Below, in pieces: positions 1 to 64,000 of a stretch of 64,000 nucleotides of DNA (positions are counted from its first letter, which is position 1; each line of letters begins with the position of its first letter). The notes below the pieces were generated by a model. It was not told the origin of the DNA. It did not search any database and worked only from the letters and a program-made list of their open reading frames with translations. Made by a program: the position numbers and the translations under genes. Source of the DNA: Azoarcus sp. Aa7 (lineage in GTDB: Bacteria > Pseudomonadota > Gammaproteobacteria > Burkholderiales > Rhodocyclaceae). The stretch covers positions 1 to 64,000 of the forward strand of contig NZ_QVLR01000027.1 of the NCBI RefSeq assembly GCF_014822185.1, read 5' to 3'.

Positions 1-1
1 G

Positions 2-385
2 CCCGAACCTCCTGCGCCCGAACCGCCGCCACCGGAGGCGCCGCCCGCTGCACCGCCCCCGGAATCACCTCCACCGGAACCTTCGCCGACCTCGCCCCCC
101 GTATCGGAGCCCGTTCCGCCATCCGGCCCCAGCCCGCTGTGGTGGGTGCTCGCCCCCCTGCCGGCGGTCGGCGCCGCGGCGTGGTGGCTGCGTTCACGCG
201 GCACGGGAGGGCGCCCGCAGCCCCTCCTGAAACCGACGGTCCGTGCGAACTTCGCCGGCCCCGCGGAACGCCCGCGCAGCGTGCCGCTGCAGGGGCCGCC
301 GTTGCGCGTCGAGATCGCCGTCACCCCCCTGCGGGCGGCAGCGCAACCCCTCGCCGATATATCACCGGAGCCCGGCCATGAGTGA
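2..385 (+). CDS. Proline-rich single-pass membrane protein, C-terminal part
   Basis: The reading frame is already open at the window edge and runs 127 codons to a TGA at 383-385, so the start lies outside. The first ~45 residues are almost entirely Pro, Glu, Ala and Ser, a typical extended linker. A short hydrophobic stretch (LWWVLAPLPAVGAAAWWL) follows that could span the membrane, then a ~70-residue tail. The last eight bases overlap the next gene's start, which suggests co-transcription. I do not recognise a family. The composition fits a cell-envelope protein with a flexible periplasmic arm, but no function can be assigned. Confidence 0.6.
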   Translation, partial: PEPPAPEPPPPEAPPAAPPPESPPPEPSPTSPPVSEPVPPSGPSPLWWVLAPLPAVGAAAWWLRSRGTGGRPQPLLKPTVRANFAGPAERPRSVPLQGPPLRVEIAVTPLRAAAQPLADISPEPGHE

Positions 386-935
386 AACCGGCATCACCAT
401 CAGCCAGCTGCTCGACGTCGCCGCCGACGACCTCAAGAACACGCTGCACGAGCACGTGCGCGCACATGCCGCGCACGCTGACTTCCCGGCCACACTGCTC
501 GGCTTCGTCGCCGAGGAAGCGGCCGCGGCGGTTGCCGCGCAATTGCGCCTCGACGTCTTCGAACTCGTGTTCAAGGCCTGGGCGGCCGTCGACGAACTGC
601 GCGAATACGCGGACCCGGCGAAGCACCCGCCCGGCGAAAGCGCGGTCGTGCAGTGGGGCAAGTGCCGCATCCGCGCCCCGCAGGCGATCGACATCCGTCT
701 CGGCTTCGCCGGCATCAGCCTGCCGGTGCTGCGGCTCACGATCGCGCTGGAGGCCGAATTCCACAGCCTCGCGCTGACGATACGCGACGGCGCGATCCGC
801 AAGCTCAGCCCCGGCACCGCGAGCGCCTCGGTCGCACTCAAGTACGGCGACGCGACCCTGATCGAACCGTGCCGTACACCCGAGATCGCGTTCCGCCACG
901 GCATCGAGTTCGAGGAGGGCCTGCGCATCGCGTGA
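378..935 (+). CDS. Hypothetical protein, 185 residues
   Basis: The ATG at 378 sits inside the end of the preceding gene (8-base overlap), which argues for translational coupling. An upstream in-frame start at 243 would run through the neighbour's coding sequence and was not chosen. The product begins MSETGITISQLLDVAADDL, has an Ala-rich helical N-terminal half, and then a beta-like half with alternating hydrophobics. There is no signal peptide, membrane segment or cysteine motif. I do not recognise it. Its pairing with the proline-rich membrane protein suggests a shared role, perhaps a cytosolic partner. Confidence 0.6.
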   Translation: MSETGITISQLLDVAADDLKNTLHEHVRAHAAHADFPATLLGFVAEEAAAAVAAQLRLDVFELVFKAWAAVDELREYADPAKHPPGESAVVQWGKCRIRAPQAIDIRLGFAGISLPVLRLTIALEAEFHSLALTIRDGAIRKLSPGTASASVALKYGDATLIEPCRTPEIAFRHGIEFEEGLRIA

Positions 936-1014
936 CGCACGCCGCGCGCGTAAGATGCCCCGCATTCACCGCCGGCCCGCCCGCGGCCAGACTGAAAAGA
1001 CAAGGAGAACGACC

Positions 1015-1431
1015 GTGGTTCTGCGCATTGTCCGCCTGGGTACGCCGCGAGCGTCCGACGAAGGCCTGCGCATCGGCACCGTGCGGCGCCCGCCGCGCGG
1101 CGTGCCGAAGGCCGAGTTCGCGTCGCAGAACTGGTACGACGTGTGGTATCCCAACCTCGCGCCCGCCGTCGAGACGATGAAGCTCGCGCAACAGGCGCAG
1201 TCCGCCGCCGAGTGGCAGGCCTTCGTGAAGAGCTACCGCGCCGAGATGACGACGCCCGACAACAGCCGCTCGCTCGACGTGCTGGCCGCACTGTCGCACC
1301 AGACGAACTTCTCGGTCGGCTGCTACTGCGCCGACGAGGCGCACTGCCACCGCTCGGTGCTGCGCGCGCTGCTCGCGGAACGGGGCGCCGCAATCGCCGC
1401 GGCCGCAGCTGAAACGGGGCACGCGAACTGA
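1015..1431 (+). CDS. DUF488 family protein
   Basis: The 138-residue product starts at GTG 1015, preceded by an AAGGAGA ribosome-binding site at about 1002-1008; the ATG at 955 has none. It shows DUF488 family hallmarks: an N-terminal IVRLGTPR strand, the W-Y-D-V-W-Y-P-N block, and near the C-terminus the cysteine-rich GCYCADEAHCHRS segment, which resembles a metal or active site. DUF488 proteins are small, soluble and poorly characterised, so only the family is assigned. It stands alone, with the converging protease gene downstream. Confidence 0.8.
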   Translation: MVLRIVRLGTPRASDEGLRIGTVRRPPRGVPKAEFASQNWYDVWYPNLAPAVETMKLAQQAQSAAEWQAFVKSYRAEMTTPDNSRSLDVLAALSHQTNFSVGCYCADEAHCHRSVLRALLAERGAAIAAAAAETGHAN

Positions 1432-1483
1432 ACCACAGGGGTGATGCCCCGCCGCCTGCTGTACAGCGGGGCTGAGGCCGGAA

Positions 1484-2620
1484 TCAGCGGTGGCAGATCG
1501 GGTCCGGATTGCTGTCCCGATCGCCATTTGCGGTACCGCTGAAGGTCGGCGTCCCCAGCAGGAGGATTCCCGCAACGTGAGGCGCGGCCATCGACGTGCC
1601 CGAATAGGTCGTGACGCCGCCGCCATTCCTGGTCGATACGACATTCACCCCCGGTGCGGCGCAGTCGACCGGCGGATTGCCGTAATTCGAGAACGATGCG
1701 AAGTTGTCCGCCGCATCGATCGCCGACACGGTGTAGATGTTGGCGCCGCTGGCGCTGGCCGGCGAGTACGTGGCCGCGTCGGCGCTCTCGTTGCCCGCCG
1801 CGAGCGCGAAGAGGATGCCCTTGGCCGCAGCGGTTTCGACCGCCGCGTTGAGCGTTGCGCTGTATCCCCCGCCCAGGCTCATGTTCGCGACGTCGCCCTT
1901 TACCCCGTTCAATGCGACGTAGTCGATCCCCTTGATCACGCCGGAGTAGCTTCCGGAGCCGCTGTTGTCGAGCACGCGCACCGCGACCAGCGTGACGCCG
2001 GCGGCGACGCCGACGACATCGCAACCGTTGTCGAGCGCGCCGATCGTACCCGCGACATGGGTGCCGTGGCCGTTTCCGTCGTCCGCCGAGGACTTGCGCG
2101 GCAGGAAGCTCTTGCTGCGTGCCGTGTCGACATGCAGGTCGGGATGCTCGAAATCGATGCCGCTATCGATGACCCACGCCGTGCGGCCCGTGCCGTCTCC
2201 GGCCCCGCCGACGCGCGTGACGCCCCAAGGCGTCTGCGGCGCGGTGCAGGGATAGGCCGCGGCCGCGGCCGGCTTGCCGAAGGCGTAGGCGATCGCATCG
2301 GGTTCGTAGGACGGGATCAGCGGGTTGGCCGCGAGCATGCGCGCCGCGGCCTCGTCCGGCATCTTCGCCGCGAAGCCCTTGATCGACGCCGTGTAGGTGT
2401 GGGTGACCCTGCCACCCGCCCCGGCCGCGAGCGCATTGGCGTGGCGCCCCACCTCGTTCGCGGGAACATCGTCGCGCAGCACGAAGATGAAGCTGTTGCG
2501 CACCTCTTCGCGCACTTCCACCGACACGCCGAGATTCCCCGGCTGCGTCTGTGCCGCGACACCGGCGGGCAAACCGGCAAGACTGCACATCACGGTCGCC
2601 GCAAGTATTCCGTTCCTCAT
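1484..2620 (-). CDS. Secreted S8 (subtilisin-family) serine protease
   Basis: The 378-residue product has a signal peptide (residues 1-23, ending GVAA), an inhibitor-I9-like propeptide (about 43-115) and a subtilase domain. The catalytic triad is visible: Asp152 in WVIDSGI, His185 in GHGTHVAG and Ser343 in GTSMAAPH, with the oxyanion Asn277 in LAAGNES. The start at 2620 is preceded by GGAGCAG. The chain ends only ~35 residues after the catalytic serine with a short Asp-rich tail, so no extra C-terminal domain is present. It probably degrades extracellular protein after self-removal of the propeptide. An AT-richer 208-base gap separates it from the divergent gene at 2829. Confidence 0.92.
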   Translation of the reverse strand: MRNGILAATVMCSLAGLPAGVAAQTQPGNLGVSVEVREEVRNSFIFVLRDDVPANEVGRHANALAAGAGGRVTHTYTASIKGFAAKMPDEAAARMLAANPLIPSYEPDAIAYAFGKPAAAAAYPCTAPQTPWGVTRVGGAGDGTGRTAWVIDSGIDFEHPDLHVDTARSKSFLPRKSSADDGNGHGTHVAGTIGALDNGCDVVGVAAGVTLVAVRVLDNSGSGSYSGVIKGIDYVALNGVKGDVANMSLGGGYSATLNAAVETAAAKGILFALAAGNESADAATYSPASASGANIYTVSAIDAADNFASFSNYGNPPVDCAAPGVNVVSTRNGGGVTTYSGTSMAAPHVAGILLLGTPTFSGTANGDRDSNPDPICHR

Positions 2621-2828
2621 TTTCTGCTCCGTTCTATGGCTGGGCGGGGACGCCGCTCCGCATGGCACGCACGGATGCTTCCACAACATTGAAAACGTGG
2701 TCGCAACCACCGCCTTGCACGAGCGAAATCCTTGCGATCATGCGGCGTTCCGCATGTCTGCGCAAACATTTTAATGTCATAATTTGTATGCATGACGCGA
2801 GATCCTGTCCGCATATTCAGGAGCAACA

Positions 2829-3302
2829 ATGGACCGACATATCCACTCGGCACGGAGCAAGGCGGAAGAGGCTTTCGACGGCGGGTTGTATTGCGCCGAA
2901 AGCGTGGTGCGGGCGCTCATGGGCACGACCGAAGACGCGGACCTGTTGACGCGCGCCGCCACGGGATTCTGCAGCGGCATGGCGCGCACCTGCGGGCCCT
3001 GCGGTGCGCTGAGCGGCGCCATCATCGGCATCGGCCACGTGCTGGGCCGCGCGCACGCCGGCCAAGCGGTCGCCGCCGCCTACGGCGCGGTGCAGGATCT
3101 GGTCGGCGAGTTCGAGCGCATCTTCGGCGCACGCGACTGCAAGCGGCTGCTCGGCTGCGACCTGGGCAGCCCGGAGGGTCAGGCGATCTTCCGCGAGCGG
3201 CAGCTGCACCGGCACTGCCGCGAATTCACCGCGCGCGCGGCCGAACTGGCGTCCGCCGCGATCGCCCGCCACCTGCAGGCGGCGGAGCCGCCCGGAGCCT
3301 GA
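2829..3302 (+). CDS. C_GCAxxG_C_C family protein
   Basis: This 157-residue soluble protein carries the spaced cysteines of the C_GCAxxG_C_C family: CAES (res. 22), CSGMARTCGPCGALSGAIIG (about 48-67), then CKRLLGC and a late HC. An AGGAG site six bases upstream supports the ATG at 2829. Family members are thought to bind metal or an iron-sulfur cluster and often accompany redox or aromatic-metabolism genes; the biochemical role is not established. It is monocistronic here, convergent with yicC. Confidence 0.8.
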   Translation: MDRHIHSARSKAEEAFDGGLYCAESVVRALMGTTEDADLLTRAATGFCSGMARTCGPCGALSGAIIGIGHVLGRAHAGQAVAAAYGAVQDLVGEFERIFGARDCKRLLGCDLGSPEGQAIFRERQLHRHCREFTARAAELASAAIARHLQAAEPPGA

Positions 3303-3320
3303 GGGCGGCCGGGCGGGGAC

Positions 3321-3337
3321 GGCCCGTTGTGCGGGCC
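3321..3337. terminator. Possible terminator hairpin between convergent genes
   Basis: A 6-bp GC stem (GGCCCG/CGGGCC) with a 5-nt loop lies in the 44-base gap between the convergent ends of the cysteine-rich gene and yicC. There is no clear T-run, so the call is tentative. Confidence 0.3.
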
Positions 3338-3346
3338 CTCGGGTGC

Positions 3347-4213
3347 TTATTCGATGTTCTGCACCTGCTCGCGCATCTGCTCGATCAGCACCTTCATCTC
3401 CATCGCAATGCCGGTGACCTCGGTCGCGGCGGACTTCGATGCGAGCGTGTTGGCCTCGCGGTTGAGTTCCTGCATCAGGAAATCGAGGCGCTTGCCGGCG
3501 GCGCCGCCGGCCTTGAGGATGCGCTGCACCTCGTCGATGTGCGCGGTCAGGCGCGACAGCTCCTCGGCGACGTCGATGCGCTGGGCGAAGAGAGCGACTT
3601 CCTGGCGGATGCGGTCCTCGTCGAGCGAGGCGACCGCTTCGCGCAGGCGCGTCGTGAGCTTGTCCTGGTACTCGGCGACCAGCTCGGGGACGCGCGGCTG
3701 GGCCTGGGCAACGAGCTCGCGCATGCGGTCGAGCCGTTCGCGGATCATCGCCGCGAGCTTGTCGCCTTCGCGCCGCCGCGTCGCGACCAGTTCGTCGAGC
3801 GCGGCCCTGGCGAGTTCGAGCACGGCCGGCTGCAGTTCGTCGAAGCCGACGCTATCGTCGGCCAGCATGCCGGGCCAGCGCAGGACCTCGGCCACCGACA
3901 GGTGGGCGGCGGAAGGCATGCGGTCGCGCACGCGGGCTTCCGCATCGCTCAGCTGGTCGAGCAGCGCGGCGTTGAGGGCGAGACTGCGCGGCGCGGCGCC
4001 GTTGGTCTGCAGGTTCAGCCGGCATTCGACCTTGCCACGGGTCAGGCGCGCGGAGATCAGTTCGCGGATTCCCGGTTCGGCCTGGCGCAGTTCGTCGCCG
4101 ATGCGGAAAAACAGGTCGAGGTAGCGCGAATTCACGCTGCGCAGCTCGAGGTGGATGCTGACGCGACCGAGGTCGCGGGTCTGCACGGCGAAGCCGGTCA
4201 TGCTGTGGATCAT
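3347..4213 (-). CDS. yicC: YicC/YloC family endoribonuclease
   Basis: The 288-residue protein starts MIHSMTGFA and contains the family's conserved blocks: ELRSVNSRYLDLFFRIGDELR near the N-terminus, a central coiled-coil region, and the C-terminal KRLDFLMQELNREANTLASKS motif followed by EMKVLIEQMREQVQNIE. Family members in E. coli and Bacillus are reported to be ribonucleases acting on small RNAs and mRNAs. Length and termini match the usual ~290 residues. The start at 4213 follows a GGAGA site. A 93-base gap separates it from the divergent kinase gene. Confidence 0.95.
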   Translation of the reverse strand: MIHSMTGFAVQTRDLGRVSIHLELRSVNSRYLDLFFRIGDELRQAEPGIRELISARLTRGKVECRLNLQTNGAAPRSLALNAALLDQLSDAEARVRDRMPSAAHLSVAEVLRWPGMLADDSVGFDELQPAVLELARAALDELVATRRREGDKLAAMIRERLDRMRELVAQAQPRVPELVAEYQDKLTTRLREAVASLDEDRIRQEVALFAQRIDVAEELSRLTAHIDEVQRILKAGGAAGKRLDFLMQELNREANTLASKSAATEVTGIAMEMKVLIEQMREQVQNIE

Positions 4214-4306
4214 CGGTAGTGTCTCCGGGAACCCGCCGCGATCCTGTACACTGCGGGTTCCGAACAAGAAAATGCCGCGGAAAGCCGGGTTCCAGCCTTC
4301 CTCCAA

Positions 4307-5257
4307 ATGTCTGCGCAAACAAACTGCCCTCTTCCCGCCGGTTTCCAGCTGGACCAGTACCGGATCGAGCGGCAGCTTTCGCTGGGCGGCTTCTCCATCG
4401 TCTACCTCGCCAACGACCAGGAAGGCACTCCGGTCGCGATCAAGGAGTACCTGCCCAACTCGCTCGCCTTGCGCAAGGAAGGCGAATTCGAACCGCAGGT
4501 TTCCGAGGAGCACTTGCCCGCGTTCCGCTACGGGATGAAGTGCTTCTTCGAAGAGGGCCGCTCGCTCGCGAAACTGATGCACCCCAACGTCGTGCAGGTG
4601 CTGAATTTCTTTCGCGCCAACGCCACAGTTTACATGGTGATGAAGTTCGAGCGCGGGCGCACGCTGCACGACTATATCCAGAAACACCGCGGCGAGGTGA
4701 GCGAACGCTTCATCCGCGTGGTGTTCACGCGCATGCTGAACGGCCTGCGCGAGGTGCATGCGCACAAGCTCCTGCATCTGGACATCAAGCCGTCGAACAT
4801 CTACCTGCGCAACGACGGCACGCCGGTGCTGCTGGATTTCGGCGCGGCGCGGCAGACGCTGATGAGCGACCAGCCCATCCTGAAGCCGATGTACACGCCT
4901 GGCTTCGCGTCGCCCGAACAGTTCGAGCACCGCGACGCGCTGGGGCCGTGGAGCGACATCTACAGCGTGGGCGCGAGCCTGCACGCGTGCATCACGGGCA
5001 ACCCGCCGCAGCGCTCGGACGAACGCATCAAGAACGACACCTTCGTGCCGCTGCGCAGGACGCACGGCGCACAGTATTCCCCGCAGCTGCTGGACACCAT
5101 CGACTGGTGCCTGAAGCTCGACCCGCTGGCACGCCCGCAGAGCGTGTATTCGCTGCAGAAGGCGCTGATCCGCCGCGACGACGACGGCGACACGGTGCAT
5201 GCGGGGCTGTTCGGCGACCTCGGCGCACGACTGAAGTCGTTTATCGGACGTACATAA
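4307..5257 (+). CDS. Ser/Thr protein kinase (Hanks type)
   Basis: This 316-residue cytosolic kinase has a glycine-rich loop (LSLGGFSIVY, 25-33), the ATP-binding lysine in VAIK (Lys46), the catalytic loop HLDIKPSN (157-164, with Asp159, Lys161 and Asn164) and LLDFGAAR (DFG 177-179), followed by an activation segment ending in SPEQF. It has no transmembrane or sensor domain, unlike PknB-type receptors. Leu replaces Arg in HRD, as in a non-RD kinase. The PP2C phosphatase gene begins 15 bases downstream, so the two probably form an opposing pair acting on shared targets. No clear Shine-Dalgarno precedes the ATG. Confidence 0.92.
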   Translation: MSAQTNCPLPAGFQLDQYRIERQLSLGGFSIVYLANDQEGTPVAIKEYLPNSLALRKEGEFEPQVSEEHLPAFRYGMKCFFEEGRSLAKLMHPNVVQVLNFFRANATVYMVMKFERGRTLHDYIQKHRGEVSERFIRVVFTRMLNGLREVHAHKLLHLDIKPSNIYLRNDGTPVLLDFGAARQTLMSDQPILKPMYTPGFASPEQFEHRDALGPWSDIYSVGASLHACITGNPPQRSDERIKNDTFVPLRRTHGAQYSPQLLDTIDWCLKLDPLARPQSVYSLQKALIRRDDDGDTVHAGLFGDLGARLKSFIGRT

Positions 5258-5271
5258 GGAAGGACGCGACC

Positions 5272-6189
5272 GTGAAATTCACGATCTACCAGGAAAGCCG
5301 CATCGGCCAGCGCAAGAACAACCAGGACCGGCTCGCCTACAGCTATTCGCGCGACGCGCTGATGATGGTGGTGGCCGACGGCATGGGCGGGCACCTGCAC
5401 GGCGAGGTCGCCTCGCACATCTGCGTACAGTTCATCACCGAGGCCTTCCAGCGCGACGCCCGGTCGGTGCTGAACGACCCGTCGATGTTCCTGTCGCGCG
5501 CGCTGACGAACGCGCATAACGCGATCCTCGACTACGCCTTCGACAAGAACCTCGACGAGGCACCGCGCACGACCGTGGTCGCGTGCATCGTGCAGGACGG
5601 CTTCGCCTACTGGGCGCACGCGGGCGATTCGCGCCTGTACGTGCTGCGCCAGGGCAAGGTCGCAATGCACACGCGCGACCATTCGCGCGTGCAGCTGATG
5701 ATGGACCAGGGACTCCTCAATGCCGAGGAGGCCGCGCACCACCCGGGGCGCAACCGCGTATATAGCTGCCTCGGCGGCAACCACGCGCCGCAGGTCGAAT
5801 TCTCCAAGCGCCTGCCGCTGCGCGACGGCGACGTGCTTGCGCTATGCACCGACGGCGTATGGGGGCCGCTCGGCGACGCGGCACTGAGCGAGGGACTGTC
5901 GGCACCCGACATCATGAAGGCGGTCCCCGCCCTGCTCGACCGTGCCGAGGCAATCGCCGGGCCGAGCTGCGACAACCTGTCGATGATCGCGATGCGCTGG
6001 CACGACGACGCCACCCAGCCGCACGCCGACGCGGTATCGACGCAGACGATGGCGCTCGACAACTTCACGACACAGCTCGAAAGCTTCGACACCTCGCGCG
6101 CACCCGCATCGCGCTTTGACATCAGCGACGACGACATCGAAAAGGCGATTGCCGAAATCAACGCCGCCATCCAGAAATTCAGCAAATAG
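5272..6189 (+). CDS. PP2C-type protein phosphatase
   Basis: The 305-residue product starts at GTG 5272, behind a strong AAGGAAGGA site that overlaps the kinase stop. PP2C metal-binding motifs are present: NNQDR near the N-terminus (Asp19), ADGMGGH (Asp36), HAGDSRLYVLR, ALCTDGVWG and CDNLSMIAMR. The usual Gly of GDN is Cys here, but the metal-binding Asp is kept. A ~60-residue Ala/Asp-rich tail follows the catalytic domain. It presumably reverses phosphorylation by the adjacent kinase. RNase PH begins 10 bases downstream, so the gene may be co-transcribed with rph-rdgB-hemW. Confidence 0.92.
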   Translation: MKFTIYQESRIGQRKNNQDRLAYSYSRDALMMVVADGMGGHLHGEVASHICVQFITEAFQRDARSVLNDPSMFLSRALTNAHNAILDYAFDKNLDEAPRTTVVACIVQDGFAYWAHAGDSRLYVLRQGKVAMHTRDHSRVQLMMDQGLLNAEEAAHHPGRNRVYSCLGGNHAPQVEFSKRLPLRDGDVLALCTDGVWGPLGDAALSEGLSAPDIMKAVPALLDRAEAIAGPSCDNLSMIAMRWHDDATQPHADAVSTQTMALDNFTTQLESFDTSRAPASRFDISDDDIEKAIAEINAAIQKFSK

Positions 6190-6198
6190 GAAACCCGC

Positions 6199-6918
6199 AT
6201 GCGCCCGAGCCACCGCCACGCCGACGAACTGCGTATCGTCCGTATCACCCGCAACTTCACCTGCCATGCCGAGGGGTCGGTGCTGGTCGAATTCGGCGCG
6301 ACGCGCGTGCTGTGCACGGCCAGCGTCGAGGAATCCGTGCCGCCCTTCCTGCGCGGCAAGGGCCGGGGCTGGGTAACCGCCGAGTACGGCATGCTGCCGC
6401 GCTCGACCCACACGCGCAGCGCGCGCGAGGCCGCCAAGGGCAAGCAGAGCGGGCGCACGCAGGAAATCCAGCGCCTGATCGGGCGCAGCCTGCGCGCGGT
6501 GGTCGATCTCGCCGCACTGGGCGAGCGCCAGATCATCGTCGACTGCGACGTGCTGCAGGCCGACGGCGGCACGCGCACGGCGGCGATCACGGGCGCCTGC
6601 GTCGCCGTGCATGACGCGATCGCGAAGCTGATCGCGGCCGGCAAGCTCGCAGCGAGCCCAATGCGCGACTTCGTCGCCGCGGTCTCCGTGGGCATCCACA
6701 AGGGCGTGCCGGTGCTGGATCTCGACTACGCCGAGGATTCCGACTGCGACACCGACATGAACGTCGTGATGACCGGCGCCGGCGGCTTCGTCGAGGTGCA
6801 GGGTACGGCCGAGGGCACGCCGTTCACGCGCAAGGAACTCGACGCGCTGCTGGCACTCGCAGAAGGAGGCATTCGCCAGCTGTTCGCCGCGCAGCGCGCG
6901 GCCATTGCGGAGCAGTGA
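6199..6918 (+). CDS. rph: Ribonuclease PH
   Basis: The 239-residue protein begins [20 protein letters not shown], the standard RNase PH N-terminus. It keeps [19 protein letters not shown] and the phosphate/RNA-binding block [17 protein letters not shown]. The enzyme is a phosphate-dependent 3'-5' exoribonuclease that trims tRNA precursors. Length is normal, and the C-terminal region is complete, so this is not a truncated rph. It lies directly upstream of rdgB, a common pairing. Confidence 0.97.
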
Positions 6919-6922
6919 CACG

Positions 6923-7519
6923 ATGAGCAAACGACTGGTACTCGCGAGCAACAACGCCAAGAAGGCCGTCGAGATGGCGGCGCTGCTGGCGCCGCTGGGC
7001 ATCGAAGTGGTGCCGCAGTCGGCCTTCGACATCCCCGAGGCAGAGGAGCCGCACGACACCTTTGTCGAGAACGCCCTCGCGAAGGCGCGCCACGCCGCGA
7101 AGCTGAGTGGCCTGCCGGCCGTCGCGGACGACTCGGGCCTGTGCGTGATGACGCTGGGCGGCGCCCCGGGCGTGCAGTCCGCACGCTATGCGGGCGAACC
7201 GAAGTCCGACGCGCGCAACAACGCGCTGCTGATCGAGCGCCTCGCCGGCGTCAGCGACCGGCGCGCCTTCTTCTACTCGGTGGTGGTGCTGGTGCGCCAT
7301 GCAGACGACCCGCGCCCGCTGATCGCGGACGGCGAATGGCACGGCGCGATCCTCGACGCGCCGCGCGGCGAGGCCGGCTTCGGCTACGACCCGCTGTTTT
7401 ACGTGCCGCAGCTGGGCCAGACCGCCGCCGAGCTCGACGCGAAGCTGAAGAACACGCTCAGCCACCGCGGCGCGGCGATGCGCCACCTGTTGTCGAGGCT
7501 GGAAACCGACCCGCTGTGA
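6923..7519 (+). CDS. rdgB: XTP/dITP diphosphatase (RdgB/HAM1 family)
   Basis: The 198-residue protein carries the family's N-terminal LVLASNNAKK motif, FVENALAKARHAAK, VADDSGLCV, and the C-terminal FGYDPLFYVP and SHRGAAMR motifs. It hydrolyses non-canonical purine triphosphates (ITP, XTP) to monophosphates and keeps them out of DNA and RNA. The ATG at 6923 lies 5 bases after the rph stop. The gene's TGA overlaps the GTG of hemW by four bases, indicating an operon. Confidence 0.96.
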   Translation: MSKRLVLASNNAKKAVEMAALLAPLGIEVVPQSAFDIPEAEEPHDTFVENALAKARHAAKLSGLPAVADDSGLCVMTLGGAPGVQSARYAGEPKSDARNNALLIERLAGVSDRRAFFYSVVVLVRHADDPRPLIADGEWHGAILDAPRGEAGFGYDPLFYVPQLGQTAAELDAKLKNTLSHRGAAMRHLLSRLETDPL

Positions 7520-8742
7520 ACGCACGCCGCATCATCCCGCTCACGGTCGCGCCGGCCGCGGGCAAGGCGCCGGGCGAGCTGCCGGAGCGCCCGCAGCTGA
7601 CCTCCCCGCCGCCGCTCGCGCTGTACGTGCATTACCCGTGGTGCGTGAAGAAGTGCCCGTACTGCGACTTCAACTCGCACGCCCCGCGCGGCGGCGAGAT
7701 CCCCGAAGCGGCCTACGTCGACGCGCTGCTCGCCGACCTGGAATCGGCCCTGCCGCAGGTGTGGGGGCGGCGCGTGCATTCGATCTTCTTCGGCGGCGGA
7801 ACGCCGAGCCTGATGTCGGCGCAGGGGCTGGACCGGCTGCTGACCGGCATCCGCACGCTGCTGCCGCTCGACCCGCTGGCCGAGGTGACGCTGGAAGCGA
7901 ACCCCGGCACCGTCGAGGCGGCCCGTTTCCGCGACTATCGCGCGGCGGGGGTGAACCGCCTGTCGCTGGGCATCCAGAGCTTCGACGACCGCCAGCTCGC
8001 CCGGCTCGGCCGCATCCACGGCGGCGACGAGGCGCGCCGCGCGATCGACACGGCGCTCGCGCATTTCGAGCGCGTGAACCTCGACCTGATGTACGCGCTG
8101 CCGGAGCAGACGCTCGCCGAAGCGCTCGCCGACCTCGACACCGCGCTGGCGTTCGGCGTCACGCACCTGTCGTGCTACCACCTGACGCTGGAGCCCAACA
8201 CGCCCTTCGCGCACGCGCCGCCGCCGCTGCCCGACGACGACCTGTCCGCGGACATGCAGGAGGCGATCGAGGAACGGCTCGCCGGTGCGGGCTTCCGCCA
8301 CTACGAGACGTCGGCCTTCGCGAAGCCGGGCCAGGAGTGCCGGCACAACCTCAACTACTGGACCTTCGGCGACTACCTCGGCATCGGCGCCGGCGCGCAC
8401 GGCAAGCTCTCCAGCCACGAGGGCATCGTGCGCGAGATGCGCCACAAGCACCCCGCGCGCTACCTCGAGGGCGCGCAGCGGCGCGAGTTCGTGCAGGAGC
8501 GCCGCGAGGTCGGCGTCGCGGAGCTGCCCTTCGAGTTCATGATGAACGCGCTGCGGCTCACCGGCGGCTTTCCGCGCCGGTTGTTCGCGGACCGCACGGG
8601 CCTGCCCTTCGCGGCGATCGAGACCGAGTTGATCGAGGCGCGGCAGCGCGGGCTGGTGCAGGTCGACGGCGACGAGATCCGCCCCACCGAACAGGGGCGG
8701 CGCTTCCTCAACGACCTGCTGACGCTGTTCCTGCGCGACTAG
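7516..8742 (+). CDS. hemW: Radical SAM family heme chaperone HemW
   Basis: The 408-residue product starts at a GTG overlapping the rdgB stop (GTGA). After a ~35-residue leader come LYVHYPWCVKKCPYCDF, which contains the CxxxCxxC radical SAM cluster and the trailing conserved Cys/Phe typical of HemW, then IFFGGGTPSL, LEANPGT and GVNRLSLGIQSF. A C-terminal winged-helix-like HemN_C region follows. HemW resembles coproporphyrinogen dehydrogenase HemN but acts as a heme-delivery protein. The gene converges on sppA with only three bases between stop codons. Confidence 0.93.
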   Translation: MNARRIIPLTVAPAAGKAPGELPERPQLTSPPPLALYVHYPWCVKKCPYCDFNSHAPRGGEIPEAAYVDALLADLESALPQVWGRRVHSIFFGGGTPSLMSAQGLDRLLTGIRTLLPLDPLAEVTLEANPGTVEAARFRDYRAAGVNRLSLGIQSFDDRQLARLGRIHGGDEARRAIDTALAHFERVNLDLMYALPEQTLAEALADLDTALAFGVTHLSCYHLTLEPNTPFAHAPPPLPDDDLSADMQEAIEERLAGAGFRHYETSAFAKPGQECRHNLNYWTFGDYLGIGAGAHGKLSSHEGIVREMRHKHPARYLEGAQRREFVQERREVGVAELPFEFMMNALRLTGGFPRRLFADRTGLPFAAIETELIEARQRGLVQVDGDEIRPTEQGRRFLNDLLTLFLRD

Positions 8743-8745
8743 CGC

Positions 8746-10557
8746 CTACGGCGCATCGCACAGGCAATGCCCGTACAGGTGCTGCGGGTCGTTCCAGCGC
8801 AGCAGGTCGGCGACCTGCGCCTGCACGCCGGCGACGAGGCGTGCGAGTGGCGATTCGGCAGTGACGCCCACGGGGCCGACGACCGATATCAGGCGGCGCA
8901 GCAGCAGTTGGCGGAGGTTGATCTCGCCGGTCGGCCACACCGTCTCGTAGCGATCGAGCTGCGCGCGCTTCGCGGCGGCGGCGATCGCGTCCTCGATCCC
9001 GCCGAGCTTGTCGACGAGGCCCAGTCGCAGCGCCGCCTCCCCGGTCCATACGCGGCCGCGCGCAACGTTGTCGACCTCGGCGACGTCCTTCCTGCGCGCG
9101 CTCGCGACGATCTCCAGGAAGCGCCGGTAACTGTGCTCGACGCCCAGCTGCATCGCCTTCGCCAGCGCGGGTTCGAGCGGGCGGCGCGGGTCCAGCGTGC
9201 CGGCGAGCGGGCCGGTCGCGACGCGGTCGGTGGTGACGCCGAGGCGGGCGAGCGGTTCGGTAAACTCGGGGAACATCGCGAACACGCCGATCGAACCGGT
9301 GAGCGTCTCCTGCCGTGCCCAGATCTCGTCCGCACCGGCCGCGACCCAGTAGCCGCCGGACGCGGCGACCGAGCTCATCGACGCGACGACCGGCTTGCCC
9401 GCGCGGCGCGTGAGCTCCAGCTCGCGACGGATCACCTCCGACGCCCAGGCGCTGCCGCCGGGGCTGTCGATGCGCAGGACCACCGCCTTCACGCGCTCGT
9501 CCTCGCGCGCCGCGCGGATCTGCGCCGCGAGGCTGTCGCCGCCGACCGAATCCTCGTCCGCCGCGCCATCGACGATCGCACCCTGGGCGACCAGCACCGC
9601 GACACGTGCGTCCTCATGCTGGCGCGCGGCGCGCACCGCGGCAAGGTAGTCGTCCGCGTCGATGCGTCGGTAGTCCTTGCCGTCGGCGCCCTCGCCGACG
9701 CGCGCCTTCAGCAGCTCGTGCCATTCGTCGCGCTGGCTCAGCGCATCGACGAGACCGGCCTCGCGTGCGGCACGGGCGGCGTCGCCGCCGACCGCCTGCA
9801 GCAACCCGGCGTAGTCCTCGACATAGCGGTCGAGCGCCCCGGGCGCGAGCTTGCGGCTGCCTGCGACCCGCTCTCGCATGCCTTTCCACAGCGCGTCGAG
9901 CAGCTCTCGCGAGGACTCGCGGTCCTCGTCGGACATGTCGCTGCGGGTGAAGGGTTCGCTGAAGGACTTGTACTCGCCGACGCGGAACACATGCACCTTC
10001 ACACCCAGCGCGTCGAGCGCGCCCTTGAAGTAGCTGACGTTACGCGCAAGACCCGGCAGCAGCACGAAGCCGTCGGGCGCGAGATGGACCTCGTCGGCGA
10101 TGCTGACGAGGAAGTACTGCCCCTGCATGAAACGCTCGCCGCGGGCATATACCGGCTTGCCGCCGCTCTTGAAGTCGAGCACCGCCTCGCGCAGCTCGGC
10201 GAGCTTGGACAGCCCGCCCTGGCCGAGGAGATCGGTCTCGATGACCAGCGCCTTGATGCGCTTGTCCTCGCGTGCGGCGCGGATCGCCTCGAGCAGGTCG
10301 GGCAGCGAGGTCTGCGCCACGGAGGCGCCGCCCGAACGGATGATGCCCAGCGGATCATCGACGCGCACACGCTCGACCAGGGTGCCCGCGGGCCGCAGCA
10401 CCAGCGCCGCGCCGTCGGGCACGGATGGCCCCGGATACAGCGCGAACGCGATGATCAACGCGAGCACCAGCACGAAGACGAGCGTGAAGAAGACGCGCCG
10501 CAGCATCTCGAGCGCACGCCAGATCCATGCGAACATCCTGCCCAGAACGCCAAACAT
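8746..10557 (-). CDS. sppA: Signal peptide peptidase SppA, 67K type
   Basis: This 603-residue inner-membrane protein has one N-terminal transmembrane segment (about 23-41) and two tandem S49 peptidase domains facing the periplasm. The catalytic dyad is visible: Lys197 in VGEYKSFSEPF of the first domain and Ser400 in AASGGYW of the second. It cleaves remnant signal peptides after secretion. The start at 10557 is preceded by GAGGTAAGG. Length matches the long enterobacterial type rather than the ~300-residue short type. Confidence 0.95.
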   Translation of the reverse strand: MFGVLGRMFAWIWRALEMLRRVFFTLVFVLVLALIIAFALYPGPSVPDGAALVLRPAGTLVERVRVDDPLGIIRSGGASVAQTSLPDLLEAIRAAREDKRIKALVIETDLLGQGGLSKLAELREAVLDFKSGGKPVYARGERFMQGQYFLVSIADEVHLAPDGFVLLPGLARNVSYFKGALDALGVKVHVFRVGEYKSFSEPFTRSDMSDEDRESSRELLDALWKGMRERVAGSRKLAPGALDRYVEDYAGLLQAVGGDAARAAREAGLVDALSQRDEWHELLKARVGEGADGKDYRRIDADDYLAAVRAARQHEDARVAVLVAQGAIVDGAADEDSVGGDSLAAQIRAAREDERVKAVVLRIDSPGGSAWASEVIRRELELTRRAGKPVVASMSSVAASGGYWVAAGADEIWARQETLTGSIGVFAMFPEFTEPLARLGVTTDRVATGPLAGTLDPRRPLEPALAKAMQLGVEHSYRRFLEIVASARRKDVAEVDNVARGRVWTGEAALRLGLVDKLGGIEDAIAAAAKRAQLDRYETVWPTGEINLRQLLLRRLISVVGPVGVTAESPLARLVAGVQAQVADLLRWNDPQHLYGHCLCDAP

Positions 10558-10674
10558 GTGCCTTACCTCGGTTCAGATCACGCGCGGATGCGGCGTCGGC
10601 CGCCAAAACGCCGACTTTACCGCGTATCCGCCTGTCGTGGCCGGTTCCGCGCGCTTGTCGTCATCCCGGCGTGT

Positions 10675-11445
10675 TCAGCCGCGCTTGCGGAACACCAGAT
10701 CCCATACCCCGTGACCGAGCCTGAGGCCGCGGTTCTCGAACTTCGTCAGCGGCCGGTAGTCGGGGCGCGGCGCGAAGCCGTCGGCGGTGTTTTCCAGCGC
10801 CGGCTCGGCGGCGAGGACCTCCATCATCCACTGCGCGTACTCTTCCCAATCCGTCGCGCAGTGCAGGTAGCCGCCCGGGGCGAGGCGCGAGGCGATCAGC
10901 GCGACGAAGTCGGACTGGATGATGCGCCGCTTGTGGTGACGCTTCTTGTGCCAGGGATCGGGGAAGAACACATGCACGCCGGCGAGCACGCCTTCCGGGA
11001 TCATGTCGCGCAGCACCTCGACGGCGTCGTGCTGCATGATGCGCAGGTTGGCGAGGCCGTTGTCGGCGATCAGCTTGCACAGGCTGCCGACGCCGGGGCC
11101 ATGCACCTCGATGCCGAGGAAATCCTTGTCGGGCAGCGCCGCCGCGATCTTCGCGGTGGTCTCGCCCATGCCGAAGCCGATCTCGACGATCTTGGGCGCA
11201 GCGCGGCCGAAGGCGGCGTCGAGGTCGAGCGGCGCGAGGCGGTAGGGAATCGAGACCCTGGGGAAGGTCTCGTCCATGTGGCGCTGCTGCGCGACGGACA
11301 TCCGCCCCTGGCGCAGCACGAAGCTGCGGATCGAGCGGCTGGAGAAGCGCGCCTCGGGGTCGCCCGGCGGCGCGTAGTGGGGCTCGGCGGGCGCGGCGGA
11401 GGCGGACGGATCGGTATCCGGGTGGTCGGGAGTGGTTGCGGTCAT
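10675..11445 (-). CDS. trmB: tRNA (guanine-N7-)-methyltransferase
   Basis: The 256-residue SAM-dependent enzyme has a ~30-residue Pro/Ala-rich N-terminal extension, then the TrmB core: [10 protein letters not shown] (SAM-binding), [11 protein letters not shown], and [17 protein letters not shown], which carries the catalytic Asp and the tRNA-binding basic patch. [15 protein letters not shown] and [19 protein letters not shown] close the chain. It makes m7G46 in the variable loop of tRNAs. It follows thiG on the minus strand after 105 bases, probably as part of a thiS-thiG-trmB transcript. Confidence 0.96.
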
Positions 11446-11550
11446 CTTTGCTGGGCGGGAGGCGACGACACGGAAGCGGTCGCGCCCCGCAGGCGGAACG
11501 GAAAAGGAAGAATCCGGAGGTCGCAGCGGCGCGCGCCGCTGCGATGCGGC

Positions 11551-12336
11551 TTACGAGCCGATCAGATCGCTCGTCGGCGAGCTCGGATCGGCGGAATAGA
11601 ACTTGCGCGGCATGCGGCCGGCGAGGAAGGCTTCGCGGCCGCACTCGACCGCCTTCTTCATCGCGCTGGCCATCAGCACGGGGTTCTTCGCGTGCGCGAT
11701 CGCGGTGTTCATCAGCACGCCGTCGCAGCCCAGCTCCATCGCGATCGCGGCGTCGGATGCGGTGCCGACGCCGGCGTCGACGAGAACCGGCACCTTGGCC
11801 TGGTCGATGATGAGGCGCAGGTTCCACGGGTTGAGGATGCCCATGCCGGAGCCGATCAGCGACGCGAGCGGCATCACCGCGGCGCAGCCCATGTCCTCCA
11901 GCATCTTCGCCTGGATGGGGTCGTCGGCGCAGTACACCATCACGTCGAAGCCGTCCTTCACGAGGATCTCGGCGGCCTTGAGCGTCTCGGGCATGTTCGG
12001 GAACAGCGTCTTCGGATCGCCCAGCACCTCGAGCTTCACGAGCGCATGGCCGTCGAGCAGCTCGCGCGCGAGGCGCAGCGTGCGCACCGCGTCGTCCGCG
12101 GTGTAGCAGCCTGCGGTGTTCGGCAGAATCGTGAATCGTTCCGGCGGCAGCACGTCGAGCAGGTTCGGCTCGCCGGGGTTCTGGCCGATGTTGGTGCGGC
12201 GGATCGCGACGGTGACGATCTCGGCGCCGCTCGCGTCGATCGCTGCGCGCGTCTCGTCGAAATCCTTGTACTTGCCGGTGCCGACGAGGAGGCGGGAGCC
12301 GTAGGACTTGCCGGCGATGACCAGGGAGTCGTTCAT
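11551..12336 (-). CDS. thiG: Thiazole synthase
   Basis: The 261-residue protein starts [20 protein letters not shown], the normal ThiG N-terminus. It keeps [21 protein letters not shown], the Schiff-base lysine in LVKLEVLGD (Lys101), [15 protein letters not shown] and [10 protein letters not shown]. ThiG condenses deoxyxylulose phosphate, dehydroglycine and ThiS-thiocarboxylate sulfur into the thiazole of thiamine. thiS lies 56 bases upstream, so the two are co-expressed. The long open frame upstream of this ATG runs into thiS in another phase and was not used. Confidence 0.97.
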
Positions 12337-12392
12337 GTTCGACCTGCGGAAATTCGGGGTTGGGGGGATATCCGGGGAAGGCATGGCGGCGT

Positions 12393-12596
12393 TCAGCCGC
12401 CACCCACCGCGACGACGATCTCGAGCCGGTCGCCGTCCGCGAGCAGGGTTTCGGCATGCCGGCCCTTCGGGACGATCTCGCCGTTGCGCTCGACCGCCAG
12501 CCGCTTGCCGGCGAGTTGGCGCACCTCGAGCAGGGCATGCACGGTCAGCGCCTGTTCGAGGCGTTCCGGCTGGCCGTTGATGATGAGCTGGATCAT
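12393..12596 (-). CDS. thiS: Sulfur carrier protein ThiS
   Basis: This 67-residue ubiquitin-like protein (MIQLIINGQ... to VVAVGGG) ends in the required Gly-Gly, whose C-terminus is adenylated and thiocarboxylated to give sulfur to ThiG. The start at 12596 gives the usual ThiS length; the upstream in-frame start at 12659 would add a leader with no family resemblance. It begins the thiS-thiG transcript. No TPP riboswitch consensus is visible in the 126 bases upstream. Confidence 0.93.
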
Positions 12597-12662
12597 GAGG
12601 AAACTGTCTGAAGCGTCGAAGGAAAATCTTACCACGACCCGCGGCACCGCCCCGACCACGCA

Positions 12663-12691
12663 TTGCGTCGCACTGCGCCAGTCATTAGAAT
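12663..12691 (+). promoter_or_regulatory. Sigma-70-like promoter of the tRNA-Gly gene
   Basis: TTGCGT (12663-12668) and TAGAAT (12686-12691) are separated by 17 bases, and the predicted start lies about 25 bases before the mature tRNA. A small stem-loop (GCCCGG/CCGGGC, 12700-12717) sits in the would-be 5' leader. Confidence 0.55.
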
Positions 12692-12723
12692 GGCGCCCTG
12701 CCCGGCTTAAACCGGGCCGCCAA

Positions 12724-12797
12724 GCGGGCGTCGTATAATGGTAATACCCTAGCTTCCCAAGCTAGAGCCGTGGGTTCGATTCCCATCGCCCGCTCCA
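12724..12797 (+). tRNA. tRNA-Gly (anticodon CCC)
   Basis: The 74-base cloverleaf folds completely. It has a 7-bp acceptor stem GCGGGCG/CGCCCGC, a 4-bp D stem GTAT/ATAC, an anticodon stem CTAGC/GCTAG with loop TTCCCAA (anticodon CCC at 12756-12758), and a T stem GTGGG/CCCAT with loop TTCGATT. The discriminator is T and the 3' CCA is encoded. It reads GGG glycine codons. A promoter-like pair lies upstream and a strong hairpin follows nine bases after the CCA. Confidence 0.97.
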
Positions 12798-12805
12798 GAT
12801 CGCAC

Positions 12806-12837
12806 AAGAAGGGCCCGGCAGTTGCCGGGCCCTTCTT
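12806..12837. terminator. Strong intrinsic terminator between tRNA-Gly and sodC
   Basis: A perfect 15-bp stem (AAGAAGGGCCCGGCA and its complement) closes on a 2-base loop, with A-rich and T-rich flanks on the two sides. It fits a bidirectional terminator serving the tRNA on the plus strand and sodC on the minus strand. Confidence 0.85.
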
Positions 12838-12857
12838 CGTTTCGGCGCGCGCTTCGC

Positions 12858-13394
12858 CTACTTCACGCGCGCGATCACGCCGCACGCGACGCGTGCGCCG
12901 GAGTTGCCGGTCGGCTGGGTGGTGAAGTCGTCCGGGGCGGCGTGCACGATGACGCCGCGGCCGACGATGTTGCCGTTGCCGTTGCCCTTGCCGCTGATCG
13001 TCAGGCCTTCGAGGACCGTGCCGAGCTTCGCGTTGCCGTTCGCATCGGCGACCAGCATCGGCATGTCGCCGAGGTGGTGATCGCCTTTCGCCGGTTCGCC
13101 GTGCGGCTTGCCGGTCGGGTTGAAATGGCCGCCGGCGCTGGTGGCGTCGGGCGCGGAGCAGTCGCCCTTCTCGTGGATGTGGAAGCCGTGCTTGCCGGGC
13201 GAGAGGCCCGTCACGCTGGCGTCGACGAGTACGCCGCCATCGACTTCGGTGAACTTGACCGTGCCCGACACCGTATTGCCCTTGGTCGGGGCAAGGGGCG
13301 CCTCGGCGGTGATCGGCCCGCCAAGGCCGAGGTTGCTGCAGGCGGCGATGAGAAGGGTTGCTGGCAGTGTCGGGATGAGGAAGCGGGATTTCAT
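12858..13394 (-). CDS. sodC: Cu-Zn superoxide dismutase, lipoprotein type
   Basis: The 178-residue protein has a lipoprotein signal with the lipobox LIAAC (Cys19), so it is probably anchored in the periplasm. Metal-binding features are intact: GFHIHEKGDC, GGHFNP, the HHLGDMP zinc-loop segment and GRGVIVHAAPDD, with the disulfide partner in RVACGVI. It dismutates superoxide arising in or entering the periplasm. A GAAAGGATAG region precedes the ATG. About 220 bases before the next gene upstream hold no coding sequence, only a weak hairpin and a short GC-rich tandem repeat. Confidence 0.96.
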   Translation of the reverse strand: MKSRFLIPTLPATLLIAACSNLGLGGPITAEAPLAPTKGNTVSGTVKFTEVDGGVLVDASVTGLSPGKHGFHIHEKGDCSAPDATSAGGHFNPTGKPHGEPAKGDHHLGDMPMLVADANGNAKLGTVLEGLTISGKGNGNGNIVGRGVIVHAAPDDFTTQPTGNSGARVACGVIARVK

Positions 13395-13618
13395 GTTCTT
13401 CTATCCTTTCTCGAATGGAGGATGTCGTGCGGCCGACATTGGGGCCGACCAGAGTTCATCATGGACCATCGATACGCCGAAAGGAATAGCTTCACGCAGC
13501 TCGACGCCCCACCGCGGTGGCGCAGGCAGAGGTAGCCCGCGACCGGATGGGATCTCGCCCATCGCGCGGCCCCGGGCGCTGCGCGGACAAGGAGTCGGAG
13601 CCTCAGCCCAGCGGAGTC

Positions 13619-14119
13619 TCAGCCCGCGGCGAGGCGGCGATAGGCGCCGCCGTGGTAGATCAGCGGGGCGCGGTCCTCGCGGTCGAATCGCACGACTTCG
13701 GAGATGAAGACGAGATGGTCGCCGCCGTCGTGGCGCGCAGTGTTGCGGCACTCGAAGCGCGCGCAGCAGTTCTTCAGCAGCGGCACGCCGTACAGGCCGT
13801 CGTCGATGTCGAGACCGGAGAACTTGTCGTCCGAGCGCGTCGCGAAAAGCTGCGACAGGTTCTGCTGGTCCTCCGCGAGCACATTCACCGCGTAGTATTC
13901 GCAGGCTTCGAACACCGCCAGGCTGGCAAGATTGCGCGACAGGCTCCACACGATGAGCGGCGGGTCGAGCGACACGGAGTTGAAGGAGTTGACCGTCAGG
14001 CCGATCCCCTCGCCGCTGGGCGCGCGCGTCGTGACGACGGCGATGCCGGTGGCGAACATGCCGAGGGCATCGCGGAAAGCGCGGGTGAAATCCTGATGGG
14101 TGACGGGCGGCTGGGACAT
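13619..14119 (-). CDS. Flavin reductase-like (FMN-binding split-barrel) protein
   Basis: The 166-residue protein matches the HpaC/DIM6-type flavin reductase domain: FRDALGMFATGIAVVTT at the N-terminus, GLTVNSFNSVSLDPPLIVWSL, YAVNVLAEDQQNLSQLFA and a C-terminal G-G-D-H-L-V-F block. Such proteins reduce FMN or FAD with NAD(P)H, usually for a two-component monooxygenase. No oxygenase partner is adjacent, so the physiological partner is unknown; the aromatic CoA pathway at the right end is one candidate. It is divergent from mutY. Confidence 0.88.
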   Translation of the reverse strand: MSQPPVTHQDFTRAFRDALGMFATGIAVVTTRAPSGEGIGLTVNSFNSVSLDPPLIVWSLSRNLASLAVFEACEYYAVNVLAEDQQNLSQLFATRSDDKFSGLDIDDGLYGVPLLKNCCARFECRNTARHDGGDHLVFISEVVRFDREDRAPLIYHGGAYRRLAAG

Positions 14120-14262
14120 GGACGGTTCTTGTGATCAACGCCGACCCTTCGCGGGGCGGGCGGGGAATGGGATGGAACCGGCGATTATCGCCGCGCGCAC
14201 CGCGCAGGGCAACGCGGCGGGGGCGGAAACGCAATCGGACAAAGGAAAGGACTGGGGAAGGA

Positions 14263-15357
14263 ATGGGCGGAACGACGAGGGACAGCGACTTCGCGCTGCG
14301 GCTGACCGCATGGCACCACGGGCACGGGCGGCACGACCTGCCGTGGCAGAACACGCGCGACCCGTACCGCATCTGGCTGTCCGAGATCATGCTGCAGCAG
14401 ACCCAGGTGGATACGGTGATCCCGTACTATGCGCGCTTCCTCGCGCGCTTCCCGGACCTCGCGAGCCTCGCCGCCGCGCCGGTCGACGACGTGCTCGCGC
14501 TGTGGAGCGGGCTGGGCTACTACGCGCGGGCGCGCAACCTGCACCAGGCCGCGCAGGCGGTGATGACGCGGCACGGCGGCGAATTTCCGCGCCGCGCCGC
14601 GGACATCGCGGAACTGCCCGGCATCGGCCGCTCGACCGCGGCGGCGATCGCTGCCTTCGCGTTCGGCGAGCGCGCCGCGATCCTCGACGGCAACGTCAAG
14701 CGCGTGCTGTGCCGCGTGTTCGGCATCGCCGGCTTTCCCGGCGAGCGCGCGGTCGAGCAGCGCCTGTGGGCGCTCGCGGAGGACCTGCTGCCGCAGACGG
14801 AGATCGGCACCTACATCCAGGCGCAGATGGACCTCGGAGCGACCCTGTGCACGCGCGGCCGCCCGGCCTGCGGACGCTGCCCGATGGCGGAGATCTGCGT
14901 CGCGCTGCGCGAGGAGCGTGTCGCCGAACTGCCCGCGGCACGCCCGAAGAAGACCGTGCCGCAGCGCCATGCGCGCGTCGCGGTGATCGTGGCCGACGGC
15001 GCGGTGCTGCTGGAACGCCGGCCGCCGACGGGGATCTGGGGCGGATTGTTGGCGTTGCCGGAGATTCCGGAGGGGACCGCCGACCCTGCGCGCTGGGTCG
15101 CGGCGCGCTACGGCCTGCAGGCGGGCGAGCCCGCGATGCTTCCGCCGCTCAACCACGCCTTCACGCATTTCCGCCTGGAGATGACGCCGCTGCGCTTCGA
15201 TGTCGCCGCGGCCGCAGCGGCGGCAGCCGACGCGGACCACCGCTGGCTGGCACTCGACGCCCTCGCGGACGCCGGCCTGCCGACGCCGGTGCGGCGCATC
15301 CTCGCGGAGCTCGCCGACGGGCCGAAGGAGACGCCGCAGCGCGAGCTGCCCTTGTGA
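14263..15357 (+). CDS. mutY: A/G-specific adenine DNA glycosylase
   Basis: The 364-residue protein contains the glycosylase core with SEIMLQQTQV (catalytic Glu), the helix-hairpin-helix LPGIGRSTAAAI and ILDGNVKRVL (catalytic Asp). The 4Fe-4S ligands are in CTRGRPACGRCPMAEIC. A C-terminal NUDIX-like domain recognises 8-oxoG. It removes A mispaired with 8-oxoguanine. The start at 14263 follows GGGGAAGGA; an upstream frame from 14131 adds only low-complexity Arg-rich sequence. The gene is followed by an intergenic palindrome and the convergent LON-domain gene. Confidence 0.97.
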   Translation: MGGTTRDSDFALRLTAWHHGHGRHDLPWQNTRDPYRIWLSEIMLQQTQVDTVIPYYARFLARFPDLASLAAAPVDDVLALWSGLGYYARARNLHQAAQAVMTRHGGEFPRRAADIAELPGIGRSTAAAIAAFAFGERAAILDGNVKRVLCRVFGIAGFPGERAVEQRLWALAEDLLPQTEIGTYIQAQMDLGATLCTRGRPACGRCPMAEICVALREERVAELPAARPKKTVPQRHARVAVIVADGAVLLERRPPTGIWGGLLALPEIPEGTADPARWVAARYGLQAGEPAMLPPLNHAFTHFRLEMTPLRFDVAAAAAAAADADHRWLALDALADAGLPTPVRRILAELADGPKETPQRELPL

Positions 15358-15370
15358 GCGCCTTAGCGCC

Positions 15371-15460
15371 GTAGGGCGGATGAGCCGAAGGCGTTATCCG
15401 CCGAATGCGCAGTATCGACGGTATGCATGCGGCGGAGGGCGCTTCGCTTTTCCGCCCTAC
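15371..15460. repeat. Intergenic palindromic repeat, copy A
   Basis: The element begins GTAGGGCGGATGAGCC and ends TTTTCCGCCCTAC, so its ends are inverted copies. It lies 13 bases after the mutY stop and 18 bases from the convergent LON-domain stop. It shares the internal GCGTTATCCGCCG and ATGCGGCGGA blocks with copy B near 25600. Confidence 0.85.
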
Positions 15461-15478
15461 GACTCAGCGGCGCCGGCC

Positions 15479-16111
15479 TCAACTGCCTTTCGGCGGCTTC
15501 ATGCGCTCCGCGAGCAGCCCACGCTGGTCGAGGAACTGGCGGACGATCTCCAGCCGGTCCGCCGGGTTGTCCAGCTCGAGCAGCGCCTGCTTGGCCTGCG
15601 CGGGGATCGGCAGCACCTCTGCAAAGCGCAGGCCGACCCAGTTCGCGTCGTCGAAAGCGTGCGGCTCGGGCAGGCGCGCGACGCCCGCATCCTCGACGAT
15701 TGCGCGCAGCAGCGCGACCAGCGGCAGGCAGTTGTCGGGAATGGCGCGGTGCGGCGCTTCGGCGAGCCATTCGACTTCGCCGAGCAGCAGGCTGTTGGCG
15801 CCGAGTTCGGAGCGCAGGACGCGGTAGCGGCGCTCGCCGCGCACGACGAGATCCAGCGTGCCGGGTTTCGCGATGTCCCATTCGACGATGCGCGCGCTCA
15901 CGCCGACCTCGTAGGGCCGCGCCGGCGCACCGACCTCGCGGCCTTCCGCGATCAGGTTCACGCCGAACACCGAACCGTCCTTCAGGCAGCGCGTCGCGAG
16001 GTCCATGTAGCGCGCCTCGAACACGTGCAGCGGCAGCAGCGCGCCGGGGAACAGCACCGTCTGCAGCGGGAAGAGAGGCAAAAGCGGCGGCAACAGCCCG
16101 GCGTCCTCCAT
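15479..16111 (-). CDS. LON substrate-binding domain protein
   Basis: The 210-residue protein consists of a Lon N-terminal (LAN/PUA-like) domain only: LPLFPLQTVLFPGALLPLHVFEARY at the start, FGVNLIAEG, RIVEWDIAKPGTLDLVVRGERRYRV, and a helical C-terminal half ending FLDQRGLLAERM. It lacks the ATPase and protease domains of Lon. The function of stand-alone LON-domain proteins is not defined. The ATG shares one base with the ubiX stop (TGATG), so the two genes are translationally coupled. Confidence 0.9.
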   Translation of the reverse strand: MEDAGLLPPLLPLFPLQTVLFPGALLPLHVFEARYMDLATRCLKDGSVFGVNLIAEGREVGAPARPYEVGVSARIVEWDIAKPGTLDLVVRGERRYRVLRSELGANSLLLGEVEWLAEAPHRAIPDNCLPLVALLRAIVEDAGVARLPEPHAFDDANWVGLRFAEVLPIPAQAKQALLELDNPADRLEIVRQFLDQRGLLAERMKPPKGS

Positions 16112-16743
16112 CACGCACTCTCCCCGCCCGCCTCGCCCCAGCGCTGCATCAGGCGGTGCGGTACGCGGATCTGGTCGAGCACGCGCGCGACGACGAAATC
16201 GACGAGCTCGTCGACCGTCTGCGGGTGGTTGTAGAAACCGGGGCTGGGCGGCAGGATCACGACCCCCAGGCGCGCGAGCTTGAGCATGTTCTCGAGGTGG
16301 ATCGCCGAGAACGGCGTCTCGCGCGGCACCAGCACGAGCTTGCGCCCTTCCTTGATCGCGACGTCGGCGGCACGCTCGATGAGGTTCTGGCTGAGCCCCG
16401 CGGCGATCGCGGCGAGCGTGCCCATCGTACATGGGCACACGACCATCGCATCGGCCGGGTTGGAGCCGGACGCGAGCGGCGCGAACCATTCCTCGCGTCC
16501 GAACACGCGCAACTGGCCTTCCGCGGCCCCGAAACGCGCGGCGAGCTGCGCCTCGACCTCGGCCGGGCGCGACGGCAGCTCGAGGTTCATCTCCTGGCGC
16601 GCGACGATCTGCGCGACCTGCGAGTACAGCAGCCACACCTTGCAGCCGGCCGCGAGCAGGCATTCGACGAGACGCAGCCCGTAGGGCATGCCCGAGGCGC
16701 CAGTGAAGGCGACGGCGACGGTCTGCGGGACGGCGGAGGTCAT
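16111..16743 (-). CDS. ubiX: Flavin prenyltransferase UbiX
   Basis: The 210-residue protein has the UbiX signature: AVAFTGASGMPYGLRLVECLL for FMN binding, VVCPCTMGTLAAIAAGLSQN, IERAADVAIKEGRKLVLVPRETPFS and HLENMLKLARLGV. It prenylates FMN with dimethylallyl phosphate to make the cofactor of UbiD-family decarboxylases, here for ubiquinone synthesis or for aromatic carboxylic acids. It is coupled to the LON-domain gene downstream; the ABC binding-protein gene ends 26 bases upstream. Confidence 0.96.
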   Translation of the reverse strand: MTSAVPQTVAVAFTGASGMPYGLRLVECLLAAGCKVWLLYSQVAQIVARQEMNLELPSRPAEVEAQLAARFGAAEGQLRVFGREEWFAPLASGSNPADAMVVCPCTMGTLAAIAAGLSQNLIERAADVAIKEGRKLVLVPRETPFSAIHLENMLKLARLGVVILPPSPGFYNHPQTVDELVDFVVARVLDQIRVPHRLMQRWGEAGGESA

Positions 16744-16769
16744 CGGGAGAAGGTTCTCACTTCGGGTAC

Positions 16770-17930
16770 TCACTTCAGGTAGTCGGTCAGGATCACCCAG
16801 CGGCCATCCCGGATCTGCGCGATGCGGCCGTGGCGGTTGCCGAGGTGGTCGTCGCGAGTGAAACGATACTCCGGGGCGCCGAAGAAGTCGCGCGGGGTGT
16901 GCAGCGACTCCATTGCTGCGGTGAAGCGCTCGACGGTGAGCTCGCGCCCGGCCTTGTCGGCGGCCTTCACGAACAGGTCGGCGACGCCGTAGCCCATCAC
17001 GCTCCACACGTTGGGGGCGGCGTCGAAGCGCTCGCGATAGCGGCGGATCCAGTCCGCGAGTTGGCCGTTCGCGCCCGCCTCGTAGGGATGCGGCAGCACG
17101 GTGACGCCGTACAGCCCTTCGACGGCCTTGCCGCCCAGCTCGTGCGTCTGCGCCGAATAACCGGACGCGGTGACCAGCATGTCGACGTTCCAGCCGGTGC
17201 GGCGCGCCTCGGCGACGGCCGCGACGGTCTCGCGCACGACCGTCGCGAGCACGACGAAGTCGCAACCCGCGCCGCGCAGGCGCGCGATCTGGCTGGAGAA
17301 GTCGGTCGCGCCGCGCTTGTAGCTGGTCTTCTCGACGAGCGGCTGCGCGAGCTTCGCCAAGGCCGCCTCGACGCCCTTCGTCACCTCCAGGCCGTAGTCG
17401 TCGTCCTGGTACAGCAGGCAGGTCCGTTTGTAGCCGTGCGTGTGCACCATGTGGCGCGTCGCGGCGTCCATGTAGTCCCGGTAGGGCGCGAACATCTGGA
17501 ATTTCAGCGGATGACGCGGCGCGTAGGTCGATTCGTGCGGCGAAAACGGAAAAAGGTGCGGCCGGCCGGCGTCGACGATCAGCGGCATCGTCGCCATCAC
17601 GACCGGGGTGCCGAGATTCGCGAGGAAGGCGAAGACCTTGTCGCGCTGGACGAGCTTGCGCGCGGCAAGCACGCCCTTCTTCGGGTCGTAGCCGGCGTCC
17701 TCGATGACGATGCGCAGCTTGCGCCCATGCACGCCGCCGGCGGCGTTGGCGTCGTCGAAGCGCATCTGCATGCCGTCGCGCACGGGTACGCCGAGCAGCG
17801 CGATCGGCCCCGAAAGATCCTGGATGCTGCCGACGACGATCTCGCGCTCGCTGACGCCCGGGACCTGCGCACCTGCGGCGCCCGCAACGGCCAGAGCCAG
17901 CGGGGCGAGGATGCGGCGGATGAGCTTCAT
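16770..17930 (-). CDS. ABC transporter substrate-binding protein, branched-chain amino acid (LivJ) type
   Basis: The 386-residue periplasmic protein has a signal peptide (1-21, ending AGA) and the type I Peripla_BP_6 fold: IVVGSIQDLSGPIALLGVPVRDGM, GRKLRIVIEDAGYDPKKGVLAARKLV, LYQDDDYG and SVMGYGVADLFVKAA. A GGGAGGA site lies just before the ATG. In betaproteobacteria this family often binds aromatic or dicarboxylic acids rather than amino acids, so the ligand is open. No permease or ATPase is adjacent; LivH/LivM-type permeases lie about 3.6 kb away on the same strand. Confidence 0.9.
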   Translation of the reverse strand: MKLIRRILAPLALAVAGAAGAQVPGVSEREIVVGSIQDLSGPIALLGVPVRDGMQMRFDDANAAGGVHGRKLRIVIEDAGYDPKKGVLAARKLVQRDKVFAFLANLGTPVVMATMPLIVDAGRPHLFPFSPHESTYAPRHPLKFQMFAPYRDYMDAATRHMVHTHGYKRTCLLYQDDDYGLEVTKGVEAALAKLAQPLVEKTSYKRGATDFSSQIARLRGAGCDFVVLATVVRETVAAVAEARRTGWNVDMLVTASGYSAQTHELGGKAVEGLYGVTVLPHPYEAGANGQLADWIRRYRERFDAAPNVWSVMGYGVADLFVKAADKAGRELTVERFTAAMESLHTPRDFFGAPEYRFTRDDHLGNRHGRIAQIRDGRWVILTDYLK

Positions 17931-17972
17931 GAATCCTCCCGGCGCGGCCAGCGACGCCCAAAAAAGGGGCGA

Positions 17973-20900
17973 TTATCCTTGAAGCACGCCCTCGGCCGCC
18001 ATGCGCACCGCGAGGTCCGCCGCCGGCATGGGTCGGCCGATCAGGTAGCCCTGCAGGTAATCGCAGCCCAGGCGACGCAGGAAGTCGCGCTGCGCTTCCG
18101 ACTCGACCCCTTCCGCGGTGACCCTGAGGTCCAGGCTGTGCGCCATGTTGATGATCGCCTCGACCAGGCTCGCATCGCTGCGGTCATCGGGGCAGTCGCG
18201 CACGAAGCTGCGGTCGATCTTCACGACATCGACGGGAAAGCGCTTGAGGTAGGACAGCGACGAGAAGCCGGTGCCGAAGTCGTCGAGCGAGTAGGCAATG
18301 CCCTGGCCGTTGATCTCGCGCATGCGCGCCTCGGCCTCCTCGCTGCTGTCCATCAGCACCGATTCGGTGATCTCCAGCATCAGGTGCTCGCGGCCGTCCG
18401 CTGCGCCCGGCAGCAGCGAGTGCACGAGCTCGGGCAGGCCGGGCTCGCGGAACTGCACGCCGGACACGTTGACCGCGATGCGCAGCGCCGGATACCCGGC
18501 CTCGCGCCACGCGCGCGACTGGCGCACCGCCTCGCGCAGCGCCCATGCGCCGATCGGCACGATCAGGCCGCAGTCTTCGGCCACCGCGATGAAGTCGGCC
18601 GGAGACACCAGCCCGCGCCGCGGATGCTGCCAGCGGATCAACGCCTCGGCGCCGACGATGCGCCCGCTCGCGGTATCCACGATGGGCTGGTAGTGCAGCA
18701 CGAATTGCTGCTGCTCGATCGCGATGCGCAGGTCGTTCTCCAGCTGCACGCGCGCCAGCGCGTCGGCCTGCATGTGGTGCGCATAGAACTGCGCGCGGTT
18801 CTTGCCGGCCTGCTTGGCCTTGTACATCGCGATGTCCGCGTTGCGCAGCAGCGTCTGCACGTCCGCGCCGTCGTCCGGGAAGACGGTGATGCCGATGCTG
18901 CCGGAAACGTGATGCCGGGCGTTGCCCAGCAGGAAGGGCTCGCGCAGTACCGCGACGAGCTTCTCGGCAACCACGTGCAGGTCCTCCATGTCGCGCTGGT
19001 CGTGCAGGTCGCTCACGACCACCGTGAATTCGTCCCCGCCCAGGCGCGCCACCGTGTCCTGCTCGCGCACGCTGGCCTTGAGCCGGCGGGCGACCTCGAC
19101 CAGCATCTCGTCGCCGACGTCGTGCCCGAGCGAATCGTTGATCCACTTGAAGCCGTCGAGGTCGAGGAACATCAGGCCGACCTTGGCGTCGTGCCGCCGC
19201 GCCTGCGCCAGCGCGTGCTGCAAGCGGTCCTGCAGCAGGCTGCGGTTGGCCAGGCCCGTGAGCGGATCGAAATTCGCCTGGTGCCAGATCGCCTCCTCCT
19301 GCTGCTTGCGCTCGGTAATGTCGCTGAACAGCGAGACATACTCGGCGACCGTGCCGTCGTCGTTGCGCACCGCGGTGATCGTGAGCCACTGCGGATAGAT
19401 CTCGCCGTTCTTGCGCCGGTTCCAGATCTCGCCCTCCCACGCGCCGCCTTCGGCCAGCCGGCTCCACATCGTGCTGAAGAAGGCCGGGTCGTGGCGCCCG
19501 GACTTGAACATCGACGAGCGGTGGCCGATGACCTCGTCGACCGCATAGCCGGTAATCGCGCAGAAGGCCGGATTCACCGAGGTGATCACCCCCTGCGCGT
19601 CGGTCGTCATGATCGCCTGGCTCGACGCGTTGTACACCACCAGGGCCTCGCGCATGCGCTCCTCGTAGCGGCGCCGTTCGGTCACGTCCTGCACGATCGA
19701 ATACAGCAGGTTGCGCCCGCCGAGCTCGATCGGGCCGCTCGCGACCTCGACGTCGCGCACCTCGCCGCTCGCGAGGCGATGGCGGAACTGGAAGAAATCC
19801 GCCGCGCGCGCCCGCGCACGCGCCATCTCCTGCAGCACCTCCTCGCGCGACAGGATATTGATGTCCGAGATCTGCATGCGCGTCAGCGCCGCATGGTCGT
19901 AACCGTAATACGCACACGCCTTGTCGTTCGCATCGACGATGGCGCCGTCGGCCGGGTCGATCACCAGCATCACCACCCGGCTGTTGGCGAACAGCGCCCG
20001 ATAGCGCGTCTCGCTCTCGGACAGCGCGCGCTCCATGCGCACCCGCTCGGTGATGTCGCGCGCCAGCGCGATGTAGCCGGCGGGGCCGCCGGCATCGGTC
20101 AACCGGCTGATCGAAGCGCTGAAGTAATGCACCCCGTCGGCCAGCTCGAGCGCGTATTCCGTCTGCCGCGGCACCCCGTCGGCGGCGATCGCGTCGATGG
20201 CGGCATCGAACGCCGCCGCGACCTCCGGCGGCACCGTCTGCGCATAGGGGCGCCCGACCAGATCATCGACCGGGGCGGCGAGAAGCCGCGGTTCCGGCGC
20301 ATGGCACTCGACGATCCGCCTGTCCTGATCGATCAGCAGCATCTTGTCGGGCAGCGACGCGATCAGCGACGCCAGCCGGGCCTCGCGCGCCGCCAGCTCC
20401 GCCGTCCGCTCGGCGACGAGCCCCTGCAAGGCGCTGCGGTGCTCGCGCAACTGCGTCAGGCTCGTCGCCAGCCAGCCCAGCGCGAAGCACAGCACGGTCG
20501 CCACCGCGAACTCGAAGGGCAGGCCGGCATCGTCCTTCCACCCCGCGACCGGGACCACGCCCAGGGTCCACACGCCGTTGGGAACCTCGATCTGGTGTTC
20601 GACCGGCTCGACCAGCGGCCGAGCCGAGGACGCGGCGATGACCTGCCTCGCCCCGGTGTCCGGATGGGTGCGCCACAGCTCGAAATCGAAGCGGTATTGC
20701 TCCGCCGAAGGCAGCAGGGCCGTCGTCAGTATGTCGGGAAAGCGGATCACGACCGCAACGAAGCCCCAGAACACCATGCGGCCGGATTCGTCCGGCAGAT
20801 ACACCGGCAGGCGCCCGACCGCGCCCACACCGCCCTGCCTGAGCGGGAACGGACCGGCCAGCGTCAGCTTGCCCGTGTCGCGTGCGAGAAAGGCCTCGCG

Positions 20901-21377
20901 GTTGCGTGCCGGATCGGCCAGCAGGTCGTGCCCGATCGCGCCGGCATTCTCGGCCAGCGGCACGATCTGCCGCACCACGCCCGCCGGCGCCAGCAACAGC
21001 GCCGAGGCACCCTCGTAGAACGGCAGCATCTGCTCCGCCAGGGTGTCGAAATTCGGGATGCTGCCCTCGCCCTGGCGCACCAGCGCCGCCAACGCATAGG
21101 TCACCGCCAGTGCGTGCTCGATGTTGCTGCGCAGATCCTGCGCCTCGTCGAACACCTGCTTGGCCACCTCTATGCGGCGGACCTCATGCCGCTGGCGCTC
21201 GAAATCCGAAATCACCACGGCCGAAACGAGCGCGGCAACCAGGAAGACGATGAGACCGACCAGCGGCGGCCGCTGCCGGCGAACGAGCGCCGACAGGCCG
21301 GTCATCGCCGCCACGATCCCGCCCCTCCCCGCCTCCCGGCGGACCGGGAGACGGAGCCAGCGCTTGCGGGGCGACAC
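17973..21377 (-). CDS. CHASE-PAS-GGDEF-EAL cyclic-di-GMP signalling protein
   Basis: The 1134-residue membrane protein has a transmembrane helix (about 38-57), a periplasmic CHASE sensor domain (about 75-275, with GAVGRLPVYLPD), a second membrane helix (about 288-307), and three PAS domains (roughly 335-445, 455-570 and 575-690). A GGDEF domain (ARLGGDEF, about 777-784) and an EAL domain (EAL 911-913, DDFGTGFSSLSYLKRFP, EGVE) complete it. Both catalytic motifs look intact, so it may both make and degrade c-di-GMP. The listed start is GTG 21377; ATG 21305 is an alternative that keeps the first helix. Confidence 0.93.
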   Translation of the reverse strand: MSPRKRWLRLPVRREAGRGGIVAAMTGLSALVRRQRPPLVGLIVFLVAALVSAVVISDFERQRHEVRRIEVAKQVFDEAQDLRSNIEHALAVTYALAALVRQGEGSIPNFDTLAEQMLPFYEGASALLLAPAGVVRQIVPLAENAGAIGHDLLADPARNREAFLARDTGKLTLAGPFPLRQGGVGAVGRLPVYLPDESGRMVFWGFVAVVIRFPDILTTALLPSAEQYRFDFELWRTHPDTGARQVIAASSARPLVEPVEHQIEVPNGVWTLGVVPVAGWKDDAGLPFEFAVATVLCFALGWLATSLTQLREHRSALQGLVAERTAELAAREARLASLIASLPDKMLLIDQDRRIVECHAPEPRLLAAPVDDLVGRPYAQTVPPEVAAAFDAAIDAIAADGVPRQTEYALELADGVHYFSASISRLTDAGGPAGYIALARDITERVRMERALSESETRYRALFANSRVVMLVIDPADGAIVDANDKACAYYGYDHAALTRMQISDINILSREEVLQEMARARARAADFFQFRHRLASGEVRDVEVASGPIELGGRNLLYSIVQDVTERRRYEERMREALVVYNASSQAIMTTDAQGVITSVNPAFCAITGYAVDEVIGHRSSMFKSGRHDPAFFSTMWSRLAEGGAWEGEIWNRRKNGEIYPQWLTITAVRNDDGTVAEYVSLFSDITERKQQEEAIWHQANFDPLTGLANRSLLQDRLQHALAQARRHDAKVGLMFLDLDGFKWINDSLGHDVGDEMLVEVARRLKASVREQDTVARLGGDEFTVVVSDLHDQRDMEDLHVVAEKLVAVLREPFLLGNARHHVSGSIGITVFPDDGADVQTLLRNADIAMYKAKQAGKNRAQFYAHHMQADALARVQLENDLRIAIEQQQFVLHYQPIVDTASGRIVGAEALIRWQHPRRGLVSPADFIAVAEDCGLIVPIGAWALREAVRQSRAWREAGYPALRIAVNVSGVQFREPGLPELVHSLLPGAADGREHLMLEITESVLMDSSEEAEARMREINGQGIAYSLDDFGTGFSSLSYLKRFPVDVVKIDRSFVRDCPDDRSDASLVEAIINMAHSLDLRVTAEGVESEAQRDFLRRLGCDYLQGYLIGRPMPAADLAVRMAAEGVLQG

Positions 21378-21505
21378 GTATCCGGAACACCGATCATGCT
21401 TGCAGGCCTCGCGCAGCGACGGAAATGTAAGTAAATGCTAACGCCAGCGCGCTTCCTCGACCAGTGAACGGCTGCACGCTCGGTGCGCGGGAAGGGCCCC
21501 GCCGC

Positions 21506-22477
21506 TCAGCGCGATCCGGCCAGACCGCCGGGGCGCAGCAACACGAGAATCACCAGCACGGCGCCGAACAAGGCCGTCTCGATGCCCGCGGCCCCCGCCA
21601 GCCCCGGCGGCAGCCGCTCGACCGCGAGCGACACCCCCTGCGGCAGGGCCACCACCACCAGCGCACCCCACAGCGCTCCGGCGAGGTGCCGCGCGCCACC
21701 GATGTAGGCCAGCATCAGCAGCTCGAAGGACAGCATCAGGCCGAACTGTTCCGGACTCACGAAACCGATCCAGTGCGCATACAGCGCGCCGGCCAGCCCG
21801 GACAGCCCGCCGCCCACCACGAAGGCGAGCGTTTTCGCGCGTGCGACGTCGATGCCGGCCGCCGCCGCGGCGACCTCGTCCTCGCGCACCGCGCGCCACG
21901 CCCGTCCCACCCGCGACGCCACCCAGCGCCGGCAGGCGAACCACGCCAGCGCCAGCGCGACGCCACCGACCAGCGCCTGCGCGAGCGACGTGTCCGCCAC
22001 CCATCCGCCGAGCGCCAGCGGCGGCACCGCGAGACCCGCCGCGCCGCGGGTCAGCGACTCCCAGCGCACCAGCGCCTCCTCGACCACCAGCGCGAAGGCC
22101 AGCGTGCTCATCGCGAAATACAGGCCGCCCAGCCGCCGCCCCGGCAGGCTCGCCAGCCACCCGCCGGCCGCAGCGAGCGCGACGGCCGCCGCCAGCGACA
22201 GCGGCGCCGGCACCCCGCGCAGCGCAAGCAGCGCCTGCGCATAGGCGCCCAGCCCGAGCAGCGCGCCCTGGCCCAGCGAAACCTGGCCGCACTGGCCCAC
22301 CACGAGGATCACGCCCAGCCCGGCGATCGCCCACGTCGTCACGAAAGCGGCCTGCGCGAGCGCGTACTCCGTGCCCAGCGCCCACACCGCGAGGGCTGCA
22401 AGGACCGCCAGCGCGGCCGCCGCAGCGAGCGTGTGCGCGCTCCGGATACCGCGCGTGCCGCCCTCCGCCGGACTCAC
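21506..22477 (-). CDS. livM: Branched-chain amino acid-type ABC permease (LivM)
   Basis: The 323-residue, ~9-helix membrane protein has LivM family features: VTTWAIAGLGVILVVGQCGQVSLGQGALLGLGAY near the N-terminus, LGGLYFAMSTLAFALVVEE, and the cytoplasmic coupling loop GRAWRAVREDEVAAAAAGID, with FVVGGGLSGLAGALYAHW beyond it. The GTG start overlaps the livH stop (GTGA). The LivG and LivF ATPases that should follow are absent; the next gene downstream is the large GGDEF-EAL gene. Confidence 0.88.
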   Translation of the reverse strand: MSPAEGGTRGIRSAHTLAAAAALAVLAALAVWALGTEYALAQAAFVTTWAIAGLGVILVVGQCGQVSLGQGALLGLGAYAQALLALRGVPAPLSLAAAVALAAAGGWLASLPGRRLGGLYFAMSTLAFALVVEEALVRWESLTRGAAGLAVPPLALGGWVADTSLAQALVGGVALALAWFACRRWVASRVGRAWRAVREDEVAAAAAGIDVARAKTLAFVVGGGLSGLAGALYAHWIGFVSPEQFGLMLSFELLMLAYIGGARHLAGALWGALVVVALPQGVSLAVERLPPGLAGAAGIETALFGAVLVILVLLRPGGLAGSR

Positions 22478-23355
22478 GGCCGCCCCCGCAGGCCGGCCGC
22501 AAAGCCGCCCGGAAACAGCAGCAGCACGGCCATCATCAGCAGGTAGGGCACGACGTCCTTCGCCCCCTCCGGCAACGCCAGCCCCGCGACCGCCTCGACG
22601 ACGCCGAGGAACACCCCGCCCGCGAGCGCCCCCGGCAGACTCGTCATGCCGCCCAGCACCGCAGCGGGAAACGCCTTCAGCGCCACCAGCCCCATGTTCG
22701 GATGAACGAAGGTCACCGGCGCCAGCAGCACCCCCGCGACCGCGGCGAGCCCGGCGCCGAGCGCCCACGCCAGCGTGTGCATGCCCGCCACCGACACGCC
22801 CATCAGCGCCGCGACCTGTACATCCTCCGAACATGCGCGCAAGGCCAGCCCCGCGCGCGTGCGGCGGAAGAACAGCGTCAGCGCGCCGGCGAGCAGCGCG
22901 GTCGCCGCGATCACCGCGAGGTGCTCCGCCGCCAGGGTTGCGCCGCCCAGCTGCACGCTCGCGCCGGCGAAGGGCAGCGGCAGGCGGTGCATCGCGTGGC
23001 TCGCCGCCGGCACCGCGCCGACGGCGCCGCGCATCACCATCCCCAGCCCAAAGGTCAGCAGCAACGCCGTCAGGTGCCCCGGACCGGGCGTGCGGCGCAG
23101 CACCGTGCGCTCGAGCAGCGCGCCGAAGGCCGCCATCGCGGCAACGCCGAGCACGAGCGCGGCGACAAGCGGCAGGCCGGCAGCCTCGTGCAGCGCCAGC
23201 ACCGCGAAGGCCCCCACCATGAGGAGCTCGCCCTGCATGAAGCTCACCGCCCCAGTCGCCTTGTAGATCAGCACGAAGGACAACGCGACCAGCCCGTACA
23301 CGCAGCCGGTCGCGACGCCGCTCGCGAGCACCTGGATCAGGGTCAGCGCGGACAT
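22474..23355 (-). CDS. livH: Branched-chain amino acid-type ABC permease (LivH)
   Basis: The 293-residue permease matches LivH: LASGVATGCVYGLVALSFVLIYKATGAVSFMQGELLMVGAF at the start, the coupling segment GLALRACSEDVQVAALMGV, and the terminal PYLLMMAVLLLFPGGFAAG. It would form the inner-membrane channel with LivM and needs two ATPases not encoded in this window. The start at 23355 is the ATG giving MSALTLIQVL; no strong ribosome-binding site is visible. Confidence 0.88.
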   Translation of the reverse strand: MSALTLIQVLASGVATGCVYGLVALSFVLIYKATGAVSFMQGELLMVGAFAVLALHEAAGLPLVAALVLGVAAMAAFGALLERTVLRRTPGPGHLTALLLTFGLGMVMRGAVGAVPAASHAMHRLPLPFAGASVQLGGATLAAEHLAVIAATALLAGALTLFFRRTRAGLALRACSEDVQVAALMGVSVAGMHTLAWALGAGLAAVAGVLLAPVTFVHPNMGLVALKAFPAAVLGGMTSLPGALAGGVFLGVVEAVAGLALPEGAKDVVPYLLMMAVLLLFPGGFAAGLRGRP

Positions 23356-23499
23356 GGATGCGGCGACAGGGCCGTGCCTGGTCGTGGGGAGGGCATGCGT
23401 TTTCCGGAAGAAGGGAGGCTGCCGCGGGAGGGGCAAAGCGCGATTATGCCAAGCCCGTGGCGCGCACGACGCGGCTTGTGGCCGCTGCGGAGGGCCGCC

Positions 23500-24141
23500 A
23501 TGCGATGCTATGCTCGCCCGATGCGTCCGATCGACACCCTCGTTTATGGCATCGGCCTCGCCGGCGTCGCCGCCCAGGCCGCCGCGGGCGTCCTCGAAGC
23601 GGGCAACAAGCGCTTCGACCTCTTCGGCATGGTCGTCGTCGCCCTCGCCGCCTCGCTCGGCGGCGGCTCGCTGCGCGACATGCTGCTCGACCGCCAGGTC
23701 TTCTGGATTGCCGACCAGAGTTACCTCGTCACCGCCCTGCTCGCGGGCTTGGCGGCCTTTGCGCTGGCGCGCGTGATGCGCCTGCCCGCACGCCTGTTCC
23801 TGCTGCCCGACGCCATCGGCCTCGCGCTGTTCACGGTCAGCGGCACCCAGGCGGCGCTCGCGCTCGACGCCCCGTGGCTGGTCGCGAGCCTGATGGGCGT
23901 CATCACCGGCGTGTTCGGCGGCATCGTGCGCGACGTGCTGTGCAACGAGGAGCCGCTCGTCTTCAGCGGCGAACTCTATGCCACCGCGTCGTGGGTCGGC
24001 GCGCTGCTGCTGGTCGCGCTGTCCGAGTTCGAGGTCGCGCACGCCTGGTCGGCCCTGTTCGCCGGCGCCGTCGTGCTCGCGATCCGGCTCTCGGCGATGC
24101 GCTTCGGCTGGCGCCTGCCCGTGTTCCGTGCGCGGATGTAA
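23500..24141 (+). CDS. TRIC/UPF0126 (YadS-like) cation channel family protein
   Basis: The 213-residue membrane protein has about seven helices arranged as two repeats, each with the family's glycine-rich motif: LAASLGGGSLRDMLLD in the first half and GVITGVFGGIVRDVLCNEEP in the second. Prokaryotic TRIC homologues form trimeric K+-permeable channels. The start at 23500 has GGAGGG five bases upstream; the ATG at 23521 is a possible alternative closer to the family's usual N-terminus. The gene stands alone between livH and mscL. Confidence 0.88.
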   Translation: MRCYARPMRPIDTLVYGIGLAGVAAQAAAGVLEAGNKRFDLFGMVVVALAASLGGGSLRDMLLDRQVFWIADQSYLVTALLAGLAAFALARVMRLPARLFLLPDAIGLALFTVSGTQAALALDAPWLVASLMGVITGVFGGIVRDVLCNEEPLVFSGELYATASWVGALLLVALSEFEVAHAWSALFAGAVVLAIRLSAMRFGWRLPVFRARM

Positions 24142-24304
24142 GCCCTCCCGGATTGCGCCGCGCAGCACGCACGACTATCCCGGAGGGAAGTCTCCACCAG
24201 TGCGCGATGACGTGCGAAAGGCGCAGAAGATGGCACACTAGCCGCATCGGCACGGCCAGCGCGCCCTGCCGTGGCCAATCAACCACCCGGGGAGGTTATC
24301 GAGA

Positions 24305-24733
24305 ATGAGTTTCCTGCGCGAGTTCAAAGAGTTCGCCATGCGCGGCAACGTCGTCGACCTGGCGGTCGGCGTGATCATCGGCGGCGCCTTCGGCAAGATC
24401 GTCGATTCGCTGGTCAAGGACGTGATCATGCCCATCGTCGGCCGCATGCTCGGCGGCGTCGATTTCAGGCACCTGTACATCAACCTTGGCGACAAGACCT
24501 TCGAAACGCTGGAAGCCGCCGAGAAGGCCGGCGCACCGCTGGTGAAGTACGGCGCCTTCATCAACACGACGATCGACTTCATCATCGTCGCGTTCGCGAT
24601 CTTCGTCGCGATCAAGGCCATGAACCGCCTCAAGCGCGCCGAGCCGCCGGCACCGGCGCCCGAACCCGCGCCCGAGCCGGAAGACATCACGCTGCTGCGC
24701 GAGATCCGCGACGCGCTGAAGCAGCGCGGCTAG
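24305..24733 (+). CDS. mscL: Large-conductance mechanosensitive channel MscL
   Basis: The 142-residue protein has the MscL pattern: amphipathic N-terminal [33 protein letters not shown], a periplasmic loop, a second helix with [17 protein letters not shown], and a C-terminal cytoplasmic helix after a Pro/Ala/Glu linker. It opens under membrane tension to release solutes on hypo-osmotic shock. The loop and linker are slightly longer than in E. coli (136 residues). Start ATG 24305 follows a GGGGAGG site. Confidence 0.96.
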
Positions 24734-24801
24734 GCAGCGGACGCATCACCACCGCCCGCAACCGCGGATGACGGCCGGAGCCGCCCCGGTCGCCCGGGCC
24801 C

Positions 24802-25443
24802 TTACGCGTAGTCGCCGACGTAGGGGTTGTTCTTGCGCTCGTCGCCGAAAGTCGAGGTCGGGCCGTGGCCCGGCACGAAGGTGATGTCGTCGCCGAGCGG
24901 AAAAAGCTTCTCGCGGATCGAGTGGATCAGCGTCGCCTGGTCGCCCTTGGGGAAGTCCGTGCGGCCGATCGATCCCGCGAACAGCACGTCGCCGACGATC
25001 GCGAGGCGCGCGTCCGCATGGAAGAACACGACATGGCCGGGCGTGTGACCGGGGGCGTGGATCACGCGCAGCGTCTCCTCGCCCACCGTCACGGTATCGC
25101 CGTCGTGCAGCCAGCGGTCCGGCTCGAAGGCCTCGACGTCGGGAAAGCCGAACATCTTGCTCTGCTGCGGCATCCCGGCGATCCAGAAGCGGTCTTCTTC
25201 CTGCGGGCCCTCGACGGGCACGCCCAGCTCCCGCGCGAGCTTGGCGGTGCCGCCGGCGTGGTCGATATGGCCGTGCGTGATCAGCAGCTTCTCGATCGTC
25301 ACGCCCAGCTTGTCGGCCGCGGCGCGAATGCGCTCCAGATCGCCGCCCGGGTCGACAACCGCCCCCCTCATCGTCCTGTCGCACCACACGATGCTGCAGT
25401 TCTGCTCGAAGGGGGTCACCGGGACGATACGCAGCTGGATCAT
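24802..25443 (-). CDS. MBL-fold metallo-hydrolase (glyoxalase II-like, YcbL type)
   Basis: The 213-residue protein has the metallo-beta-lactamase motif THGHIDHAGG, then HAPGHTPGHVVFF, GDVLFAGSIGRTDFP and FVPGHGPTSTFGDERKNNPY, which provide the binuclear metal ligands of the glyoxalase II group. It lacks the C-terminal substrate domain of GloB and has the length of the short YcbL type, so thioester hydrolysis is likely but the substrate is open. Upstream (25444-25738) lie a REP-type palindrome and repeat copy B, with no gene. Confidence 0.9.
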   Translation of the reverse strand: MIQLRIVPVTPFEQNCSIVWCDRTMRGAVVDPGGDLERIRAAADKLGVTIEKLLITHGHIDHAGGTAKLARELGVPVEGPQEEDRFWIAGMPQQSKMFGFPDVEAFEPDRWLHDGDTVTVGEETLRVIHAPGHTPGHVVFFHADARLAIVGDVLFAGSIGRTDFPKGDQATLIHSIREKLFPLGDDITFVPGHGPTSTFGDERKNNPYVGDYA

Positions 25444-25510
25444 GGCGGGCAGGAATTCGGGTTGAACAGCCTGACAGTGTAACGCGCCGAACCGGAAGAC
25501 CGGAGCCCCT

Positions 25511-25586
25511 TGTGGGAGCGGCTTCAGCCGCGACTGAGCGGCATCACCCGCTGCATCGCCGATTCGCGGCTGAAGCCGCTCCCACA
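25511..25586. repeat. REP-type palindromic element
   Basis: Two 23-base arms are perfect inverted copies: the left begins TGTGGGAGCGGCTTCAGC and the right ends GCTGAAGCCGCTCCCACA. A 30-base GC-rich spacer separates them. The arm closely resembles the GTGGGAGCGG-type REP sequences known from Pseudomonas and relatives, where paired copies form REPINs. I saw no second copy in the window. Confidence 0.85.
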
Positions 25587-25592
25587 GGATCC

Positions 25593-25711
25593 GTAGGGCG
25601 GATGAGCCGCGCAGCGGCGTTATCCGCCGTATGAGGGCATCGATCCGGGCCGCTCATGCGGCGGAAGGCGCTACGCTTTTGGCTTCGCCGAAACTTCGTT
25701 TTCCGCCCTAC
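25593..25711. repeat. Intergenic palindromic repeat, copy B
   Basis: The ends GTAGGGCGGATGAGCC and TTTTCCGCCCTAC are the same as in copy A. The inner part is longer and holds an extra small inverted repeat (GGCTTCGCCGAAACTTCG). It lies 27 bases from the modC stop, directly after the REP-type element. Confidence 0.85.
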
Positions 25712-25738
25712 GATCCGTTCACTCGATTGCCCTGAACG

Positions 25739-26845
25739 CTAACGCAGCAACGCCACGCCCTTCACCTGCGCAAACAGGTCCATTCCGGGTGCGATGCCCA
25801 TCTGCACCGCGGAGCGCGTCGTGATGCGCGCGAGCAACGCACGGCCGGCGACGTCCAGGCGCACCAGCGTGCGTCCGGGGCTCGCGTCGTCGAGCGACAC
25901 CACGCGCGCCGGCAACACGTTGAGGATGCTCGAATCGTGGCGTTCCGCGAGCGCCAGGCTCACGTCGCGCGCCAGCACGCGGGCGCGCACCTGCGCCCCG
26001 AGCGGCGCGTCCAGCCCGGTGATCCATAGCGGCAGTCCGGCGAATTCGAGCCGCGTCAGCGCGAAACGCTCGTCGCGCCCCGCCACCTGCGCATCGACGA
26101 CGACGAAGGCCTCCTCGTCGTGCGCGAAGGGCAAGTCCAGGCGCGGCATCACCTCGTCGATCGCGCCGGACGCGAGCACCCGCCCGTCGCGCAGCAGCAC
26201 GACGTGGTCCGCCAGCCGCGCGACCTCCTCCGGCGCGTGGCTCACGTACACGACGGGGATGTCCAGCTCGCCGTGCAGGCGCTCCAGATAGGGCAGGATC
26301 TCCGCCTTGCGCTGCGCGTCGAGCGCGGCCAGCGGCTCGTCCATCAGCAGCAGGCGCGGACTGGTCGCCAGCGCGCGGGCGATCGCGACGCGCTGGCGCT
26401 CGCCGCCCGAAAGCCGCTCCGGCATGCGCTCGAGCAGCGGCTCGATGCCGAGGAGCGCGATTGCATGATCGAGCGACACGCGACGCTCGGCCGCGGCGAC
26501 CCGCTTCAGGCCGAATTCGAGGTTGCGCCGCACCGACAGGTGCGGAAACAGGCTCGCTTCCTGGAACACGTAGCCGAGCGGGCGGCGATGCGTCGGCACG
26601 TACACGCCGCGCACATCGTCCTGCCACACCTCGCCGCGCACCGCGAGATAGCCGTCCGTCGCCCGCTCCAGGCCCGCGAGACAGCGCAGCAGCGTCGTCT
26701 TGCCCGATCCGGAATGGCCGAACAGCGCGCTCACGCCGCGCCCGGGCAGCTGCAGCGCCGCGTCCAGCGCAAAGCCGGACCACGCCAGCCGGAAGCGCGC
26801 CTCGATACCGCTGCCGGAGACCCGAACTGCGGCGGCGGGACTCAT
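25739..26845 (-). CDS. modC: Molybdate ABC transporter ATP-binding protein
   Basis: The 368-residue ATPase has Walker [10 protein letters not shown] (43-51), the signature [15 protein letters not shown], and Walker [13 protein letters not shown] with a following H-loop VSHAPEEV. The C-terminal third (about 295-365) is a Mop-like domain that binds molybdate and tunes the transporter, as in ModC. It energises ModAB. Its ATG overlaps the modB stop by four bases. Confidence 0.96.
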
Positions 26846-27513
26846 CGCACACCCCCACGCTTGCGGCTATAGAGCAGGAGCAGCACGAGGAAGCTGAACG
26901 CCACCATGCCTGCGGAGAGCCAGTGCGCCTGCGCATATTCGAGCGCCTCGACGTGGTCGTAGATCTGCACCGACACGACGCGCGTCTTCTCCGGGATGTT
27001 GCCGCCTATCATCAGCACCACGCCGAACTCGCCGACCGTATGGGCGAAGCCCAGCACCGCGGCGGTGACGAAGCCGGGGCACGCCAGCGGCAGCACGACG
27101 GTGAAAAAGGTGTCGAGCGCACCGGCGCGCAAGGTTGCGGCGACTTCCAGCGGCCGCTCGCCGATCGCCTCGAAAGCCTGCTGCAACGGCTGGACGACGA
27201 AGGGCAGCGAATAAAACACCGAGCCGACGACGAGACCGGCGAAGGTGAAGGGCAGCACGCCGAGCCCCAGCGCCTGCGTGAGCTGGCCGACCGGACCCTG
27301 CGGCCCCATCGTCACGAGCAGGTAGAAGCCGATCACCGACGGCGGCAGCACGAGCGGCAATGCGACGACCGCGCCGATCACACCCTTCATGCGCGAGCGC
27401 GTGCGCGCCAGCCACCACGCGACGGGCGTGCCGACGACGAGCAGGATCGCGGTCGTCACCGCCGCGAGCTCCAGCGTGAGGCGGATCGCCGCAAAGTCGG
27501 CTGCGTTCGTCAT
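26842..27513 (-). CDS. modB: Molybdate ABC transporter permease
   Basis: The 223-residue inner-membrane protein has five or six helices and the permease signature near [20 protein letters not shown], with the ATPase-coupling loop [14 protein letters not shown]-like ([20 protein letters not shown]) and [19 protein letters not shown]. These are standard ModB features. It lies 13 bases after modA and overlaps modC, so modABC is one transcription unit. Confidence 0.95.
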
Positions 27514-27526
27514 CGATCAGTCCGCC

Positions 27527-29156
<1,630 letters not shown>

Positions 29157-29178
29157 GTTGTCCACCATTCTATGGTCA

Positions 29179-29193
29179 ATCGTATATAGCGAT
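29179..29193. promoter_or_regulatory. Putative ModE operator
   Basis: ATCGTATATAGCGAT is a near-palindrome; on the minus strand it reads ATCGCTATATACGAT and shares the ATCGCTATATA half of the E. coli ModE box. It lies 11-23 bases before the modE starts, in the intergenic region shared with the divergent molbindin gene. The second half-site spacing differs from E. coli. Confidence 0.5.
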
Positions 29194-29346
29194 TATCATG
29201 CCAAGACCCAGGTCGTTATGGTTGCGCCTATACCGTTGTGAAACGTAGAGTATTTCCGTAGCGGCGCTCTGCAGACCGACACACTTTATATGTAGTCAAT
29301 GATACAGCGTGTCACATTCCGAACAAACGCGACAAGGAGTACGGCC

Positions 29347-29775
29347 ATGAAGGTGAGTGCACGCAACGTCTTTGCGGGGAAGGTCTGCGCCGTGAAACCG
29401 GGGAGCGTGAATGCCGAGGTCGAGCTCGAGTTGCCGGGCGGCGACCGCCTCGTCGCGATCGTCACGCAGGAAAGCGTGATGACGCTGGGCATCGCGGAAG
29501 GGCGCGAGGTCGTCGCGCTCGTCAAGGCGCCGTGGGTGATGCTGATGACCGAGGGGAGCGGGATGCGGTTGTCCGCGCGCAACTGCCTCGCCGGCACGGT
29601 GAAGGCGGTGCAGCCCGGCGCGGTGAACGCGGAGGTCGTGCTGACGCTCGCCGGCGGCAGCGAAGTTGCCGCGATCGTCACGAAGGAGGCGGTCGCCGAA
29701 CTGGGCCTAAGGCCGGGCGTCGCTGCGACCGCGGTGATCAAGGCCTCGCACATCGTCCTCGGTGTGCCGATCTAG
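29347..29775 (+). CDS. Two-domain molbindin (Mop family molybdate-binding protein)
   Basis: The 142-residue soluble protein consists of two tandem ~70-residue Mop domains: the first begins MKVSARNVFAGKV, the second LSARNCLAGTVKAVQPGAVNAEV. Each has the TKEA/TQES-(V)xxLG segment that lines the anion site. Mop proteins bind molybdate in the cytoplasm and buffer or store it. AAGGAGT precedes the ATG at 29347. It is divergent from modE across a 190-base AT-richer region and is probably regulated with it. A single-domain Mop would be half this size. Confidence 0.92.
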   Translation: MKVSARNVFAGKVCAVKPGSVNAEVELELPGGDRLVAIVTQESVMTLGIAEGREVVALVKAPWVMLMTEGSGMRLSARNCLAGTVKAVQPGAVNAEVVLTLAGGSEVAAIVTKEAVAELGLRPGVAATAVIKASHIVLGVPI

Positions 29776-29946
29776 CACTTTTGTGCAATCCGTCACGCAC
29801 TTCGCAAGCCTAAGGCCTTGAATTCCGTTGCCATCCCGTTCATGCTGCCCGCGCATAAGATATATGTGACCAATAAGAAGAAAACGCGGCTCACGTGCCC
29901 ATGTTCACGGCACGGGACCACTTGATCCACAAAGGGGACGGCAGGA

Positions 29947-30870
29947 ATGATCAGGTTGATTGAGGGCGCGCGGGACGCCAGGCAGGCGTTCGCCGGTCGC
30001 CGACGCTTCATGCTCGGACTGTTGTCGACCGTCGGCCTCGCGCTGGCCGAAAGGTCGATCCCGACAGCCTCGGCCGCCGGCGAACCGCCACTGGTGATGG
30101 GAATCTTCCCGCGCCGGCAGGCAACGCTGACCACGGAACTTTACGCCCCGCTTGCCGCATACCTCACCCGCGAACTCGGGCGCGAGGTTCGAATCGTCAC
30201 CGCGAAGGATTTCGACGCATTCTGGGACGGTGTCGAGCAGCGGCGCTTCGATATCGTCCACTACAACCAGTTCCACTACGTCCGCTCCGCCGACAAGTAT
30301 CGCGTCATCGCGCACAACGAGGAGTTCGGCACCGGCACGGTGGCTGGCGCGCTCTACGTCAGGAAGGACAGCGGCATCACCGGGGTCCCCCAGCTGAAGG
30401 GACGCAAGATCGTGTTCGGCGGGGGCACGGACGCGATGATGAGCTACATCCTGCCGAGCTACCTGCTGCTCGAGGCCGGGCTGAAGCCCGACGACTACGA
30501 GACGGTATTCTCGAAGAATCCGCCGAACTCGCTGATTTCGCTGTACCACGGCCAGGCCGACGCCAGCGGGGCGGGCGACATCCTGATCGATCTGCCGGTG
30601 GTGCGTGAAGCGATGGACACCGGCACCGTCACCCACCTCGGCATGACCGAGCGGGTGCTGCACCTGCCCTGGGCCGTGCGCAAGGACATGCCACAGGCGC
30701 TCGCCACGCGCATCCAGGCGCTACTGACCGGACTGAAGGCTCGCGAGGACGGCCGCATGATCCTCGCCCGCGCGGAAATGACCGGCTTCGGCGCGGCGCG
30801 CGACGCCGACTACGACCCGCACCGCCGCATCATCCGCAAGGTCATGCCGTCGATCGACATTCCGCGCTGA
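29947..30870 (+). CDS. PhnD-like periplasmic substrate-binding protein
   Basis: The 307-residue protein has an N-terminal GRRRFMLGLLS segment resembling a twin-arginine signal (about residues 18-43, ending in ASAAG). A PhnD/phosphonate-type binding fold follows: MGIFPRRQATLTTELYAPLAAYLTRELG, FDIVHYNQFHYVR, LKGRKIVFGGGTDAMMSY and ADASGAGD. PhnD relatives bind phosphonate, phosphite or other oxyanions. No permease or ATPase is nearby; instead a GGDEF-EAL gene starts 15 bases downstream, so it more likely serves as a ligand sensor than as a transporter component. The ligand is not evident. Confidence 0.88.
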   Translation: MIRLIEGARDARQAFAGRRRFMLGLLSTVGLALAERSIPTASAAGEPPLVMGIFPRRQATLTTELYAPLAAYLTRELGREVRIVTAKDFDAFWDGVEQRRFDIVHYNQFHYVRSADKYRVIAHNEEFGTGTVAGALYVRKDSGITGVPQLKGRKIVFGGGTDAMMSYILPSYLLLEAGLKPDDYETVFSKNPPNSLISLYHGQADASGAGDILIDLPVVREAMDTGTVTHLGMTERVLHLPWAVRKDMPQALATRIQALLTGLKAREDGRMILARAEMTGFGAARDADYDPHRRIIRKVMPSIDIPR

Positions 30871-30885
30871 GCACGGAGAGCGCCC

Positions 30886-32952
30886 GTGCGCCTTGCGAGC
30901 AAGTTCATCCTCATCGTGGCCGGGATCCTCTCGGTGACGCTGGCGCTGAACGCCTATTTCTTCCTCCGCGGCCAGAACCGGATCCTGGAGCAGCAGCTCG
31001 ACGAACGCGGCCGCGTGCTGGGCCACCTGATCGCGCTGATCAGCCCCGAGGCGATCCTCGGCCTCGATTTTCTGACCCTCAACGAGTACGCGCGCGAGAT
31101 CAGCCGGCAGCACGACGTCGTCTATGGCGTGATCGTCGATACCGACGACAGGCCGCTGACGTCCTATGTGAACGGCGACGACCCGCGCGTGCGCGCCGGC
31201 CTTGGCGTCGACGGACCCGCGCCCACCCACCTGCAGCCACCCCGCCTGCAGGCGCTGATCCAGCAGCTCGCCCAGTTGCCCGACGTGATCCCGGCCGAGT
31301 TCCCCATCGTCCACGACGGACACGAGCTGGGCCGCCTGCGGCTCGGCATCAGCCGCGAGAAGCTGGCGATCCAGGCCCGCGAACAGCTCGTGCAGCAGAT
31401 CGGCGTCTATGCGGCGATCATCCTGTTCCTGAGTGCCGCGATCTACCTGGTATTCAAGTACAGCGTGATGCACCCGGTGCAGCGCCTGATCGAGGTGTCG
31501 CGCGATCTCGGGCGCGGCGAGTTCACGCTCGTCCCCGTAAGGTCGGGCGACGAACTCGGGCGGCTGGGCGAGACCTTCAACGCGATGACCCGCGAGATCC
31601 AGCGCGAACAGGCCAAGCTGCACTACCAGGCGAACTACGACTCGCTGACGTCACAACCGAACCGGATGCTCGCGGTCGAGCGGCTGCAGCAGGAGATCCG
31701 CTCGGCGCACCGCCAGCAGCAGCGCTTCGCGCTGATGTTCATCGACCTCGACGATTTCAAGATCGTCAACGACACGATGGGGCACGCCGCGGGAGACCGC
31801 CTGCTCACGCACGTCAGCGCGCACATCCGCGCCCGCCTGCGCGAGGAGGACACGCTCGCGCGACTCGGCGGCGACGAATTCCTGGTGCTGTTGCCGCGCC
31901 TGGCCCAGGCGAACGAGGCGCGTGACGTCGCCCGCAGGCTGCTCGAGGCGGTGTCCGAACCGGTGACGCTCGACGGACGCGAAGTGGTTGTCCACTGCAG
32001 CATCGGCATCGCGCTGTACCCCGACGACGGCGAAACGGTCGAGGCGCTGATGGCCAATGCGGACAACGCCATGTACCAGGCGAAGAAGCCAGGGCGGCCG
32101 CCGATCTGCTTCTTCACCGCGGAGATGAATGCGCAGGTCCACGAGCGGTTGCGCCTGGAACAGGACCTGAACAAGGTCCTCGCGCGCGGCGAGCTGCAGC
32201 TCGCGTTCCAGCCGATCTTCCGCGCCGGGGACGGCACCTACGTCGGCGCCGAGGTGCTGCTGCGCTGGAGGCATCCGGAACGCGGCTTCATCAGCCCGGC
32301 GACCTTCATCCCGCTCGCCGAGAGCACCGGCCAGATCGTCGCGATCGGCGAATGGGTGCTGCGCGAGGCGGGCCGGCAGCTGCGCCGCTGGCTCGACGCG
32401 GGACTCGCACCGGGGTATCTGGCGGTGAACCTCTCGCGCGTGCAGCTGCGCGAGGACCTGGAACAGCTGATCCGCAGCGTCCTCAGCGACAACGCCTTGC
32501 CTCCGCAGGCTCTGGAGCTCGAGATCACCGAGAACATCCTGCTCGACGACCACCAGCAGATCAACGCGGTGCTGGGGCGGCTGCATGGACAGGGGCTGCG
32601 CTTCAGCCTCGACGACTTCGGCACCGGCTACTCGTCGCTCAGCTACCTGCGTCGCTTCTCGTTCGACACGCTGAAGATCGATCGCAGCTTCGTCGCCCCG
32701 CTGTGCGAGGACGCGGAGGCGGCCGCACTGGTGCGCGCGATCGTCGCGATGGCGCACAGCCTGGCACTGAAGGTGATCGCCGAGGGGGTGGAAACGCGCG
32801 CGCAGCTGGAATTTCTCCAGGATCTGGGCTGCGATTACCTGCAGGGCTATCTGCTGTCGCACCCGCTCGACGCCGAACACTTCACCGCCTTCCTGACCCG
32901 CATCGCCCGCGAATCGCAGCCGTGGGGCAGCGTGGCGGTCGTCGCGCAATGA
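30886..32952 (+). CDS. HAMP-GGDEF-EAL cyclic-di-GMP signalling protein
   Basis: The 688-residue membrane protein starts at GTG with CGGAGAG upstream. It has a first transmembrane helix (about 7-27), a ~145-residue periplasmic domain, a second helix (about 172-192), and HAMP (about 192-245). GGDEF follows (LGGDEF, 327-332), then EAL, whose motif reads EVL at 456-458; the downstream EITEN, LDDFGTGYSSLSYLRRF and AEGVET motifs are intact. Ser/Gln replace Gly/Ala in the usual DxLTGLPNR block (DSLTSQPNR). The periplasmic domain is positioned to contact the PhnD-like protein encoded upstream. Its stop overlaps the next start (ATGA). Confidence 0.92.
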   Translation: MRLASKFILIVAGILSVTLALNAYFFLRGQNRILEQQLDERGRVLGHLIALISPEAILGLDFLTLNEYAREISRQHDVVYGVIVDTDDRPLTSYVNGDDPRVRAGLGVDGPAPTHLQPPRLQALIQQLAQLPDVIPAEFPIVHDGHELGRLRLGISREKLAIQAREQLVQQIGVYAAIILFLSAAIYLVFKYSVMHPVQRLIEVSRDLGRGEFTLVPVRSGDELGRLGETFNAMTREIQREQAKLHYQANYDSLTSQPNRMLAVERLQQEIRSAHRQQQRFALMFIDLDDFKIVNDTMGHAAGDRLLTHVSAHIRARLREEDTLARLGGDEFLVLLPRLAQANEARDVARRLLEAVSEPVTLDGREVVVHCSIGIALYPDDGETVEALMANADNAMYQAKKPGRPPICFFTAEMNAQVHERLRLEQDLNKVLARGELQLAFQPIFRAGDGTYVGAEVLLRWRHPERGFISPATFIPLAESTGQIVAIGEWVLREAGRQLRRWLDAGLAPGYLAVNLSRVQLREDLEQLIRSVLSDNALPPQALELEITENILLDDHQQINAVLGRLHGQGLRFSLDDFGTGYSSLSYLRRFSFDTLKIDRSFVAPLCEDAEAAALVRAIVAMAHSLALKVIAEGVETRAQLEFLQDLGCDYLQGYLLSHPLDAEHFTAFLTRIARESQPWGSVAVVAQ

Positions 32953-33530
32953 CCGGGATGCAGCCCGACGCCGCACTCGCCGCGATGCGCGACCGCCAGC
33001 GCGCCGCGCGCCAAGCCCGCCGCGTCGTCGTGACGCGCGGCGCGCTGGCCGCGGCCGCCGTGGTCGGCTTCGTGCTGTGGGCCAACTTCGGCTCCGGTCG
33101 TCCGGTGTTTTCGCCACACGGCACCCCCGAAACCGGCTGGGACGCGTTTCGCGAAACGTACGGCGTCGACACCTTCGGCCGCGACGGCTACTTCGTGCGC
33201 GCGATACAGAACGGCTACAACCTCGTGCACCACACCCACAAGTACGCCTGGCGCTTCACGCGCAAGGGTGCCCTCGACCATCCGAACGCGTGCATCGACT
33301 GCCACAGTGCGGAGGCGCTCGCGTACGCCTTCGCGGCCAGCGACCGCTTCGACGCACGGCTCGGCCGGCGGGTGTCATTCGAAGAGCACGTGATGCGCTG
33401 CTACGCCACGCATCTCGACGGTTTCGTCCCGACGACCTACGACCCGGCGGTGCGCGACATCCGCATATTTGCACGCATGGTCGCCCATCACCTGCAACTC
33501 GGCGAGGGCGCACTGGAGCGCACCCCGTGA
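32949..33530 (+). CDS. Membrane-anchored monoheme cytochrome c-like protein
   Basis: The 193-residue protein has one transmembrane helix (about 30-45) after a positively charged N-terminus, placing the rest in the periplasm. It contains a single CxxCH heme motif, CIDCH at 115-119, and several other His residues (HHTHK around 94-98) that could ligate the iron. I do not recognise a named family. Four-base overlaps with both neighbours show that it is translated as part of the operon, so it probably exchanges electrons with the diheme cytochrome encoded next. Confidence 0.8.
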   Translation: MTGMQPDAALAAMRDRQRAARQARRVVVTRGALAAAAVVGFVLWANFGSGRPVFSPHGTPETGWDAFRETYGVDTFGRDGYFVRAIQNGYNLVHHTHKYAWRFTRKGALDHPNACIDCHSAEALAYAFAASDRFDARLGRRVSFEEHVMRCYATHLDGFVPTTYDPAVRDIRIFARMVAHHLQLGEGALERTP

Positions 33531-34624
33531 AGCGGCTCCTGCCGGGGTGGAAGAAGGCCGTCCGCCTCGCCCTGGTGGTGAGCGTGCTGTTCGGGCTGTA
33601 TGCGCTCACGCTCGCGCGCCACGACGAGCGCGCGCGCATCCGCGAGCAGCCGGTGACGCTGACCCCGGGCTGCGCCGACAAGCTCGCCCGCTACGGCCTC
33701 GAGGCCGGCCCCCGCTACATTTCGCCCTACGTGCTCGCGCGCACGGAGCAAGCGAACACCCGGCAAGGCTACAGCGACGAGGACGTGCGCGCGATCCAGC
33801 GCGGCTGCAACATCATCGACGACCTGCAGGGCCAGCTGGCCGCGGATCCCGCGCGCGAACGCTGGAACGCGACCCGCTTCGTGCGCGGCACGCATAGCAG
33901 CTGCGACCACTGCCACCAGGGCATCGGCGACAAGCAGACCGCGGCCGGCGTGCCGCAGACCGGCTCGCTGAGCCTCGCCGCGTCGTGGGTCATGGCGGAC
34001 ATGTACGACCAGTTCACCGGCATCCTGCTGCCTTACGAGCTGCGCCAGATGCAGTGCTACATCAACTCGTCGAACGGCTACAAACCGAACGTCGCCGACG
34101 ACCTCATCCGCGACGTCACCGCGTACAGCCGCTTCCTCGCCGCGGCGCTCGACCTGCGCTTCGGCAACCGCTATGCGGAACAGGGCATCGACGAGGTGAC
34201 CGCGTCGCAGACAGCGAAGCGCGGCGACGACTACGTGCGCGGCGCCGCGCTGTTCAAGGAGAGATGCGCGCGCTGCCACGGCCCGCAGGGGCTCGGCACG
34301 GTCGTCGACGGCAAGGTGCTGTTCCCGGCGGTGGCCGGCCCGAACGCGTTCAACCTGCAGTCGCGCAACAACTTCTCGTTCGTGTCGACGATTCTGCCGG
34401 GTTTCATCTGCCGCAACATGCCGCCCGGCGAGGAGGGCACGCTGAGCAACCAGGATTGTCGCGACATCGGCTTCTACGTCAGCAACCTGCCGCGGCCGGC
34501 CGGTGACAAGCAGGGGCCGCTCGCGGCGCTGTGGCAGCAGCTCATGATGCGGGTGATGCCGCCGCTGATCCATACCGTCGAGACCTGGCAACGGCCCGGC
34601 GAACCAGCGGGGAGCGGGACGTGA
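33527..34624 (+). CDS. Diheme cytochrome c, TsdA-like
   Basis: The 365-residue protein starts at GTG within the previous stop and has an N-terminal helix (about 11-30). It carries two heme motifs, CDHCH at 126-130 and CARCH at 247-251. Between them, QCYINSSNGYKP (Cys178) resembles the segment carrying the axial cysteine heme ligand of thiosulfate dehydrogenase TsdA; NMPPG (Met298) could ligate the second heme. TsdA interconverts thiosulfate and tetrathionate, but the resemblance here is by motif only. Its operon partner, a SulP transporter, is consistent with an oxyanion-related role. Confidence 0.78.
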   Translation: MKRLLPGWKKAVRLALVVSVLFGLYALTLARHDERARIREQPVTLTPGCADKLARYGLEAGPRYISPYVLARTEQANTRQGYSDEDVRAIQRGCNIIDDLQGQLAADPARERWNATRFVRGTHSSCDHCHQGIGDKQTAAGVPQTGSLSLAASWVMADMYDQFTGILLPYELRQMQCYINSSNGYKPNVADDLIRDVTAYSRFLAAALDLRFGNRYAEQGIDEVTASQTAKRGDDYVRGAALFKERCARCHGPQGLGTVVDGKVLFPAVAGPNAFNLQSRNNFSFVSTILPGFICRNMPPGEEGTLSNQDCRDIGFYVSNLPRPAGDKQGPLAALWQQLMMRVMPPLIHTVETWQRPGEPAGSGT

Positions 34625-36204
34625 ATGTGAAGGCCGCGGTGTTTTCGTGGGTGCCGCCGCGCGTGGGCGCGCTCGGCAACGAGTTGCTGATCGGGCTCAC
34701 GCTCGCGATTGTCGTGCTGCCCCAGGCGATCGCGTTCTCGACGACGCTGGCCGGGCTGCCGTCGTATGTCGGCCTCTACTGCGCGATCTGGGGCGTGCTG
34801 TTCACGGCGCTGCTGAACCCGTCGCGAGTGTTCCACGGCGGCCCGAACAGCACGCTGTCGGCGGTCGTCGGCGTCACGCTGCTGCCGGTCGCGCCGCAAT
34901 TCGGCCCCGACTACATCGGCTACGCATTGACGCTGTTCCTGCTCGCCGGGCTGATCCAGCTGGTGTTCCTCGCCGTGCAGCCGCTCGGCCGCGTGCTCGA
35001 CTTCGTCAGCGAACCGGTCGCCAACGGCATGATCTGCGGCATCGGCCTGTACATGATCTTCAAATCCTTCCCGGCCTTCGCCGGCCTGCCGATCAACACC
35101 CAGGTCGAATGGCGCCTGTGGATCGCGTGGCAGAGCTTTCTGGCGGTGCTCGAGATCGGCAACATGCACGCGATCCATATCGGGCTGATCACGCTATTGG
35201 TGACCGTCGTCACGCGCCAGTTCGACCGGTTCCGCAACTGGGCGATCCTGCTCGGCATCGTCGCCGGCACGCTGTATTCGGAGTTCCTGAACGCACGGCT
35301 CGGCCTCGGCGAAACGCTGATCGAACAGACCGCGAACGTCTCCACGGGCTTCGTGTATCCATCCGTGCCGCTGTTCGCCCAGGAGGCGATGCCGGACATC
35401 ATCAGCATCATCCCCGGCGCGGTCACGCTCGCGCTGCTGGGCCTGTTCCAGACGGTCGCGGCGATGCGGCGCATGAACCGCCGCAGCGGCCAGTTCGTCG
35501 ACGCCCGCCACGGCATCTTCGCCGACGCGCTCTCCAACTGCGTGCTGCCGTTCATCTCGGCGCTGCCGACCTGCGCGTCGTTCAACCGCATGTCGCTGAT
35601 GCACGCGATGAACACCGGCAGCCGGCTCGCCGCCGTGTCATCGGCGCTGTTCCTGCTCGCGCTGGTGAGCTTCTTCGGCGACTTCATCGCCATCATCCCG
35701 GTGCCGGCGATGGCGGCGATCATCATGGTGGTCGGCGCCAACATGATCGACTGGTCGGACATCCGCGCGCACTTTCAGCACCGCCCGGAAGCGATCGTGT
35801 TCAGCGCATCCTTCCTGTCGGTGCACTTGTTCGGTCTCTTCGGCGCGGTGATCTGCGGCTCGCTGCTCGCACTCGCCTACGCCAAGTGGGAGAAGGCGCA
35901 CCCCAACGTCAGCCTCGAGCGCAACGTGCTGCGCATCCGCGGCAACATCTACTATGGCTCGCTGCCGGTGATCGAATCGCTCTACCATCGGGCCAACAGC
36001 GACGCGCGTTTCGATGAACTCGTCGTCGACTTCTCCGCCGTGCATCACATCGACCCGGAAGGCATCCGCTGGCTCGCGGAGGTCGGCAAGAACCACAAGG
36101 TCCGCTTCGCCGACCGGCGAAGCGGACAGGATCGGCGCGCGGCCGCGGGCGAAGCGCCGGCGGACCGCAAGCGCAAAGACCGACGCCGCCGGCGCACGCT
36201 GTAG
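34621..36204 (+). CDS. SulP family anion transporter with STAS domain
   Basis: The 527-residue membrane protein has the SulP core of 10-14 helices: LTLAIVVLPQAIAFSTTLAGLPSYVGLY near the N-terminus (helix 1 signature), VFHGGPNSTLSAVVGVTLL, and PFISALPTCASFNRMSLM. A cytoplasmic STAS-like domain (about 438-505) follows, with VVDFSAVHHIDPEGIRWL, and then a very basic tail. SulP proteins move sulfate, bicarbonate, molybdate or other anions. The substrate is not readable from sequence; the cytochromes upstream make a sulfur oxyanion attractive and bicarbonate an alternative. The GTG overlaps the previous stop, closing the five-gene operon. Confidence 0.9.
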   Translation: MNVKAAVFSWVPPRVGALGNELLIGLTLAIVVLPQAIAFSTTLAGLPSYVGLYCAIWGVLFTALLNPSRVFHGGPNSTLSAVVGVTLLPVAPQFGPDYIGYALTLFLLAGLIQLVFLAVQPLGRVLDFVSEPVANGMICGIGLYMIFKSFPAFAGLPINTQVEWRLWIAWQSFLAVLEIGNMHAIHIGLITLLVTVVTRQFDRFRNWAILLGIVAGTLYSEFLNARLGLGETLIEQTANVSTGFVYPSVPLFAQEAMPDIISIIPGAVTLALLGLFQTVAAMRRMNRRSGQFVDARHGIFADALSNCVLPFISALPTCASFNRMSLMHAMNTGSRLAAVSSALFLLALVSFFGDFIAIIPVPAMAAIIMVVGANMIDWSDIRAHFQHRPEAIVFSASFLSVHLFGLFGAVICGSLLALAYAKWEKAHPNVSLERNVLRIRGNIYYGSLPVIESLYHRANSDARFDELVVDFSAVHHIDPEGIRWLAEVGKNHKVRFADRRSGQDRRAAAGEAPADRKRKDRRRRRTL

Positions 36205-36229
36205 TCGCCAACCACGGGCCGAAAGGGAC

Positions 36230-36245
36230 GGGAGGGGCGCCTCCC
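36230..36245. terminator. Possible terminator hairpin after the SulP gene
   Basis: A GGGAGG/CCTCCC stem with a 4-base loop lies 26 bases after the SulP stop, between convergent genes. It has no T-run, so support is weak. Confidence 0.3.
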
Positions 36246-36322
36246 TCAATAGCGCGTGGCGGACCCGGTGTCCAACCCGCTACGGCCGCGCGCCTTGCAG
36301 GCCGGCCCTTCCCGCACGAGAC

Positions 36323-36703
36323 TTACTTCTTCGCGATCGTCGCGTCCTCGACCAGCAGCGGGTACATGTAGCCCGACCCGAAGTCGCGGTCGAGCTTGAC
36401 GTTGCCGGTCACGACGACCTCGTCGCCGACCGCCGCCGTGTCCTTGCTCGTGACGATGAGGTTGTTGCTGCCCTCCTCGCCCGAACCGTCGCGCACGTGG
36501 ACGAAGTTGCGTCCCATGATGCCGTTGTTCACCTTGACGACTTTGCCGCTGACCTGGATCGCCTTGCCCGACAGCCCAGCCTTTTCCTGATGCACGGCTG
36601 CAACGGTCTTGACGGCGGCATCTGCGGCAACGGCTGCGGGCGCGCCGGAACCGATCATTCCGGCGATGAGGATGACGCGGGTGAGGGCGAGAACTTTCTT
36701 CAC
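36323..36703 (-). CDS. Periplasmic OB-fold protein (NrfJ-like)
   Basis: The 126-residue protein starts at GTG 36703 with AGGAGT seven bases upstream. It has a signal peptide (about 1-27, ending AVAA) and a small beta-barrel with SGKAIQVSGKVVKVNNGIMGRNFVHVRDGSG, then VGDEVVVTGNVKLDRDFGSGYMYPLLVEDA, a pattern of OB-fold proteins. Similar proteins occur near multiheme cytochrome genes, but their role is unclear. It converges on the cytochrome/SulP operon, which may or may not be functional linkage. Confidence 0.7.
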   Translation of the reverse strand: MKKVLALTRVILIAGMIGSGAPAAVAADAAVKTVAAVHQEKAGLSGKAIQVSGKVVKVNNGIMGRNFVHVRDGSGEEGSNNLIVTSKDTAAVGDEVVVTGNVKLDRDFGSGYMYPLLVEDATIAKK

Positions 36704-36968
36704 GAACAGACTCCTGCTGGTGGGTCCGCATGCGGACATGAGGGCAATGCTGCAGCCGAACATTGTATACCGCGACGCCACCCGGTGAATGGTGTTTGCA
36801 TTTACCAACCCGCCGGGCGGGCACCTCCCCCCTTGGGTCGGCGGCTGTGCTCGCGCCGGGCAGACAAAGAAACGCCCCCGGGCGCGGACCGTGGGGGCCG
36901 CGGCGCGGGGGTGAAAAGTGACCAGGGAGGGCGGTGCAGGCAGGCGGCGAGCGCGTGCTGCGCAGAAC

Positions 36969-38576
36969 TCAGGCCAGGCGGAAGCGGCCGGCGGTGACCT
37001 GCAACCGGGCCGCGACGCCTTCGAGCTGGTGCGCAGCGGTCGCGGTCTCCTTCACAGCGGCGCTGTTCTCCTCGCTCATCTGGGCGGTCTGCTCGACGCG
37101 CCGTGCGATCTCGTTGCTCGCGGTCGACTGCTCGTGCAGCGCGCTCGTGATGTCCTCAACGGCCGCGACGACGTGGCGTGCCTGGTCCGTGAGCGCGCTG
37201 ATCGCGTCGCCCGCCTCGCGCGACAGGGTATCGACGTCGCCCATGTGGGCCACGACCTTTTCCATGCTGGAGACGGCGTCGCGGGTGACGTTCTGCACCT
37301 GCGAGATCATCTCGGTGATCTCCTGCGTCGACTTGCCGGTGCGCTCGGCGAGCTTGCGCACCTCGTCGGCGACGACTGCGAAGCCGCGGCCCTGCTCGCC
37401 CGCGCGCGCCGCCTCGATCGCCGCATTGAGCGCCAGCAGGTTGGTCTGGTCGGCGATGTCGCGGATCACCGCGACGATCGACGAGATCTGGTCGGAGAAG
37501 CCGCCCAGCATGCGGATCTGCTCGGCCGTATGGGTCACTGCGGTAGCCGTGACGCGGCCGCTTTCCACCATGCGCGTGACGATCTCGTGCCCCTCGGCGG
37601 ACTTGCGTCCCGACTCGGTGGCCGCGGCGCGCACGTCCTTGGCATGATCGGACACCTGCGAGATGCTGACCGACATCTCCTCGACCGAGGCCGCCATCGA
37701 GGACGCAGCCTGCGACTGCTGCTCGGTCGAACCCGAGAGCTGCGTCGTCGTCGCCGCGAGCTCCTCGCTCATCGAGGCGAGCCCCTCGGCGTGCTCCTGC
37801 ATGTTCGCCGCGATCTCGCGCAGGTTGCCCTGCATCGTGCGACAGGCCGCGAGCACCTTGGCCAACTCGTCGCGGCCATCAACTTCGAAGGCGTGCGTCA
37901 GATCGCCCCGGGCGATGCGCTCGGCGGCTTCCTGCACGATCTGCAAGGGCTTGAGGATGGAGCGCAGCACGAAACCCGCATACACGGCCAGCCCGATCGC
38001 CGCCGCCACGGCGATGATCGTGATCTCGATCAGCGTCCGGCTGCGCTCTTCATCGAAGAGCTTGTCGGAGTCGAGCGCCTCGCGGCCCATCGACTCCGCG
38101 ACCGTGGCCAGCTGCTCGCGGATGCGGCTCACCGTGGCGTCGGCCTCGTCGTCGATGGCATGGATCGCCGGGTCGACCTCGTTGTCGGCGTTCAGGGCGG
38201 GCAGCAGTCGCTTCTCGAACAGCGTGACGATCGCCTCGACGTCCTTGCGCGCCTGTGCCACGGCCGCTTTCTCGTCGGGCGTGTCCGCCGCCTCGGCAAG
38301 CTGCTGCAGATCGCTGTTCGCCTCGGTCTGCAAGGCGGCAAAGTCCTTTTTCGCCGCGTCGATGTCGCGGTTGATGATCGTGTCGGCGAAGATCTGGTAG
38401 AACTGGGCACCCAGCCACGAGGCCTCCGCCGCGCGCGCCTGCGTTTGCGTGCGGGCAAAGCCGTCGTCCTGGAAATTTGCGAGATGACTCATGCGGTAGA
38501 GCGCGATCCCCATCACCGTGGCAAGCATGAGGAGGGCAATGGCTACCATGACCAGCAGGCGGTGTTTGACGCTCAT
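36969..38576 (-). CDS. Methyl-accepting chemotaxis protein, four-helix-bundle sensor type
   Basis: The 535-residue receptor has a first membrane helix (about 7-27), a ~150-residue all-helical periplasmic domain without Cache features (four-helix-bundle type), a second helix, HAMP, and a long signalling coiled coil. The coil contains the near-invariant hairpin [25 protein letters not shown] followed by [14 protein letters not shown]. The start at 38576 (MSVKHRLLV) has AGGGAG upstream; the frame is open further but the extension looks like noncoding, AT-richer sequence. The signal sensed is unknown. Confidence 0.93.
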
Positions 38577-38867
38577 TTTTCGACTCCCTGACTTTATTGC
38601 GATTCCAGGACGGTCGACTGCCAGCCCGGGTTCAGATCTTAACGTCGCAACCACAACTTTATTAAGGTTATTTTTCTTCAAATTCATGGGGTTAGACGCC
38701 CCAAAATGGGTCGTGCACGCCGTTCGCGCCGCCGGCGATGACCTTTCGCGTGGCGCGCATTCAAAATAGTTACTTGTCCGTCATTCAAGCACGCAATCGC
38801 AGTACACCGGCAATGCAATAATTGGCACTCCACGACTACATCCGCCCGACTTGCAGAGAGATCGACG

Positions 38868-40505
38868 ATGGCACGCATCCACCCCGAAGGCTGGCAACGC
38901 ATCCCCGCAAGCGGGGCGCTGGCGCGCGAACTGGAGACGCTCGCAATGCTCGCGGAAGGACTGCCCGACGACCACGCGGTGTATCACGGCATCCACTGGA
39001 CGCGGGTGAATCGCGACCACGCGCTGTTCGGCGAGATCGACTTCGTCGTCGTCGGCCCGAGCGGGCGTGTGCTGCTGATCGAGCAGAAATCCGGCTTCCT
39101 CGACGAGACGCAGGACGGGCTGGTCAAGACCTACGCTAAGGCGAAGAAGAACGTCAGCGTGCAGATGGCGCGCAGCGCCGACCATCTGCGCGAGCGCCTC
39201 GGCGTGTTCATGAAGGGCCACAAGGCACGCATCGACGCCCTGCTCTACTGCCCCGACTACGCGGTGCGCCAGCCCGGCAGCGCCGGCATCGACCCGGCGC
39301 GCATCGTGGACGCGAGCCGCCGCCAGCACCTCGTCGCAATCGTGGAGAGCCTGCTGCGCGACGAGGTGCGCGATCGCGTCGTGCTCGACAACATCCACCG
39401 CTTCCTCACCGACGAACTGGAGCTGGTACCGGAGGTGAACGCGATCGTCGGCCAGGCCGAGGCGTTATACACCCGGCTCGCCGGCGGGCTGGCCGAATGG
39501 GCGCGGCGCATCGAGATGGCGCCCTTCCGTCTGCGCGTGACCGGCACCGCCGGCAGCGGCAAGACGCAGCTGGCGATGGCGGTGTTCCGCGACGCGCTCG
39601 CGTCCGGGCGGCGGCCGTTGTACGTGTGCTACAACCGTCCGCTCGCCGACCACATCGCGCTGATCGCGCCGCCCGGCGGCGAGATCGCGACCTACCATCA
39701 GCTGTGCGACCGCATGCTGCGGGCCCACGGCGAGGTGCCGGACTTCAGCCGGCCCGACGCGTTCGCACGGCTGGAAACGCGCTTCCGCGAGCTCGAAGCG
39801 GGCGAGGCGTGGCGCTTCGACGAACTGATCGTCGACGAGGGGCAGGATTTCCGCATGGAATGGCTCGACACGCTGCTGCGCCTGTTGCGGCCGGGCGGGC
39901 GCGCGTGGTGGCTGGAAGATCCGCTGCAGAACCTGTACGACCGCCCGCCGGTCGAGCTGCCGGGCTGGGTGCGCATCACCAGCGAACGCAATTACCGCAG
40001 CCCGGGCGACATCCTGTCGGCGCTGAACCGCATGCTGCCGCTGCCACGGGCGCTGGAGGCGGGCAGCCCGCTCGTCGGCTCCGAGGTCGAGTTCCTGACG
40101 TGGGCCGATACCGCCGGGCTCGTCGACGCGACCAAGCGCGCAATGACGCGCGCGATCGGGCTGGGCTTCCGCCGCGACATGATCGCGACGATCACCTTCC
40201 GCGGACGCGAGCATTCGGTGTTCACGCCCTTCGACCGCCTCGGCGCACACCGCCTGAAGGCTTTCACGGGCAGCTACGACCTGCTCGGCAACCCCGTGTA
40301 TTCGGACGGCGACTTCCTCATCGATTCCGTCTACCGCTTCAAGGGCCAGGCGGCCCCGTGCGTGATCTTCACCGAGATCGACTTCGAGGAGCTCGACCCG
40401 TTGACGGTACGCAAGCTCTTCGTCGGCGCGACACGCGCGAGCATGAAGCTGATCCTCGTCGTGTCGGAACGGGCCGCCCGCCAGCTCGCCGCGCGTCTGG
40501 ACTGA
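38868..40505 (+). CDS. NERD nuclease-domain / superfamily I helicase protein
   Basis: The 545-residue protein joins an N-terminal NERD domain (about 15-130) to a UvrD-like helicase. NERD nuclease residues are readable: Glu56 and Asp58 in FGEIDFV and Glu72-x-Lys74 in LIEQKSG. The helicase has Walker A GTAGSGKT (226-233), motif II VDEGQD (322-327) and a late RFKGQAAPCVIF, typical of the UvrD C-terminal lobe, ending with FVGATRA. The helicase is short and lacks large insertions. NERD-helicases are suspected to act in DNA processing or phage defence; direct evidence here is none. It is transcribed alone, divergent from the chemoreceptor. Confidence 0.88.
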   Translation: MARIHPEGWQRIPASGALARELETLAMLAEGLPDDHAVYHGIHWTRVNRDHALFGEIDFVVVGPSGRVLLIEQKSGFLDETQDGLVKTYAKAKKNVSVQMARSADHLRERLGVFMKGHKARIDALLYCPDYAVRQPGSAGIDPARIVDASRRQHLVAIVESLLRDEVRDRVVLDNIHRFLTDELELVPEVNAIVGQAEALYTRLAGGLAEWARRIEMAPFRLRVTGTAGSGKTQLAMAVFRDALASGRRPLYVCYNRPLADHIALIAPPGGEIATYHQLCDRMLRAHGEVPDFSRPDAFARLETRFRELEAGEAWRFDELIVDEGQDFRMEWLDTLLRLLRPGGRAWWLEDPLQNLYDRPPVELPGWVRITSERNYRSPGDILSALNRMLPLPRALEAGSPLVGSEVEFLTWADTAGLVDATKRAMTRAIGLGFRRDMIATITFRGREHSVFTPFDRLGAHRLKAFTGSYDLLGNPVYSDGDFLIDSVYRFKGQAAPCVIFTEIDFEELDPLTVRKLFVGATRASMKLILVVSERAARQLAARLD

Positions 40506-40532
40506 GCTGGTCCCTGGGAGCGGAGCACGCTT

Positions 40533-40555
40533 CCGCCCGGTCGCAGGCCGGGCGG
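40533..40555. terminator. Hairpin between convergent helicase and proQ genes
   Basis: A perfect 8-bp stem CCGCCCGG/CCGGGCGG with a 7-base loop lies in the 57-base gap between two convergent stop codons. It is a plausible bidirectional terminator, though T-runs are poor. Confidence 0.45.
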
Positions 40556-40562
40556 GCGAAAC

Positions 40563-41054
40563 TCAGTGCCGGGAGAACTTGCCCACGAGCTGGGCGAGCT
40601 TCTCGGTCTTGCGGCGCTCGGTTTCTTCGGCACGCTGGCGCTCGCGCTCGGCCTCGGCCGCGGCCTTCTTGCGCTTGGCGACTTCGGCAAAGCGCTCCTT
40701 GAGCGTCTGCGCGGCGTGCTGGCGCTGTTCCTCGGTGACCTCGCCGCTTTCCTTGCCGTCCAGGTCGAAACGCGCGGTGGCCTTCTCGACGGCCTTGAGG
40801 TAGCGCGTCGTCGCCGTGTGCATGCGCATCGCACTGCGGATTACCTTGCGGTCGATCTCGGGGAAGCGCTCGGCGATGGCCTTGTCGATGCGCAGGGCGA
40901 GCGGCTTGACTTCGCTGAAGGTCGGGGAGATTTCCTGAAGCTTCTGCAACAGGCCGCGGGCATCGATGGCGGCGGGCTTGGCTTCGGCGGCCGGAGCGGC
41001 GACCGGGGCTGCGGTCTCGATGCTGGAGGCTTCGGGCGTGGTTTCGGTATTCAT
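40563..41054 (-). CDS. proQ: ProQ/FinO-family RNA chaperone
   Basis: The 163-residue protein has an Ala/Glu/Pro-rich leader (1-30), then a FinO-type domain (about 32-115): LLQKLQEISPTFSEVKPLALRIDKAIAERFPEIDRKVIRSAMRMHTATTRYLKAV, followed by FDLDGKESGEVTEEQRQHA. A highly charged Lys/Arg/Glu helix forms the C-terminus. ProQ-like proteins bind small RNAs and mRNA 3' ends. It lacks the C-terminal Tudor-like domain of enterobacterial ProQ, as is usual in betaproteobacteria. The gene is downstream of fdsA but separated by repeat copy C. Confidence 0.9.
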   Translation of the reverse strand: MNTETTPEASSIETAAPVAAPAAEAKPAAIDARGLLQKLQEISPTFSEVKPLALRIDKAIAERFPEIDRKVIRSAMRMHTATTRYLKAVEKATARFDLDGKESGEVTEEQRQHAAQTLKERFAEVAKRKKAAAEAERERQRAEETERRKTEKLAQLVGKFSRH

Positions 41055-41109
41055 TGCGGGAAGGTGCAGGGGCTGCGGACGAAAAGCGGCATGATCGCAT
41101 GAACTCGCG

Positions 41110-41219
41110 CAGGGCGGGAGGAACGCAGCGCATCCCGCCGATCCAACTACCGGAGGCCGCCCGAACGCCGCGTGGCGGCGCAGTTGACACATTCGGCTTT
41201 CGGCTCCTCCCGCCCTACG
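41110..41219. repeat. Intergenic palindromic repeat, copy C
   Basis: The left end AGGGCGGGAGGAACGCAGCG and right end CTCCTCCCGCCCTACG are inverted copies, and the core includes CATCCCGCC and CGCGTGGCGG as in copies D-F. Its right end overlaps the stop codon of fdsA: the TAG is contained in the repeat's GTAGGG terminus. It separates fdsA from proQ. Confidence 0.8.
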
Positions 41220-44046
41220 AAATGCCTGCCATCCGCGCCGCACAGTACTTGAACTCCGGAATCTTGCCGAAGGGGTCCAGCGCGGGCTGGGTGAGGAGGT
41301 TCGCGGCGGCTTCGACGTAGCAGAAGGGCATGAAGATCGAGCCTTTCTGCATACCGCGGTCGGCACGCGCAGCGAGCGTGATCGCGCCGCGGCGGGTTTC
41401 GAGCGCGATCGGCGCGCCGGATTCGATGCCGAGCGCAGCGAGGTCTTCGGGATGCACGGTGCACCACGGCTGCGGTTCCAGCGCATCGAGGACGTTGGCG
41501 CGGCGGGTCATCGAGCCGGTGTGCCAATGTTCGAGAACGCGGCCAGTGGTGAGCACCATCGGATAGTCGGCGTCGGGGAGCTCCGCGGCGGGGAGCGGCG
41601 TGACTGCGACGAAGCGCGCGCGGCCGGTGGCGGTCGGGAAGTCGTCGACGAAGAGCACCGGGTAGGAGGGACCGTCCTCGGTAAATTTCGGTGCGACGAC
41701 GGCGTTTTCCGCTTCGAGCTGGGCCCAGGTGATGCCGGCGTAAGCAGGGAGCGCCTGGCGCAGTTCGTCGAAGATCTCGGCCGGGCCGGCGTATTTCCAC
41801 GCGAGACCGAGGCGCTGCGCGATCTGCTGGATGATCCACCAGTCGGGGCGCGCATCGCCGGGCAGCGGCAGCACCGGCTGCGAGAGCTGCACGAGGCGGT
41901 CGGTGTTGGTGAAGCTGCCGGTCTTTTCCATCAGGCTGGACGCGGGAAGCACGACGTCGGCGAGCATCGCGGTTTCGGTGAGGAAGAGGTCCTGCACGAC
42001 GAGGTGTTCGAGGCCGCCGAGCGCGGCGCGCGCGTGCGCGAGGTCGGGATCGGACATCGCGGGATTTTCGCCTTCAATGTACATGCCGCGGATGTCGCCC
42101 GCGAGCGCGGCATCCATGATCTCGACCACCGTCAGGCCGGGCTTGTCGGAGAGCGGCGTGTCCCACAGCGCCTCGAACTTCGCGCGCACGGCCGGATCGC
42201 TGACGCGCTGGTAGTCGGGGAACATCATCGGGATGAGACCCGCGTCGGAAGCGCCCTGCACGTTGTTCTGGCCGCGCAGCGGATGCAGGCCCGTGCCGCG
42301 GCGGCCGATCTGGCCGGTCATCAGCGCGAGCGCGATGAGGCAGCGCGAGTTGTCGGTGCCGTGGATGTGCTGCGAGATGCCCATGCCCCAGAAGATCATG
42401 CTGTTGGGGCCTTGCGCGTACAGGCGCGCGACTTCGCGGGCGGTCTCCGCCGGGATGCCGGTGATCGCCTCGACACGTTCGGGCGGGAACGCTAGCGCGG
42501 CGGTGCGGAAGGCGTCGAAGCCTTCGGTGCGCGCGGCGATGAAGGCCTCGTCGGTGAGGCCCTCCTCGATGATCACGCAGGCGAGCGACAGCAGCAGCGT
42601 GACGTCGGCGTCGGGGCGGAACTGCAGGTAGCGATGGGCGTGGCGCGCGAGCGGGGTTTCGCGCGGGTCCATCAGGATCAGCCTGGCCCCCCGTTCGACC
42701 GCGTTCTTCATGAAGGCCGCGGCGACCGGGTGGTTCGCGGCGGGATTCGCACCGATCACGACGATAACGTCGGCGAATTCGACGTCGCGCACGGGGTTCG
42801 ACACTGCGCCGGAGCCGATGCCTTCGAGAAGTGCCGCGACCGAAGACGCGTGGCACAGGCGCGTGCAGTGATCGACGTTGTGCGTGCCGAAGCCGGTGCG
42901 GACGAGCTTCTGGAAGAGGTAGGCCTCCTCGTTGCTGCCTTTCGCCGAGCCGAAGCCGGCGAGTGCGTGCGGGCCGTGCTGCGCCTTGATGCGGGCGAGG
43001 CCGGCGGCAGCGAGGTCGAGGGCTTCCTCCCAGCTCGCCTCGCGGAAGGCGGCGAGCGGGTTCGCGGGGTCGAGGTCGACCGATTTCGGGATGCCCGGCT
43101 TGCGGATCAGCGGCGTGGTCAGGCGGTGCGCATGGCGCGGGTAGCCGAAGCCGTAGCGGCCCTTCACGCACAGGCGGCCGGCGTTCGCCGGGCCGTCGCG
43201 GCCGACGACGTGGATGATCTTCGCCTCGACGCCTTCCCCGGCGACGTGGTAAGTCGTCTGGCAGCCGACGCCGCAGTAGGGGCACAGCGAGTCGATCGCG
43301 CGGGTTTCGGGGGCTGAGACCGGCGTGGCGGTGGCCGCGACGGGCACTTCGACGGCCTCGGTCGCGAAGGCGCCGCGGACGAGTGCGGGCGTCGCGACGG
43401 GTGCGCCCGGGGCGTCGACGAGGGCCGCCGGCAGCAGCGCGCCGGTCGGGCAGGCCTGCACGCATTCGCCGCAGCCGACGCACGAGGACGTGCCCATGGC
43501 GTCGCCGAAGTCGAACACGATCGCGGTGTCGGCGCCGCGTCGCGCGAGGCCGATGACGTCGTTCACCTGTTCCTCGCGGCACGCGCGCAGGCAACGCGTG
43601 CACTGGATGCACGCGGCGAGGTTCACGGCGATGCCGGGGTGGCTGCGGTCGGGGGCAGGTTGCTCGCGCGGCGCGAAGCGGGATTCCTTGACGCCCAACT
43701 CGTCGCACCACTGCGCGAGTTCGGAATCGGCCTTCTCGGCTGCGGCCGGTACGTCGGCGCGCAGCAGTTCCAGGACCATGCGCTGCGAGGCGCGGGCGCG
43801 TTCGCTCTCGGCCTTCACCTTCATGCCGGGCTTGGGCGCGCGGCAACAGGAGGGCGCGAGCACGCGCTCGCCGTCGATCTCGACGACGCAAGCGCGGCAG
43901 TTGCCGTCGGCACGCAGGCCGTCCGTGTAGCACAGATGCGGGATGTCGGTGCCGGCGCGGCGCGCGGCCTGCAGGATCGATTCGCCCGGCGCGGCGTCGA
44001 TCTCGCGACCGTCGAGTTCGAAGCGGATCATGTCGGCGGCGTTCAT
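41215..44046 (-). CDS. fdsA: NAD-dependent formate dehydrogenase, catalytic (alpha) subunit
   Basis: The 943-residue molybdoprotein has an N-terminal 2Fe-2S ferredoxin domain (Cys39, 50, 53), a NuoG-like His-Cys cluster region and two 4Fe-4S ferredoxin motifs (CIQCTRCLRAC, CVGCGECVQACP). The 4Fe-4S/Mo-bisMGD domain follows from CPYCGVGC (255). The active-site pair Cys398-His399 is in DHCTRLCHASS, so the enzyme uses cysteine and not selenocysteine. It oxidises formate to CO2 and passes electrons to the FdsGB subunit. Its ATG overlaps the fdsGB stop (ATGA). fdsC and fdsD, expected downstream, are absent; a repeat follows instead. Confidence 0.95.
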   Translation of the reverse strand: MNAADMIRFELDGREIDAAPGESILQAARRAGTDIPHLCYTDGLRADGNCRACVVEIDGERVLAPSCCRAPKPGMKVKAESERARASQRMVLELLRADVPAAAEKADSELAQWCDELGVKESRFAPREQPAPDRSHPGIAVNLAACIQCTRCLRACREEQVNDVIGLARRGADTAIVFDFGDAMGTSSCVGCGECVQACPTGALLPAALVDAPGAPVATPALVRGAFATEAVEVPVAATATPVSAPETRAIDSLCPYCGVGCQTTYHVAGEGVEAKIIHVVGRDGPANAGRLCVKGRYGFGYPRHAHRLTTPLIRKPGIPKSVDLDPANPLAAFREASWEEALDLAAAGLARIKAQHGPHALAGFGSAKGSNEEAYLFQKLVRTGFGTHNVDHCTRLCHASSVAALLEGIGSGAVSNPVRDVEFADVIVVIGANPAANHPVAAAFMKNAVERGARLILMDPRETPLARHAHRYLQFRPDADVTLLLSLACVIIEEGLTDEAFIAARTEGFDAFRTAALAFPPERVEAITGIPAETAREVARLYAQGPNSMIFWGMGISQHIHGTDNSRCLIALALMTGQIGRRGTGLHPLRGQNNVQGASDAGLIPMMFPDYQRVSDPAVRAKFEALWDTPLSDKPGLTVVEIMDAALAGDIRGMYIEGENPAMSDPDLAHARAALGGLEHLVVQDLFLTETAMLADVVLPASSLMEKTGSFTNTDRLVQLSQPVLPLPGDARPDWWIIQQIAQRLGLAWKYAGPAEIFDELRQALPAYAGITWAQLEAENAVVAPKFTEDGPSYPVLFVDDFPTATGRARFVAVTPLPAAELPDADYPMVLTTGRVLEHWHTGSMTRRANVLDALEPQPWCTVHPEDLAALGIESGAPIALETRRGAITLAARADRGMQKGSIFMPFCYVEAAANLLTQPALDPFGKIPEFKYCAARMAGIS

Positions 44047-45836
44047 TGGGCGCCCTCCTCGTTCGCGGCGCCGACTTCGTGCGGGAAGAAGCGCAGCACG
44101 GATTGCATGGGGTTCGGCGCGGCCTGGCCGAGGCCGCAGATCGAGGCGTCCATCATCGTTCTTCCCAATTCGGTCAGGAGTCCGGCGTTCCACAGCGGCG
44201 CCTTCATCAGTTCGGCCGCCTTTGCGGTGCCGACGCGGCAGGGCGTGCACTGGCCGCAGGATTCGTGGGCGAAGAATTCCATCGCGTTCTCGGCCAGCAG
44301 GCGCGCCTTGTCGTGCTGCGAAAAGACGACGATCGCCGCCGAGCCGATGAAGCAGCCATAAGGCGCGAGCGTGTCGAAGTCGAGCGGCACGTCGGCGAGG
44401 CTCGCGGGCAGGATGCCGCCCGAAGCGCCGCCGGGGAAATAGCCGTAGAGCTCGTGGCCGGGGAGCATGCCGCCGCAGTGCTCGGCTATCAGTTCGCGCA
44501 GCGTGATGCCGGCGTCCGTCACGACGACACCGGGCTTCGCGACCCGGCCGCTGACCGAAAAGCTCCTGAGGCCCGTGCGGCCGTTGCGCCCGAAGCTCGC
44601 GAACCAGTCGGCGCCGCGCTCCACGATGTCACGCACCCACCATAGCGTTTCGAGGTTGTGCTCGAGCGTCGGGCGGCCGAAGAGGCCCACCTCGGCAACA
44701 TAGGGCGGGCGCAGCCGCGGCATGCCGCGCTTGCCTTCGATCGACTCGATCATCGCCGATTCCTCGCCGCACACGTAGGCACCGGCGCCGCGGCGCAGCT
44801 CGATCGGTGGCAGCTCCGGCCACTCGGCGCGCACGCGGTCGAGTTCCTCTGCGAGCAGGCGGCGCAGTGCGGGGTACTCGTCGCGGATGTAGATCCAGAT
44901 TCCCGCGATGCCGACGACGCGCGCGGCGATCAGCATGCCCTCGATGAAGCGGTGCGGGTCGGTCGCGAGGTAGTGGCGGTCCTTGAAAGTGCCGGGTTCG
45001 CCTTCGTCGATATTCACCGCCATGTTGCGCGGCGCGGGCTGGGCGGCAACGGTGCGCCACTTGCGCGCGGCCGGGAAACCCGCGCCGCCGAGGCCGCGCA
45101 GACCGGCGCCGTCGAGTGCGACGATGATCGACTCGGGATCACGTGCGCCGCTACGCACCGCTTCCCACAGCCTGTAACCGCCCGCCGCGCGGTACGCGTC
45201 GAAGCGGATCGCGTCCGGCAGCGCCTCCTCGCGCTCGCCGTTCGCGACGACTGCGGCGATCTTGTCGGCATCCGCCTGCAGCACCGGCTTCTGGCCGACG
45301 ACCGCGACCGGCGCGCTGTCGCAGCGACCGACGCAGGGCACGCGCTGCACGCGCACCTCGGCGCCGAGGCGGCTCGCGAGCGTCGCGGCCAGCTCCGCGC
45401 CGCCCGCCATCGCACAGCCGAGCGAATCGCACACGCGCACCGTGAGCGCCGGCGGAGCCTCGCCGCCGGTCGGGACGAAATCGAAGTGGTGGTAGAAAGT
45501 CGCGACTTCGAACACCTCGGCGCGTGCGAGCTTCAGCGCCTCGGCGAGTGCGGCGAGGTGGTCGGCGTGCAATGCGCCGTGGGCGTCCTGCAGGCGGTGC
45601 AGGTATTCGATCAGGCGGTTGGGGCGCGGTGCGATGCCGGCGTCGAGGTCGGGGGCCAGAGCCGCGGCGGCGGCCGCGTGCGCGGATTCGGGTAGCGGTT
45701 CGCGCTTGCGGCCGCGCTCCCCGTTACCCTTTCCGACTTTTCCACCACGACCTCCTCCTGAAACCTCGCGCACGGCATCACCGCCCTGCCCTGCCGGTCC
45801 GCCGGCCCTGCCTTGCTGTTCCGCCATGTTCGCCAT
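44043..45836 (-). CDS. fdsB: NAD-dependent formate dehydrogenase, fused gamma-beta (NuoE-NuoF type) subunit
   Basis: The 597-residue protein fuses a NuoE-like FdsG part to a NuoF-like FdsB part. After a Gly/Arg-rich low-complexity leader (about 10-45), the FdsG part has 2Fe-2S cysteines in CDSLGCAMAGG and CVGRCDSAP. The FdsB part has the NADH/FMN-binding GLRGLGGAGFPAARKW, YVCGEESAMIESIEGKRG and the 4Fe-4S ligands SCGQCTPCRVGT. It takes electrons from FdsA to reduce NAD+. In Cupriavidus and Rhodobacter these are two genes. The ATG at 45827 is an alternative start. Confidence 0.93.
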   Translation of the reverse strand: MANMAEQQGRAGGPAGQGGDAVREVSGGGRGGKVGKGNGERGRKREPLPESAHAAAAAALAPDLDAGIAPRPNRLIEYLHRLQDAHGALHADHLAALAEALKLARAEVFEVATFYHHFDFVPTGGEAPPALTVRVCDSLGCAMAGGAELAATLASRLGAEVRVQRVPCVGRCDSAPVAVVGQKPVLQADADKIAAVVANGEREEALPDAIRFDAYRAAGGYRLWEAVRSGARDPESIIVALDGAGLRGLGGAGFPAARKWRTVAAQPAPRNMAVNIDEGEPGTFKDRHYLATDPHRFIEGMLIAARVVGIAGIWIYIRDEYPALRRLLAEELDRVRAEWPELPPIELRRGAGAYVCGEESAMIESIEGKRGMPRLRPPYVAEVGLFGRPTLEHNLETLWWVRDIVERGADWFASFGRNGRTGLRSFSVSGRVAKPGVVVTDAGITLRELIAEHCGGMLPGHELYGYFPGGASGGILPASLADVPLDFDTLAPYGCFIGSAAIVVFSQHDKARLLAENAMEFFAHESCGQCTPCRVGTAKAAELMKAPLWNAGLLTELGRTMMDASICGLGQAAPNPMQSVLRFFPHEVGAANEEGAQ

Positions 45837-45915
45837 GCTGTTCGCCGTAGTTACGCTGGGTCGATGGAACGATAGTGCAGCGCTGCAGGTGAGGAAAGCG
45901 GATTCTGCCGAAGGC

Positions 45916-46815
45916 CTATTCGCTTTTTCCGAACGGGCCTGCGAGCGTGCGCGCCGCCGCGAGCAGGGCATCGACGAGCGGTGAAGCGGGTTCGCGCCGC
46001 AGCGTCACGAGGCCGGTCTCCCACGCGACCGCGGGCTTCACCAGCGGCAGCACGCGCAGCACCGACTGCGCGCCGACGAGGCCCAGCACGCTGCGCGGCA
46101 GAATCGTGGACCAGCGTCCGGTGCGAACGTGCGCAAGGAGACTGAGGATCGAGTTCGTCTCCAGCCCGACGTGCGGCGTGCACTCGAGGCTCTCGAACAC
46201 GCGGTCTATGGTCTGGCGGTTCTGCATGTCGCGCGACAGCAGGCACAGCGGCTGGCGCGCGGCCGTTTCCCACGCGATCGCCTCGTCCGCCGGCGGCGCG
46301 GATGCGGCGGTGACGAACACGAGCTGCTCGCGCCACAGCGCACAATATTGCAGGTCCGCCGCGTCGGCGGAATGCGCATAGACGACACCGCCATCCAGCT
46401 CGAAATTGCGCAGCGCGTTGAGGATCGCCTGCGTGCTCGCCGAGCGCACCTCGATCGCGACCGCCGGGTGCGCGTCGGCGAAGGCCCCGGTGAGCGAGGC
46501 GACGACCGGCAGCGCAGTCGGGATCACGCCGATGCGCAGCGGCCCGCGCAGCCCGTCGCGCAGCATCCCGAGCTCGTGGCGCAGGTCGTCCGCGCCGGCC
46601 GCGACACGCTTCGCATGCGCGACGACGCATTCGCCCTCGGCGGTGAGGCCCGCGAAGCGCTGCCCGCGCACGACCAGCGCGACGCCCAGCTCGTCCTCCA
46701 GGTCGCGGATCGCCGCGGACAGCGTCGACGGCGACACATGGCAGCTCCCGGCGGCCTTGCCGAAATGCCGCTCGCGCGCGAGGGCGAGGAGGTAGAGGTA
46801 TTTACGGGCGATCAC
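45916..46815 (-). CDS. LysR family transcriptional regulator (formate dehydrogenase locus)
   Basis: The 299-residue protein starts at GTG 46815 (IARKYLYLLALARERHFGKAAG), with a helix-turn-helix through SPSTLSAAIRDLEDELGVALVVR, and then a LysR substrate domain (GPLRIGVIPTALPVVASLTGAF). It is encoded just upstream of fdsGB on the same strand, with an 80-base gap holding no other gene, and probably controls that operon, as LysR regulators do at fds loci elsewhere. The effector is unknown. It is divergent from gpmI. Confidence 0.9.
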   Translation of the reverse strand: MIARKYLYLLALARERHFGKAAGSCHVSPSTLSAAIRDLEDELGVALVVRGQRFAGLTAEGECVVAHAKRVAAGADDLRHELGMLRDGLRGPLRIGVIPTALPVVASLTGAFADAHPAVAIEVRSASTQAILNALRNFELDGGVVYAHSADAADLQYCALWREQLVFVTAASAPPADEAIAWETAARQPLCLLSRDMQNRQTIDRVFESLECTPHVGLETNSILSLLAHVRTGRWSTILPRSVLGLVGAQSVLRVLPLVKPAVAWETGLVTLRREPASPLVDALLAAARTLAGPFGKSE

Positions 46816-46965
46816 GACGATCAGGATACGGGCTCCGTCGGTGCCTCGCCAGACGCCCGCGGCAATCGCACGAATCCGACCGCCGCAACGATCACATACC
46901 AAACTCCGCGCACACCTTCAGTAAAATGTCGGGTTTTCCGCCCCCGCAACGAAGGAATCCCCAGA

Positions 46966-48609
<1,644 letters not shown>

Positions 48610-49008
48610 GTGTCGCCGCACATCGTCATCGCGCCCGACGAGGTCGAGCTGACCGCCATCCGCGCCCAGGGCGCGGGCGGCCAGAACGTCAACAAGGTGT
48701 CGAACGCGGTGCATCTGCGCTTCGACATCGGGGCCTCGTCGCTGCCCGAGGCGGTGCAGGCACGGCTACTGGCGCTGGGCGACCGGCGCATCAGCCAGGA
48801 CGGCGTGGTGATCATCAAGGCGCAGAAATTCCGCAGCCTGGAGAAGAACCGCGCCGAAGCCATGCGCCGGCTCGAAGAGCTCGTCAATCGGGCGGCCGAG
48901 GTGCCCAAGGCGCGCCGCCCGACGCGGCCGACGCGCGCGTCGGTGAAGAAACGCCTCGAAGGAAAGGCGCACCGCGCGCTGATCAAGGCCGGCCGGCGAG
49001 GTGTTTGA
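48610..49008 (+). CDS. arfB: Alternative ribosome-rescue factor ArfB (YaeJ)
   Basis: The 132-residue protein has the class I release-factor GGQ motif (AQGAGGQNVNKVSNAVHLRF, GGQ at 23-25), the hydrolase fold, and a basic Lys/Arg-rich C-terminal tail (VKKRLEGKAHRALIKAGRR) that enters the mRNA channel of stalled ribosomes. It hydrolyses peptidyl-tRNA on nonstop complexes. GTG 48610 abuts the gpmI stop, so the pair is co-transcribed. Confidence 0.95.
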   Translation: MSPHIVIAPDEVELTAIRAQGAGGQNVNKVSNAVHLRFDIGASSLPEAVQARLLALGDRRISQDGVVIIKAQKFRSLEKNRAEAMRRLEELVNRAAEVPKARRPTRPTRASVKKRLEGKAHRALIKAGRRGV

Positions 49009-49145
49009 TTTGTGGCGGGCCGGTCAACGACCGAGGGCGTCCGCGGAGCATCTCCACCTTGCGGCGTAAGCCGGAACCATAGGCGCAGACGACATTTTCG
49101 AAGCACGACGGGTCGCGCAGTCGGCGCGACACATCAAGAAGCACT

Positions 49146-49165
49146 TGTGCATATTATTATGCACA
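49146..49165. promoter_or_regulatory. Inverted repeat TGTGCATA-4-TATGCACA
   Basis: Two perfect 8-base arms flank TTAT in the AT-rich 300-base gap upstream of the chemoreceptor gene at 49309. The size and spacing suit a dimeric regulator; the regulator is unknown. The rest of this gap holds no gene. Confidence 0.5.
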
Positions 49166-49184
49166 CATACGAAAACATTCAAAA

Positions 49185-49200
49185 GACATTGATCAATGTC
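49185..49200. promoter_or_regulatory. Perfect 16-base palindrome GACATTGATCAATGTC
   Basis: A perfect palindrome lies 19 bases after the previous inverted repeat, in the same AT-rich promoter region of the chemoreceptor gene. It resembles an operator rather than a terminator, since there is no loop. Confidence 0.5.
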
Positions 49201-49308
49201 ATAAAACCAGCAAAGACGACGGAATGCCGCTCAGGAATTGAGTAACAATATGTTTCAACACCTGTTGTCCGGGCCGGACAGCAGGGCGCTGAAACAGGAG
49301 AGTCGGTT

Positions 49309-50937
49309 GTGATTCAATTCAAAGACGTCCCCGTCGCACGAAAGATCGGGTTGGTGCTGGGCCTCACGATGCTGCTGGTTGCCGTCGGCGTCGCATTCAT
49401 GATCTACGGCGAGCGCGAGCGGATGTATCGCGACCGCCTCACCGCCATTCAGGCGCTGGTGGAACAGGCGGTCACCGTCATCAACGAACAGGCGGCGCTG
49501 ACCGACGCCGGCACACTCACCGAAGAACAGGCGCGCCAGATCGCCGCAACGACCATCGGCAAGATGCGTTACGGCGATGGCGACTACTTCTGGATCCAGG
49601 ACAGCGACGCCCGGATGCTTGCGCATCCGATCAAGCCGGAGTTGAACGGCAAGGACCTGAGCGGCTTCAAGGACGCCGGCGGCCAGCACATCTTCGTGCG
49701 TTTTTCCGAGATCGGGCGGCAGGGCGGCGAACTCCACTACATGTGGCCCAAGCCGGGCTACACCGAGCCGCAACCCAAGATCTCGTACGTGAAGCGGGCC
49801 GCCCGCTGGGACTGGATCGTCGGCACGGGAGTCTATACGGACGACATCGAGACGGCGTTTCGTCGCGGGCTCGTCAGGAATGCCGGACTTCTGGCCGGGA
49901 TCTTCGCGCTCGCGCTCCTGCTCGCGACCGTGATCCTGCGGCGCTACGTCACGGGGCCGATCAGCCGGCTCGACGCAGTCATGGAGCAAGTCGCCCGCGA
50001 CGGCGATCTGACGGTGAACTACAGCTACGCGTCGAAGGACGAGATCGGCAGCATGTCGTCCGCCTTTCAGCGCTTGCTCGCGACGCTACGCGACAGCCTC
50101 GGCGCGATCCAGCGCGACGCGCAGGCCGTCGCGGCAACGTCCGAACGTCTGGCGATTGCGGCGCAGCAGGTGCGCTCGAGCACCGAGCAACAGAGCGAGT
50201 CCGCGTCGTCGATGAGCGCCGCGGTCGAGCAGATGACCGTCAGCATCGCGCACGTGGCCGACAGCACGCATGGCGTGCGGGAGCTCGGCGAGCGCAGCGT
50301 TGCGGAAGAGCACGACGGGGCGGTGCACACGGACCACCTGAGCGTCGAGCTCGGAAAGGTGCAAAGTGCCATCGAGGATGCGAACGGCACCCTCGATGAG
50401 TTCGTCGACGCGACCCAATTCATCGCCAACCTCACCCAGCAAGTGCGTGAGATTGCCGACCAGACAAACCTGCTCGCGCTCAATGCCGCGATCGAGGCGG
50501 CGCGGGCGGGGGAACAGGGCCGCGGTTTTGCGGTGGTCGCCGATGAAGTCCGGAAGCTCGCCGAAAAGTCGGGCCATACGGCCAACGAGATCAATGTACA
50601 CACGCAGCGCATCGCCACGCAGGGCGAAGCCGTCGAGAGCGCCATGAGCACGAGCCGCGAACGACTGGATGCAGCAAGGACGCTGATGAGCAAGGTTGCG
50701 GCGGTGCTCAACCACGCGGAGGCTTCGGCGCTCGACACGCGGACCGGACTCGCCGAGATCAGCAGTGCGATGGCCGAGCAGACCACGGTTACGACGGACA
50801 TCGCTAAGAACATCGAGTGCATCGCCCAAATGGCCGAAGAGAACACCGCCGCGGCCGGGCAGACCGCGGAGGCCGCAGAAGAGCTGCGCCAGGTGTCCGG
50901 CCAACTCAACACGACGGTCGAGAAGTTCCGCATCTGA
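49309..50937 (+). CDS. Methyl-accepting chemotaxis protein with Cache sensor domain
   Basis: The 542-residue receptor begins at GTG 49309 behind CAGGAGAG. It has a first helix (about 13-33), a periplasmic single Cache (sCache_2) domain with [37 protein letters not shown] and [12 protein letters not shown], a second helix, and HAMP. A signalling domain follows with [21 protein letters not shown]. sCache_2 receptors commonly sense short organic acids, and pyruvate or acetate is a plausible signal. Two palindromes upstream hint at specific transcriptional control. Confidence 0.94.
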
Positions 50938-51130
50938 TCGACAGGCACGAGAGGCTGCGCCCGTGAATTTCCGCGGGGGAGAACTTCCCGGGGCCGACGT
51001 CTTGTCGTAGCTGGCGCGCGCGGACGGTGACCCCGAGGTTCATGGATCGACGCCCCGAGCGTCGCAGCGCCCCTTCGGCACGCCGCAAGGTAAGCCTGAG
51101 CTAACATGTCCCTTTTCGCCGGCCGCCGCC

Positions 51131-51730
51131 ATGAAGCCCGCACAACATCCGACCGCCTGTCGCAGCATCACCGCCCGCTCCATCCTGGGGGCCCTGCTCG
51201 CGGTGACCCTGCTGGGCACGCAGGCTCCGTCCGCGCAGGCGGATGCACCGCCGGCCGCCCTCTTGACCATCGCCGCGCTGGATGTTCCGCGCTACATGGG
51301 CACGTGGTACGAAATCGCCAAGTACCCGAATCGCTTCCAGCGCCACTGCACGGGGTTCACCCAGGCCGAATACGGGTTGCAGGACGACGGGCGGGTCCGG
51401 GTGGTCAACCGCTGCCGGACTGCCGACGGGCGGATGGACGAGGCGATCGGTACGGCCCGCCAGATCGGCGCGGCGACCTCGCCGCGGCTGGAAGTTCGCT
51501 TCGCCCCGGCATGGCTGTCCTTCATTCCCGCCGTTTGGGGTGACTACTGGGTGATCGACCTCGACGCGGACTACCGCCTCGCGGCGGTGAGCGAACCCGA
51601 ACGCGAGTATCTCTGGATCCTGTCGCGCACGCCGACGGTGGCTCCGCAAGCCCTGGAGGCGCTGCGCACCCGCCTTGCCGCCAGGGGCTTCGATCTATCG
51701 CGGCTGGAGATGACGCGTCAGCTGGACTGA
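51131..51730 (+). CDS. Lipocalin family protein (Blc-like)
   Basis: The 199-residue protein has a signal peptide (about 1-38, ending SAQA) and a bacterial lipocalin fold. It shows GTWYEIAKYPNRFQRHC (the conserved G-x-W motif), YGLQDDGRVRVVNRCR, and the second conserved block YWVIDLDADYRLAAVSEPEREYLWILSRTP. Bacterial lipocalins bind fatty acids or phospholipids at the outer membrane. There is no clear lipobox, so this one may be soluble in the periplasm. The 193 bases upstream hold no gene. Confidence 0.92.
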   Translation: MKPAQHPTACRSITARSILGALLAVTLLGTQAPSAQADAPPAALLTIAALDVPRYMGTWYEIAKYPNRFQRHCTGFTQAEYGLQDDGRVRVVNRCRTADGRMDEAIGTARQIGAATSPRLEVRFAPAWLSFIPAVWGDYWVIDLDADYRLAAVSEPEREYLWILSRTPTVAPQALEALRTRLAARGFDLSRLEMTRQLD

Positions 51731-51816
51731 ACGCCGCGCGAAACGATCAGGCGCAGGTGAGGGGCCGCTGGATCAGACCGGGACGCAATTCCGGGTGCCC
51801 TCCTGCCACCGTCCGT

Positions 51817-52236
51817 CTAGACCTTCCACGGATCGATCACCTCGATGCCGCAATCGACAAAGTCCTTCACGTTTCGCGTCGCCAGGCTCGCCCCACGGGA
51901 TCGCGCCGCCGCGGCGATCATCGCGTCGAACTGGCTGATGGGTTTGCCTGCGCTCCTCCGCGATGCCGCGATCTCCGCGTATGCATCGGCCGCATCGTTG
52001 TCGAAGCTCAGCACCTGCCCGGCGAGGTCTTCGTCGAAAATCGCCTGCGCCGCGGCCAGCAGCGCCTGCCTGCGTCCCCCCTCGGGCAATACCCGGACAC
52101 CGTAAAAAATCTCGGCTCGTGTCACGGTAGTCGTAAACAGCGCGGAGCGGGGTTGTGCGGCGAGCCATGACACAACGCCGGCATCCGGGACCGGGCGCAG
52201 CAGCTCCGACAGTACGTTGGTATCCAGGACGATCAT
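51817..52236 (-). CDS. PIN-domain toxin (FitB/VapC type)
   Basis: The 139-residue protein has the PIN RNase fold with the acidic tetrad: Asp5 in VLDTNVLSEL, Glu42 in TRAEIFYG, Asp104 in SQFDAMIAA and Asp125 in RNVKDF. Such toxins cleave RNA in a metal-dependent way. Its ATG shares one base with the antitoxin stop codon, the usual antitoxin-first arrangement. FitB-like sequence (VSWLAAQPRSALFTTTVTRAE) suggests the FitAB subfamily. Confidence 0.92.
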   Translation of the reverse strand: MIVLDTNVLSELLRPVPDAGVVSWLAAQPRSALFTTTVTRAEIFYGVRVLPEGGRRQALLAAAQAIFDEDLAGQVLSFDNDAADAYAEIAASRRSAGKPISQFDAMIAAAARSRGASLATRNVKDFVDCGIEVIDPWKV

Positions 52237-52481
52237 CAGCCCAAGTCCACCGGATCACGAATCGGTTCGCGGACCGGCAGGTCGAGGTCGACACCCCCCA
52301 GCGGTTCGATGCGGGCACGAATGGCCTCCACCAAGCTTCTGCCGCGAACGGGCTCGACCGACAGCGCACCGCGCAGAATGTCGCGGGCCTCGTCTTCCAT
52401 CGACCGGCCGTGCATGGCCGCCTGAACCCGCAGCCGCGCCTTGAGCTGATCGTCGATGTTTCGGATGGTCATGGTCGCCAT
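52236..52481 (-). CDS. FitA-type ribbon-helix-helix antitoxin
   Basis: The 81-residue protein begins MATMTIRNIDDQLKARLRVQAAMHGRSMEDEARDIL, a ribbon-helix-helix DNA-binding domain of the FitA type. A C-terminal peptide (residues 50-81) that would wrap the toxin follows. GGAGA lies eight bases before the ATG. It neutralises the PIN toxin and probably represses the shared promoter together with it. Confidence 0.92.
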   Translation of the reverse strand: MATMTIRNIDDQLKARLRVQAAMHGRSMEDEARDILRGALSVEPVRGRSLVEAIRARIEPLGGVDLDLPVREPIRDPVDLG

Positions 52482-52495
52482 GCAGCATCTCCATT

Positions 52496-52537
52496 AGTCA
52501 ATGCAATCATTTTAATCATTGACTTCAGACGCTACAA
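52496..52537 (-). promoter_or_regulatory. Promoter and operator of the FitAB-type module
   Basis: On the minus strand TTGTAG (52537-52532) and TAAAAT (52514-52509) form -35 and -10 boxes 17 bases apart. Inverted arms AGTCAATG (52496-52503) and CATTGACT (52517-52524) flank the -10 box. This is the expected layout for antitoxin-mediated autorepression. Confidence 0.6.
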
Positions 52538-52673
52538 CCTGACTTGAAACCGCGCAGATCAGTGCGTCAGGCGGTAGGCGAAGGGACAAACCTACGGGAG
52601 TGACGATGAACTTCCTTCAGAAATCCATGCGCCGGGGCGAGTTCAACCTTCAAGTCGCAAGTTTGTGATCCCC

Positions 52674-53966
52674 CTAATGCGGACTGCCGGCGGCTGGATG
52701 CATCGCCTGGCCCTTGCCCGATCCGCGCAGCAGGTCGTCGACGACGAATCGCCCGCCCGAGATCACCAGCTCGGGGTACTCGAGGCGCTTGAAGGCGTGC
52801 AGCGGATTGCCGCGCACGGCGACGAGATCGGCCGGGGCGCCGGGGACGAGCCGCCCGAGCGGGGCCATTCCCAAGTGTTCCCCGGCCTTGCCCGTGGCGG
52901 CCGACAGGACGGCCTCGGCGTTCAGCTTGCCGTGCGAGGCGTGCAACATGAGCTCCAGCTCGCGCGCGTTGATGCCCCAGGGCAGCTCGGTGTGGGCCAT
53001 GTCGGTGCCGTAGAGCAGCGTCCCGCCGCGCGCGACGAACTCGCGGGTATTGGCGAGGACGCCGCTGCACTGGGACTGCGTGTCGAGGGTGCCGACGATC
53101 CGCACGCCTGCGGTGACAGCCCGCGCGAGCATGTCCTCGGGCAGGGCTTCGCAGGGCATGTGCGCCCATTCGTCGACACCGGCGTCGAGCGCGAGGCGGG
53201 CACCGGTCGCGTTGCTGAGATGCGCAGACACCTTGCGGCCGCGGTCATGCGCCCCGCGGACGATCGCCTTCAGCACATCGGGCGCGAGCAGCGGCCACGG
53301 GGACGGCACACGGGCTGCGTGCTTGCTCCACGGGGCGCCCGGGGAGCCCCCGGGTTCGAGCGCGATCTTGACCACGGATGCGCCCGCATCGACGAGGTGG
53401 TTCACGACCTCGCGCGCCTGTGCGACATCCGTCACTTCGACCGCGAGAGCGGCGGCGTCACCATGGCCGTGGCCCCCTCCCCCGCCCCACACCGGCAGCG
53501 GATAGCCTTGCGGCGCCGTGAGGATCGGGCCGGCGGCGAGCTGCCGCAGGCTGCCGTCGCCACCACCAAGCGGCCGCGCGGGGCCGGTGAGGTCGCGCAC
53601 CGTGGTCGTTCCGTGGCGCAGCACCGTCGCGGGCGGGACACCCTGGACGGCGACGTGCCCGTGCAGGTCGATGAAGCCGGGAAGCAGGGTCGCGCCGGCG
53701 AGGACATGGCGGCGGGCGGCCGGCAGCGTCGCGGCCGGGCCAACCGCGGTGATCACCGCACCCCGCACGGCGACACCATGGCCTTCGCGCATCGTGTAGC
53801 CGTCGAAGACGCGGTCCGGGAGCAGGACGTACTCATCGGTGGCAGGCGTCGCGCCACCGCCGGCCTGCTCCGCCCGGGCGGGGGCGGGAAGTCCGCCGAT
53901 CAGTGTCAGGGCGGCCAGGGCCGGCGCAGTCCGCGTAAGGACGACACGTAAGACTGGGGTGCGCAT
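52674..53966 (-). CDS. Secreted amidohydrolase family protein
   Basis: The 430-residue protein has a signal peptide (about 1-32, ending ARAE) and an imidazolonepropionase-like amidohydrolase fold. Metal-ligand motifs are visible: GFIDLHGHVAV, the lysine in VVKIALEP, KVSAHLSNATG, DEWAHMPCEAL and LYGTDMAHTELPWG. It hydrolyses an amide or related bond outside the cytoplasm; the substrate is unknown. GGAGGCGAG precedes the ATG at 53966. It is divergent from the ABC exporter genes. Confidence 0.88.
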   Translation of the reverse strand: MRTPVLRVVLTRTAPALAALTLIGGLPAPARAEQAGGGATPATDEYVLLPDRVFDGYTMREGHGVAVRGAVITAVGPAATLPAARRHVLAGATLLPGFIDLHGHVAVQGVPPATVLRHGTTTVRDLTGPARPLGGGDGSLRQLAAGPILTAPQGYPLPVWGGGGGHGHGDAAALAVEVTDVAQAREVVNHLVDAGASVVKIALEPGGSPGAPWSKHAARVPSPWPLLAPDVLKAIVRGAHDRGRKVSAHLSNATGARLALDAGVDEWAHMPCEALPEDMLARAVTAGVRIVGTLDTQSQCSGVLANTREFVARGGTLLYGTDMAHTELPWGINARELELMLHASHGKLNAEAVLSAATGKAGEHLGMAPLGRLVPGAPADLVAVRGNPLHAFKRLEYPELVISGGRFVVDDLLRGSGKGQAMHPAAGSPH

Positions 53967-54167
53967 GATCTCGCCTCCGCAATGGTGCGTGTTTCCATAT
54001 ATAGCCCATCGCGGCGCGTCGGCCCGGGCAACGACGGGCACCACCGGATTGCATGTCGCATCGACGGCCCGGGCATGCCGCGCCCGGGCACCGTGCGTGC
54101 GTTCGTTCGCGCGCTTTCCGCGGTCACCCGCGCTATGCTTCCGGCGTAGCCACAGAGGACATCGTGC

Positions 54168-54902
<735 letters not shown>

Positions 54903-54904
54903 CG

Positions 54905-57268
54905 ATGCGCGCGATCGACCGCAAGCTGTGGCGCGACCTGTGGCACATGCGCGGACAGGCTATCGCGATCGCGCTGGTGGTGATGTGCGGCGTGGGCACC
55001 TACGTGATGTTCCTGTCCACGCTCGGGGCGCTGCGCGTGACGCAGGAGGACTATTACCGCGAGTACCGCTTCGCCGAGGTGTTCGCGACACTGAAGCGCG
55101 CGCCGGAGTCGCTGCGCGCGCGCCTGGCGGCGATTCCCGGCGTCGAGCGCGCGGAGACGCGCGTGGTCGAGCCGGTGCGGCTCGACATGCCGGACTTCCC
55201 CGAGCCGGTGAGCGCGCGCATGGTGTCGCTCGCGGACGATGCGCCGCACGGCCTCAACGGCCTGCACCTGCGCGCGGGGCGGCTGCCGCTGCCGGGGCGG
55301 GCGGACGAGGTGGTCGTGAGCACGCCGTTCGCGAAGGCGCACGCGCTGCACCCGGGCAGCCGCTTCCACGCGATCCTGAACGGTCGGCAGCAGGCGCTGA
55401 CGGTGGTCGGCACGGCGCTGTCGCCGGAGTTCGTGCAGCAGCTGCGGCCCGGCTCGGCCTTTCCGGACCCGAAGCGCTACGGCGTGATGTGGATGGGGCG
55501 CGAGGCGCTCGGGCAGGCCTACGACCTCGACGGCGCGTTCAACGACCTGGCGCTGAGCCTGCGGCCCGGTGCCGACGCCGCGGACGTGATCGACCGCGTC
55601 GATGCGCTGATCACGCCCTTCGGCGGGCTGGGGGCCTACGCGCGCAAGGACCAGCTCTCGCACCGCTTCCTGAACCAGGAGCTGGATCAGCTAGGCACGC
55701 TGGCGACACTGTTCCCGACGATGTTCATGGGTGTGGCGGCCTTCCTGCTGAACGTCGTGATCAGCCGGCTGGTGACGATGCAGCGCGAGCAGATCGCGAC
55801 GCTCAAGGCCTTCGGCTACGGCAACGGCGCAGTGACGGCGCACTACCTGAAGCTCGTCGCGGTGATCGCGGGCAGCGGCATCCTCGGCGGCACGGCGCTG
55901 GGCGCGTGGCTGGGGCACGCGCTGTCGGGGATCTACATGGAGCTCTACTACTTCCCGTGGCTGCGCTTCAGCCTGCAGCCCATGACGGTCGTCGAGGCCG
56001 CGGGCGCGAGCCTCGCCGCGGCGGGCGCGGGGACGATCGTCGCGGTGTGGCGCGCGGCGAGCCTGAAGCCGGCGCAGGCGATGCGCCCCGAACCGCCGCC
56101 GCGCTACCGCGAGACGCTGGTCGAGAAGCTGGGGCTGAAGCGCTGGCTGTCGCAGCCCACGCGGATGATCCTGCGCCACATCTGGCGCAAGCCGCTGAAG
56201 TCGGCGCTGACGGTGCTGGGGATCGCGCTCGCGTGCGGGATCATCCTCACCGGCCTGTTCCAGCGCGACACCGTCGGCTACATGATGAACGTGCATTACG
56301 GCATGGCGCAGCGCGAGGACCTGTCGGTCGCGTTCACGGAACCGACGGCCTACCGCGCGCGCTTCGACCTCTTCGGCCTGCCCGGAATCGAGCACGTCGA
56401 GGCGTTCCGCGCGGTGCCGGTGCGGCTGCGTCACGGCCATCTCGAATATCGCACCAGCATCCGCGGCATCGAACCGGACGGCGACCTGCAGCGCCTGCTC
56501 GACACGGCGCTGCGGCCGGTCGCGCTGCCCTCCGAGGGCATCCTGCTCACGGACCATCTCGGCAAGATGCTGGACGTGCGCACGGGCGACCGCATCGTCG
56601 TCGAGGTGCTGGAAGGCAACCGGCCGCTACGCGAGACGATCGTCGCCGGGCTGGTGAAGGAATACCTCGGCGTGTCGGCCTACATGGATCTGGCGGCGCT
56701 GAACCGCTTCATGCACGAGGGGCCGACAATCTCGGGCGCGTGGCTCGCCGTCGATCACGCGCAACTGCGGGGGCTGTACGCGCGGCTCAAGGCGCTGCCG
56801 CGCGTCGCCGGCGTGGCCGAGCGCGTGCAGGAGATCCGCAACTTCAACCGCCTGATGGACGAGACGATGCTGTTCTTCACCTACGTGTCGACGGTGTTCG
56901 CCGTGATCATCGCCTTCGGCGTCATCTACAACAGCGCACGCATCGCGCTGACCGAGCGCGGGCGCGAGCTTGCCAGCCTGCGGGTGCTGGGTTTCACGCG
57001 CGGCGAGATCGGCTACATCCTGCTCGGCGAGCTGGGCATCCTGACGCTGGTCGCGATCCCGCTCGGGCTGTGGCTGGGCGAGGGGATGTGCTACTACATC
57101 GCGCACACGATGCAGACGGATCTCTTCCGCGTGCCGGTCGTGCTGGTGCCGCAGACCTACGCCTTCGCGGTCGCGGTCGTGCTGATTTCGGCGGTGCTGT
57201 CGGGCCTGGCGGTGCGCCGCCGCCTCGACCGGCTCGACCTCATCGCGGTATTGAAGACAGCGGAGTGA
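54905..57268 (+). CDS. ABC transporter permease, FtsX/MacB-like
   Basis: The 787-residue membrane protein has two FtsX-type halves. A first helix (about 17-37) is followed by a large periplasmic domain, and three helices lie around 275-400 (ATLFPTMFMGVAAFLLNVVISRLV). A second anchored region at about 435-460 is followed by another periplasmic domain and C-terminal helices with TERGRELASLRVLGFTRGEIG, a standard FtsX motif. With the ATPase and HlyD-like protein it would extrude a lipid, peptide or drug; the cargo is unknown. Confidence 0.92.
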   Translation: MRAIDRKLWRDLWHMRGQAIAIALVVMCGVGTYVMFLSTLGALRVTQEDYYREYRFAEVFATLKRAPESLRARLAAIPGVERAETRVVEPVRLDMPDFPEPVSARMVSLADDAPHGLNGLHLRAGRLPLPGRADEVVVSTPFAKAHALHPGSRFHAILNGRQQALTVVGTALSPEFVQQLRPGSAFPDPKRYGVMWMGREALGQAYDLDGAFNDLALSLRPGADAADVIDRVDALITPFGGLGAYARKDQLSHRFLNQELDQLGTLATLFPTMFMGVAAFLLNVVISRLVTMQREQIATLKAFGYGNGAVTAHYLKLVAVIAGSGILGGTALGAWLGHALSGIYMELYYFPWLRFSLQPMTVVEAAGASLAAAGAGTIVAVWRAASLKPAQAMRPEPPPRYRETLVEKLGLKRWLSQPTRMILRHIWRKPLKSALTVLGIALACGIILTGLFQRDTVGYMMNVHYGMAQREDLSVAFTEPTAYRARFDLFGLPGIEHVEAFRAVPVRLRHGHLEYRTSIRGIEPDGDLQRLLDTALRPVALPSEGILLTDHLGKMLDVRTGDRIVVEVLEGNRPLRETIVAGLVKEYLGVSAYMDLAALNRFMHEGPTISGAWLAVDHAQLRGLYARLKALPRVAGVAERVQEIRNFNRLMDETMLFFTYVSTVFAVIIAFGVIYNSARIALTERGRELASLRVLGFTRGEIGYILLGELGILTLVAIPLGLWLGEGMCYYIAHTMQTDLFRVPVVLVPQTYAFAVAVVLISAVLSGLAVRRRLDRLDLIAVLKTAE

Positions 57269-57272
57269 TGAC

Positions 57273-58469
<1,197 letters not shown>

Positions 58470-58540
58470 TGCCTCGTCTACGCCACGGCCCGACACGTGA
58501 CGCCCCGTTCTCGCAGGGCAATCCACGAATTCCGGCGCCG

Positions 58541-58594
58541 GAATCCGCCCTGCCGCCGCGTGGCGGGATTCGCTGCGCTACTCCCGCCCTACGA
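58541..58594. repeat. Intergenic palindromic repeat, partial copy D
   Basis: Only the right part of the element is clear: CGCGTGGCGGGATTCGCTGC followed by CTCCCGCCCTACG. This matches copies C, E and F. The left GTAGGGCGG end appears lost. It lies between the exporter operon and mazEF. Confidence 0.7.
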
Positions 58595-58667
58595 TTCCGA
58601 CCAATCATCAACGATACCCACAGGTGACACCAAGGCGACTGCATTCATGCGATCGCCGCGCGCGTTC

Positions 58668-58712
58668 TTGTGACGATGGCACCGGATGTTTATACTTAGT
58701 TTAAACATCCGG
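58668..58712 (+). promoter_or_regulatory. mazEF promoter with overlapping operator
   Basis: TTGTGA (58668-58673) and TATACT (58691-58696) are 17 bases apart. An 11-base inverted repeat, CCGGATGTTTA (58682-58692) and TAAACATCCGG (58702-58712), overlaps the -10 box and ends in the ribosome-binding GGAG. Binding by the antitoxin would block transcription. Confidence 0.7.
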
Positions 58713-58724
58713 AGTACTTCGACC

Positions 58725-58976
58725 ATGACCGAAGCCATCCTCGCCATCAAGCATTGGGGCAACAGCCTCGGCGTGCGCCTGCCCGCGGCCGTGGCACGCG
58801 AGGCTCGGCTGGATGCCGATCAACAGGTGCGGATCACGGTCGAGGATGGTCGCGTCGTCATCACCCCGCTCGTGCAGGAGAACCTGAGCCTCGAGCAGCG
58901 GCTCGCGCGTTTCGACCCGCAGCGCCACGGCGGCGAGGCAATGGCCAGCCCGGCGGTGGGAGCCGAGCAGTGGTAA
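58725..58976 (+). CDS. mazE: MazE-type AbrB-fold antitoxin
   Basis: The 83-residue protein has an N-terminal SpoVT/AbrB swapped-hairpin domain (AIKHWGNSLGVRLPAAVAREA, then DQQVRITVEDGRVVITPL) and an acidic C-terminal tail that would bind the toxin. The chosen ATG at 58725 follows GGAG at 58711-58714; an upstream in-frame ATG at 58686 would read through the promoter/operator. Its stop overlaps the mazF start. Confidence 0.9.
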   Translation: MTEAILAIKHWGNSLGVRLPAAVAREARLDADQQVRITVEDGRVVITPLVQENLSLEQRLARFDPQRHGGEAMASPAVGAEQW

Positions 58977-59353
58977 GCACGCGGGGCAAGGCGGCGTGGG
59001 CACCGGACCGGCAGGACATCATCTGGATCGACTGCAATCCTCAGGCCGGCCGCGAGATGCGGGACCGGCACCCCTTTCTCGTCCTGTCGCCACGCGCGTT
59101 CAACGAACGCACTTCGCTCGTCATCGGCCTGCCGATGACCACGGCCGAATACAACGCCGACAATCCGTTTGCGATCGCCGCCGGCAGCGCGGGCGGGCGC
59201 CGCGCCGGAAAGACCAGCTATGTGCTGTGCCACCAGCCGAAATCCTTCGACTGGCGAGTGCGCGAGGCCGCGGCGCACCCGATGAAGCGCCTGCCGGACG
59301 AACTCTTCGCCGAGGCGTGCGCGGTGTTGAACCAGATCGTGCGCCTCGCGTGA
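58970..59353 (+). CDS. mazF: MazF-type endoribonuclease toxin
   Basis: The 127-residue protein matches the MazF/PemK fold: APDRQDIIWIDCNPQAGREMRDRHPFLVLSPRAFN, GLPMTTAEYNADNPFAI, and SYVLCHQPKSFDWRVR, with the conserved Arg of the RHPF block and the loop before PKSFDWR. It cleaves single-stranded RNA at specific sequences. The GTG at 58970 overlaps the mazE stop by seven bases, supporting coupled translation. It converges on the tetR gene. Confidence 0.92.
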   Translation: MVSTRGKAAWAPDRQDIIWIDCNPQAGREMRDRHPFLVLSPRAFNERTSLVIGLPMTTAEYNADNPFAIAAGSAGGRRAGKTSYVLCHQPKSFDWRVREAAAHPMKRLPDELFAEACAVLNQIVRLA

Positions 59354-59374
59354 CTCCGACGCTCAAGCCGGCCT

Positions 59375-60058
59375 TCAGGTGGTTTCGCGCACCAGCGTCT
59401 CGGTGTTCTTCGGGATCTTGGCCATCGCCGTCTTGCCCTTGGCGGTGAGGAAGGGCTCGACGAGGAGCAGCAGGCCTTCCTCGACGTACTCCGCGAGGCT
59501 GTAGCGGTCGCAGAAGGCCCAGTATTTCAGCGCCCAGGCGTGTGCGAAATTGACGATCTGGTAGCACAGGAGATACTCGTTGACCGGCCGCATGAAGCCG
59601 CCGGCGGTGCACGCACGGATCGACTTCTCGATCATGCGGTTGGTGCGCGTCTCGCCGTCCTTGATCAGCACACGCCGGTCCGCGCGCAGGGATTTGGTCG
59701 AGCGGTAGGCGAGCACCGTCGCGTCGCGCTGGGCGTCGACGACCGCGCAGTAGGCCCACACCGCGCGGCACAGGCGTTCGACGGGATGCGTCAGGCCTTC
59801 GATCTGGCGCGGAATGTCCTGTTCATAGGTGTCGAGCACGTTCTTGAGCGTCAGGAACAGGATGTCGTCCTTGTCGCCGAAGTACTGATAGATCAGGCCG
59901 GTGCTGACCTTGGCTTCGCGGGCAATCTGCAGAATCGTCGTCGTGTAGTAGCCCTGCTCGGAAAAGAGCTTTGTGGCCGCACTGATGATCTGGTGACGGC
60001 GCTCCTCGACCAGCTTGGGGTCCGTCACGACGCTTTTGACGCTTTCTGCTGAACTCAT
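59375..60058 (-). CDS. TetR family transcriptional regulator
   Basis: The 227-residue protein has an N-terminal helix-turn-helix (HQIISAATKLFSEQGYYTTTILQIAREAKVSTGLIYQYFGDKDDIL, about 22-66) and a helical ligand domain. GAGGG eight bases upstream supports the ATG at 60058. It sits beside a crotonase/dehydrogenase/CoA-ligase cluster on the same strand and probably responds to a CoA thioester intermediate, as related TetR regulators of aromatic CoA pathways do. Palindromes of the TGAAYGRTCRWTCA type upstream of the cluster's genes are candidate targets. Confidence 0.9.
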   Translation of the reverse strand: MSSAESVKSVVTDPKLVEERRHQIISAATKLFSEQGYYTTTILQIAREAKVSTGLIYQYFGDKDDILFLTLKNVLDTYEQDIPRQIEGLTHPVERLCRAVWAYCAVVDAQRDATVLAYRSTKSLRADRRVLIKDGETRTNRMIEKSIRACTAGGFMRPVNEYLLCYQIVNFAHAWALKYWAFCDRYSLAEYVEEGLLLLVEPFLTAKGKTAMAKIPKNTETLVRETT

Positions 60059-60170
60059 GTCCATTCCCTCGGGTGAACCATTGCCACAACTTTCCGGCAT
60101 CGGGCCGGACGCCGTATTGTGCCACCGGTGCAGCCGGGTTTCCGCCTCCCAAGCTCGCGGGCGAACTACC

Positions 60171-60266
60171 GTAGGGCGGAAGGAGCGCTGCGTATCCCGC
60201 CAATCCGCCCGCCGAAGCGCGTCCCAACGCCGCGTGGCGGGATGCGCTTCGCTCCTCCCGCCCTAC
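60171..60266. repeat. Intergenic palindromic repeat, copy E
   Basis: The complete element starts GTAGGGCGGAAGGAGCGC and ends GCTCCTCCCGCCCTAC, with internal GTATCCCGCC and CGCGTGGCGGGATGCGCTTC blocks. It lies in the 283-base gap between the tetR start and the first crotonase stop; the rest of this gap holds no gene. Confidence 0.85.
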
Positions 60267-60341
60267 GAATCCATTCCTTGATCAAAGAGCGGAGATACCT
60301 GAGACGACGATTCCATGCATTCGACCATCCTGTTCCGGGCA

Positions 60342-61097
60342 CTACTCGCGGTTCAGGAAGGCCCGCACGCGCTGCTGCGTTTCGCCGTCGGCCAGCAGGG
60401 CCGCGCTGCCCGCGAGTTCGACTTCGTAGCCGTCTGCGCCGCCCTCCACCGCGACCGTGATGCAGCGCTTGCACTCGGACAGGGCCAGTGCCGGCAGGGC
60501 GGCGATGCGCGTGACGACTCCGCGCGCGAACTCTTCCAGTTCGGCGGCCGGAGCCACCCAGTGCGCGCAGCCGAGCTTCACGGCGTCCGCGCCGGCGACG
60601 ACTTCGGCACCGAGAATCAGGCGCCGCGCGACGGCCTCGCCGCAGATGCGCGTCATGCGCTGCGTGCCGCCCGCGGCCGGGAGCAGGCCCAGGCGCGCTT
60701 CGGGCAGGCCGACCTTGGCGGTGTCGGCGACGACGCGCAGGTCGCACGCGAGCGCGAGCTCGAAGCCGCCGCCCATCGCCGCGCCGCCGATTTCCGCGAC
60801 GGTGACCTGCGGCAGTCGTTCGAGGCGGGCGTAAAGCTGCTGCATGCGCCGCGTGATGGCGATCATCTGCACCCGCCCGGCCTCGGTGGCGAAGAGCGAG
60901 CCGATCACTTCGAGGTCGGCGCCGGCACAGAACACGCGCTCGGCGCTGCGGATCCACAACACATTGACGCGCGGCGTGTGCTCGAGTTCGGCGAGGATGC
61001 GGTCGAACGCGGCTATCCATTCCTCGTTGATCGCATTGACCGGCGCACGGCACAGGGTCACGGTCGCGACCGAATCCTCAATCCTCAGCGAAATCAT
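60342..61097 (-). CDS. Enoyl-CoA hydratase/isomerase family protein
   Basis: The 251-residue crotonase-fold protein keeps the oxyanion-hole segment RVFCAGADLEVIG and both catalytic glutamates of true hydratases: GGGFELALACD and LPEARLGLLPAAGGTQ. It should add water to a 2-enoyl-CoA in beta-oxidation-like breakdown of the ring-opened or reduced acid. GAGGAC precedes the ATG at 61097; the open frame further upstream is unlike the family. It probably belongs to the same transcript as the dehydrogenase and second crotonase upstream, with a 205-base gap. Confidence 0.92.
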   Translation of the reverse strand: MISLRIEDSVATVTLCRAPVNAINEEWIAAFDRILAELEHTPRVNVLWIRSAERVFCAGADLEVIGSLFATEAGRVQMIAITRRMQQLYARLERLPQVTVAEIGGAAMGGGFELALACDLRVVADTAKVGLPEARLGLLPAAGGTQRMTRICGEAVARRLILGAEVVAGADAVKLGCAHWVAPAAELEEFARGVVTRIAALPALALSECKRCITVAVEGGADGYEVELAGSAALLADGETQQRVRAFLNRE

Positions 61098-61302
61098 TTC
61101 GATGTCCTCGGGAACTGCGGGCAGTTCGAAAAAACGGGGCGTCGCCGGCCTCTGCGCACATCGGAGGAGACATCGTTGGCAGGATCGCACCGGCCGTTGA
61201 CGCGACGCCCCCGGGAAACCGGCCGGCGCGTGGCTGCACGCGCACGGCCGTACGACAAGGCGCATCCGGGCCGCGGGGACGGCCGCCCGGCGCGCCGCAA
61301 CG

Positions 61303-62121
61303 TCAATTGCCTTCGAACTTCGGCACCTGCTTGTTCACGAAGGCGTTGTAGGCGCGCGTGAAGTCCTGTGTCTGCATGCAGATCGCCTGGGCTTCGGCTT
61401 CGGTCTCGAGCGCCTGCTCGATGGTCTGGTTCCATTCCTGGTGCAGGCACTTCTTCGTCATCGAATGCGCGAAGGCCGGGCCGTTGGCGAGCGACAGCGC
61501 CATCTCCTGCGCCTTCGCCAGCACTTTCTCGGCCGGCACGATGTCGTTGAAGTAGCCCCACGCGCGGCCCTCCTCGGCGCTCATCGAGCGGCCGGTGTAG
61601 AGCAGCTCGGAGGCGCGGCCCTGGCCGATGATGCGCGGCAGGATGCTGCACGCGCCCATGTCGCAGCCGGCGAGGCCGACGCGGACGAAGAGGAAGGCGG
61701 TCTTCGCTTCAGGCGTCGCGTAGCGCAGGTCGGAGGCCATGGAGATGATCGCGCCGGCGCCGGCGCAGATGCCGTCGACCGCAGAGATGATGGGCTGCGG
61801 GCAGTTGCGCATTTCCTTCACGAGGTTGCCGGTCATGCGGGTGAAGGCCAGCAGCCCGGTCATGTCCATCTTCGTGAGCGGGCCGATGATGTCATGCACG
61901 TCGCCACCCGAGCAGAAGTTGCCGCCCGCGCCGGTGATCACGACCGCGCGCACGTCCTCGGCGTACTGGAGCTTGATGAAGGTGTCGCGCAGCTCGGCGT
62001 AGCTCTCGAACGTGAGCGGGTTCTTGCGCTCGGGGCGGTTCAGCGTGATGGTCGCGACGCGGTCGGCGACTTCGAACTTGAAGTGTTCCGGACGCCATTC
62101 GGCGGCTTTGAGCTTGTACAT
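61303..62121 (-). CDS. Crotonase-family protein lacking both hydratase glutamates
   Basis: The 272-residue protein has the crotonase fold with an oxyanion segment [16 protein letters not shown]. Where hydratases have glutamates it reads [16 protein letters not shown] and [17 protein letters not shown], so both acid/base residues are missing, and an Asp sits in GCDMG. Related proteins occur in clusters for 2-aminobenzoyl-CoA or similar aromatics; ring-cleaving hydrolysis or isomerisation is more likely than hydration, but this is inference. AGGAGA precedes the ATG. A putative TetR site lies 41 bases upstream. Confidence 0.88.
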
Positions 62122-62161
62122 GAGATTCTCCTGGAGGTTTTGGGGGCTTGCAGACTACGAA

Positions 62162-62175
62162 TGAACAATCACTCA
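62162..62175. promoter_or_regulatory. TetR-operator-like palindrome, site 1
   Basis: TGAACAATCACTCA resembles TGAACGATCGTTCA with changes in the right arm. It overlaps the stop codon of the dehydrogenase gene and lies 41 bases before the crotonase start. Confidence 0.4.
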
Positions 62176-62919
62176 TCCGGCGAGTGTGAGACCGCCGCTG
62201 ACGCTGATGACCTGGCCGGTGATGAAGCTGGCGCGGTCGCTGGCGAAGAACAGCACGGCGTCGGCGAGCTCGGACGGCTTGGCGAGGCGGCGCATCGGCG
62301 TGGCCTTGACGAAGGCTTCGCGGTGCTTCTCCGGCACGGCCTGCAGCAAGGGGGTGTCGGTCGGGCCGGGGCACACGCAGTTGACGTTGATGTTGTAGCG
62401 AGCGACTTCGCGGGCGAGCGACTTGGTGAAGGCGATCGCGCCGCCCTTGGCGCCCGAATACACGGTCTCGCCGAGGCTGCCGACGCGACCGGCGTCACTC
62501 GACACGGTGACGATCTTGCCCGAACCGCGCTCGATCATCTGCTGCAGGAAGGCGTGCGACACCGCGACCGGCCCGAGCAGGTTGAGGTCGATGACCTTGC
62601 GCCAGAAGTCGGGGGTGTTCTCCATGAAGGGCTGGATCTTGCCCCAGCCGGCCACGTTGGCAACGATGTCGACTTGGGGATGGCGGCGATAGGTTTCGTC
62701 ACGGAAGGCGTGAATGGAGTCGATGTCGGTCACGTCCAGCCGGACGAAGTCGACGTCGAGGTGTTGCTCCGCGAGCTGGCCGGCAGCCGCCGCGCCCTTG
62801 TCCGCGTCGATGTCGCCGATCACGACCTTCGCGCCCGCCCGGGCCAGTGTCTCGGCCGTTGCATACCCGATCCCCGATGCGCCGCCGGTGACGACGGCCG
62901 TTTTGCCTTGCAGGTTCAT
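62173..62919 (-). CDS. Short-chain dehydrogenase/reductase (BadH-like)
   Basis: The 248-residue SDR has the nucleotide-binding TGGASGIG, an acidic residue in VVIGDID (Asp36) favouring NAD+, the NVAGWG motif, and the catalytic Ser140/141-Tyr154-Lys158 in TVSSDAG and YSGAKGG. It ends SVSGGLTLAG as in hydroxyacyl-CoA SDRs such as 2-hydroxycyclohexanecarboxyl-CoA dehydrogenase. It probably oxidises a hydroxyacyl-CoA intermediate of the cluster. AGGAG precedes the ATG. The 429-base gap upstream contains two TetR-like sites. Confidence 0.92.
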   Translation of the reverse strand: MNLQGKTAVVTGGASGIGYATAETLARAGAKVVIGDIDADKGAAAAGQLAEQHLDVDFVRLDVTDIDSIHAFRDETYRRHPQVDIVANVAGWGKIQPFMENTPDFWRKVIDLNLLGPVAVSHAFLQQMIERGSGKIVTVSSDAGRVGSLGETVYSGAKGGAIAFTKSLAREVARYNINVNCVCPGPTDTPLLQAVPEKHREAFVKATPMRRLAKPSELADAVLFFASDRASFITGQVISVSGGLTLAG

Positions 62920-63028
62920 TTGTCTGTCTCCTCATTCACCAGTCAGTCGAGTCTGGGGCGCCTTCGCTTCCGCCGCCCCGTTATCTGTTTGCTGCAGCGT
63001 CCTGTTTCCGGTTCCGCCAGCAGTTGAA

Positions 63029-63042
63029 TGAATGATCGTTCA
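63029..63042. promoter_or_regulatory. TetR-operator-like palindrome, site 2
   Basis: TGAATGATCGTTCA is a near-perfect palindrome about 110 bases before the dehydrogenase start. It is the best copy of the three related sites and the likeliest operator of the adjacent TetR protein. Confidence 0.55.
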
Positions 63043-63157
63043 CTCGATCGACTTAGTCAACCACTTTCGCGAAAATCGGAAGGATCCCATGAGCGCCGTG
63101 TCCGTTTGTGCTGAAGCGTTGTCACGGGCATTCCGATGCCCCACGCATGAATGCAAA

Positions 63158-63175
63158 CGGCCGGAGATCCGGCCG
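63158..63175 (-). terminator. Possible terminator of the CoA-ligase transcript
   Basis: A perfect CGGCCGGA/TCCGGCCG stem with a 2-base loop is followed on the minus strand by GTTTGCATTC. It lies about 170 bases beyond the ligase stop. Confidence 0.45.
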
Positions 63176-63182
63176 CTTGAAA

Positions 63183-63196
63183 TGAATGGTCAATCA
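63183..63196. promoter_or_regulatory. TetR-operator-like palindrome, site 3
   Basis: TGAATGGTCAATCA matches the TGAAYGRTCRWTCA pattern of sites 1 and 2, between the ligase 3' end and the dehydrogenase promoter region. Confidence 0.4.
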
Positions 63197-63201
63197 GTTT
63201 C

Positions 63202-63300
63202 GTAGGGAGGGAGGAGCCGAAGGCGGATCCTGCCATGCAGCGGGTGGGTATGCCCCGACTGCGGGGGGTGGCGGGATACGCTGCGCTCCTCCCGCCCTAC
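63202..63300. repeat. Intergenic palindromic repeat, copy F
   Basis: The left end GTAGGGAGGGAGGAGCC and right end CTCCTCCCGCCCTAC are inverted copies, with internal GGTGGCGGGATACGCTGCGC as in copies D and E. It lies 48 bases beyond the CoA-ligase stop. Confidence 0.85.
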
Positions 63301-63348
63301 GTCCGTGCGTATCGATCGGGGCACAGGCCGACAGGCGGCCGGGCGCCC

Positions 63349-64000
63349 CTACAGCCGCCCGGTCTTGAGCAGCTCGCGCAGGCGGAACTTCTGGATCTTG
63401 CCGGTCGCAGTGCGCGGCAACTCGTCCACGAAGCGCACCGTGCGGGGGCATTTGTAGATCGAGAGGTTCGCCATCAGGGTGTCCTGCACCTGGGTGGACA
63501 GGCGCGACTGGCTTGCCGAGGGGTCCTTCGGTACGGCCACGAGCACGAGGCGCGTGAGGCCGTCCTCCTGCGGCACGCCGACGACGACAGCCTCTGCGAT
63601 GCCGGGGGCGGTCATCGCGCACCCCTCGATCTCCGACGGACTCACCCACTGGCCGGAGATCTTGAGCATGTCGTCGGCGCGGCCGTTGTGATACCAGTAG
63701 CCGTCACGGTCGAAGCTGAACATGTCGCCGGGGAAATACCAGCCATCGCGCAAGGACTTCGCCGTCTGTTCGGGCAGATTCCAGTAGCCGCGGAACTGCG
63801 AGGGCGTGCGGATCGCGATCTGACCCGGGACGTCGGGCTCGACGACGTCCGCGCCGGCCTCGTCGACCAGGCGCACTTCGGCCCAGGGCACGGGCTTGCC
63901 GCAGGAGCCGGGCCGTTGCGCGCCCGCGTCATTGACGAGGAAGAGGAAGATCGTCTCCGAGGCGCCGATTCCGTCGATGAGGGGCTTGCCGGTCGCTTCC
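63349..64000 (-). CDS. Aromatic acid-CoA ligase (benzoate/2-aminobenzoate type), C-terminal part
   Basis: The frame is open to the window edge; 216 complete C-terminal residues are visible and the start is outside. It has the adenylate-forming motifs DGIGASE (A5), DGWYFPGD and GRADDMLKISGQWVSPSEIE (A7-A8 hinge), and the catalytic lysine in RTATGKIQKFRLREL (A10). The F-L-F-L-V-N after DGIGASE-T-I resembles benzoate- and 2-aminobenzoate-CoA ligases. It would activate the aromatic acid with ATP and CoA. The downstream SDR and crotonases fit a CoA-thioester pathway; the exact acid cannot be read from this fragment. Confidence 0.85.
   Translation of the reverse strand, partial: EATGKPLIDGIGASETIFLFLVNDAGAQRPGSCGKPVPWAEVRLVDEAGADVVEPDVPGQIAIRTPSQFRGYWNLPEQTAKSLRDGWYFPGDMFSFDRDGYWYHNGRADDMLKISGQWVSPSEIEGCAMTAPGIAEAVVVGVPQEDGLTRLVLVAVPKDPSASQSRLSTQVQDTLMANLSIYKCPRTVRFVDELPRTATGKIQKFRLRELLKTGRL

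Follow-up and report, generated by a model that had tools for sequence, protein, structure and literature searches.

Operon Organization and Conservation

The window analyzed here, a 64,000-nucleotide stretch of DNA from Azoarcus sp. Aa7 (contig NZ_QVLR01000027.1, positions 1 to 64,000), contains a 6.3-kb stretch in which five genes follow each other on the same strand:

29947..30870, + strand: gene 1, PhnD-fold periplasmic binding protein (307 aa; Pfam PF12974, Phosphonate-bd, 161 bits)
30886..32952, + strand: gene 2, HAMP-GGDEF-EAL membrane protein (GTG start; Pfam GGDEF 171, EAL 246, HAMP 42 bits)
32949..33530, + strand: gene 3, monoheme c-type cytochrome (one CxxCH; SoxA/TsdA-like domain)
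33527..34624, + strand: gene 4, diheme TsdA-like cytochrome (GTG start; Pfam Cytochrome_CBB3 37 bits)
34621..36204, + strand: gene 5, SulP-family anion transporter (GTG start; Pfam PF00916, Sulfate_transp, 160 bits; STAS 22.9 bits)

As described in the original prediction, genes 1 and 2 are spaced by 15 bp, and the junctions 2/3, 3/4 and 4/5 each overlap by 4 bp. The synteny by which that prediction was to be judged has also been found: the same five genes occur in the same order in eight further genomes of beta- and gammaproteobacteria, including the gammaproteobacterium Marinobacterium profundum (57-78% identity). Because the order recurs in eight other genomes, all of which keep 15 bp between the first two genes, this arrangement is more than chance, and spacing together with conservation suggests a single transcript for all five genes. 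No sigma-70-like site was found in 29600-36400 (0.6 expected by chance), and an RNA switch upstream of the operon was rejected, an Rfam scan of 26000-39000 giving no match. A plasmid home was likewise rejected, as gene 1 had no relative at E<1e-40 among 72,556 plasmid records and the plasmid matches of gene 4 (30 records) are distant, all below 60% identity. Within the genus, 10 of 17 genomes gave no match to gene 4 at E 1e-50.

A Periplasmic Binding Protein Paired With Signaling Proteins

The structure model of gene 1 (pLDDT 68, modest) matched PtxB, PhnD, AioX, ArrX and XAC2383 in Foldseek. Since the models are too weak for pocket geometry, the binding pocket was compared by sequence alignment. 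In Te_PtxB, the pocket involves Y55, Y100, S130-T131-S132, H160, D22 and Y208 (PMC5700983). The STS-H motif is missing in gene 1, with S130-T131-S132 aligned to A163-M164-M165 and H160 to P192, and so is the Tyr/Asp cap (Y55 to F89, Y100 to V132, D22 to R56, Y208 to L240). The protein contains no Cys, and the Ser/Ser/His pocket of the AioX/ArxX/ArrX type (Ser161/Ser163/His192 conserved, plus Cys106 in AioX; PMC5908839) is absent, as judged via the PtxB alignment rather than a direct AioX alignment. By these alignments, gene 1 is a member of a sub-family that lacks the STS-H oxyanion pocket found in PhnD/PtxB. Phosphite or phosphonate was consequently rejected as a likely ligand, the STS-H motif and the cap being lost, and arsenite is unlikely, there being neither Cys nor Ser/His pocket. 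Against the TtrS-type family, gene 1 scored only 26.9 bits.

Among 369 genomes, this sub-family has 26 other matches at E<1e-70, and the gene after the binding protein codes for a signal protein in 22 of the 26 (GGDEF 9, histidine kinase 7, chemoreceptor or MCP 6). In the remaining four, a contig end cuts the next gene once and the signal gene is missing downstream three times (the second copy at L087, L103, whose next frame has no Pfam family, and L105). Neighbor tables were built on our own reading-frame calls, not on annotated genes. L094 was scored as an MCP, Pfam giving HAMP only in the first frame and the MCP part being recognized by eye in the next; contig ends cut L060 and L106, and the partners of these two and of L110 were assigned outside the neighbor-frame tables. 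Molybdenum genes adjoin several copies of the sub-family.

According to the alignment of its orthologs, gene 2 consists of a transmembrane segment, a periplasmic input domain (aa ~28-168), a second transmembrane segment, HAMP, GGDEF (with RxxD) and EAL (EVL here). In Foldseek, its model (pLDDT 67.6, modest) weakly resembled sCache/PAS sensors and a LapD ortholog. A related periplasmic input domain is present in 22 of the 25 partner proteins tested and absent from three. The distances between binding proteins and those between partner N-termini (first 300 residues) correlate (r 0.69, 26 pairs; none of 2000 permutations reached it), a value not corrected for the relatedness of the species. Because 22 of 26 next genes are signaling genes and 22 of 25 partners share the input domain, genes 1 and 2 very probably form a bipartite receptor of the NspS-MbaA or XAC2383-XAC2382 kind.

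The PhnD-domain proteins of the same genome conform to this pattern: all four above 100 bits are fused to, or lie beside, a signal protein, and a PhnD-PAS-PAS-GGDEF-EAL fusion is encoded elsewhere. As the original prediction had noted, no ABC permease or ATPase lies within the operon, and no PhnE exceeds the cut-off in this genome (best 58.4 bits; cut-off 216.7), so that no partner was found for gene 1 as part of a transporter. Together, the sub-family neighborhoods, the fusion and the missing PhnE favor the earlier proposal that the binding protein presents its ligand to the GGDEF-EAL protein.

Cytochromes and SulP Permease Belong to a Wider TsdA-SulP Unit

Gene 4 matched thiosulfate dehydrogenase chains in phmmer (4wqc, 3.4e-20; 4wq7, 2.3e-19), while Pfam SoxA-TsdA (PF21342) gave no match even at E 0.1. 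It carries two CxxCH hemes, with equivalents of Cys123, Arg119, Ser127 and Met236 present in the four gene-4 sequences compared for these features; those of the Cys (residue 177, the catalytic one), Arg119 and Ser127 were found in all 11 gene-4 sequences, residue roles being taken from PMC4423706. Arg109 of TsdA is replaced by Phe in 11/11. At this position, 10 TsdA-like proteins encoded upstream of SulP have Lys (nine) or Ser (one), and two further TsdA-like proteins of the same genome retain Arg. The R109A variant of TsdA was reported to be only mildly lowered in activity (PMC4423706). Overall, gene 4 is TsdA-like, with catalytic Cys, Arg119 and Ser127 kept.

Gene 3 reached no Pfam cut-off (best relevant family SoxA-TsdA, 14.2 bits; cut-off 27); within gene 4, the first domain is its homolog. 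Across 11 sequences, its CxxCH and heme-ligand Cys are invariant, the Ser127 position is never Ser and the Arg119 position is Arg in six, the window copy having His. A hydrophobic stretch was seen by eye at its N-terminus. Its identification as TsdB was rejected, since it is SoxA/TsdA-like with one heme whereas TsdB is diheme.

In gene 5, the STAS domain is marginal and partial (22.9 bits; cut-off 22.6). Of the SulPs most similar to gene 5, the first 16 (three being loci of genes 3-5 or 4-5) all come after a TsdA-like gene, as do 19 of the best 50 SulP matches, a count that leaves out the lower-ranked G278, already seen beside a TsdA-like gene. TsdA matches down to about E 4e-7 were used for this pairing, own-genome matches being left out, and at least 18 genomes carry it. 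C-terminal cNMP-binding and rhodanese domains occur in two of the three TsdA-linked SulPs scanned. This pairing, with its rhodanese fusions, points to an uncharacterized transporter of sulfur metabolism; no mention of a tsdA-sulP operon was found in PMC9237845, PMC6548844 and PMC9032823. Since the cytochromes and SulP belong to this wider unit, our best guess for the operon is a sulfur oxyanion, and because gene 4 is TsdA-like and the nearest SulPs follow TsdA-like genes, a sulfur oxyanion rather than phosphite is the likely substrate. The device envisaged in the original prediction is supported in part, with a sulfur oxyanion as the likelier compound and phosphite, phosphonate and arsenite as unlikely ones. 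The same genome also encodes a TtrS-like protein and a TtrA-like enzyme.

Genes 3-5 also occur apart from genes 1-2, as in L050 without the gene-1 binding protein; no sensor was seen on the 15.6-kb contig that carries them in G199, so the redox unit does not need one. In 2 of 15 extended loci (L051, L120), a second PhnD-fold protein lies divergently beside TsdA-SulP, with no adjoining signal gene in the frames listed.

The C-terminal tail of gene 5 is Arg-rich ([D/E]RRxGxDRR...RR). Such a tail was found in the SulP of all nine five-gene operons, window included. It is missing from the three SulPs of loci where relatives of genes 3-5 or 4-5 stand without a GGDEF-EAL gene (the upstream region of L052 lying outside view), and the remaining frames of the scanned loci showed no copy of the motif. 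The cNMP-binding and rhodanese domains of the two TsdA-linked SulPs mentioned above take the place of such a tail. Tail matches at L003, L006 and L054 were assigned to SulP genes by coordinates. As only two lineages carry the tail, its correlation with the five-gene arrangement is thin.

Proposed Function and Alternative Explanations

Collectively, these data are best explained by a c-di-GMP receptor joined to a sulfur-oxyanion redox unit, a reading to which we assign a probability of about 0.5. The receptor is its firmest part and highly probable: gene 1 would bind a small anion in the periplasm, close, and dock on the gene-2 protein at its sCache/LapD-like input domain, shifting the balance of the latter protein between c-di-GMP synthesis and breakdown. 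By analogy with norspermidine acting on NspS-MbaA, our guess is that the ligand favors synthesis. The redox unit, genes 3-5, is reasonably well supported: its two Cys-ligated SoxA/TsdA-type cytochromes, probably membrane-anchored, would act on a sulfur oxyanion by oxidation (or reduction), with thiosulfate/tetrathionate as the likeliest pair, and the SulP permease would carry sulfate, the substrate or the product across the inner membrane. Their coupling is more tentative, at slightly below even odds. The receptor may sense the substrate or product of the operon's own cytochromes, the sensor ligand presumably being the cytochrome substrate, and c-di-GMP would then adjust attachment and motility to its supply, perhaps along with the activity of the TsdA-like enzyme. 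We infer the contact between genes 1 and 2, the ligand, and the directions of c-di-GMP change and of transport. An improbable extension is a self-contained circuit in which c-di-GMP made locally by genes 1-2 directly gates SulP via the Arg-rich tail, and hence TsdA-like flux; if true, the operon would itself produce the second messenger that switches its SulP permease.

In a rival explanation, genes 1-2 sense some other small anion or nutrient and came to lie upstream of the cytochrome-SulP genes through a shared niche, the ligand then differing from the cytochromes' substrate. The sub-family is indeed widespread with kinase, MCP and GGDEF partners, and no gene 3-, 4- or 5-like sequence was found outside the five-gene operon near its members (0/25 loci for the 26 matches; E<1e-5, 3.5-16 kb per locus), so its ligand need not be a sulfur oxyanion; the occurrence of genes 3-5 without the binding protein in L050, and of molybdenum genes next to several copies, points the same way. 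However, gene order, short spacers and overlaps are kept between Aromatoleum and Marinobacterium, a different PhnD-fold protein adjoins cytochrome-SulP in two further genomes, and six genomes carry both the gene-1 sub-family and TsdA-SulP against 0.98 expected, among the matches listed and with relatedness not removed. We hold this explanation to be less likely than not.

A second possibility, considerably more remote, is redox sensing, in which the cytochromes of genes 3-4 would hand electrons or a persulfide state on to the input domain of gene 2, leaving gene 1 an accessory role. Besides the co-encoding of the five genes, it draws on gene 3, whose heme Cys without the TsdA Ser127 could fit a sensing or partner role instead of catalysis. 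Elsewhere, however, the related input domain accompanies the binding protein without gene 3-4-like sequence, no CxxCH was seen by eye in gene 2, and we know of no precedent for such cytochrome-to-input-domain sensing. Ordinary transport, gene 1 scavenging its ligand for SulP or for an ABC system elsewhere, is the least probable: gene 1 has relatives among ABC binding proteins and a SulP is encoded in the operon, but the genome has no PhnE over the cut-off, relatives have signal proteins as partners, no SulP using a binding protein is known to us, and L117, where an ABC ATPase gene immediately precedes the binding protein and which thereby illustrates a transport-type protein of this fold, is a weak match to gene 1 (E 8e-31, 23.6% identity).

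Sensing of external sulfur by regulators is little understood (PMC11582611), and in c-di-GMP networks only one family among the 27 in the periplasmic-binding-protein clan had been studied (PMC8846402). The operon provides a concrete, testable case in which a binding protein, a c-di-GMP enzyme and candidate redox enzymes stand together, in a genus with named, cultured strains. In addition, the gene-1 sub-family extends beyond the operon, one fold and a related input domain being joined to c-di-GMP, kinase or chemotaxis output; therefore, one ligand found would bear on many orphan receptors. Our searches of open-licence papers gave no description of phosphonate-binding proteins tied to GGDEF, chemotaxis and histidine kinase output.

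Comparison With Known Systems

The original prediction held that no such system had been described. This stands at most for the five-gene set, of which our searches of open-licence papers found no description; XAC2383-XAC2382, NspS-MbaA and c-di-GMP control of TsdA have all been described.

In Xanthomonas citri, XAC2383-XAC2382 reportedly constitute a periplasmic receptor and a diguanylate cyclase, in work attributed to Teixeira et al. 2018. As in genes 1-2, a PhnD-fold periplasmic protein is paired with a c-di-GMP enzyme, and the Foldseek search with gene 1 also matched XAC2383 structures. XAC2383 is missing from the 17 PDB sequences found with the gene-1 profile (E<0.01), which suggests a different sub-family, and to our knowledge neither cytochromes nor SulP have been linked to the pair. 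NspS is PotD-like, not PhnD-like, and we know of no redox genes with NspS-MbaA. In Vibrio cholerae, this periplasmic binding protein controls its co-encoded GGDEF-EAL membrane enzyme, and the genes overlap (PMC8967002). NspS-MbaA is thus the worked-out analog of genes 1-2, its ligands being polyamines.

TtrS-TtrR offers a PhnD-domain sensor for a sulfur oxyanion, tetrathionate; TtrS differs in being a single polypeptide with kinase output. The AioX, ArxX and ArrX sensors also have a kinase output. Like gene 1, they are PhnD-fold sensors standing first in a signal system, one that controls oxyanion redox enzymes (PMC5908839); unlike them, gene 1 contains no Cys, and Ala/Met/Pro stand where its alignment with PtxB places the pocket Ser/Ser/His.

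With TsdA and TsdBA, gene 4 shares both hemes, the Cys ligand and the Arg119, Ser127 and Met236 equivalents (PMC4423706, PMC9237845). The differences are the Phe at Arg109, the monoheme gene 3 instead of a diheme TsdB, and SulP downstream of gene 4. Finally, in Qipengyuania flava, control runs through a LOV kinase, a DGC, an mPilZ protein and TsdA, c-di-GMP stimulating TsdA via the mPilZ protein (PMC10267684). The input is blue light there, whereas a periplasmic ligand is predicted here, with the genes in one operon.

Organization and Distribution of the Operon

The operon, on contig C27 of a genome of 5.39 Mb, consists of the following genes:

29947-30870 (+), gene 1, PhnD-like binding protein
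30886-32952 (+), gene 2, HAMP-GGDEF-EAL protein
32949-33530 (+), gene 3, monoheme cytochrome
33527-34624 (+), gene 4, diheme TsdA-like cytochrome
34621-36204 (+), gene 5, SulP transporter

The five genes named in the original prediction were borne out, coordinates included, with one 15-bp gap and three 4-bp overlaps. Pfam assigned Phosphonate-bd, HAMP-GGDEF-EAL, diheme cytochrome and Sulfate_transp-STAS to genes 1, 2, 4 and 5, respectively, the monoheme cytochrome having no family over cut-off. The expected co-occurrence in the same order was likewise found in eight other genomes, by tblastn of the five proteins on loci that gene 1 had found: Aromatoleum toluolicum, toluvorans, toluclasticum and diolicum, a beta-proteobacterial MAG (L006), Marinobacterium profundum (L007) and two more genomes of the genus (L055 and L056). 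In all eight, genes 1 and 2 are separated by 15 bp. Judged by gene 1, the nearest named relatives of the window are Aromatoleum species; the Marinobacterium counterpart of gene 1 is 57% identical over the full length, and the five proteins show local identities of about 60-78% to that locus.

Gene 4 is present at E 1e-50 in 7 of 17 genomes of the genus and, at E<1e-40, was found in none of 398 genomes drawn from the phylum beyond the window's own. Among 369 genomes of the class, close relatives of genes 3-5 occur in G199 and G299 and those of genes 4-5 in G468, where the contig ends inside gene 4. The sparse, patchy distribution of the five-gene set suggests that it may have spread horizontally.

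Several neighboring genes recur. A small secreted protein, OB-fold-looking by eye and without Pfam match, is encoded 3' of the operon (36323-36748, minus strand) and found near it in six Aromatoleum relatives, upstream in L005 and L056. In the window, modB, modA, a ModE-like regulator and a TOBE/mop gene lie 5' of the operon (26842-29775), and modB/modA/modE genes are close 5' of it in four relatives. MoaA is encoded 3' of the Marinobacterium operon (L007:16202-17452), and a MoaA-like frame, recognized by eye (L089:9322-10299), lies near a gene-1/kinase pair.

A Probable Bipartite Receptor From a Sub-Family With Three Kinds of Output

Our firmest conclusion is that genes 1 and 2 very probably constitute a bipartite receptor. 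A profile built from eight rows of gene 1, with membership set at E<1e-70, retrieved 26 further sub-family members, spread over 20 of the 368 remaining genomes of the class. Pfam scans of the following same-strand frame gave a GGDEF protein in nine cases (EAL seen in eight), a histidine kinase in seven and a methyl-accepting chemotaxis protein (MCP) in six; in one case this frame is cut by the contig end, and in three no signal gene follows. One additional member (L008) is followed by a HAMP-MCP gene. Gene 2 carries a periplasmic input domain (residues 28-168) that recurs in 22 of 25 partners, covering all three kinds and including those of L007 and L008 (weakest match 20 bits, with E-values for the 25-sequence set); it was not detected in the partners at L096, L098 and L109.

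No ABC operon was seen around sub-family members in the frames listed, L060, L106 and L110 having none listed; at L099 and L101, an ABC ATPase gene lies on the opposite strand, beyond the partner. At L117, a weak match only 23.6% identical to gene 1, the gene immediately upstream encodes an ABC ATPase, as expected of a transporter protein.

In a tree of 30 binding proteins, MCP-linked members form one clade (100/99), and GGDEF- and kinase-linked members are interleaved. Partner labels require 5 changes versus 11.9 on shuffling, the well-supported branches alone forcing only one change per label. Pairwise distances between binding proteins and partner N-termini correlate with r 0.69 (26 pairs), a figure which includes species history.

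In the six orthologues displayed, gene 2 seems to have an intact GGDEF domain with an RxxD inhibitory site and intact EAL catalytic residues. At the EAL signature, the window, L002, L007 and L056 have EVL, and L005 and L006 have EAL. Both synthesis and breakdown of c-di-GMP are possible activities. In Foldseek, the input-domain model (pLDDT 67.6) weakly matched sCache/PAS sensor domains and CdgS9, a LapD orthologue.

In the window's own genome, all four PhnD-domain proteins above 100 bits, gene 1 included, go with signal output; two weaker matches lie on contigs C80 (29.8 bits, over cut-off) and C16 (below cut-off). The three others are:

L139:4725-11917 (G000:C83), PhnD-like protein and histidine kinase, next to a gene for an ArrA/PhsA-like molybdoenzyme
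L141:4706-10264 (G000:C89), TtrS-like PhnD-kinase, TtrR-like regulator and TtrA-like tetrathionate reductase, all under NCBIfam cut-offs
L140:5469-8651 (G000:C79), 1060-residue PhnD-PAS-PAS-GGDEF-EAL fusion

The Predicted Binding Pocket of Gene 1

Because the structure model has a mean pLDDT of 68, the pocket was compared by sequence alignment. Two alignments with Te_PtxB agree on the residue mapping. The phosphite ligands Y55, Y100, S130-T131-S132 and H160, and the cap D22/Y208 (PMC5700983) correspond to F89, V132, A163-M164-M165, P192 and R56, L240 in gene 1. Residues R56-R57, Y106-N-Q-F-H-Y111, G158-G160, M164, S166-Y167, K190 and P192-P193 are invariant in the eight profile rows, and the protein contains no cysteine. 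As judged from these alignments, the predicted pocket is different from those of PhnD and PtxB, and presumably also from that of AioX/ArrX.

TsdA-Like Cytochromes and TsdA-SulP Units

With TsdA chain 4wq7 as reference, gene 4 retains the equivalents of His80, Arg119, Cys123, Ser127, His191 and Met236, and carries Phe for Arg109 and Asn for Lys235 (numbering of PMC4423706). The cysteine, Arg119, Ser127 and the Phe at Arg109 are conserved in 11 of 11 orthologues. Among substitutions in TsdA, those of Arg119 were most harmful and those of Arg109 mild (PMC4423706). Gene 3 repeats the catalytic domain in a single-heme form, its CxxCH motif and cysteine being invariant in 11 sequences. Ser is found at the Ser127 position in none of these, Arg at the Arg119 position in six (His in the window) and Arg at the Arg109 position in seven, window included. 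Gene 3 may act as electron partner, docking subunit or weak second active site.

The 16 SulPs best matching gene 5 among the 368 remaining genomes of the class, three of which come from loci with genes 3-5 or 4-5, are each immediately preceded by a TsdA-like match, with 18-162 bp between matched stretches; among the first 50, this holds for 19. C-terminal cNMP-binding and rhodanese domains occur in two of three TsdA-linked SulPs scanned, as proteins of ~935 residues encoded directly 3' of TsdA-like genes (L118:2670-5474 and L120:1816-4638), L124 lacking them; at L121, a separate frame just downstream carries both. A diheme cytochrome is encoded 5' of TsdA at L124 and L127. The presence of rhodanese and TsdA together makes sulfane-sulfur or thiosulfate chemistry our best guess.

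A SulP C-terminal tail, [D/E]RRxGxDRR...RR, was seen only in five-gene operons (window, L002-L007, L055 and L056) and is absent from SulPs of L050-L052. Another genome of the window's taxonomic family (L053, G149:C313) has TsdA-like and SulP-like matches (24-29% identity) and a LuxR-type response regulator on a 3.5-kb contig.

Sensor Ligand and Cytochrome Substrate

The original prediction tied the sensed oxyanion to a compound processed by the cytochromes. We put the odds of such a link, from the ligand of the sensor to the substrate of the cytochromes, slightly below even. No gene 3-, 4- or 5-like sequence was found at E<1e-5 in 25 sub-family loci, and genes 3-5 occur without a gene-1 sub-family sensor in L050 (G199); the proposed link therefore draws on three points. 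The first is the five-gene operon. The second is another PhnD-fold protein, divergently encoded, which in G299 (L051) adjoins genes 3-5 and in G438 (L120) adjoins TsdA-SulP, two of 15 extended loci (L050-L052, L118-L129). These two proteins share 37% identity with each other and, over short stretches, ~24% with gene 1, and no signal gene lies next to them in the frames listed. The third is genome co-occurrence: the 20 genomes with the gene-1 sub-family and the at least 18 with TsdA-SulP overlap in six versus 0.98 expected (hypergeometric 1.4e-4, kinship included).

Comparison With Known Systems

The original prediction held that no described system has this set. This stands for the five-gene combination, which was not found in the open-licence literature searched, but receptor/c-di-GMP pairs were already described. 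The same literature yielded no gene-1 sub-family with its own putative pocket and three output kinds, no pair of Cys-ligated cytochromes, no SulP tail seen only with a GGDEF-EAL gene and no description of the SulP-STAS-cNMP-rhodanese/TsdA pairing recurrent in Gammaproteobacteria. XAC2383-XAC2382 reportedly form a periplasmic receptor/diguanylate cyclase pair, and XAC2383 shares the gene-1 fold (Foldseek match). NspS-MbaA is a further periplasmic receptor/c-di-GMP enzyme pair (PMC8967002), the AioX family comprises PhnD-fold sensors of oxyanion redox enzymes (PMC5908839), and control of TsdA by c-di-GMP has already been described (PMC10267684).
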